A program made the position numbers and the translations under genes. 33,379 nucleotides of DNA, taken from the NCBI RefSeq assembly GCF_030691135.1, contig NZ_JAUYFA010000042.1:1-33379 (forward strand), read 5' to 3'. Positions 1-33,379 of the stretch are shown here, in pieces. Source of the DNA: Phreatobacter sp. Its GTDB lineage: Bacteria > Pseudomonadota > Alphaproteobacteria > Rhizobiales > Phreatobacteraceae. The notes below the pieces were generated by a model. That model was not told where the DNA came from and did not search any database. It saw only the letters and a program-made list of their open reading frames with translations. The number at the start of each line of letters is the position of its first letter. Positions within the stretch are counted from its first letter, which is position 1.

Positions 1-275
1 TGATAGTTGACGCCGGCATGGATGCCGCCGGTGATGCCGCCGGTGTTGAAGCCCTGGTTGAAACCGGTGGCGACGCCCGTGGCGGTGATGAACTCACGGG
101 TCCTGTCATTGAACCAGACGCCGCCGACCTGGCCGCCGAGATAGAACCCGCTCCAGTTGAAGGCCGGCGCCATGACCGCGCCAGCGATCGGCATGCGCGG
201 CGAGCCAAGATCCGCAGCCTGCACAGCCGTGGCGAAGCCGAGGATGGCGGCGGAGGTGACGAGGAACTTCTTCAT
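1..275 (-). CDS. Outer-membrane beta-barrel protein, N-terminal part (runs off the window)
   Basis: Reading leftwards from an ATG at 275, 91 codons stay open to the window edge, so the 3' end is missing. The product starts MKKFLVTSAAILGFATA and has a Sec signal peptide ending in VQAAD. It continues with the aromatic stretch FNWSGFYLGGQVGG and further Gly/Asn-rich strands. That 'W-[ST]-G-F-Y-[LI]-G' entry is typical of the Omp25/Omp31-like porin family (OMP_b-brl) common in Hyphomicrobiales; these are eight-stranded outer-membrane barrels. A GGAG ribosome-binding site sits six bases upstream of the ATG. The family call rests on the N-terminus only. The gene is read away from the lysR gene that precedes it on the same strand, with 239 bp between them, so it probably has its own promoter. 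Confidence 0.75.
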   Translation of the reverse strand, partial: MKKFLVTSAAILGFATAVQAADLGSPRMPIAGAVMAPAFNWSGFYLGGQVGGVWFNDRTREFITATGVATGFNQGFNTGGITGGIHAGVNY

Positions 276-514
276 ATCTGACTCCAGGAAGTATGGACTT
301 CGATGTCCACATGTTGGCCATGCGTGTTTTTCTGAATTGTGGCGCCATATCGACGCACTCCAAATCGACGCCAGCTGTTGCGTCTGCGCCACACCGTTCC
401 GGGGCGGCGCAGCGCACGCGTCGGCGATCCGGGCGAAATCTCGCCCCGCCAGCGGCCGCTTCGTCCGATAAGTCTGGCGTGGAATGCCCCGGAAACCGGC
501 CTGGGGTTACGAGC

Positions 515-1411
515 TTATGCCACCGCGGAGAACACGCTCCGCGACAGGAAGCCGATGAAGGCATCGGCTGCCGGGCTGCGCTCCCGGCCGGGGACCTCGA
601 TCGCCCAGGCCGCCAGTTCGCGCGTCCTGTAGCCGCGCAGGAGCGGCACCAGGCGCCCGGCCTTCAGGTCGTCCTCGACGACGAAGCGCGGCTGCTGGAT
701 GATTCCCATGCCGGCCAGCGCCGCCGCGAGGAGCGCGTCGCCATTGTTGCTGGTGAGCCGCCCCGTGACGCGAATCCGCTGTTCACTGCCTCCCGGTCCC
801 CGGAACGACCAGCCGCGGCCCGGCTTGGCATAGGCATAGAGCAGGCAGTCATGGGTCAAGAGATCGGTCGGCCGCTGCGGCGCGCCGTTGCTGTCGATAT
901 AGGCGGGCGTCGCACAGAGCACGGTCTCGATGAGCCCGAGGCGGGTCGACGCGAACTCCGCCGTCGGCTGGTCACCGATCCTGACGGCGATGTCAAACCC
1001 TTCGTCGATCAGGTGGACCTGCCGGTCGAGCAGAACAACGTCGACGCGCAGCCGGGAATGAGTGGCCATCAGTTCCGGCAGCCGCGGCGCGATCTGGCGC
1101 CAGCCGAAGGAGACGGGAACGCTCACCCGCAGCGTGCCGGCGACCTCTCCGGCGTCGCTTCCAGGCCGGGCGATGACGTCGCGATAATGGTCGAGCGTCG
1201 CACGGGCGGTGTCCCTCACCCTCGCGCCTGCTTCGGTGAGGGTCTGGCTGCGCGTCGTCCGGATCAGCAGCGGTTCGCCGATCCGCTCCTCCAGGCTGCG
1301 GATGAAGCGGCTGACCGCCATCCGGCTCAGGCCCAGCGACGCCGCGGCCGCGGCCTGGCTGCCCAGTTCGATGGTGGCTGCGAAAGCCTCGAGTTCGGCG
1401 AAACGGTCCAT
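515..1411 (-). CDS. LysR-family transcriptional regulator
   Basis: A 298-residue protein of normal LysR length. Residues 1-60 are the winged helix-turn-helix (MDRFAELEAFAATIELGS, then SLGLSRMAVSRFIRSLEERIG). Residues about 90-290 are the periplasmic-binding-like effector domain (GTLRVSVPVSFG, VRIGDQPTAEFASTRLG, LAGMGIIQQPRFVVEDDL). The sequence resembles the CrgA/DmlR-type subgroup. It is divergent from a periplasmic binding protein gene 101 bp away, the usual arrangement for a LysR protein and its target, so regulation of that gene is the obvious inference. No Shine-Dalgarno is visible. A TATAAT hexamer ends five bases before the ATG, so the transcript may be leaderless. The inducer cannot be read from the sequence. 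Confidence 0.9.
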   Translation of the reverse strand: MDRFAELEAFAATIELGSQAAAAASLGLSRMAVSRFIRSLEERIGEPLLIRTTRSQTLTEAGARVRDTARATLDHYRDVIARPGSDAGEVAGTLRVSVPVSFGWRQIAPRLPELMATHSRLRVDVVLLDRQVHLIDEGFDIAVRIGDQPTAEFASTRLGLIETVLCATPAYIDSNGAPQRPTDLLTHDCLLYAYAKPGRGWSFRGPGGSEQRIRVTGRLTSNNGDALLAAALAGMGIIQQPRFVVEDDLKAGRLVPLLRGYRTRELAAWAIEVPGRERSPAADAFIGFLSRSVFSAVA

Positions 1412-1416
1412 GCCAG

Positions 1417-1438
1417 ATTATAACATCAGCGTTATAAT
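1417..1438. promoter_or_regulatory. Perfect inverted repeat, probable LysR operator overlapping the lysR promoter
   Basis: ATTATAAC - six bases - GTTATAAT is a perfect 8-bp inverted repeat in otherwise GC-rich DNA. It holds the T-N11-A type symmetry bound by LysR proteins. On the minus strand it contains TATAAT (1422-1417). A TTGAGC lies 18 bp upstream (1446-1441), a good sigma-70 pair for lysR. Binding here would cover the lysR promoter and lie 75 bp from the divergent gene's start codon, which suits autorepression plus activation. Confidence 0.65.
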
Positions 1439-1512
1439 TGGCTCAACGCTTAGTTTATTGTAACAGTCATGGAACATTGCGATAGGAGCGACATCACCGG
1501 AGGCACGACGCC

Positions 1513-2658
1513 ATGACCGCACAGACACCCCTGTCCCTGACCGACCGCCGCAGGGCTCTGACCGGCCTGCTGGCCGCCCCTCTCCTGATGACGGCGGCCG
1601 GCGCCGTCGCGGCGCCGACCCCTCTCGTCCCCTCGCCCGACCTCGACACCCGCAGCCTCGACGACATCCACAAAGCGGCGATGGCCGAAGGCGGCAAGCT
1701 GATCGTTTATGCGGGTGGCGACGTCCCCAATGCCTATGCCGGCGTCGAGCGGGCCTTCATGACGCGCTTTCCGGGCATGTCGATCCGGATGTTCGCCGAT
1801 CTCAGCAAGTATCACGATGCGCGCATCGATCTGCAGCTGGCACGCGGCCGGCTGGAGGCCGATGTCGCGGTCCTGCAGACGCTGCATGACTTCGACCGCT
1901 GGAAGGCCCAGGGCCAACTGCTCCTCTACAGGCCTGCCGACTGGGACGCGATCCACTCCGAATACAAGGATCCCGACGGGGCCTATGCCGGCATCGGCAT
2001 CATCGCCTTCAGCAACAGCTACAACACCGCAATGCTGACCGAGGCCACAGCCCCCCGCGATGCCGTCGATTATCTCGACCCGAGCCTGAAGGGCCGCGTC
2101 GTCCTGACCTATCCCCATGACGACGATGCGGTGCTCTATCAGTTCGACCGGATCGTCCATGCCCATGGCTGGGACTACATGGACAAGCTGATGGCGCAGG
2201 ACGTTCTCTGGATCCGCGGCACCGTGCCCGCGCGCCTCGCCGTCAACGAGGGCCGGCGGGCCGCGACCTTCACCGCATCCGGGACCTTCGCCAACATTCC
2301 CAATGCGCCCTCGCGCTTCATCCTGCCGCGCAACGACGTGTTCCAGTCCTGGGCGCAGACCGCGGCGATCCTCAAGGAAGCCCGGAACAAGGAGGCGGCC
2401 AAGCTGTTCATCAGCTGGATGGCAGCCCGCGACACGACGGTCGGCCGCACCGGCCAGTGGTCGGTCCGGCGGGATGTGCCAGCGGCCGGCGGCATGAAAC
2501 CGCTTGGCGAGTACAATACGAGTCCGCTGCGGTTCAAGGATTTCATGAAGGACCGCGAGCGGATCGAGATCCTCAAGACCCAGTTCGAGCACGTCATCGG
2601 GCCTGCCGCCGGCCCCAATCCGACCGGCATGAAGGGCGTCTACCTCGTTCAGACCTGA
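1513..2658 (+). CDS. Periplasmic extracellular solute-binding protein (orphan ABC-type)
   Basis: A 381-residue secreted binding protein. The N-terminus has a basic region (DRRRALTG) and a hydrophobic stretch to AGAVAAP, a signal peptide that could use Sec or Tat. The body fits the family-1/Fe(III)-type extracellular solute-binding fold: GKLIVYAGGDVPN, then FMTRFPGMSIRMFAD, and a late KEARNKEAAKLFISWMAAR region like the C-terminal lobe of these proteins. The ligand cannot be told; iron, polyamine and small organic acid binders share this pattern. No permease or ATPase gene is adjacent. It is divergent from a LysR gene and is followed by a metallo-hydrolase gene on the same strand. The start is supported by CGGAGG about ten bases upstream of the ATG. 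Confidence 0.8.
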   Translation: MTAQTPLSLTDRRRALTGLLAAPLLMTAAGAVAAPTPLVPSPDLDTRSLDDIHKAAMAEGGKLIVYAGGDVPNAYAGVERAFMTRFPGMSIRMFADLSKYHDARIDLQLARGRLEADVAVLQTLHDFDRWKAQGQLLLYRPADWDAIHSEYKDPDGAYAGIGIIAFSNSYNTAMLTEATAPRDAVDYLDPSLKGRVVLTYPHDDDAVLYQFDRIVHAHGWDYMDKLMAQDVLWIRGTVPARLAVNEGRRAATFTASGTFANIPNAPSRFILPRNDVFQSWAQTAAILKEARNKEAAKLFISWMAARDTTVGRTGQWSVRRDVPAAGGMKPLGEYNTSPLRFKDFMKDRERIEILKTQFEHVIGPAAGPNPTGMKGVYLVQT

Positions 2659-2666
2659 TCGCCTCC

Positions 2667-2703
2667 GCCGCCGCAGATGCCCGGACAGTCCGGGCGCGGC
2701 GGC
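2667..2703 (+). terminator. Long GC hairpin between binding-protein and hydrolase genes
   Basis: GCCGCCGC (2667-2674) pairs with GCGGCGGC (2696-2703). Inside it, GCCCGGA (2679-2685) pairs with TCCGGGC (2689-2695) around a 3-base loop. Four bases (2675-2678) bulge on one side. There is no T run after it, so it may attenuate or stabilise the upstream message rather than act as a full intrinsic terminator. Confidence 0.5.
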
Positions 2704-2744
2704 GGCCCGTCATACCTCCCCGAAACTCTGGCCAAGGTGTCCCC

Positions 2745-3779
2745 ATGCGCTTGTTCAAACCGCCGAGCAGTGCCTTTAGTGCCGAACCGGTCTCGCCCTC
2801 GCGGCGGAACTTCTTGGCCACGGCCTGTGCCTGCTGTGCGGTATGGGCTCTGGACCCGGCCCCTGCCCTGGCGCAGTCGCCGGAGGTACAGCGCCACCTC
2901 GCCTTAGCGCGCGAGGCGGCAGGCACCGACCTCCTGTCCTATTTCGGTCTCAGCCAGATTGCCGCGCCTACGCCCGGGCTTCGGCGGGTTTCCCCCGACG
3001 AACTGATGCGCATGCCGACGCCGCCTCCGGGTCAGGCCTTCGACAACCTGTTCTTCGTCGGCAATCGCTGGGTCAGCGCCTGGGCGGTCGTCACGTCGGA
3101 CGGCATCATCCTGATCGACGCCATGGACAATGACGACGAGGCGGAACACATCATCGATGCCGGGATGCGCAAGCTCGGCCTCGACCCCAAGTCCATCAAG
3201 ATGGTCGTCGTCACCCATGGCCACGGCGACCATTACGGCGGCGTCGGCTACCTCAAGCGGAAGTACAATCCTCAGATCATCGCCAGCACGCTCGACTGGA
3301 CGATGATGGAGACCGCCCTCGAATTCGACCGCCCGGACTGGGGTCGCCCACCGCAGCGGGATGTCGCAGTCGACGACGGCAGCGTGCTGCGTCTCGGCGA
3401 CACGTCCATCGACGTGCTGCTGACGCCGGGCCATACGATGGGAACGATTTCGCTGCTGTTCAACGCCAGGAGCGGCGGGGCGACCCATCGGGTCATGCTC
3501 TGGGGCGGCACCGCGTTCAATTTCGGCCGCCGGGCTGACCGCCTGACCCGGATCGACGCCTATATCGCGGCGACAGATCGCGCCCGCGAGATCGCGGTGC
3601 GCCAGAACGTCGACGTGTTCATCTCCAACCACAATATCTACGATCAGGCGGTCGAGAAGCTGGAGACCATGGCCCGTGGTGGACCGAACCCGTTCGTCCT
3701 CGGCTCGGCCACGACGGCCCGCGCGCTGACGGTGATGAACGAATGCGCCAAGGCGACCCGCGTGGTCTGGTCGAGCTGA
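2745..3779 (+). CDS. Exported metallo-beta-lactamase-fold hydrolase
   Basis: 344 residues from the ATG at 2745. The N-terminus carries a twin-arginine-like export signal (SRRNFLATACACC, residues 19-31, cleavage near ALAQS). The MBL core is complete: HGHGDH at 158-163 gives the zinc-site residues H158, H160, D162 and H163; PGHTMGT supplies H230; and SNHN supplies H296. The WGGTAFNF stretch and a late His in place of a separate bridging Asp resemble subclass B3 lactamases and their non-lactamase relatives. Substrate is unknown; it could be a beta-lactam, a lactone or another ester. It follows the solute-binding gene by 86 bp with a strong hairpin between, so partial co-transcription is likely. 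The longer open frame upstream of 2745 lacks a signal peptide and is not used. Confidence 0.85.
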   Translation: MRLFKPPSSAFSAEPVSPSRRNFLATACACCAVWALDPAPALAQSPEVQRHLALAREAAGTDLLSYFGLSQIAAPTPGLRRVSPDELMRMPTPPPGQAFDNLFFVGNRWVSAWAVVTSDGIILIDAMDNDDEAEHIIDAGMRKLGLDPKSIKMVVVTHGHGDHYGGVGYLKRKYNPQIIASTLDWTMMETALEFDRPDWGRPPQRDVAVDDGSVLRLGDTSIDVLLTPGHTMGTISLLFNARSGGATHRVMLWGGTAFNFGRRADRLTRIDAYIAATDRAREIAVRQNVDVFISNHNIYDQAVEKLETMARGGPNPFVLGSATTARALTVMNECAKATRVVWSS

Positions 3780-3789
3780 CGCCGATCCT

Positions 3790-3814
3790 GGCGTCCGGCT
3801 GCAAGCCGGACGCC
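3790..3814 (+). terminator. Hairpin terminator candidate after the hydrolase gene
   Basis: GGCGTCCGGC and GCCGGACGCC form a perfect 10-bp stem around a TGCAA loop, starting 11 bases past the stop codon. No T tract follows, so strength as an intrinsic terminator is uncertain. Confidence 0.55.
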
Positions 3815-3962
3815 TCAGGCCAGAGCGGCCGATCGGGACGGTGATCCGGCGATGCCGGACCCGGCCGACGGCCTGTGCGCCGTGCCCATTCCCCTGTCCG
3901 CTGTTTCACGGCCATCGATTTCGGGCGCGCCCTGCTGTCTTCAGGCCGCCCGGACCGCCGCC

Positions 3963-4003
3963 TGTAAGCGTTCTTGACACCCTTGTGTAAAAATATTATT
4001 ACG
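3963..4003. promoter_or_regulatory. Two near-matches to the PpsR/CrtJ site over the puc promoter
   Basis: The PpsR/CrtJ repressor of photosynthesis genes binds TGT-N12-ACA. TGT-N12-ACG occurs at 3986-4003, over the -10. TGT-N11-ACA occurs at 3963-3979, over the -35. Each is imperfect (one base, or one spacer base, off), but both sit exactly on the promoter elements of an LH2 operon, where such a repressor would act. This is inference from motif and position. Confidence 0.4.
3974..4002 (+). promoter_or_regulatory. Sigma-70-type promoter for the puc operon
   Basis: A consensus -35 (TTGACA, 3974-3979), a 17-bp spacer, and TATTAC (3997-4002) as -10. Transcription would start near 4009 and give a leader of about 250 bases before pucB. 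The block is strikingly AT-rich for this window. Confidence 0.6.
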
Positions 4004-4142
4004 CTACTATATGTCACATTAAGTTGACGGTCGGCCGCCGATGGAGTGCTCCGCGAAGAGCCGGGCCGGTGCCGTCAGACAGCATTCTCTCCGTTTGACC
4101 GCCGTGCCGTGCCGGCAGGCCGTCCGCTCGAAGGATCGATAT

Positions 4143-4161
4143 TCGGTGCGCTGCGCACCGA
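4143..4161 (+). other. Leader hairpin upstream of pucB
   Basis: TCGGTGCG - CTG - CGCACCGA is a perfect 8-bp stem with a three-base loop, about 100 bases before pucB inside the predicted untranslated leader. A role in mRNA stability is possible but not shown. Confidence 0.4.
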
Positions 4162-4258
4162 CAGGCACTGCGCGCTAGCTGACTGCGGCGCGTAGGAGAC
4201 ACGTGGCTTTGCGGGTCTCGCAACAGGAGCGGTCTTGTCTCACTGAGGGAGAAAGCAA

Positions 4259-4420
4259 GTGGACAATCTGGACGATCCAAACAGGGTCTGGCCGACGGGC
4301 CTGACCATCAAGGAGTCGGAGGCGCTGCACAGGCACGTCATCGACGGAGCGCGCGTCTTCTTCGCGATCTCGCTTTTCGCGCACCTGCTCGCCTACATCT
4401 ATTCTCCCTGGCTCAAGTGA
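4259..4420 (+). CDS. pucB: Light-harvesting LH2 (B800-850 type) beta subunit
   Basis: 53 residues starting at GTG 4259 behind a GAGGGAG ribosome-binding site. One membrane helix carries LFAHLLAY, whose His ligates the B850-type bacteriochlorophyll, and the chain ends in the family signature YSPWLK. ALHRHVIDGARVFF matches the conserved cytoplasmic-interface stretch; its Arg corresponds to the residue hydrogen-bonded to the B800 pigment. The N-terminus (NRVWPTGLT) is like the Rhodobacter-type PucB (NKVWPSGLT, from memory). It is an antenna peptide of the inner (intracytoplasmic) membrane and pairs with PucA, whose gene begins 12 bp downstream. pucC follows, so this is a standard pucBAC order. 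An LH1 beta (PufB) is less likely because the next gene is clearly an LH2-type alpha and no puf reaction-centre genes follow. Confidence 0.92.
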   Translation: MDNLDDPNRVWPTGLTIKESEALHRHVIDGARVFFAISLFAHLLAYIYSPWLK

Positions 4421-4432
4421 AGGGGAAATCCG

Positions 4433-4834
4433 ATGAACAATGGTCGAATCTGGTGTGTGGTCAATCCGACAGTCGGATTGCCGCTCTTCCTCGGCAGCGT
4501 CGCGATGATCTCGTTCACGGTGCATTTCGCCGTGCTGAACAACACGACCTGGGTCGCCGACTTCTTCAAGGGCAAGTCGCGGACGGCAGCGCGCGCTGAC
4601 ACCGCCCCGATCACTCCGGTGGCGTTGCGCGCCGACGGCAACACGACCTTCGTGCTCAACGTCGCACCGGCCGCAGCCGGCGACGCGGTCAGGCAGATCG
4701 TGGTGACGGTGACGCCGCAAGGCACGGCCAGCGTGGTCGATACCCCGCCGCGAGCAAGCCCCAGCGCGACGGAAGGCTCGGCCGGTGTGGTGGACAGTCC
4801 GCCGGGGCGAATGGCCTTCGCCACCCGAGAATGA
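4433..4834 (+). CDS. pucA: Light-harvesting LH2 alpha subunit with long C-terminal tail
   Basis: 133 residues, against the usual 50-65. Residues 1-47 align without gaps to classical LH2 alpha: [17 protein letters not shown], then a membrane helix with H31 as B850 ligand, and NNTTW. Met1-Asn2, where LH2 alpha provides the B800 ligand, is kept. Positions 44-45, Tyr-Trp or Tyr-Tyr in 850-nm complexes, are Phe-Phe here. These residues hydrogen-bond the B850 acetyl groups, and their replacement by Phe/Leu gives the 820-nm LH3 spectrum, so a blue-shifted antenna is inferred. Residues about 50-133 form an Ala/Val/Pro/Thr-rich periplasmic tail with no pigment-binding features; it could be a genuine extension or result from loss of the original stop. 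Twelve base pairs separate it from pucB, so the two are co-transcribed. Confidence 0.9.
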
Positions 4835-4884
4835 CGGCGCAATCTGCCCGGCATGGGCGGTGACGATCACTGCGGTCGTATGAT

Positions 4885-4915
4885 CCCGGTCCGGACCTTG
4901 AATCCGGCTACCGGG
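4885..4915 (+). other. Hairpin in the pucA-pucC gap
   Basis: CCCGGTCCGGA (4885-4895) pairs with TCCGG (4903-4907) and ACCGGG (4910-4915), with a two-base bulge and a seven-base loop. In other puc and puf operons, hairpins after the structural antenna genes protect the pucBA segment and limit read-through to pucC. The same role is inferred here. The rest of the 253-bp gap shows no gene. Confidence 0.45.
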
Positions 4916-5087
4916 TCATGCGGCTGCTGCCGCCAGCCTTGGCGGGGCGTCCGTATCCGGGCGCGCCGACCTCCTATCAGACCGTGCCGCGCCCCGCGAA
5001 GGCGCTCGGGCGCCGCGCAAGGCGAAACCGGAGGCAGGGCAATGCGACGGGCCATGGGGTTCACGGCGCGATGAGCGGTTCGAGGCG

Positions 5088-6485
5088 ATGAATTCGATCA
5101 GTCAGAGAGCGATGAGGGCTTGGGTCGGGCTCGGCCCGCGCTTCCTGCCCTTTGCGGATGCCGCCTCCGCCGAGGTGCCGCTGTCGCGCCTGCTGCGCCT
5201 GTCCCTGGTTCAGGTCTCGGTCGGCATGTCGCTGGTGCTGATGGTCGGCACGCTGAACCGCGTCATGATCGTCGAACTGGGCATCTCCGCCGGCCTGGTC
5301 GCGACCATGATCGCGCTGCCCGTGCTGTTTGCGCCGTTCCGGGCCTTGATCGGGCAGAGTTCCGACACCCATGTGTCGGTGCTCGGCTGGAAGCGGGTCC
5401 CCTTCCTGTTCAATGGCACGATGGTGCAGTTCGGCGGGCTGGCCCTCATGCCCTTCGCGCTGCTCGTGCTCTCCGGCGGTGGCGCGGCCAAGGATTATCC
5501 GGTCTGGATCGGACAGGCCGCCGCGGCGCTGTCGTTCCTGCTGGTCGGGGCCGGTGTCCACACGACGCAGACCGTCGTCCTCGCCCTCGCCACCGACCTG
5601 ACCAGCGAAGACCGGCGACCGAAGGTTGTCGGCCTCATGTATGTGATGCTGCTGGTCGGCACCATCGCCAGTGCGCTGATCTTTGGCCATCTGCTCGAGG
5701 AGTTCACGCCGGGCCGGCTGATTCAGGTGATCCAGGGCACCGCCGTGGTGACGATCGCGCTGAACGGCATCGCGCTGTGGAAACAGGAAAGCCTGAAGCG
5801 CATGACGGCTGCCGAGTTGGCCGCACCGCAACCGAGCTTCCGCGATTCGATGCGACGCTACATGCAGGGCGAGGCGGCGCGACGCCGGCTTGTCGCCGTC
5901 GGTCTCGGCACCATGGCCTTCGGCATGCAGGACGTGCTCCTCGAGCCCTATGGCGGCGAGATCCTCGGGCTCTCGGTCGCCGACACCACCAAGCTGACCG
6001 CCGCCCTGGCCGGCGGCGGGCTCATCGGCTTCGGCATGGCGTCCCAAGTGCTCAGCCGCGGCGCAGACGCCTTCACCATGGCAGGGCTCGGCACGCTCGT
6101 CGGCATTCTCGGCTTTGCCGGGGTGATCGCCGCAGCCCCGGCGGGCTCACCCATGCTTTTCGCCGCAGGCGTCATCGTCATCGGTGCCGGCGGCGGCCTG
6201 TTCGGGCATGGCACACTGACCGCTGCGATGAACTATGCGCCGGAGGGCCAGGCTGGGCTGGCGCTCGGCACCTGGGGCGCCATCCAGGCCACTGCCGCAG
6301 GGCTTGGTATCGCCGTCGGGGGACTCCTGCGCGACGTCGCCATGTCGATCGGAGCGCTGGAAGGTCTTGGCGCAGCACGCGGCTACATGATCGTCTATGC
6401 GACGGAAATCGTTCTGCTCCTCGCGACCTTGGCAGCGATGTCCTCGCTGTTTCGGCCCGCCGGGGACCAGAGCACCAGAGGCTAG
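5088..6485 (+). CDS. pucC: PucC-type bacteriochlorophyll delivery / LH assembly protein (MFS, BCD family)
   Basis: A 465-residue integral membrane protein with about 12 hydrophobic segments and the BCD-family start: LGPRFLPFADA, then LLRLSLVQVSVGMSLVLMVG and LNRVMIVELG. A loop TDLTSEDRRPKVVGLMY and the later FGMQDVLLEPYGGEILG and GLFGHGTLTAAMNYAPEGQAG stretches are characteristic of PucC/LhaA proteins. In Rhodobacter, PucC is needed for LH2 assembly and is thought to deliver bacteriochlorophyll to the antenna peptides in the inner membrane. Its place behind pucBA fixes it as PucC rather than LhaA (LH1) or the Bch2/ORF428 paralogue. Start: ATG at 5088, preceded by GAGGCG. It lies 253 bp after pucA and 36 bp before the next gene. 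Confidence 0.93.
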   Translation: MNSISQRAMRAWVGLGPRFLPFADAASAEVPLSRLLRLSLVQVSVGMSLVLMVGTLNRVMIVELGISAGLVATMIALPVLFAPFRALIGQSSDTHVSVLGWKRVPFLFNGTMVQFGGLALMPFALLVLSGGGAAKDYPVWIGQAAAALSFLLVGAGVHTTQTVVLALATDLTSEDRRPKVVGLMYVMLLVGTIASALIFGHLLEEFTPGRLIQVIQGTAVVTIALNGIALWKQESLKRMTAAELAAPQPSFRDSMRRYMQGEAARRRLVAVGLGTMAFGMQDVLLEPYGGEILGLSVADTTKLTAALAGGGLIGFGMASQVLSRGADAFTMAGLGTLVGILGFAGVIAAAPAGSPMLFAAGVIVIGAGGGLFGHGTLTAAMNYAPEGQAGLALGTWGAIQATAAGLGIAVGGLLRDVAMSIGALEGLGAARGYMIVYATEIVLLLATLAAMSSLFRPAGDQSTRG

Positions 6486-6521
6486 CGGCGCGCGGCGCCT
6501 GTCGAACCGGGACATTGGGAC

Positions 6522-7118
6522 ATGACACAGACAATCGGCAAACTCTTCGGTTCTCCGAGCCAGGCGACAGCGGCGGCGGACAGGCTCAAGGCCACCGGCT
6601 ATCGGCACGTCTTCGTGTTTCTCGGCGACCCGTCCGGTGCCGACGATGCTGATGCCGCCGTCGATCCGGGCGTCGTCAAGGCGATGATGGAAGCCCACAT
6701 CTACAAGTCCCATGCGCAGATCTATGCCGGCCATCTCGCCAAGGGCGCCAGTCTGGTGCTGGTCCATGCCTACTGGGGAACCGCGCAGAAGGCGATCACC
6801 CTGCTCAAGAGCTTCGATCCCCTGCCCGACGCCATCCCCAAGCCGCCGGTGCCGAGCCGCTTCATCTACAATGAGCGCACGCCGTTCTCGAGCACATTCG
6901 AACTGCCGCTGCTCACCGAGAAGGTGATGCATCCGGCCGAGACGCTCTCGGGGATCGGCTCTCTGACCAAGCGGCCGCGCCTGTTCACATCCGGCTGGCT
7001 GCCGATGCTGACCGGCTCCGCGGCGCCGTTGTCCGGCCTGTTCAACCTGCCGACGCTGACCCGGTCGAAGACCCCGTTCTCGTCGCTGCTCCGCCTGCCG
7101 CTGCTAAAGCGCATGTAG
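6522..7118 (+). CDS. Last gene of the puc operon: repeat-tailed protein of unknown function
   Basis: 198 residues, 36 bp behind pucC and followed by a terminator, so it should be expressed with the antenna. Residues 1-100 look like a small alpha/beta domain: GKLFGSPSQATAAADRLKATG resembles the opening of general-stress GsiB/17M-type domains, and GASLVLVHAY follows. No membrane helix is evident. Residues 121-196 are a run of repeats with a period of 16-17 residues and consensus P-[FL]-S-[SG]-x-[FL]-x-L-P-x-L-T: PFSSTFELPLLT, a degenerate copy ending IGSLT, RLFTSGWLPMLT, PLSGLFNLPTLT and PFSSLLRLPLLK. Rhodobacter puc operons end in pucD/pucE, which stabilise LH2, but I see no clear sequence likeness to PucE, so no symbol is given. 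An accessory role with LH2 is inferred from position only. Confidence 0.75.
   Translation: MTQTIGKLFGSPSQATAAADRLKATGYRHVFVFLGDPSGADDADAAVDPGVVKAMMEAHIYKSHAQIYAGHLAKGASLVLVHAYWGTAQKAITLLKSFDPLPDAIPKPPVPSRFIYNERTPFSSTFELPLLTEKVMHPAETLSGIGSLTKRPRLFTSGWLPMLTGSAAPLSGLFNLPTLTRSKTPFSSLLRLPLLKRM
6882..7115 (+). repeat. Tandem 48-bp coding repeats (16 residues) in the puc operon's last gene
   Basis: Copies begin at residues 121, about 137, 153, 169 and 185, a 16-residue spacing. Four copies share a Leu-Pro-x-Leu-[Thr/Lys] core; the second is degenerate. DNA identity between copies is lower than protein similarity, so this is an old, selected repeat rather than a recent duplication. Confidence 0.6.
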
Positions 7119-7138
7119 AACCGGGCGTGCGGTGCGCT

Positions 7139-7164
7139 GGTCTGCCGAGGCTGGCCGGCAGACC
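7139..7164. terminator. Bidirectional hairpin between puc operon and prfB
   Basis: GGTCTGCCG and CGGCAGACC form a perfect 9-bp stem around an eight-base loop, between two convergent genes (stops at 7118 and 7204). No strong T run is present on either side. Confidence 0.55.
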
Positions 7165-7203
7165 CCATCATCGTCGACATCGCGGCCGTCAGCAGCGCCC
7201 GCG

Positions 7204-8335
7204 TTATTCCACGTCGTCGGTGTCGCCTTCCTTGGTGCCGTAGGCGCGCATGGCGAGCGTCGCCTCCATGAAGCCGTCGAGGTCGCCGTCGAGAACGTCC
7301 GACGGCACGCCCGAGGTCTTGCCGGTGCGCAGGTCCTTCACGAGCTGATAGGGCTGCAGCACGTAGGATCGGATCTGGTGGCCCCAGCCGATATCGGTCT
7401 TGGCGGCGAATTCGGCGGCGGCCGCCTCCTCGCGGATCTTCAGCTCGCGCTCGTAGAGCTTGGCGCGCAGCATCTGCCAGGCGACGGCACGGTTGGCGTG
7501 CTGGGAGCGTGAGCCTTCCGACACGACCATGACGCCGGTCGGATTATGGACCAGGCGGACGGCCGATTCGGTCTTGTTGACGTGCTGGCCGCCGGCGCCA
7601 CCGGAGCGCATCGTGTCGATGCGGACGTCGCCCTCGTTGATCTGGATGTCGATCTTGTCGTCCACCACCGGATAGACCGTGGCGGAGGCGAAGGACGTGT
7701 GGCGGCGGGCATTCGAATCGAAGGGCGAGATGCGCACGAGCCGATGCACGCCGGCCTCGGTCTTCAGCCAGCCATAGGCGTTGTGGCCCTTGATCAGCAG
7801 CGTCGTCGACTTGATTCCGGCCTCTTCGCCGGCGCTCTCCTCGACCACCTCGACCTTGAAGCCGCGGCGCTCGGCCCAGCGCGTGTACATGCGCATGAGC
7901 ATGAGGGCCCAGTCCTGGCTCTCGGTGCCGCCGGCCCCGGCATGGACCTCGAGATAGGTGTCGTTGCTGTCGGCCTCGCCGGAGAGCAGGGCCTCGAGCT
8001 GCAGACGCTCGGCGCGCTTGCGGGCCGCGACGAGGGCCTTGGCAGCCTCGTCCAGCGTCGCCCCGTCACCCTCGTCCTCGGCCATTTCGGCGAGTTCGAG
8101 ATTGTCGGTGAGATCGCGGCCGATCTCCGTCAGCGCGTTCATGCGGCTGTCGAGCGCGTTGCGCTCCTGCATGACCTTCTGCGCCTTCTCCGGATCGTTC
8201 CAGAGGTCGTTGGTTTCGGCGAGGGCGTTCAGTTCGGCGAGACGTTTGACCGAGACATCCCAGTCAAAGATGCCTCCTCAGGAGCCCGACAGACTCCTTG
8301 ATGGCCTCGGCGGTGGCGACGATGTCGGCACGCAT
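7204..8335 (-). CDS. prfB: Peptide chain release factor 2, with programmed +1 frameshift
   Basis: RF2 recognises UAA/UGA and triggers release of the finished peptide. The gene is in two frames. ATG at 8335 opens 23 codons ending in CTT and an in-frame TGA (8266-8264). Skipping the T at 8266 continues as DWDVSVKRLAELNAL to the stop at 7204, giving 376 residues, normal RF2 length. RF2 hallmarks are the stop-reading SPF tripeptide (RLVRISPFDSNARRH) and the catalytic GGQ loop (RSGGAGGQHVNKTESAVRL). Translation from the second frame alone would lose the N-terminal helices. In many Hyphomicrobiales amiC, mrcA and prfB are neighbours; here a chemoreceptor and other genes lie between them. The frameshift is regulation, not damage. 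Confidence 0.95.
8263..8278 (-). promoter_or_regulatory. Programmed +1 frameshift signal of prfB
   Basis: On the minus strand the sequence reads AGGAGG (8278-8273), CAT, CTT, TGA, C. This is the RF2 autoregulatory site: an internal Shine-Dalgarno, then three bases, the slippery CUU and a poor-context UGA-C stop. Scarce RF2 makes the ribosome pause at UGA and slip +1, so more RF2 is made. The spacing matches the well-known E. coli site. Confidence 0.93.
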
Positions 8336-8439
8336 GGGGCACTTCCCTTCGGGGTGGACGAAAAAGAGGGCGCACCCTAGTCACGTGCGCCACGGTGTCA
8401 ATCGTCGCAGGCCGCGGCAAGGCGACCGGCGGGGCCGCG

Positions 8440-10191
8440 TCAGGCCCGGCGGCGCTCCTGGCCGGCAAAGTCCGGGTCGCGCGGCTTGCGGCGGTCGAGC
8501 GGGCCGCTGCGCAGGGCGACGATGAACTGCTTGACCTCGTCGGAAAGGCGGCCCGCCTGGATCGCCAGATCCTGCGAGCGGGAGCTCACCGAGGCTGCAG
8601 TCTGCGAGGTGCGGGAAATCACCCCGATGACGCTGTCGACGCTGTCGGTGAGCTGGCCGGTGCCGGTGGCCGCCATCTGGGCGGATTGCGAGATCTCACG
8701 CGTGGCCTGCGACTGCGCCTCGACCGATGCGACGACCATCCGCGTGATCGCCTCGACCTCCGACATCGTATCAGCGATGGAGGCGATGGTGGCGGCGGCC
8801 TGTTCGGTCGAGAGCTGGATGCCGCCGACCTGGCGCGCGATCTCGGCGGTGGCCTTGGCGGTCTGACCGGCGAGCTGCTTGACCTCGGAGGCGACGACGG
8901 CGAAGCCCCTGCCCGCTTCACCGGCCCTCGCGGCCTCGATCGTCGCGTTGAGGGCGAGGAGATTCGTCTGCGCCGCGATGGCCTCGATCAGCCCGACGAC
9001 GTCGCCGATCCTGCGACCGGCCTCGGCGAGGGAGTCGATCTGCCGGACCGATTCGCCCGTGACCGCGCGGGCGCGGCCGACAACATCCGTGGCGGTGCCG
9101 ACCTTGCTGGAAATATCGGCGATGGAGGTGGCGAGCTCTTCGGAGGCGGCCGCGACGTTCTGGATGTTCTGCGAGGTATGGACGGAAGCGGTCTGCGCCA
9201 AATCCGACCGGCCGGCGGCCTCGCCCGCCATGGCGGTCAGGCTGCGCGAGGCCTCGTCGAGCCCGACAACCGTGCTCGTGGTGGTGGAGAGGACGCTTTC
9301 CACCGATGTCTTGAATGCGTCCAGCATGTCGCTGAGCTTGGCGGTATAGGCGAGCCTTGCCGCTTCCTCGCGAATCGCCTGTTCGGCGAGCCGGTCGCGC
9401 TCGACGGCGTTGGTCTTGAACACCTCGACGGCGCGGGCCATGGCGCCGATCTCGTCGCGGCGCTCCAGCGAAGGAACGTCGACGGACAGATCGCCCTCGG
9501 CCAGCGCGTTCATCGTCGCCGTCATGCCGGTGATGGAAGACGAGATGGCGCGCGCCATGCGCCAGAAGAGAAAGGACGCGAGGGCGATGATCGAGGCCAC
9601 GACCGCCAGGCTCGTCTGGGCGGCCTGCCACAGTGCCGCGTTGAGGTCGTCGATGTAGACGCCGGTGCCGATCACCCAGCCCCACGGCGCGAAGCCGGCG
9701 ACATGGGAGAGCTTCGGCTGCGGTTTCTCGGCACCGGGCTTCGGCCACATGTAGCCGAGGATGCCCGTGCCCTGGTCGCGGACGATGCGGGCGAACTCGA
9801 CGAAGATGCGCTTGCCGGTGGGGTCGGCGAAGGCGCTGAGGTCCTGGCCGTCGAGGCGGGGGTTGGTCGGATGCATGATCATCCGCGCCTGCAGGTCGTT
9901 GATCCAGAAATAATCGCCCTGGCCGTAGCGCAGTTGGCCGATCCGGATGGCGGCGTCGTTGCGCGCCGCGGCGTCGGGCTTGTTGCCGCGCTGGACGGCC
10001 GCATGCTCCTCGCGGGCGATGGACACGGCCGTCTCGACGAGGTGCTTGAGCTCGGCCTCCCTCTGGCTGGTCAAACCGCTGCGCAGGGCGTGGAGGTTGT
10101 AGCCGGCGATGGCGATGGTCGCGACCACGAACAGGGCAAACAGGAGGGCGAGCCTGGCGGCGAGGCCGCCGGCCGGCATGAAGCGCGACAT
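8440..10191 (-). CDS. Methyl-accepting chemotaxis protein with single Cache sensor domain
   Basis: 583 residues. Membrane helix 1 is about residues 11-31. A periplasmic single-Cache (sCache_2) domain spans about 35-185, with [11 protein letters not shown] (91-101), HPTNP (107-111) and [11 protein letters not shown] (169-179). Membrane helix 2 is about 190-210, followed by a HAMP linker (residues ~211-265, ending [16 protein letters not shown]). The cytoplasmic signalling tip contains the conserved hairpin around [33 protein letters not shown], which contacts CheA/CheW. There is no C-terminal CheR-binding pentapeptide. The ligand is unknown; sCache_2 receptors often sense small organic acids. 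No che genes are nearby. It probably has its own promoter in the gap above 10191. Confidence 0.92.
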
Positions 10192-10540
10192 GTTGGGAAT
10201 CTCCGGGTCGAACCGCTCCGCTCAGCGGTGCCCCAAAATCGCCTCACGCCGTTAACGCAACGTTACGTTGCAGGGACATCGCAGCATACAAGGCCTGCGA
10301 TAAGGCCAAGGCTGCCCTGCGCTCACGTCGCCGGGGATCACCGCCGACTGCCCCCGGCCACAAGGCCGCGGCCGGTCGATCCTCGGCCTTTCGGACGCGG
10401 CAGACCCCGTTGCGCCGTGGGGATGGGCAAGGCCGCGCCTTTCCGGTGGACGACAACCGCTCCGGCTCTGTTCCCGCGCCAGGCCTGCCCTATGCTGGGA
10501 CCCTGCGAAGCGCACCGGGACGGGTGCGGGAGGGACAGCC
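10192..10540. other. 349-bp divergent intergenic region (chemoreceptor / deiodinase-like gene)
   Basis: No gene is supported. It contains a 15-bp palindrome near the chemoreceptor start and a TATGCT hexamer about 50 bases before the plus-strand start codon that may be its -10. GGGAGG precedes the ATG at 10541. Confidence 0.5.
10257..10271. promoter_or_regulatory. Palindrome GCAACG-TTA-CGTTGC upstream of the chemoreceptor
   Basis: A perfect 6-bp inverted repeat around three bases, 66 bp upstream of the chemoreceptor start, in an AT-richer patch that includes GTTAAC. It looks like a regulator site; which protein binds is unknown. Confidence 0.4.
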
Positions 10541-11215
10541 ATGTCGCACTATAAGCCGGTGCCCCTGCCCGACCACGTCGAATGGCCGGCCGAGGAGATG
10601 CAGGCGCGCGCCGAGGCCTTCCTCGCCGACATCCGACGCCGCCATACGGTGCGCGACTTCTCCGACCGGCCGGTGCCGAGAGCCCTGATCGAGACCTGCA
10701 TCCGTGCTGCCGGAACGGCCCCGAACGGCGCCAACCACCAGCCCTGGCACTTCTGCGTCATCGGCGACCCCGTCGTGAAGCGGCGCATCCGGGAGGCGGC
10801 CGAGGCCGAGGAGCGCGAATTCTATGCCGGCAAGGCAGGCGAGGAATGGCTGAAGGCGCTGGGCCCGCTCGGCACCGATCCCGACAAGCCGTTTCTCGAA
10901 ACGGCGCCCTGGCTGATCGCCGTCTTCGGGGCGCGCCGCTCGGTCAGCGCCGACGGGGTGCTGCGGAAGAACTATTACGTGCCCGAATCGGTCTCCATCG
11001 CGGTCGGCTTCCTCATCGTTGCATTGCACCAGGCAGGCCTCGTCAGCCTGACCCATACGCCGGCGCCGATGGGCTTCCTCAACGAGATCTGCGGCCGGCC
11101 TGACGAGGAGAAGCCTTACATCCTCATGGTCGTGGGCTATCCGGCGCCGGGCGCCACCATTCCCGCCCATGCGCTGGAGAAGAAGCCGCTGGAGGCGATC
11201 GCCAGCTTCCTATGA
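10541..11215 (+). CDS. Nitroreductase-fold flavoprotein, iodotyrosine deiodinase-like
   Basis: 224 residues of the FMN-dependent nitroreductase superfamily. [15 protein letters not shown] (residues 32-46) holds the FMN-phosphate-binding basic residues; [15 protein letters not shown] (57-71) and [12 protein letters not shown] (197-208) are family blocks. The closest match from memory is iodotyrosine deiodinase (IYD): AGTAPSGAHTEPWTF, and YYNEISVSIACG against this protein's [12 protein letters not shown]. The three residues with which human IYD grips the amino-acid part of halotyrosine (E157, Y161, K182) have counterparts at E91, Y95 and K116 with identical spacing. Reductive dehalogenation of halotyrosine (or a similar halophenol amino acid) is therefore a reasoned prediction, not proven. 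It is a monocistronic gene between two minus-strand genes, with a clear terminator behind it. Confidence 0.85.
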
Positions 11216-11290
11216 GGGAGCGGCGGCCTACGGACACCACCGTCGACTCCAGGTTCGGCGCCGCGGGGCGTCGAAGCGGGAGACCGACGC

Positions 11291-11316
11291 AAAAGCGGCC
11301 CGAAGGCCGCTTTTTT
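11291..11316. terminator. Bidirectional rho-independent terminator
   Basis: AAAAGCGGCC - CGAA - GGCCGCTTTT(TT): a 10-bp stem with a tetraloop, a T run on the plus strand and its A-run complement on the minus strand. It serves the deiodinase-like gene (stop 11215) and mrcA (stop 11341), which converge here. Confidence 0.88.
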
Positions 11317-11340
11317 CGTCTTCAAGCCTCTCGCGAGCCT

Positions 11341-13797
11341 TCAGTAGAGCCCGCCGGTGCCCGTGCCGATGGCGCGGTTGCTCTCGCTCGAGGGGCCGCG
11401 GCGCGGTCCGCCGGCAGCGGCCGAGTCGAAGGGGTTGATCAACTGATAGCTGTCCGGCGGGGCGGTGCCGGGCTTGAAGGCCTCGAGAATGGCGCCGCCC
11501 GAGCCCGCCCCGGCACGCAGGCCGGTGCGCGGGTCGATGCGGATCAGCTTGATGCCGGTGGGCACGCGGAAGGGCACCGCCGGACGGTCGGCGAGCGCAA
11601 CACGCATGAACTCCTGGAAGATCGGCACGGCGAGCGCGCCGCCGGTGGCGTTGCTGCCGAGGCTGCGGGGCGTGTCGTAGCCGACATAGACGCCGACCGC
11701 GAGATCGGGCGAGAAGCCGACGAACCAGGCGTCCTTGGCGTCGTTGGTCGTGCCGGTCTTGCCGGCGATCGGCTTGCCGAGGGCGCGCAGCTGGGTGGCG
11801 GTGCCGCGCAGCACGACGCCTTCCATCATCGAGGTCATCTGATAGGCGGTCATCGGATCGAGCACCTGCTCGCGCCGGTCGACGAGGATCGGCTCGTCCT
11901 GGTTCTGCCAGCGCGGCGCCGTGCAACCCTGGCACTGGCGGTCGTCGTGGCGGAAGATGGTCGAGCCGGAGCGGTCCTGGATGCGGTCGATCAGCGTCGG
12001 ACGGATGCGGCGGCCGCCATTGGCGAACATGGAATAGGCGGCGGTCATGCGCATGACTGTCGTCTCGCCGGCGCCGAGCGAATAGGACAGGAACGAGGGC
12101 ATGTCGTCATAGACGCCGAAGCGCTTGGCATATTCGGCGATGAGCGGCATGCCGACATCGTTGGCGAGGCGCACGGTCATGACGTTGCGCGAACGCTCGA
12201 TGCCGAAGCGCAGGGTCTGCGGCCCGTAGAACTGGCCGGAATAGTTCTCCGGCCGCCAGACCTCACCGCCGTTGCCGGTGGCGAGTTCGAAGGGCGCGTC
12301 CATCACGACGGTCGAGGGCGTGTAACCGTTGTCCAGGGCGGCGGCATAAACGAAGGGCTTGAAGGCCGAGCCGGGCTGGCGGCGCGCCTGGGTAGCGCGG
12401 TTGAACTGGCTCTGGTCGAAGGAGAAGCCACCGACCATGGCGAGGACGCGGCCCGTGTAGGGGTCCATGGCGACGAGGCCGCCCGAGACTTCCGGAACCT
12501 GCCGGAGGCGGAACTGGCCGTCGCGGCCGGCAAGCGGCTCGACATAGACGACGTCGCCGGCATTGAGGGTGCGGCCCACGGGCCGGCGCGTCCAGCGGGC
12601 GCCCTCGGCGGTGATGAGGCCGAGATCGCGCGCCGGGCTGACCTGGCCCGAGGTCTCACGGCCGGGATGCAGGCCGATGCGCGCCGTCTCGCCCTGGGCG
12701 TCGATGACAACGGCAAGGCGCCAGCCGATATCGTTGAAGTTGCGAATCTCCGCGAGCTTGGTGCCCCAGTCGCCGCGCATGTCCTCGATACGGGTCACCG
12801 GGCCGCGCCAGCCGCGCTGCTCGTCGAAGCGGATGAGGCCGGCGGTCAGCGCCTGGCGGGCGGCGACCTGCAGCTTGGGATCAAGCGTCGTGCGGATCGA
12901 CAGGCCGCCTTCCAGAAGCTTCTTGTCGCCGAACCGGTCGATCATCTCGCGGCGGACCTCCTCGGCGAAGAAGTCGGCTGCGAACTGCTGCTGGCGCGGC
13001 GAGCGCGGGTTGACGGTCAGCGGCGTGCGGCGGGCGGCCTCGCCCTGCTCGGCGGTGATGTGACCGTCCTCGACCATGCGGCTGATGACGTAGTTGCGGC
13101 GCTCGACGGCACGGTCGCGGTTGCGGAACGGATGGAGCTGCGTCGGGCTCTTCGGCAGGGCGGCGAGATAGGCGGCCTCCGGCACGGTGAGCTCATGCAC
13201 CGACTTGTCGAAATAGACGAGCGCGGCGGCGGCGACGCCATAGGCGCCGAAGCCGGGAATGACGAAGCCGAGATAGATCTCGTTGAGGTAGAGCTCGAGA
13301 ATCTGGTCCTTGGTGAAGGCCGATTCCATGCGCATGGCGATCAGCGCCTCGCGCACCTTGCGGTCGACAGTCTGCTCGCCGGTCAGGAGGAAGTTCTTCG
13401 CCACCTGCTGGGTGATGGTCGAGGCACCCTGCGGGCGGCGGTTGGAGCCGCGGTTCTGGAAGTTGGTCAGGGCGGCGCGGGCGATGCCGGTGAAGTCGAT
13501 GCCGTTGTGCGAGTAGAAATTCTTGTCCTCGGCGGAGAGGAAGGCCTGGACGACCATTTTCGGCACGGCCTGCATCGGCAGATAGAGCCGGCGCTCGCGG
13601 GCATATTCGGCCATCAGCTGACCGTCGGCCGCATGGACGCGGCTCATGATAGGCGGCTCGTAGTTGCGCAGGGTGTTGTAGTCCGGGAGCTCCTTCGTCA
13701 CCTGCGCGACGTAGATCGCCACGCCGGCGGCACCGAGCAGGAACGCGATCGTCCCCAGCCCGAAAGCCCAGCCGAAGAAACGAAGAACCAGCCTCAT
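11341..13797 (-). CDS. mrcA: Penicillin-binding protein 1A (bifunctional peptidoglycan synthase)
   Basis: 818 residues from the ATG at 13797 (alternative ATG at 13833 adds 12, less like the family N-terminus MRLVLRFFG). It has a short cytoplasmic tail and one membrane anchor (about residues 5-32). The GT51 glycosyltransferase domain follows, with AFLSAEDKNFYSHNGID (catalytic Glu), GASTITQQVAKN and ELYLNEIYLG. An OB-like linker precedes the transpeptidase domain, which has SXXK as SAFK (RRQPGSAFKPFVYAAAL), an SRN motif (IERSRNVMT) and KTGTTNDAKDAWFVGF. The last ~70 residues are a Gly/Pro/Ser-rich tail. It polymerises and cross-links peptidoglycan on the outer face of the inner membrane. amiC lies on the same strand 3.3 kb upstream, separated by a divergent phosphate operon. 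Confidence 0.96.
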   Translation of the reverse strand: MRLVLRFFGWAFGLGTIAFLLGAAGVAIYVAQVTKELPDYNTLRNYEPPIMSRVHAADGQLMAEYARERRLYLPMQAVPKMVVQAFLSAEDKNFYSHNGIDFTGIARAALTNFQNRGSNRRPQGASTITQQVAKNFLLTGEQTVDRKVREALIAMRMESAFTKDQILELYLNEIYLGFVIPGFGAYGVAAAALVYFDKSVHELTVPEAAYLAALPKSPTQLHPFRNRDRAVERRNYVISRMVEDGHITAEQGEAARRTPLTVNPRSPRQQQFAADFFAEEVRREMIDRFGDKKLLEGGLSIRTTLDPKLQVAARQALTAGLIRFDEQRGWRGPVTRIEDMRGDWGTKLAEIRNFNDIGWRLAVVIDAQGETARIGLHPGRETSGQVSPARDLGLITAEGARWTRRPVGRTLNAGDVVYVEPLAGRDGQFRLRQVPEVSGGLVAMDPYTGRVLAMVGGFSFDQSQFNRATQARRQPGSAFKPFVYAAALDNGYTPSTVVMDAPFELATGNGGEVWRPENYSGQFYGPQTLRFGIERSRNVMTVRLANDVGMPLIAEYAKRFGVYDDMPSFLSYSLGAGETTVMRMTAAYSMFANGGRRIRPTLIDRIQDRSGSTIFRHDDRQCQGCTAPRWQNQDEPILVDRREQVLDPMTAYQMTSMMEGVVLRGTATQLRALGKPIAGKTGTTNDAKDAWFVGFSPDLAVGVYVGYDTPRSLGSNATGGALAVPIFQEFMRVALADRPAVPFRVPTGIKLIRIDPRTGLRAGAGSGGAILEAFKPGTAPPDSYQLINPFDSAAAGGPRRGPSSESNRAIGTGTGGLY

Positions 13798-14130
13798 CCG
13801 CTCAAATCGCGCCCTGCGGGCTGCGCCTCTCATCGTCCCCGGAAAGCTGCCGGTCGCCGGCTGGGGACACCCTGTTCAAATCAGACGCCATCCTAGCACG
13901 AAGACGGCGTCCAGCCCATCCGCACGGCCCGTGCGCTGAACCCAATTCTGGCAGCGGGAAACGCAGTGGGTGACGGATGTCCTGTGACTGTGGCGCAGAT
14001 GTGACCCGTTCGCGGCGCCCGACCCGACAGCCGGCGGGTGTGCTTCCTCCGACACGTGACGCAGCACCGTTAACAATCCGTCACCTTCCGGTCACTGGGC
14101 CTGCCTAGCGTCCAGTGTCGGGAGCCGTCT
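13798..14130. other. 333-bp divergent intergenic region (mrcA / phosphate transporter)
   Basis: No gene is supported. It must hold the mrcA promoter and that of the phosphate operon. A Pho-box-like direct repeat lies 36 bp upstream of the transporter start. Several GTGAC/GTCAC pentamers recur between 13970 and 14095. Confidence 0.5.
14078..14095 (+). promoter_or_regulatory. Pho-box-like direct repeat upstream of phosphate transport genes
   Basis: CCGTCAC - CTTC - CGGTCAC: two heptamers with an 11-bp period, each matching five of seven bases of the Pho-box half-site CTGTCAT. Position and target genes (Na/Pi cotransporter, PstS) fit PhoB control under phosphate limitation. Motif quality is moderate. 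Confidence 0.5.
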
Positions 14131-15903
14131 GTGACCCATGTCGGGCTCGGGCTCCCAGTTGTGGCATCGCATTCGGGGGGGGTTTCCGTGCAGGTAGATT
14201 TGTTCACACAGGTTCTCGTGCCTGTCGTCGGAGGCCTCGGCATCTTCATGCTGGGCCTCGAATTCATGTCGAACGGTATCCAGTCGCTCGCCGTCAATAA
14301 AATGCGCGCGCTCCTGGCAAAATTCGCGGGCACTCCGTCCAAGGGTGTCATGGCCGGAACCTTCATCACCGGCATCATCCAGTCCTCTACTGCCATGACG
14401 GTCATGGTCGTCGGCCTGGTTAATGCCGGCGTGATCGGACTTCGACCCGCCATCGCCGTCATCATGGGCGCCAATATCGGCACGACGCTAGGCAACGGCC
14501 TGATCGCTCTGCCGCTCGGACCGCTGGGGCTCTTTCTCGGCGGCATCTTCGCCCTGATCTACATCTTCGCCAAGACCGACAAGGTGAAGAACATCGCGCT
14601 GGCCTGCATGGGCTTCGCCCTGATCTTCTACGGCCTGAACCTGATGACCGGCGGCCTGCGTCCGCTGCGCGCCATGCCCGAGGTGATGAGCGTCATCTCG
14701 ACACTGAAGGCGGACAACTACATCAATCTGCTCTACTGCGTGCTGATCGCCGCCACCATCACGGCTTTGATCCATTCGTCCTCGGCCACCATCGGCATCG
14801 TCATGGGGCTCGGCGCCGCCGGCATCCTCGACTGGAAGACCGCCGTCGCCTTCTCGCTCGGCGCTGACCTCGGCACCACGATCACCTCGTGGATGGCCTC
14901 GCTCAACCTGTCGAAAAACGCCAAACGCGCGGCCTATGCCCACATATCCTTCAACATCATCGGGGTCTGCGTCACGATACCCCTGTTCTTCGTATCGATG
15001 GACGTGCTGACCTGGGCCATGCAGTGGTTCGGCGGCGATCCGGGCGTGCCCGTCCTCGTCAACGGCAAGGAAACCTTCCCGCTGGTTCCGGTCGCGGTGG
15101 GTGTCTATTCGACCTTCTTCAACATCTTCAACGTCCTCCTGCTCTTCCCCTTCGTCGGCGTCTTCGAGCGGGTCCTGATGAAGGTCGGCGCGTCTTCGCT
15201 CGACGACATCGAGGACTATTCGCAGCCGCGCTTCCTCACCGCCGCCGCCGCGAGTGATCCTGCCCAGGCGGTTCCCGCCGTCCTGCAGGAGACGGGTCGC
15301 TATCTCGAAGCGGCCGAGAAATTCCTCGACATCGCCCGTGGCGACGAAAACGCCCCCGACAAGGTCGAGGAACACTGGGCGGCGATGGACGTGCTCAACC
15401 GCGAGATCCGGTCCTACACCTCGGGCATGTTCAAGGCCGATCTGCCCTATGCACGGGCCGATCTGGTGGCGAGCCTGATCGAGGAGGAAGACTTCACCGC
15501 CAGCCTCGGCGAGGCGCTCTTCCAGATCGCCCGCCGCGTCGAGCGTCAGCCCTTCGGCGTCACCGGCCGCAAGCTGGTCGACGAGATGCTGGCGGAGGTG
15601 ACCACCGCCATGCGCGCCATCGTGCCGATCGACAAACCGGACCGGGACGTCTCGGCGGCCGCCGATCCGCGGATCGCCAGGCTCGGCGAGCTGCGTACGC
15701 AGGCGCTTCGCCTCGGTGACGAACTGCCCTGGGTCGAGCGCGGCGCGATCCTCGCCCTGCTCGGCAGTGCCGAACGCGCCTACTTCCTGATCGAGCGCAT
15801 CGACGCCGAGCGCCGTTCGGTCTCGCGGACCGTGCCCGTCACCGAGACGGGCAGCCAGACGCAGGCCAGCGGGGGGCTCTCGCCCGCCGCCGCACGAGCC
15901 TGA
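14131..15903 (+). CDS. Na+/phosphate cotransporter family protein with PhoU-like C-terminus
   Basis: Up to 590 residues. The membrane half (about 20-370) has the inverted repeat with paired QSS-type motifs of the Na/Pi-II family: GIIQSSTAMTVMVVGL and ALIHSSSATIGIVMGL, each followed by a GA[ND][IL]GTT motif (MGANIGTTLGN, LGADLGTTITS). The C-terminal ~190 residues are soluble and helical, like the PhoU-type domain in bacterial YjbB/NptA-like proteins. It moves inorganic phosphate with sodium across the inner membrane; export as well as import has been reported for relatives. Start: GTG at 14131 with GGGAG six bases upstream; GTG at 14188, behind a run of G, is an equally plausible start giving 571 residues. 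pstS follows 11 bp downstream. Confidence 0.9.
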   Translation: MTHVGLGLPVVASHSGGVSVQVDLFTQVLVPVVGGLGIFMLGLEFMSNGIQSLAVNKMRALLAKFAGTPSKGVMAGTFITGIIQSSTAMTVMVVGLVNAGVIGLRPAIAVIMGANIGTTLGNGLIALPLGPLGLFLGGIFALIYIFAKTDKVKNIALACMGFALIFYGLNLMTGGLRPLRAMPEVMSVISTLKADNYINLLYCVLIAATITALIHSSSATIGIVMGLGAAGILDWKTAVAFSLGADLGTTITSWMASLNLSKNAKRAAYAHISFNIIGVCVTIPLFFVSMDVLTWAMQWFGGDPGVPVLVNGKETFPLVPVAVGVYSTFFNIFNVLLLFPFVGVFERVLMKVGASSLDDIEDYSQPRFLTAAAASDPAQAVPAVLQETGRYLEAAEKFLDIARGDENAPDKVEEHWAAMDVLNREIRSYTSGMFKADLPYARADLVASLIEEEDFTASLGEALFQIARRVERQPFGVTGRKLVDEMLAEVTTAMRAIVPIDKPDRDVSAAADPRIARLGELRTQALRLGDELPWVERGAILALLGSAERAYFLIERIDAERRSVSRTVPVTETGSQTQASGGLSPAAARA

Positions 15904-15914
15904 GGCGCACCGCC

Positions 15915-16955
15915 ATGGTCCGCCTCGCACTCGTCCTCCTCGCAGGGCTGGCGCTTTTCGCGCCGGCCCCAGCCGCCGCCCAGACCTTCACCGGCGCCGG
16001 TTCCACTTTCGCCTACCAGCTGTTGATCCGCTGGTCGCAGGCCTATCAGCGCTCCCAGCGCGACGCCGAGTATCAGCCGGTGGGCGCGCTGTTCGACTAC
16101 GAGCCGAGCGGCTCGGAAGCAGGGATCCAGCGGCTGCAGCAGCGGGCGGTGGATTTCGGCGCCACCGAGGTCGCCCTGTCCGACGAGGAACTGCACCGCT
16201 ACAACGCCATCCAGTTTCCCGTCGTCGCAGGCGGCATCGCCATCGTCACCAATGTGAACGGCGTCGGCGCCGGCCGCCTCAAGCTGACCAGCGACGTGAT
16301 CGCCGCCATTTATGCCGGCCGGATCACACGCTGGTCGGACCCCGCCATCCGCGCCGACAATCCGGACCTCGTTCTGCCCGACACGGCCATCGTGCCGATC
16401 CGGCGTGCCGACGGTTCCGGTACGACGGCGGCCTTCACGGCCTATCTGTCGAAGGTGAACGCGGACTGGCGCGGCAGCATCGGCAGCGGACAGACTGTCC
16501 GGTGGCCGGTCGGCGTTCCGGCGCGCGGCAATCTCGGTGTTGCCACCACGGTGCGTAACACGCCCAACGCGATCGGCTATGTCGACCTCGCGACGGCGCG
16601 GGCGATGAACCTGCCGCCGGCGGCGATCCGCAATTCCAACGGCAATTTCGTGGTGCCGGATCTGGTCAGCCTTCGCGCCGCAGTTCAGGCGGCGTCGGCG
16701 GCGACCGACCTCAGGAACGTGCTGGTCGATCCCGGTGGACCCGCGGCCTATCCGATCGTCGCGACGGTCTTCGTCGCGGTGGCGAAGGAGGCGGCGAACA
16801 CCGGTCGGTTCCGGGCGATGATGGCCTTCTTCGCCTGGGGCATCGAGAACGGCGCCGCCGATGCGGAAGCGCTGGGATATGTGGCACTGCCGGGCACGGC
16901 GGCCGGCTTCGTGATGGAAAGCCTGCGCCAGCAGAGAGGGCCGGCCATGCGCTGA
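15915..16955 (+). CDS. PstS-like phosphate-binding protein
   Basis: 346 residues with a clear Sec signal peptide (MVRLALVLLAGLALFAPAP, cleaved after AAAQ). The mature start TFTGAGSTFAYQLLIRW matches the PstS phosphate loop, and the second half of the site is IVPIRRADGSGTTAAFTAYLS (Ser-Gly-Thr-Thr contacts with phosphate). DFGATEVALSDEEL also fits the family. PstS normally hands phosphate to PstCAB, but none of those genes is here. The gene sits 11 bp behind a Na/Pi cotransporter gene and ends at a terminator, so this is a two-gene operon. It may serve a PstCAB encoded elsewhere, or act as a scavenger or sensor protein. Confidence 0.88.
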   Translation: MVRLALVLLAGLALFAPAPAAAQTFTGAGSTFAYQLLIRWSQAYQRSQRDAEYQPVGALFDYEPSGSEAGIQRLQQRAVDFGATEVALSDEELHRYNAIQFPVVAGGIAIVTNVNGVGAGRLKLTSDVIAAIYAGRITRWSDPAIRADNPDLVLPDTAIVPIRRADGSGTTAAFTAYLSKVNADWRGSIGSGQTVRWPVGVPARGNLGVATTVRNTPNAIGYVDLATARAMNLPPAAIRNSNGNFVVPDLVSLRAAVQAASAATDLRNVLVDPGGPAAYPIVATVFVAVAKEAANTGRFRAMMAFFAWGIENGAADAEALGYVALPGTAAGFVMESLRQQRGPAMR

Positions 16956-17006
16956 ACGCAGGGGGCTTGCCGCAGGGTCTGCGCGCCGCCTCTCCCAGCC
17001 AAATCG

Positions 17007-17043
17007 AAGGGCCGCCTCCATTCCGGAGCGCGGCCCTTTTTTT
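17007..17043 (+). terminator. Rho-independent terminator of the phosphate operon
   Basis: GGGCCGC-CTCC pairs with GGAG-C-GCGGCCC (one bulged base) and is followed by seven T residues. It lies about 50 bases after the pstS-like stop. The opposing amiC gene ends at 17099. Confidence 0.88.
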
Positions 17044-17098
17044 AGTCGTCGGAGGCGGGCCGTGGGCGCGGTCAGGGCTGGGCCCCGACGCGTTCAAC

Positions 17099-18403
17099 TC
17101 ACCGCCGGGCCGCCGGGGCCACGGGCGGCCCGTTGCGGGCGGCGAAGAACTGGTCGACGGCCTTGGCCACCGAGTCCGCCGTCCGGTCTCGCCAGATCGC
17201 CGAGGTCAGCATCTCCACGTCGCGGCGGCTGGTGACGAAGCCGAGTTCGACCAGCACCGAGGGGATGTCGTGCGCCCGGAGCACCTGAAAGCCGGCGGAG
17301 CGCAGCGGCAGGCGGTGCATGCGGGTGACCTGGCGCATCTCGCCAGCCAGCGTCCGGGCGAAATTGGCAGAGTAGATGCGCGTCTCGCGGCGCGTCAGGT
17401 CGATGAGGATGTCGGCGACCTCGGAGGGCTCCTCCGAAAGGTCTAGGCCGGCAATGGCGTCGGCCTTGTTCTCGCGCTCGGCGAGGCGCTCGGAATCGGC
17501 GTCGGAGGCGCGGTCGGACAGGGTGTAGACGGTGACGCCGCGGGCATTCTCGTTGGCGCCGCCGATGGAATCGGCATGGACGGAGATGAACAGCTGCGCC
17601 CGCGCATCGCGGGCGAGACGCACCCGCTCGCCGAGGGGCACGAAGATATCCCGGTCGCGCGTCATCACCACGCGGTAGCGGCCGCCGGCTGCGAGCTTGT
17701 CGCGCAGCACCTTGGCGAAATCCAGGACGATCATCTTCTCCTCGTCGCCGGTGGAGGGTGCGATCGCCCCGGGATCGATGCCGCCGTGACCGGGGTCGAT
17801 GACGATGACTGGCGGGCCGCTCTCCTCCTCGACGCGCGGCGACAGGCGCGGCCCCAGCGTCTCGCGATTTCCCCGGCGGGCGATGTTGCTGACGGCACGG
17901 TCGGCGAGCGCCCGGCGGAAGCCGTCGGCATCGGTGCGGACGAGGTCGAGATGGAGGCGTGGCGGCCGCCCCTCCTGACCCTCGATGGTGAGCGCCCGCT
18001 CGATCGTGGCGGGGCCGGAGAGTTCGATCACGATGCGCGACTTGCCCGGCGCGAAGAGGCCGAAGCGGAAGGTCCTGATGAGGCCGCGCGGCTCGCCGGC
18101 CGGCGGTGCGATATGGAAATGGACCTCGTCGAGATCGATGATGATGCGGTAGGGATCGGCGAGTGCGAAGGCGCGCATCTCGACCGGGCGCGTCAGATCG
18201 AAGGTGAGGCGCGTGCGCGGACCGTCGACGGAAAGATGGGCCGCCGCGACGACGGCGGGCAGCGCGGTGCGGGCGCCGTCGGCAGAAGCGGGAACGGCGC
18301 GTCCTGCCGACGTCAGGGTGCCGGTCGTCTGCGCGCGGGCGACAGGCACCGCGGCGAGGGTCAACGCAGCCAGAACAACCATCGTGAGGCGGCGAACGAC
18401 CAT
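17099..18403 (-). CDS. amiC: N-acetylmuramoyl-L-alanine amidase (AMIN + Amidase_3)
   Basis: 434 residues from the ATG at 18403, chosen because GGGGG precedes it and MVVRRLTMVVLAALTLAAV... starts a good signal peptide ending in VARAQ; the ATG at 18460 would put 19 basic residues ahead of it. An AMIN domain (about 45-155; LSVDGPRTRLTFDLTRPVEMRAF) targets the septum or cell wall. The C-terminal Amidase_3 zinc hydrolase spans about 195-415: VIVIDPGHGGIDPGAI and EEKMIVLDFAK (His and Glu ligands), LFISVHADSIG (His) and SVLVELGFVTSRRD (catalytic Glu). It cleaves the bond between MurNAc and the stem peptide during daughter-cell separation. Its gene is on the same strand as mrcA and divergent from rne, which matches the usual Hyphomicrobiales order apart from inserted genes. 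Confidence 0.93.
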   Translation of the reverse strand: MVVRRLTMVVLAALTLAAVPVARAQTTGTLTSAGRAVPASADGARTALPAVVAAAHLSVDGPRTRLTFDLTRPVEMRAFALADPYRIIIDLDEVHFHIAPPAGEPRGLIRTFRFGLFAPGKSRIVIELSGPATIERALTIEGQEGRPPRLHLDLVRTDADGFRRALADRAVSNIARRGNRETLGPRLSPRVEEESGPPVIVIDPGHGGIDPGAIAPSTGDEEKMIVLDFAKVLRDKLAAGGRYRVVMTRDRDIFVPLGERVRLARDARAQLFISVHADSIGGANENARGVTVYTLSDRASDADSERLAERENKADAIAGLDLSEEPSEVADILIDLTRRETRIYSANFARTLAGEMRQVTRMHRLPLRSAGFQVLRAHDIPSVLVELGFVTSRRDVEMLTSAIWRDRTADSVAKAVDQFFAARNGPPVAPAARR

Positions 18404-18546
18404 GATCCCCCGAGAATCGCGGCGATGACGGCGACAGGACCGCCAGTCTCGATAGCTCATAGGGCCGGCGCGGTTAACTCCTCGTTAAGCAAAACCGCCG
18501 ATTCGCGAGGGTGCCGTTGCGCCGGGGCAACGCGACCGCCGGGGCC

Positions 18547-19029
18547 TCAGGTGTCCCGGGCGCGGGTCTTCTCGACGAGGTCCCGATAGGCCGGCGTGCC
18601 GATGCCGACCTGGCCCCAGATCGACCGACGGCGTCCGCCGGGTGCGATGAGATCATATTGCTCGTCGGCGGCCCACAGCGCCACGATCTGCCGCGGGAAC
18701 AGGTGGCCCTCGGGATCGAAACCGGGATCGCTGCCGCCGTCGGCCGCGGCCACCGCCCGGAAGAGATCGGCGGCCGGCGTGTCGGCGCAGTCGAGGCCCG
18801 CGAGCGTCACGCGGTGGACCTCGGGCAGCGGGGCGACGCCGATGAAGCGGACGCGGCCCGCCGCGTCGTAATCGACCTGAACCGACTCCTCGGCGAAGGC
18901 GTCGGACTCGGCGTGGGTCGCGCCGGACGCAAGCCCCAGCGCCGCGGCGGCCGCACGCAGGGCCTGGCGGCTCGCGCCGAGCTTCAGCGGCCCCAGGCCG
19001 TCATGGGGAACGAGTTGCAGCCTGATCAT
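18547..19029 (-). CDS. Conserved-looking hypothetical protein, 160 residues
   Basis: I do not recognise this family. The protein is small, acidic and soluble, without a signal peptide. It opens MIRLQLVPHDGLGPLKLGASRQAL, an arrangement ('G-x-G-x-L-x-L/F-G-x-[ST]-x-x-x-[AV]') found in small domains of unknown function that begin with a strand and a helix. The middle has a beta-hairpin-like VQVDYDAAGRVRFIGV, and the end holds SIWGQVGIGTPAYRDLVEKTR. Coding quality is good (third-position GC like its neighbours). It is upstream of amiC on the same strand with 143 bp between, so co-transcription is possible but not evident. Confidence 0.7.
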   Translation of the reverse strand: MIRLQLVPHDGLGPLKLGASRQALRAAAAALGLASGATHAESDAFAEESVQVDYDAAGRVRFIGVAPLPEVHRVTLAGLDCADTPAADLFRAVAAADGGSDPGFDPEGHLFPRQIVALWAADEQYDLIAPGGRRRSIWGQVGIGTPAYRDLVEKTRARDT

Positions 19030-19276
19030 GAAGGACCCCGTCGATGGTTCGCCCGCATGGATCGCGCGGCACTGCGGCAGCGCTGTGACCTTCCGCTTAA
19101 CGGCATGCCCGCGATAGCCATCACCAACCGCCGCAAGTGTGGGAATTGAGCAACAGAGAAGTCCTGTCGGCGCGCCAAATCCAGTGTTCTCGCGGCTTCG
19201 TGATTGCGGCTTTTTCGCGAACAGGTCACCTCTACCCTCCGTGTTTAATCACGATTCACCGCAAGGCAACGCCGAA

Positions 19277-19948
19277 ATGCAGAACGTCCCCCAGAGTGCC
19301 GCGTCCCCCACTTCCGCGACCGCCGGCGAGACGCTGCAGCTCTCGCGCCGCTTCTTCGTGCTGGCGGCTCCCGCGATCCTGACCACTGCCTGCACCACCG
19401 CCGGGACCGGCACCGGCTCCTACGGGACCGTCACCGAGGGGCGCGTGACGCTGCCGGCGATGGATACGTCGGGCGTCAATCCGCGCTGGCTGCGCCAGAC
19501 CGTGGCCTACACCGGCGGCGAAGCGACGGGCACGGTGGTCGTGCGGCCGGCGGAACGCCATCTCTATCTGGTCACCGGCCGCGGTACGGCGATTCGCTAC
19601 GGCGTCGGCGTCGGCCGCCAGGGTGCGCTCTGGCACGGCCGCGCGGTGATCGGGCGCAAGGGCTCCTGGCCGAACTGGACCCCGACCGCAAACATGATCC
19701 GCTACGATCCCCGCAACGCCCGCTATGCCGGCGGCATGCCCGGTGGCATCAACAATCCGCTCGGGGCCCGCGCGCTCTATCTGCATCGCGGCGGCCGGGA
19801 CACGATGTACCGCCTGCACGGCACCAATGTACCCTCCTCCATCGGTACCGCGGTCTCGTCAGGCTGCATTCGCTTGTTCAACCACGACATCATCGACCTG
19901 CATGACCGCGTGCGTGTCGGCACTCCCGTCGTGGTGCTCGCCGGCTGA
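19277..19948 (+). CDS. L,D-transpeptidase (YkuD), lipoprotein
   Basis: 223 residues from the ATG at 19277; an in-frame GTG at 19139 would add 46 residues that spoil the signal and is rejected. The export signal has a twin-arginine start (SRRFFVLAAPA) and ends in a lipobox, LTTAC, so the protein is probably a Tat- or Sec-exported lipoprotein held by the membrane. The YkuD catalytic motif is complete near the C-terminus: LHGTN, then SSGCIRLFNHDIIDL, with the active-site Cys inside SSGCIR. Such enzymes make 3-3 cross-links in peptidoglycan or attach proteins to it. It is a single gene with no operon partner, between a minus-strand unknown gene and rne. Confidence 0.92.
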   Translation: MQNVPQSAASPTSATAGETLQLSRRFFVLAAPAILTTACTTAGTGTGSYGTVTEGRVTLPAMDTSGVNPRWLRQTVAYTGGEATGTVVVRPAERHLYLVTGRGTAIRYGVGVGRQGALWHGRAVIGRKGSWPNWTPTANMIRYDPRNARYAGGMPGGINNPLGARALYLHRGGRDTMYRLHGTNVPSSIGTAVSSGCIRLFNHDIIDLHDRVRVGTPVVVLAG

Positions 19949-20433
19949 CGGAGCGCGAAGCCGGCCGGCGGGGGCCGCGTGCCCCCTCCTCCCTTATCCG
20001 GCTTGCCAATCCGCCCCATGCGCCGCTACAACGCGTTCAGCATGGTTCGTGAGCCCGAGGGCGGCGAGTCGCGTTCGCCGCCGGTAACTAGGGTTCCGGC
20101 TCCGCGGCTTCCCCGTCCGACAAGCGCTCCGTTCAGGTTTCTCGCCGAGACCAGACGACCGTGCCCCTTCGCCGCATCTTTCTTGCGGCGTGTCACGTTC
20201 ACGGGTGTACGGCATGCCGGCATCGACGGTCATCGGGTCAGGACGAACGAGCGGTTCCACCGCTTTCGCTCGCCGCCCCTCCGTCAGCCTTCCGTCCGGC
20301 CCTACCCCCTTCCTTTCCGCAGCATTGACGGCCGTGCGCCGGCGCCCTGTCGGCGCCGCCCCGGCATACTTCGCCGAGCGGGGCCCTGTCGGGCCGGCGC
20401 CAGCGGCCGTCCCAACACACAAGAGTTCATCCG
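19949..20433 (+). other. 485-bp rne upstream / leader region
   Basis: No coding region is supported. It separates the L,D-transpeptidase from rne. Long untranslated leaders are known for rne in other bacteria, where RNase E degrades its own mRNA through leader structure. Two GC hairpins lie 33-95 bases before the start codon. No clear promoter was found. Confidence 0.5.
20340..20395 (+). other. Twin leader hairpins before rne
   Basis: CGGCGCC - CTGTC - GGCGCCG (20340-20358) and GGCCC - TGTC - GGGCC (20382-20395). Both present a TGTC loop. They sit close upstream of the rne start and could be the feedback element. Confidence 0.45.
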
Positions 20434-23322
20434 ATGGCCAACAAGATGCTCATCGATGCCGCCCACCCGGAAGAGACCCGGGTCGTGGTGGTCCGTGGTA
20501 ATCGTGTCGAGGAATTCGATTTCGAGAGCCAGTCCCGCAAACAGCTGCGCGGCAATATCTACCTCGCCAAGGTGACACGGGTCGAACCGTCGCTGCAGGC
20601 CGCCTTCATCGAATATGGCGGCAACCGCCACGGCTTCCTCGCCTTCTCCGAAATCCACCCCGACTATTACCAGATCCCGGTCGCCGACCGCGAGGCACTG
20701 CTCGCCGATGAAGCGCGCCAGCACCGCGAGGAGGACGACGAGGACAACGGCCGCAGCCGGCGCTCCGAGCGCCCGACCAAGGGCGGCAACGGCCGCCGCC
20801 GCCGTCGCAACGAACGGCGCCCGCGCAACGAGGCGGCTGATGCCAAGACCTCCGAGGCCGTGACCGGCGACGCCGAACTCGACGCCGACCACGAGGGTGA
20901 CACCGGCGCTTTGGTCGAAACCGCCGAGAATGCTCCGGCCCGCGAGAACGCTCCGGATTTCGAAGGCGTGAAGGCGTCGGAACCTGCCCCCTCTGAGGAC
21001 CGCGCTTCTGCCACGGATGCCGAAGGCGGTTCGTCCGACGAGGACGACGAGGACGGTGACGACGACGAAAACGGCGACGAGGAGAACGGCGAGGGACCCC
21101 GCGAGGAGGACCAGGTCGAATCCGTCGGCGCCGGCGACGCCTATGAGGACATGCCGGACCGCACCTTCCGTCCGCGCAAGCAGTACAAGATCCAGGAAGT
21201 GATCAAGCGCCGGCAGGTGATGCTGGTGCAGGTCGTCAAGGAAGAGCGCGGCAACAAGGGAGCGGCGCTGACCACCTACCTGTCGCTCGCCGGCCGCTAT
21301 TCGGTCCTGATGCCCAACACCGCCCGCGGCGGCGGCATTTCCCGCAAGATCACCAATGCGGTCGACCGCAAGCGGCTGAAGGCCATCGCCGGTGACCTCG
21401 AGGTTCCGGACGGCATGGGCGTGATCCTGCGCACGGCGGGCGCCAACCGCACCAAGACCGAGGTCAAGCGCGACTTCGAATATCTCCTGCGCATGTGGGA
21501 GACGGTGCGCGAGACGACGCTGAAGTCCCACGCCCCGACGCTGACCTACGAAGAGGGATCGCTGATCAAGCGCTCCATCCGCGACCTCTACAACAAGGAC
21601 ATCGACGAGGTCCTGGTCGCCGGCGAGGAGGGCTACAAGGAGGCCAAGGACTTCATGCGCATGCTCATGCCGAGCCATGCGAAGAATGTGAAGCCCTATC
21701 GCGAGCCGCAGCCGCTCTTCGCCCGCTCGGGTGTCGAGGCGCAGCTGGACGCGATGTTCTCCAACACCGTCCAGCTCAAGTCGGGCGGCTACATCGTCAT
21801 CAATCCGACGGAAGCGCTGGTCGCCATCGACGTGAACTCGGGGCGTTCGACCCGCGAGCACAATATCGAGGATACGGCGCTCAGGACCAATCTCGAGGCG
21901 GCCGACGAGGTCGCCCGCCAGTTGCGCCTGCGCGATCTCGCCGGCCTCGTCGTCGTCGACTTCATCGACATGGACGAGGGCCGCAACAACCGCGCCGTCG
22001 AGAAGCGCATGAAGGACGCGCTGAAGAACGACAGGGCGCGCATCCAGGTCGGCCGCATCTCGCATTTCGGCCTTCTGGAGATGAGCCGCCAGCGCATCCG
22101 CACCGGCGTGCTCGAGAGCTCGACCGAGACCTGCCCGACCTGCGGCGGTCTCGGCCATGTCCGCTCGGTCTCTTCCGTGGCGCTGCATCTGCTGCGCTCG
22201 GTCGAGGAGCAGTTGCTGCGGGCGGCGACGCACGACGTCGTCGTGCGCACGCGCACGGCCGTGGCGCTCTATGTCCTCAACAACAAGCGCGCCCATCTCC
22301 ATGAACTGGAGACGCGCTTCCGGGTCAGCGTCGACATCAGTGCCGACGAGACCCTGGCCGGCCAGCAGATGTTCGCCATCGACAAGGGCGCCCAGGTGCA
22401 CACGGCGGAAACCGCCTACAAGCCGCCGGCTGCCCTGCCCGTTCCCGTCGAGCCCGAAGACCTCATCGAGGAGGAGTTCGAGGAGGACGAGGAGCCCGTC
22501 GAGGCCGAGGCCGAGAGCGGCGAGGTTCGCGCGCGCGCCAAGCCCCGCGACCAGGGCGAGGCCGAGAGCGAGGAGAGCAGCGAGCGTCGCCGCAAGCGTC
22601 GCCGCCGTCGGCGGCGCGGCCGCAACGGTGAGCGCGAGGATGGTGCCGAGGGCGCCGAGCGCGGCGGCCAGCTCGCCGATGACGACGGATCAGCCTCCGG
22701 CGACGACGAGGGTGACGACGAGGACGAGGCCGCTGCCGCCACCGATGGCGAAGCGGGTGAAGGCGGCGGAGACGACGCGAGCGAGGCCGAGCGCCGTCGC
22801 AGGCGCCGTGGCCGCCGTGGCGGACGTCGTTCGCGCCGCGAGGACGAGGCCGATGGCGTCGTCGACGGTGCCACCGGGGTGGTCGCCGCTGCCGACGAAC
22901 AGCCTTCGGGCGAGGATCCGTTCCCGGTACCTGCCGAGACCGAGACGTCCGCCGAGCCCGAGAAGGGCGGGCGCGGACCGCGCCATGCCGGCCGCCGCGG
23001 ACGTACGCCGCGCGCCGTCGCCATCACCGAGGACGGTGTCGAACCGACCGCCGCCGAGGCAGCACCCGTTCCGGCAGAGCCGCCGGCGCGACGCCGCCGT
23101 ACGCCACCTGCCGAACCGATCGTGGTCGCGGAGCCGGTCACCGTGGCCGCTCCGGTTGCTGTAGCCGCTCCGGTCGCTGTGGCGACGCCGGCTCCGGAAG
23201 CGCCCGCAGCCGAACCGGTCAAGCGGCGCCGTACCCCCGATCCCGAGCCGATGGACCCGGTCCAGCCGGCGGCAGCGACGGCCAAGCGTGCCGGGTGGTG
23301 GAACCGCAAGGGCGCCGAATAG
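20434..23322 (+). CDS. rne: Ribonuclease E
   Basis: 962 residues. The start MANKMLIDAAHPEETRVVVV is typical of alphaproteobacterial RNase E. The S1 domain (about 36-95 and 246-300) is split by a ~150-residue acidic and Arg-rich insertion (95-245). Catalytic aspartates are D466 (AIDVNSG) and D509 (VVDFIDMD), 43 apart as in E. coli. The zinc-link CPTCGG (C567, C570) tetramerises the enzyme. From ~670 on, the protein is a low-complexity scaffold of alternating acidic and Arg-rich blocks (RRRKRRRRRRRG-like) and ends in an Ala/Val/Pro segment with a repeated PVAVA unit. It initiates mRNA decay and processes rRNA and tRNA; the tail binds RNA and degradosome partners. A terminator follows. Confidence 0.96.
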   Translation: MANKMLIDAAHPEETRVVVVRGNRVEEFDFESQSRKQLRGNIYLAKVTRVEPSLQAAFIEYGGNRHGFLAFSEIHPDYYQIPVADREALLADEARQHREEDDEDNGRSRRSERPTKGGNGRRRRRNERRPRNEAADAKTSEAVTGDAELDADHEGDTGALVETAENAPARENAPDFEGVKASEPAPSEDRASATDAEGGSSDEDDEDGDDDENGDEENGEGPREEDQVESVGAGDAYEDMPDRTFRPRKQYKIQEVIKRRQVMLVQVVKEERGNKGAALTTYLSLAGRYSVLMPNTARGGGISRKITNAVDRKRLKAIAGDLEVPDGMGVILRTAGANRTKTEVKRDFEYLLRMWETVRETTLKSHAPTLTYEEGSLIKRSIRDLYNKDIDEVLVAGEEGYKEAKDFMRMLMPSHAKNVKPYREPQPLFARSGVEAQLDAMFSNTVQLKSGGYIVINPTEALVAIDVNSGRSTREHNIEDTALRTNLEAADEVARQLRLRDLAGLVVVDFIDMDEGRNNRAVEKRMKDALKNDRARIQVGRISHFGLLEMSRQRIRTGVLESSTETCPTCGGLGHVRSVSSVALHLLRSVEEQLLRAATHDVVVRTRTAVALYVLNNKRAHLHELETRFRVSVDISADETLAGQQMFAIDKGAQVHTAETAYKPPAALPVPVEPEDLIEEEFEEDEEPVEAEAESGEVRARAKPRDQGEAESEESSERRRKRRRRRRRGRNGEREDGAEGAERGGQLADDDGSASGDDEGDDEDEAAAATDGEAGEGGGDDASEAERRRRRRGRRGGRRSRREDEADGVVDGATGVVAAADEQPSGEDPFPVPAETETSAEPEKGGRGPRHAGRRGRTPRAVAITEDGVEPTAAEAAPVPAEPPARRRRTPPAEPIVVAEPVTVAAPVAVAAPVAVATPAPEAPAAEPVKRRRTPDPEPMDPVQPAAATAKRAGWWNRKGAE

Positions 23323-23352
23323 GGCGTGACGGCAAACGATCGAATATGGATG

Positions 23353-23372
23353 CGGCCGGGGAAACCCGGCCG
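23353..23372 (+). terminator. Rho-independent terminator of rne
   Basis: CGGCCGGG - GAAA - CCCGGCCG: an 8-bp stem with a GNRA tetraloop, followed by TTTCCGTTTG, 30 bases after the rne stop. Confidence 0.8.
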
Positions 23373-23692
23373 TTTCCGTTTGACGCGACGATTCGGTGAC
23401 AAATCCGATTCGCTTGTGATTCGAGGTGTCTAGAGACCGTCGGCGGCTATGTTGAAGGTGCTGTGTCGGCGGACCTGCGCGTGAACGAAGCCGCAACAAT
23501 GCCCCTGGTCCTGTCACGCATTTGCCACATGACGGGATGGCGCCCTGGGGATGACGGGTGAACTTATCCCTTGCGGACGCGGCAATCGGCAGACGGCACC
23601 GGGCCCGGGCAGAATTCACTTGCCGAATCTCCCCGCGATTTCCGAGACTTGCGACAGCCGAGCGGCAATCCCCTGGAAAATTCGACGCATCC

Positions 23693-23739
23693 ACACCACA
23701 TTTAGGGGCTCGTTTACCCGCGCCCACTATATCTTGACG
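23693..23739. promoter_or_regulatory. Pair of NrdR-box-like sites
   Basis: The NrdR repressor of ribonucleotide reductase genes binds two ~16-bp boxes, consensus near ACACTATATATAGTGT, spaced by about three helical turns. ACACCACATTTAGGGG (23693-23708) and CCACTATATCTTGACG (23724-23739) match 11 and 10 of 16 positions. Their start-to-start distance is exactly 31 bp, the usual spacing. The gene downstream is nrdJ. Confidence 0.6.
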
Positions 23740-23822
23740 TCGTCAGTGCCTGCCGCATAGGTTGCGTTCGGTTCGGCGGATCGTTTCAAGTCCCCGCCGC
23801 GCCTTCCCCAGACGGTTTTGAA

Positions 23823-23924
23823 GGTTGCTGACGCCCTGGCGCGTCGGAGCTGGAAAAGTGTCTCCGCAACCGATGGATGGCGTCCGCCCCGGCGGATCAC
23901 CACCGCGGCAGGCGGAGCGACGCC
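23823..23924 (+). ncRNA. Two adjacent three-way-junction folds in the nrdJ leader (candidate cis-regulatory RNA)
   Basis: Fold 1: GGTTGC (23823-23828) pairs with GCAACC (23866-23871). It encloses GACGC/GCGTC (23830-23834 with 23841-23845) and GGAG/CTCC (23846-23849 with 23862-23865); only one base at the junction is unpaired. Fold 2: GGCGTC (23879-23884) pairs with GACGCC (23919-23924) and encloses two CCGC/GCGG hairpins (23884-23895, sharing base 23884, and 23903-23915). High GC makes chance pairing common, so this is a candidate only. Confidence 0.35.
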
Positions 23925-24106
23925 GGGGTCCGTGCGACAGGGCGCGGAGTGGATTTCAACGAGCCGGCTCCCCTCCCCTGTGGAGAGCGGGAACAAGCCG
24001 GCCACGGCGACAAACGGGGCCCGGATAACCGGGTGGGGCAGGTCCGGCTCGCTGGACCCAATGACGGCGCGGGAGCACACTCCCGGCCTGAGACGAGGAT
24101 CGACAG

Positions 24107-27100
24107 ATGCGCATCGACAGGCGTTACACCACGGCCGGAAAGTCTCCCTATGCGGAGATCGCCTTCCGCAATGCGACGTCGGAAATCCGCAATCCCGACG
24201 GCTCGATCGTCTTCCGCCTGGAAGGCATCGAGGTGCCGGAGGCGTGGAGCCAGGTGGCCGCCGATATCCTGGCGCAGAAATATTTCCGCAAGGCCGGCGT
24301 TCCGGCGCGCCTCAAGCGCATCGAGGAGAATTCCGTCCCGTCGTGGCTGTGGCGCTCGACGCCCGACGACAAGGCGATGAAGGAGCTGCCCGAGACCGAG
24401 CGCTGGGTCGGCGAGACGACGTCGCAGCAGGTCTTCGACCGCCTCGCCGGCACCTGGACCTACTGGGGCTGGAAGGGCGGCTACTTCGACCAGGAGGCCG
24501 ATGCCCAGGCCTTCTTCGACGAGCTGCGCTTCATGCTGGCCCGCCAGATGGTGGCACCGAACTCGCCGCAGTGGTTCAACACCGGCCTGCACTGGGCCTA
24601 TGGCATCGATGGTCCCGGCCAGGGCCACTACTACGTCGATTTCGAGACCGGCAAGCTGACCAAGTCGACGTCGGCCTACGAGCACCCGCAGCCCCACGCC
24701 TGCTTCATCCAGTCGGTCGCCGACGACCTCGTCAACGAGGGCGGCATCATGGACCTGTGGGTGCGCGAGGCGCGCCTGTTCAAGTACGGCTCGGGCACCG
24801 GCTCGAACTTCTCCTATCTGCGCGGCGAGGGCGAGAAGCTCGCCGGCGGCGGCCGCTCCTCCGGCCTGATGAGTTTCCTGAAGATCGGCGACCGCGCCGC
24901 CGGCGCCATCAAGTCGGGCGGAACGACGCGCCGCGCCGCCAAGATGGTGGTGGTCGACGCCGACCATCCGGACATCGAGGCCTATATCGACTGGAAGGTG
25001 ATGGAGGAGCAGAAGGTCGCCTCGCTGGTGACCGGCTCGAAGATCGTCGCCAAGCATCTCAAGGCCGTCATGAAGGCCTGCATCAACTGCGACGGCGACG
25101 GCGATGCCTGTTTCGACCCGAACCAGAACCCCGCGCTGAAGCGCGAGGTGAAGGCGGCGCGCAAGTCCATGGTGCCCGACAACTACGTCAAGCGGGTCAT
25201 CCAGTTCGCCAAGCAGGGCTACAAAGACATCGACTTCCCGACCTACGACACGGACTGGGATTCCGACGCCTATCTGACGGTGGCCGGCCAGAACTCCAAC
25301 AACTCCGTCTCGCTGAAGGATGACTTCCTGCAGGCGGTGGAGCAGGACGGCGACTGGAACCTGACGGCGCGCATCACCGGCAAGGTGATGAAGACGCTGA
25401 AGGCGCGCGACCTCTGGGAGAAGATCGGCCACGCCGCCTGGGCTTCCGCCGATCCGGGCCTGCATTTCAACACGACGATGAACGACTGGCACACCTGCCC
25501 GGCGGCCGGCCCGATCCGCGCGTCGAACCCGTGCTCGGAATACATGTTCCTCGACGACACGGCCTGCAATCTCGCCTCGGCGAACCTGCTGCAGTTCTAC
25601 GATCCCAAGGCCAAGCAGTTCGACATCGCCGGCTACGAGCATCTCTGCCGGCTGTGGACTGTCGTGCTCGAGATCTCGGTGCTGATGGCGCAGTTCCCGT
25701 CGCGCCAGATCGCCGAGCGGTCCTTCGAGTACCGCACCCTCGGCCTCGGCTACGCCAATATCGGCGGCCTCCTGATGACCATGGGCATCCCCTATGATTC
25801 CGACGAGGGCCGTTCCCTCGCCGGCGTGCTCACCGCCGTCATGACCGGCATCTCCTACAAGACCTCCGCCGAGATGGCCGGCGAGCTCGGACCCTTCCCG
25901 GGCTACCAGCCGAACCGCGAGGCCATGCTGCGGGTCATCCGCAACCACCGCCGCGCCGCCCATGGCCAGACGACCGGCTACGAGGCGCTGTCGGTGAACC
26001 CGGTCGCGCTCGACCACGCCAACTGCCCGGTGCCGGGCCTCGTCGCCCACGCCACCCGCGCCTGGGACGAGGCTCTCGCCCTCGGCGAGACCAACGGCTA
26101 CCGCAACGCCCAGGTCTCGGTCATCGCGCCCACCGGCACGATCGGCCTGGTCATGGACTGCGACACGACCGGCATCGAGCCGGACTTCGCCCTGGTGAAG
26201 TTCAAGAAACTGGCCGGCGGCGGCTACTTCAAGATCATCAACCAGGCGGTGCCGGAAGCGCTGCGCACCCTCGGCTATCGCGAGAGCGAGCTCGCCGAAA
26301 TGGAGGCCTATGCTGTCGGCCACGGCACGCTGTCGCAGGCCCCGGCGATCAACGCGGCGACGCTGCGCGCCAAGGGCTTCACCGACGAGGCGCTGGCCAA
26401 GGTCGAGGCACAGCTGAAGACCGCCTTCGACATCAAGTTCGTCTTCAACAAGTGGACGCTGGGCGAGGACTTCGTGGTCAAGACCCTCGGCATCCCCGCC
26501 GAGGAGGTCAACGCGCCGGGCTTCGAACTGCTCGCCCGCATCGGCTTCTCTAAGAAGGACATCGAGGCGGCCAACGAGCATGTCTGCGGTGCCATGACGC
26601 TGGAAGGCGCGCCCTACCTGAAGGCCGAGCACTATGCGGTGTTCGACTGCGCCAACCCCTGCGGCCGCAAGGGCAAGCGCTACCTCTCGGTGGACAGCCA
26701 CATCCGCATGATGGCGGCGGCCCAGCCCTTCATCTCGGGCGCCATCTCGAAGACCATCAACATGCCGAACGAGGCCACCGTCGACGACTGCAAGAGCGCC
26801 TACATGCTCTCGTGGAAGCTGGCGCTGAAGGCCAATGCCCTCTACCGCGACGGCTCCAAGCTCTCCCAGCCGCTGAACTCGCAGCTGATCGAGGACGACG
26901 AGGACGAGGACGGCGTCGAGGAGCTGATGGAGAAGCCGCAGGCGGCCCGCGCCGCGGCACTGGCCGAGCGCATCGTCGAGAAGGTGGTCGAGCGCGTGCA
27001 GGTGATCCGCGAGCGCGAGCGCATGCCGGACCGCCGCAAGGGCTATACCCAGAAGGCGGTGGTCGGTGGCCACAAGGTCTATCTGCGCACCGGCGAATAT

Positions 27101-27817
27101 GACGACGGCCGCATCGGCGAGATCTTCATCGACATGCACAAGGAGGGCGCGGCGCTGCGCTCGCTCCTCAACAACTTCGCCATCGCCATCTCGCTGGGTC
27201 TGCAGTACGGCGTGCCGCTGGACGAATATGTGGAGGCCTTCACCTTCACGCGCTTCGAGCCGGCGGGCCCGGTGCAGGGCAACGACACGATCAAATACGC
27301 CACCTCGATCCTCGACTACGTGTTCCGCGAGCTCGCCGTGAGCTATCTCGGCCGCGCCGATCTCGGCCATGTCGATCCCGGCGAGAGCCGCTATGACGCG
27401 CTCGGCACCGGGACGACGGAGGGTGCCAGGAGCGTCCTCTCCAAGGGCCTGGTGCGCGGCAAGACCGACAAGTTCACGGTGGTCACCGGCCAGAACGGCC
27501 AGCCGACCCCGGGTTCGCTGTCGAGCGACGGGCGCACCGGCACGGTGGTGACCATGGCCCGCGGCGCGACGATCGGCGCCACGGCGCTGAAGGAGGAGGT
27601 GGTGACCGCCGTCTCACCCGCCCTCGCAGTGCTCTTCGACCAGGCCGAGGCGGCGCCCGAGGCGAAGTCGGAGCGCTCCACCGCCGACCGGCGGGCCGAG
27701 GCGCAGCTGCGCGGCTATGTCGGGGATGCCTGCCCGGAATGCTCGAACTTCACCATGGTGCGGAACGGCACGTGTTTGAAGTGCGACACGTGTGGCTCGA
27801 CGACGGGGTGCTCGTAA
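24107..27817 (+). CDS. nrdJ: Vitamin B12-dependent (class II) ribonucleoside-diphosphate reductase
   Basis: 1236 residues, the normal size for the large class II enzyme of alphaproteobacteria. It reduces ribonucleotides to deoxyribonucleotides using adenosylcobalamin, with or without oxygen. Active-site features are PHACFIQSV (first redox Cys), NPCSEYMF (radical Cys C476 and Glu E478) and [12 protein letters not shown] (second redox Cys). The substrate-binding barrel has [10 protein letters not shown] and [21 protein letters not shown]. The C-terminus ends in a Cys-rich tail (CPEC...[14 protein letters not shown]) that reloads the active-site disulfide. An acidic patch ([12 protein letters not shown]) precedes a region found only in long NrdJ forms. 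The start has ACGAGGAT upstream. It is a single-gene unit with a terminator at 27911; NrdR control is suggested by the upstream boxes. Confidence 0.97.
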
Positions 27818-27910
27818 AATGGTTGAGAGATGTGGAGCGACGCATAACTTGGCACCAAAAGCCGGGTTAGCGTGGCGCAATTCAGCCATAACGTGACATT
27901 CGACCCTGGA

Positions 27911-27932
27911 GGCCTCGCCGATCGGCGGGGCC
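27911..27932 (+). terminator. Terminator of nrdJ
   Basis: GGCCTCGCC - GATC - GGCGGGGCC: a 9-bp stem (one G-T pair) followed by TTCGTCATTTC, 93 bases past the nrdJ stop. Confidence 0.7.
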
Positions 27933-28047
27933 TTCGTCATTTCAGGCTGGGAAATATGGGGCACCAACGAGGCCGACTACGAGGCTCCAGCTGAAGCGTT
28001 CAAAACGCGGCCAATCCCGCTTGGGAGCTGTCAGGAGCGCTAAAGAA

Positions 28048-28080
28048 TTTCCACAAATGCGGGAATGAGTTTCCACAAAT
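28048..28080. repeat. Direct repeat TTTCCACAAAT, two copies 22 bp apart
   Basis: TTTCCACAAAT occurs at 28048-28058 and 28070-28080. GCGGGA follows the first copy and TCCCG overlaps the end of the second, so the copies are linked by a small inverted element. It may be a relic of a repeat element or of an integration event. Confidence 0.6.
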
Positions 28081-28222
28081 CCCGAATGTGCTTCCTCGTT
28101 CCGCTTCGGTCACGGTATTTGAGATGAAAACGGCATCGTCAGCCCACCCGGAAAAAGCGAACGCTGTCAACTGCTCGACCGCTTTCGGGCCTAAACCAGA
28201 GGGCGGGAATGTCCGCTTATAA

Positions 28223-28260
28223 CCCGACACTACGTGTCGGGTCTGGCGGCGCAAAGCGCC
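28223..28260 (-). terminator. Terminator of the minus-strand redox operon
   Basis: Reading the minus strand after the cytochrome stop, a GGCGC-TTT-GCGCC hairpin (28260-28248) comes first. It is followed by CCCGACAC-GTA-GTGTCGGG (28241-28223), a perfect 8-bp stem, then TTATAAG. The second is the likelier terminator. Confidence 0.7.
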
Positions 28261-28302
28261 TTAACGGTGACCGTCGGTTGAGCGGATCCATCAGGGGAGC
28301 AT

Positions 28303-29031
28303 TCAATCGTGATTGCCGCGCTCGCGGGTGCCGCGTTCACGAACTTCGCCGTGGGCGCTCCTGTGACAAGAAACGCAGTTCGTGAAGTTGGGGATGCCTT
28401 CGCGGATGTGCTTCCTGCGGATATTGGCTTCGGTATGCTCATGGCAGCCGTAACAGGTGTACTGCCGCCGATCGCTCGTCGTGTGGCACGTGGCGCAGGG
28501 TGCGTTGTGATCCCGGTCGAGCACGAAGAAGCGCGCGTGGTCAAACGTCGCCGGCTTCCACCGATCCTGACTATGGCATTGCGTGCACTGGCCTGTCAGA
28601 CCGCTGTGGACAGGTGTCGAGGGAGCGGTATGGCACGACGTGCAGTTCTCCCGGATTGGCGCGTTCAGCAGCGCATGGGAGAAGGCGGGCCGGCCGCGCG
28701 GCGTCAGCGCCGGGTTCGTGTGGTCGGTGTGGCACGCCATACAGTTCTGCGACGTCAGGCCCTGATGAAACGGCGTGACCGGATTCATGCGCGCAACGGC
28801 CAAGCCCGCGGTCGTGCGCAGTCCGATATCCGCCACCTTGTGGCAGGTGATGCATCGATCTGCGCTGGCCCCGCGTAACGGCGCATGGCAGGCAAAACAG
28901 TTTGTTTCGAGATTGGCATGTGCTGGAATGAGTGGTCCCGGCGCTATCATCAAGTGTGGATACAGCAACACCAGTGCTGTGAGACCGACTAAATTGACCG
29001 CGATGAGAAGGAGAATCCAGCGTCGCTTCAT
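28303..29031 (-). CDS. Membrane-anchored octaheme c-type cytochrome
   Basis: 242 residues with eight CXXCH haem-c motifs, at Cys 45, 60, 97, 130, 149, 179, 193 and 219 (CFACH, CITCH, CMACH, CTSCH, CTQCH, CATCH, CYGCH, CVSCH). Residues 6-24 form an uncleaved-looking membrane anchor, so the haem domain faces the periplasm. Extra His residues (38, 89, 104, 119, 142, 165, 175, 199, 208) could give bis-His ligation, as in cytochrome c3/c7 and NapC-like proteins. It does not match NrfA, HAO or Otr octahaem enzymes in size, so electron transfer rather than catalysis is more likely. The start ATG overlaps the preceding membrane-cytochrome stop (ATGA), so the two are translationally coupled. It is the last gene of a three-gene operon with the reductase and b-type cytochrome. 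Confidence 0.9.
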   Translation of the reverse strand: MKRRWILLLIAVNLVGLTALVLLYPHLMIAPGPLIPAHANLETNCFACHAPLRGASADRCITCHKVADIGLRTTAGLAVARMNPVTPFHQGLTSQNCMACHTDHTNPALTPRGRPAFSHALLNAPIRENCTSCHTAPSTPVHSGLTGQCTQCHSQDRWKPATFDHARFFVLDRDHNAPCATCHTTSDRRQYTCYGCHEHTEANIRRKHIREGIPNFTNCVSCHRSAHGEVRERGTRERGNHD

Positions 29032-29606
29032 CTCCACCCCCAGAACAGGAAAATGCTCACGATGTGGCCAAGCGCCAGAACGGCGAAGGCCAGCGTGATC
29101 GGGTAGTGGACCGCACGCCAATGCTTGACGGCGTCAAAGGTCAGGCTGTCCCAATAGAGCTTGTCTTCAAGCTCTGCGCTGGACAAACCCTGCGCGCGCA
29201 TCTGGGTGCGCGTTTCCTCCAGCCTGAAACGCGCGCGCTGCAGAAGAAACTTACCGGTCAGCCCGCTGCCGATGTTGACGAGCATGGCCCAGACCGCGAG
29301 CCAGCCCAGGATGGCGTTGAAGTGGATGCCCGCATGAACAAGGATCAGAAGCGATCCAGACCAGGCCATGTATTCGTGCAGCCTGAGCAATGTTGCGGGT
29401 TTTCCGGATGTGATGAGTTTGCGCTTGCGCAGGGAATAGCCGAAGGATCCAATGATCAGCAGCACTCCGGGAATGCCGAGGTAGCGTCCGATCCAGACAG
29501 CGTTCAGCCAATGCAGGAGCGCGTCGATTGCGAGCGCCGCGAAGCCAAGCAGCGCGAGCCGCAGGAAGAAGGGGATGACTTCACGTGAGAAGAGGCTGAA
29601 ACGCAT
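29028..29606 (-). CDS. Small b-type cytochrome-like integral membrane protein
   Basis: 192 residues from the ATG at 29606 (GGAGG lies upstream inside the preceding gene); a longer frame upstream lacks likeness to a membrane protein. Four or five membrane helices are seen at about 13-32, 43-59, 80-100, 102-118 and 169-189. His77 (RLHEYMAW) and His91/His95 (LVHAGIHF) face His167 (VHYP) and His181 (LGHIVSIF), a pattern that could bind one or two b haems as in cytochrome b561 and ferric-reductase-like membrane domains. A charged cytoplasmic or periplasmic loop lies between residues 120 and 160. Five bases separate it from the reductase gene, and its stop overlaps the start of the octahaem cytochrome gene. 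Role inferred: passing electrons from the flavoprotein through the membrane. Confidence 0.8.
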   Translation of the reverse strand: MRFSLFSREVIPFFLRLALLGFAALAIDALLHWLNAVWIGRYLGIPGVLLIIGSFGYSLRKRKLITSGKPATLLRLHEYMAWSGSLLILVHAGIHFNAILGWLAVWAMLVNIGSGLTGKFLLQRARFRLEETRTQMRAQGLSSAELEDKLYWDSLTFDAVKHWRAVHYPITLAFAVLALGHIVSIFLFWGWR

Positions 29607-29611
29607 GATCT

Positions 29612-30850
29612 TCAGGCCTCCAGCACAAGGTTGGAAGCCGGAAGGCCAACACACAAAAGGCATGCGCCGGCGGGAACGTCGAAGTCGGGCTTGCTGGGAT
29701 ACCGTACCTCGCCCGAGACAAGGCGCGTTTCGCAAGCCCCGCAACTGCCGGACCGGCAACCGGCCTCAATCCGAATGCCGCGGCGTTCGGCGAAGTCGAG
29801 AAGGCTCTGATCTTCGCCTGTCCAGGCAATTGTCCGCTGTGACCGGCGGAACTGGATGTCGAAGGGCTTGGTGAGCGGCGTTTCCGTTGCGCCCGCCACC
29901 GGTCGGACATATCCCGAAGATGCCGGCCCGAAGGACTCGAAATGGATGTCGCTCTTGGGGACGCCCCATTCGGCCAGCGCGGGGACAACCGCCGCCATCA
30001 TCGCCGGCGGACCGCACGCGTAGAATTGGTGTCGCCCATGGGGCAAAACGCGCTTCAGCAACGCGATATCGATAAACCCGGCCTGCTGAAAATCCCGGCC
30101 TTCGATGTCGTCGGGGCCGGGCGCGCCGTAAAGCACAACCAGCGTTAAGGCAGGATGCGACTGGGCCAGCCCTACTAGCAAGGCTTTGAAGGCGTGGTCG
30201 CTGCTGTTCCGAACGCCATAGAAGAGGAAGAGCCGCCGCTCCGGTTCGTGGGCTAGCGACCAGGACATCATGCTGATCATCGGCGTCACACCGATGCCGC
30301 CAGCGATGAAGACGGCCGGCGTGTCAGGTGTCGTGTCCAGCATGAAGCTCCCGGAAGGCGCCTTGACCTTCAGAAGGTCGCCCACCTGAACCGCGTCGTG
30401 CAGGAAATTTGAAGCCGCTCCGGCCGGCAGATCTGGCTGCGTCGAGGGGGCTGGCATGCGCTTGACGGTGATCCGGTAGGTCTCGCCGTTAGGCTGGTCG
30501 GACAGGGAGTAGCAACGCACGATGGTTCGCTGCGGCTCCGCCGCCGACGCCGTTAAATCAATTGAGAAGGTCAGATATTGCCCCGGAGCAAAGTCTGGCA
30601 GTGGCAGCCCGTCCACCGGGCGGAGGATGAGAGTCCGCTGGGTTCGGGCCTTGTCTTCGAGGGCAACGCCATCGACGCGAAACGCGCGCCACCCGGCCCA
30701 CGCGCCAGTCACCGCCGTGAGGGCGTCCCTGTCGACGGGCGGCGGCGCCGACGCATGATATCGAAGCCGCCAGACCCCGACGCCGATTCCCACAGCGACC
30801 TGAAGAAGGATCACCGCCGAGATCGCAACGAGGAGCAAGGGCGCGGTCAT
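29612..30850 (-). CDS. Membrane-anchored NAD(P)H:ferredoxin-type reductase (FAD, NAD, C-terminal [2Fe-2S])
   Basis: 412 residues from the ATG at 30850. One N-terminal membrane helix lies at about 4-26. The FNR-like FAD domain (about 50-172) contains FAPGQYLTF and RCYSLSD (112-118; the R-x-Y-S flavin motif). The NAD(P) domain (about 178-305) has IAGGIGVTPMISM (182-194) and CGPPAMM (279-285). A plant-type [2Fe-2S] domain ends the chain, with C365, C370, C373 and C400 (CRSGSCGAC...LLC). This order is that of Vanillate-O-demethylase-reductase-like and hybrid-cluster-protein reductases, but with a membrane anchor. Electrons would run NAD(P)H to FAD to [2Fe-2S] and on to the neighbouring membrane cytochrome. 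Its start overlaps the stop of an upstream ATPase remnant. Confidence 0.9.
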   Translation of the reverse strand: MTAPLLLVAISAVILLQVAVGIGVGVWRLRYHASAPPPVDRDALTAVTGAWAGWRAFRVDGVALEDKARTQRTLILRPVDGLPLPDFAPGQYLTFSIDLTASAAEPQRTIVRCYSLSDQPNGETYRITVKRMPAPSTQPDLPAGAASNFLHDAVQVGDLLKVKAPSGSFMLDTTPDTPAVFIAGGIGVTPMISMMSWSLAHEPERRLFLFYGVRNSSDHAFKALLVGLAQSHPALTLVVLYGAPGPDDIEGRDFQQAGFIDIALLKRVLPHGRHQFYACGPPAMMAAVVPALAEWGVPKSDIHFESFGPASSGYVRPVAGATETPLTKPFDIQFRRSQRTIAWTGEDQSLLDFAERRGIRIEAGCRSGSCGACETRLVSGEVRYPSKPDFDVPAGACLLCVGLPASNLVLEA

Positions 30851-31146
30851 GGCGCACGCCTTGCGAACTGAACGGGCGCTGCTGCTGCGCCGGCAAGCAT
30901 CGCACTGGCCCTTTCCCGGTCGAACCCCATTCGCCAAAGCGGTTTGGGGACTTCAAGGACCGCCAGCGCGACAGCACCAGCGCCGACAGGGAGTGCGGGC
31001 ATAGGCTCACGAATGACCTCCCGAATGATTCTGAAGGCTGTCCGTTGGCAGTGCTTCGGAAGCTCGTTCGGGCCGCCTTCGAGCAGCCGTGCCTTTGCCG
31101 CAGCTTCGCGATGGCCTGATAAGTGGGTCGTCTGCTGGGACGTCAT
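30847..31146 (-). pseudogene. Remnant of a cation-transporting P-type ATPase (N-terminus only)
   Basis: A 99-codon frame from the ATG at 31146. Residues about 8-65 resemble the cation-ATPase N-terminal domain: LSGHREAAAKARLLEGGPNELP, then IIREVIREPMPALPVGAGAVALAVLE, which is the usual '[GP]NELP ... EVLREPM ... LLGAGA' pattern. After that the likeness stops; the ~800 residues with the phosphorylation (DKTGT) and nucleotide domains are absent. The final stretch ends in a TGA that overlaps the ATG of the reductase gene (ATGA). The fragment therefore may still be translated and lead ribosomes into the redox operon, even though it cannot pump ions. Confidence 0.65.
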
Positions 31147-31464
31147 GGGCAGATTGCCCTTTCCGGGACGCCGCGCGGCGAATGGGCCGAAGCTAGGACA
31201 GACAGCCTGCTCCAAGGTATGTGCCGCAGCCGCTATGGAGCTTTTTGCAACGTCGCACGGACTGCAACCTGACGTATTGATCCAGATCATCAAGCGGACA
31301 TCGAAACAGCCCGAATTCGACTATTCGATCAATCACCGCCGTCTGTTGGATCACATGCCAACGGATAAACGGCGATTTGAAATTTTTGTTCCGTTCACAA
31401 GGAACCAACAACACATCGGCGCATTCAGCGTTGCAGTACGAATACATACAATGAGGAGAACGCT
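31147..31464. other. 318-bp divergent intergenic region, AT-rich in its right half
   Basis: It lies between the ATPase remnant (minus) and the cupin gene (plus). An FNR-type box sits in the middle; 31360-31460 is distinctly AT-rich and should hold the cupin promoter. No gene is supported here. Confidence 0.5.
31277..31290. promoter_or_regulatory. FNR/FixK-type binding site
   Basis: TTGAT-CCAG-ATCAT matches the FNR/FixK consensus TTGAT-N4-ATCAA at nine of ten defined bases. It could drive the redox operon (131 bp upstream of the ATPase-remnant start) or the cupin gene (174 bp upstream). Low-oxygen control of either is inferred. Confidence 0.6.
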
Positions 31465-31860
31465 GTGAAGGGTTTCGTTGACGACATTGAGAAGCTCGCC
31501 GAAGAGAACGACGATTTTCGCCAGGTTCTCTATACCGGCAAGTATCTGCAATTGGTGCGGATGTCGCTCCATCCGGGCGAAGAAATCGGCGATGAAATGC
31601 ACAAGAACGGCGATCAGTTCTTCCGGGTCGAAAAGGGCAAGGGCCAGATCGTCATCGACGGCAAGACGCACAAGATCAAGAGCGACGACGCCATCGTCGT
31701 GCCGGCTGGGTCGCGGCACAACTTGATCAATACGGGCGACAAATCGCTCAAGATCTACACGCTATGTGGACCGCCCAACCAACTCGACCAGTTGATCCAG
31801 ACCACGAAGGCGGAAGCCAGTGCTTCCAAAGAGGCATTTGCTGGGGCGACGACCGAGTAA
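31465..31860 (+). CDS. Single-domain cupin protein
   Basis: 131 residues starting at GTG 31465, with GAGGAG seven bases upstream. The cupin barrel is clear: motif 1 is HPGEEIGDEMHKNGDQFFRVEKGKG (metal ligands H-x5-E-x-H-like: E, H and the later E of RVEKG), and motif 2 is IVVPAGSRHNLINTGD (His ligand). The C-terminal ~30 residues (TTKAEASASKEAFAG) are a polar tail. Such small cupins bind a metal and act in sugar, oxalate or stress metabolism; no specific function can be given. It is divergent from the redox operon across an FNR-like site, so both may belong to a low-oxygen response. Confidence 0.88.
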   Translation: MKGFVDDIEKLAEENDDFRQVLYTGKYLQLVRMSLHPGEEIGDEMHKNGDQFFRVEKGKGQIVIDGKTHKIKSDDAIVVPAGSRHNLINTGDKSLKIYTLCGPPNQLDQLIQTTKAEASASKEAFAGATTE

Positions 31861-31898
31861 CCGGCCGTGCTTCAGATCGTCACGAGAGGAGCAACGAC

Positions 31899-32006
31899 AT
31901 GACCATTTCCCTCTGGGGGCAATACCACCTATCCAAAACCCGGAAGAGCGACAATCGCACCGACAACCGTCGAAACGATCTAAAGACTGGACAAAACTGG
32001 CGGTAA
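31899..32006 (+). CDS. Possible small protein, 35 residues
   Basis: ATG at 31899 is preceded by a strong ribosome-binding site (GAGAGGAG, six or seven bases away), 38 bp behind the cupin stop. The frame encodes MTISLWGQYHLSKTRKSDNR and ends with NDLKTGQNWR: basic and polar, with no membrane segment and no recognised family. It may be a genuine small gene of the cupin operon or the surviving start of a deleted gene. The strong RBS is the main support. Confidence 0.35.
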   Translation: MTISLWGQYHLSKTRKSDNRTDNRRNDLKTGQNWR

Positions 32007-32026
32007 CGTCACCCACGTGCCTCGTC

Positions 32027-33379
<1,353 letters not shown>

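Follow-up and report, generated by a model that had tools for sequence, protein, structure and literature searches.

Clusters that pair a multihaem cytochrome with an inner-membrane protein carrying two HX13H motifs, often together with another redox protein, have been described both with and without porins (He et al., 2017; PMC5566968), and among the literature searched the available passages of this report are the only ones found to join HX13H with multihaem cytochromes. In those passages the inner-membrane proteins of the PCC3 and PCC4 clusters (∼300 aa in PCC3) are described as having five helices, an SGXXG motif and two WX3HX13H motifs and are compared with ferric reductase domains, and no significant homology is reported between the short and long proteins of that study. 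For recombinant DUF4405, binding of haem b was shown by the authors of a preprint, the accessible part of which also gives an iron-linked context (PMC10979944).

The window considered here, the whole 33,379-nucleotide stretch of Phreatobacter sp. DNA that was analysed, carries on its minus strand, between positions 28303 and 30850, three adjacent genes in the order reductase, membrane protein and octahaem cytochrome (Table 1). A sequence-only reading had described this arrangement, with a 5-bp gap between the first two genes and an ATGA overlap between the last two, and had assigned to it an anchored FAD/NAD/[2Fe-2S] reductase, a small histidine-rich membrane protein and a cytochrome with eight CXXCH motifs in 242 residues; all of these features were recovered. 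It is fairly probable, in our assessment, that the operon is an exporter that takes electrons from NAD(P)H through FAD, an Fe-S centre and two b haems to an octahaem c-type cytochrome.

Table 1. Positions of the operon genes, of segments within them and of the adjoining ATPase remnant, numbered along the window.
Feature	Position	Strand	Remarks
Membrane-anchored octahaem c-type cytochrome	28303..29031	(-)	242 aa; proposed to accept and relay electrons in the periplasm
ATGA shared by the stop of the membrane-protein gene and the start of the cytochrome gene	29028..29031	(-)	4 nt
Compact inner-membrane protein	29028..29606	(-)	192 aa, 7 His; proposed di-haem b transmembrane wire
H77-H181 segment with HX13H pairs H77/H91 and H167/H181	29064..29378	(-)	Putative ligands of a stacked pair of b haems; motif as in the available passages of PMC5566968
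FNR-type reductase with membrane anchor (FAD, NAD(P), [2Fe-2S] at the C-terminus)	29612..30850	(-)	412 aa; proposed cytosolic electron entry
N-terminal remnant of a P-type cation ATPase, immediately upstream and overlapping the start of the reductase gene	30847..31173	(-)	Context, not in the path

The three gene products

The reductase has Pfam matches above cut-off to NAD_binding_1 (E 8.6e-19), Fer2 (E 4.7e-11) and FAD_binding_6 (E 3.3e-5). Among solved chains, those nearest to it in sequence are flavohaemoproteins (1cqx, E 2.1e-55, covering residues 48-309), and flavohaemoprotein is likewise its best NCBIfam match, below the cut-off (232 vs. 432 bits). In flavohaemoproteins the FNR module supplies electrons to haem b. 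The ferredoxin-domain cysteines C365, C370, C373, C397 and C400 are kept in 31/31 sequences. Hydrophobicity peaks in an N-terminal segment (residues 6-24) that is followed by arginines, a pattern suggestive of an anchor that leaves the catalytic part on the cytosolic side.

The membrane protein has no match in Pfam or NCBIfam at E 0.1, and its profile found none among solved structures at E 10. The NOX/ferric reductase family PF01794 matched neither the window protein at E 0.1 nor its homologues from L066, L046, L013 and L018 at E 1, and DUF4405 gave no match to the window protein and a sub-threshold one to the L066 homologue (19.7 bits vs. a cut-off of 26.7). Six histidines (H32, H77, H91, H95, H167 and H181) are kept in all 52 usable rows from the 54 loci described below, the counts omitting L073, where the gene is split between frames, and L108, at a contig end; the seventh is not conserved. 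Four of the six form the two invariant HX13H pairs, and the resemblance of these to the two-haem ligands of NOX/ferric-reductase domains supports an electron path through the protein. A conserved WX3H precedes H167, no tryptophan stands four residues before H77, and the SGxxG motif occupies residues 114-118, with S114, G115 and G118 kept in 16/16 sequences. Helices were assigned by hydropathy only, which gives four separate regions; because one of them is long enough for two helices, five helices are likely. The loops, with six K+R and one D+E at 53-86 and eight K+R and seven D+E at 122-169, point weakly to a cytosolic position of H77 and H167, and H32 and H95 probably both lie near the outer face. 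The 14-residue spacing of the paired histidines corresponds to a rise of ∼21 Å on a helix, close to the haem iron-iron distance of ∼21.5 Å in the available part of the SpNOX report (PMC11031084), and this agreement was counted in favour of a wire of two b haems.

By profile comparison the membrane protein is a compact homologue of longer membrane proteins with two HX13H motifs, aligning in hhalign with 14 proteins of ∼300 aa (probability 98.4, E 6.4e-15) and also with nine proteins of ∼277 aa (probability 97.2, E 2.8e-11). Going by description alone, both sets of relatives would be of the PCC3/PCC4 type. Several of them adjoin large multihaem cytochromes: among the eight whose neighbours were read, six stand beside a cytochrome with at least 13 CXXCH motifs (L012, L046, L047, L048, L051 and L063), and L046, L047, L048 and L051 also have another protein, which in L046 comprises, by Pfam, two [4Fe-4S] domains and a pyridine-nucleotide oxidoreductase. 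L013 has an FHA/multihaem protein on one side and a cNMP-binding [4Fe-4S] protein on the other, and no intact multihaem ORF was seen among the neighbours of L011. Since the redox neighbours of the longer relatives are so varied, one membrane-protein superfamily may serve several cytosolic donors.

The cytochrome has eight CXXCH motifs, whereas 5000 shuffles of its residues averaged 0.08 and never exceeded 2. Pfam returned Cytochrom_c3_2 (E 2.3e-10) as well as Cytochrom_CIII and Cytochrome_C7, and no PF03264 (NapC/NirT) match; the best match among solved structures is to OmcA/MtrC-type chains (E 0.0035). Three positive residues precede the anchor at 5-23, so that the haem part should face the periplasm. 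Eight motifs occur in 41 of the 53 cytochromes found, ten in 10 and twelve in 1, the remaining one being cut by a contig end, and haem units are therefore added modularly. All eight CXXCH histidines and nine further, non-CXXCH histidines are kept in 52/52 usable rows (L098 and L108, at contig ends, are omitted), enough for bis-histidine ligation of all eight haems, and with these nine invariant spare histidines the cytochrome looks like a carrier rather than an enzyme. In the octahaem catalytic cytochromes OTR and HAO one haem lacks a distal histidine ligand, and the nine spare histidines of the window cytochrome argue against its membership of that group.

The same count bears on the idea that the operon is an oxidase or detoxifier, in which the outer haem b or the octahaem cytochrome would reduce O2 or a toxic oxyanion in the manner of NOX. 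The redox modules do follow the order seen in NOX, and transporters adjoin two relatives in which the membrane-protein and cytochrome pair occurs without a reductase, namely, in L162, an ACR3 arsenite exporter gene that scores above cut-off and, in L159, a permease whose matches to SaoE and Cu/Zn-efflux families are sub-threshold. Nine spare invariant histidines for eight haems, however, leave no obvious open site, and both transporter cases come from one genus (g372); this explanation is considered highly improbable.

Co-occurrence and probable horizontal transfer

Fifty-four loci were read, L003-L005 having been obtained with a reductase query and the rest being the window itself or obtained with the membrane-protein profile. 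Genomes G1219 and G1327, which share coordinates with G663 and G722, were counted once, and the broken or partial remnants L010/L033 (G275), L074 (G463) and L052 (G620) were left out of the counts, as was the G1111 neighbourhood. Across these genomes the three genes form a conserved unit. A multihaem gene lies downstream of the membrane gene in 53/53 testable loci, and the 4-nt overlap between the two is above chance, since it recurs in 47 of the 52 loci where it was measurable. The reductase is upstream in 41/54 loci, with more than 340 aa in 39, split in two frames in L145 and cut by the contig start in L144; the gap to the membrane gene is 0-8 nt in 31 of the 40 measured, and there are four more small overlaps. 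In 12 loci no reductase is present and in one there is a fragment, 11 of these 13 loci coming from one batch. The pair of membrane protein and cytochrome thus constitutes the core of the unit, and the reductase is a common, not universal, partner. The genes of the path proposed from the sequence co-occur strongly, but the reductase is not obligatory. In G639, which has no reductase in the operon, the best other reductase match has an E of 1.3e-29, as against 3.1e-232 for the window's own; given this lack of another close copy, and the absence of the reductase elsewhere, the pair can probably work with another donor.

A quinol route, in which the membrane protein would be a quinol-active cytochrome b supplying the multihaem cytochrome with electrons of the quinone pool, with the reductase as an accessory or as a further source of electrons for the pool, would draw on the loci lacking a reductase, as the six histidines of the membrane protein are still invariant there in all counted rows. 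It also accords with the possibly quinone-active role proposed for the PCC3/PCC4 inner-membrane proteins in the available passages of He et al. (2017; PMC5566968). Against it stand the dedicated FNR-type reductase upstream in most loci and its close spacing, and we regard the quinol route as rather unlikely.

Full or near-full copies of the membrane protein are present in 1 of 12 genomes of the host genus, in 3/385 of the class (plus one truncated copy), in 10/399 of the order of Rhodoferax antarcticus (plus a broken copy in G619 and C-terminal remnants in G463 and G620) and in 2/67 and 16/158 genomes of two families. In the phylum sample 24 of 398 genomes encode the protein, yet it belongs to no Pfam or NCBIfam family. 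Each gene of the window operon shares 80-86% identity with its counterpart in an Acetobacteraceae MAG; for release factor 2 the identity of host and MAG is 62%, and that of the host with four congeners 92-97%. The operon has a third-position GC of 0.73-0.77, compared with 0.85-0.93 in eight other window genes, and the neighbouring cupin gene and pobA are likewise low, at 0.76-0.78. A tree of 30 loci, built by a quick method, joined the window and the Acetobacteraceae MAG at an SH-aLRT of 100. The host probably gained the operon horizontally. In the same tree the five alphaproteobacterial operons form one group (support 93), which was counted against wide transfer, and a search of the plasmid database PLSDB with the membrane protein alone gave no match.

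Proposed electron route and candidate acceptors

The favoured reading is of a horizontally spread, transmembrane exporter resembling a split NOX/MsrQ system. Cytosolic NAD(P)H would reduce the FAD of the anchored reductase, the [2Fe-2S] domain of which would pass single electrons to an inner haem b (H77/H167) of the membrane protein; from there they would cross the membrane to an outer haem b (H91/H181) and enter the anchored octahaem cytochrome, a putative bis-histidine relay or capacitor facing the periplasm, which could in turn deliver them to a periplasmic acceptor, most plausibly oxidized metal ions or a small redox partner. A cytosol-to-periplasm path of this kind had been proposed from the sequence alone and is still the best reading in view of the HX13H pairs, the FNR-type reductase and the co-occurrence of the genes. 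Its suggested use for redox balance in a phototroph was rejected for this host, as PF00124, the family of photosynthetic reaction-centre genes, has no match in the host assembly (G000, 99.93% complete). An extracellular acceptor had also been suggested and found no evidence in its favour; no porin gene was recognized by eye in the flanks read, these being ORF lists given partly as first residues only.

Outward electron flow is downhill in potential and runs with the membrane field. On general bioenergetic grounds, the inward transfer to NAD+ that reverse flow would demand, from a periplasmic donor such as Fe(II) to NAD(P)H, would be uphill in potential and against the field, and the lack of a recognized porin in the flanks likewise weighs against it. 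Similarly described proteins do lie beside cytochromes proposed for Fe(II) oxidation, according to the available parts of two reports (PMC5566968; PMC12442390); reverse flow is nevertheless considered very unlikely. The outward route, if true, would carry NADH electrons into the periplasm independently of quinones by means of three small genes.

As to what the exporter might reduce, its neighbours offer a lead, and only a lead, towards a role in metal metabolism. The ATPase remnant upstream matches PF00690 (E 6.1e-5, 23 bits vs. a cut-off of 20.4), and over its residues 20-84 it shares 48% identity with the N-terminal part of a complete ATPase in L093; ATPases are also found near two further loci besides the window, and VIT1 lies ∼40 bp from the operon in two. 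A first Pfam scan of 119 flanking genes against 136 genes further out, which was only suggestive, found Cation_efflux in four flank members, taken as L006 (where the gene is split in two), L072 and L102, and the family was not among the 25 control families listed of the 154 matching. CDF cation-efflux genes were recognized in 7/54 loci, on either side and in either orientation, one of them scoring above the curated cut-off of the Co/Ni exporter DmeF. All seven lie within 2 kb, a zone that holds 39% of the flanking bases (P 0.0014); three of these loci supplied the queries, and without them the figure is 4/4 (P 0.023). Because the family was chosen after looking, the enrichment is only a hint, and the same holds for the periplasmic metal chemistry at which these neighbours hint; 39/54 loci have none of the metal families looked for, the families having been picked after the neighbours were seen. 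MgtE-, OprC- and ArsR-like neighbours were named by eye, and contexts as unlike as nifE, bchE, ccoP and flagellar genes also adjoin loci. A gene beside L006 and L093 that appeared ZIP-like by eye was rejected, having no match in Pfam (both loci) or in NCBIfam and PDB (L093).

A more specific proposal, which we hold tentatively and think rather doubtful, is that the operon is a periplasmic metal reductase of proteobacteria driven by NAD(P)H, built as a split NOX/Fre-like wire that has an octahaem capacitor and is traded horizontally. It would keep iron or other metals reduced for the neighbouring CDF, VIT1 and P-type ATPase transporters, and H32 and H95 might hold a third b haem or an exit metal site.

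Comparison with known systems

No named system with this three-gene set was found in the literature searched, although the supplementary table of He et al. (2017) may list it. The sequence-only reading had likewise known of no named system; the absence of a name stands, but the general pattern in the available passages of that paper (PMC5566968) already covers the case. As in PCC3/PCC4, the window membrane protein has two HX13H motifs, SGXXG and a multihaem cytochrome c neighbour, and, as in most of the porin-less 'other multiheme cytochrome c' clusters of the same passages, another redox protein is present. The differences from those passages lie in the size of the membrane protein (192 aa vs. 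∼300 aa in PCC3), in the 8-12 haem motifs of the cytochromes (vs. reported medians of 34 and 21 in PCC3), in the position of the cytochrome gene, downstream of the membrane gene here whereas He et al. place the membrane gene downstream, and in the presence of an FNR-type NAD(P)H reductase in the operon (PMC5566968). PCC3 also has an outer-membrane porin and an extracellular multihaem cytochrome, neither of which was recognized in reading the ORF lists of the flanks, given partly as first residues. Set beside the passages of that paper, the new features are thus the NAD(P)H reductase, the small size and the mobility, and the operon offers a small, clonable test case for the uncharacterized inner-membrane proteins of iron-oxidizer porin-cytochrome clusters.

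With DUF4405/FezC the membrane protein shares conserved central histidines, an iron-linked context and the proposed character of a membrane cytochrome, as described in the accessible part of the preprint (PMC10979944), the sub-threshold match being limited to L066. The window cytochrome resembles NapC/CymA as an anchored multihaem c-type protein at the periplasmic face, but the NapC/CymA cytochrome oxidizes quinol itself, whereas in the operon an NAD(P)H reductase and a distinct wire of b type would stand in for that step. A further parallel in design is with NOX, ferric reductases and MsrQ with Fre, which in the available part of the source (PMC11031084) combine, as is proposed for the operon, an FNR-type NAD(P)H flavin reductase, b haems on paired histidines of two helices and an exit at the outer face. 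Unlike NOX and MsrQ, the membrane protein has no PF01794 match, the NOX/ferric-reductase-type FNR dehydrogenase partner is a separate upstream gene encoding an anchored protein with [2Fe-2S], and the acceptor would be an octahaem c-type cytochrome. The operon would link NOX-type enzymology to the multihaem cytochromes.

Additional histidines and cytochrome tails

Beyond the two histidine pairs proposed to ligate two b haems in P0002, the 192-aa membrane protein of the operon, two further histidines (H32 and H95) are invariant and surplus to two-haem ligation. Both probably lie near the periplasmic face and could constitute a site for a third haem or a metal. The cytochromes of the window and of four loci bearing relatives of the operon in other genomes (L003, L004, L005, and L006) carry a low-complexity tail rich in Gly, Arg, Glu, and His, located C-terminal to the last haem motif.

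Genomic setting of the operon and its relatives

The last part of the window, from the region where the B12-dependent ribonucleotide reductase gene finishes onward to the contig end, is reduced in GC and deviant in tetranucleotide make-up, and probably represents a genomic island; besides a gene for 4-hydroxybenzoate 3-monooxygenase, it holds one for a cupin (identified by eye). ATPase genes related to the remnant at the start of the reductase gene are found less than 2 kb from the operon in L093 and L065. In five loci of one family (L097, L102, L103, L104, and L105), a membrane gene is positioned no more than 150 bp from the operon; the Pfam search, run on the L097 copy, gave a weak Bestrophin-like match that fell below the threshold.

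Elsewhere in the window is a putatively PucC/LhaA-like transporter, for which an NCBIfam search at 1e-10 returned no match; its genome is one without a reaction-centre match.

Coordinates of features in the window and at related loci
Feature	Locus	Positions	Strand	Remarks
PucC/LhaA-like transporter (presumed)	window	5088-6485	+	
Compositionally deviant stretch	window	~27000-33379		
P0002	window	29028-29606	-	
P-type cation ATPase N-terminus remnant	window	30847-31173	-	reading frame overlaps reductase start
Reductase-less membrane-protein/cytochrome pair	L159	3302-6314		preceded by ArsR-like, permease, and thioredoxin-like genes (by eye)
Reductase-less membrane-protein/cytochrome pair	L162	1937-6304		preceded by CDF and ACR3 genes

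Possible alternative partners of the longer relatives

At L013, a ∼277-aa relative of P0002 has a multihaem protein with an FHA domain on one side and a [4Fe-4S] protein of the cNMP-binding kind on the other, an arrangement that is possibly a redox-sensing variant. At four other loci (L046, L047, L048, and L051), longer relatives adjoin cytochromes with at least 13 haems, alongside a protein with two [4Fe-4S] domains and one pyridine-nucleotide oxidoreductase domain (called by a Pfam run on L046, one of the four), which is proposed to be a different cytosolic donor feeding the same kind of wire.
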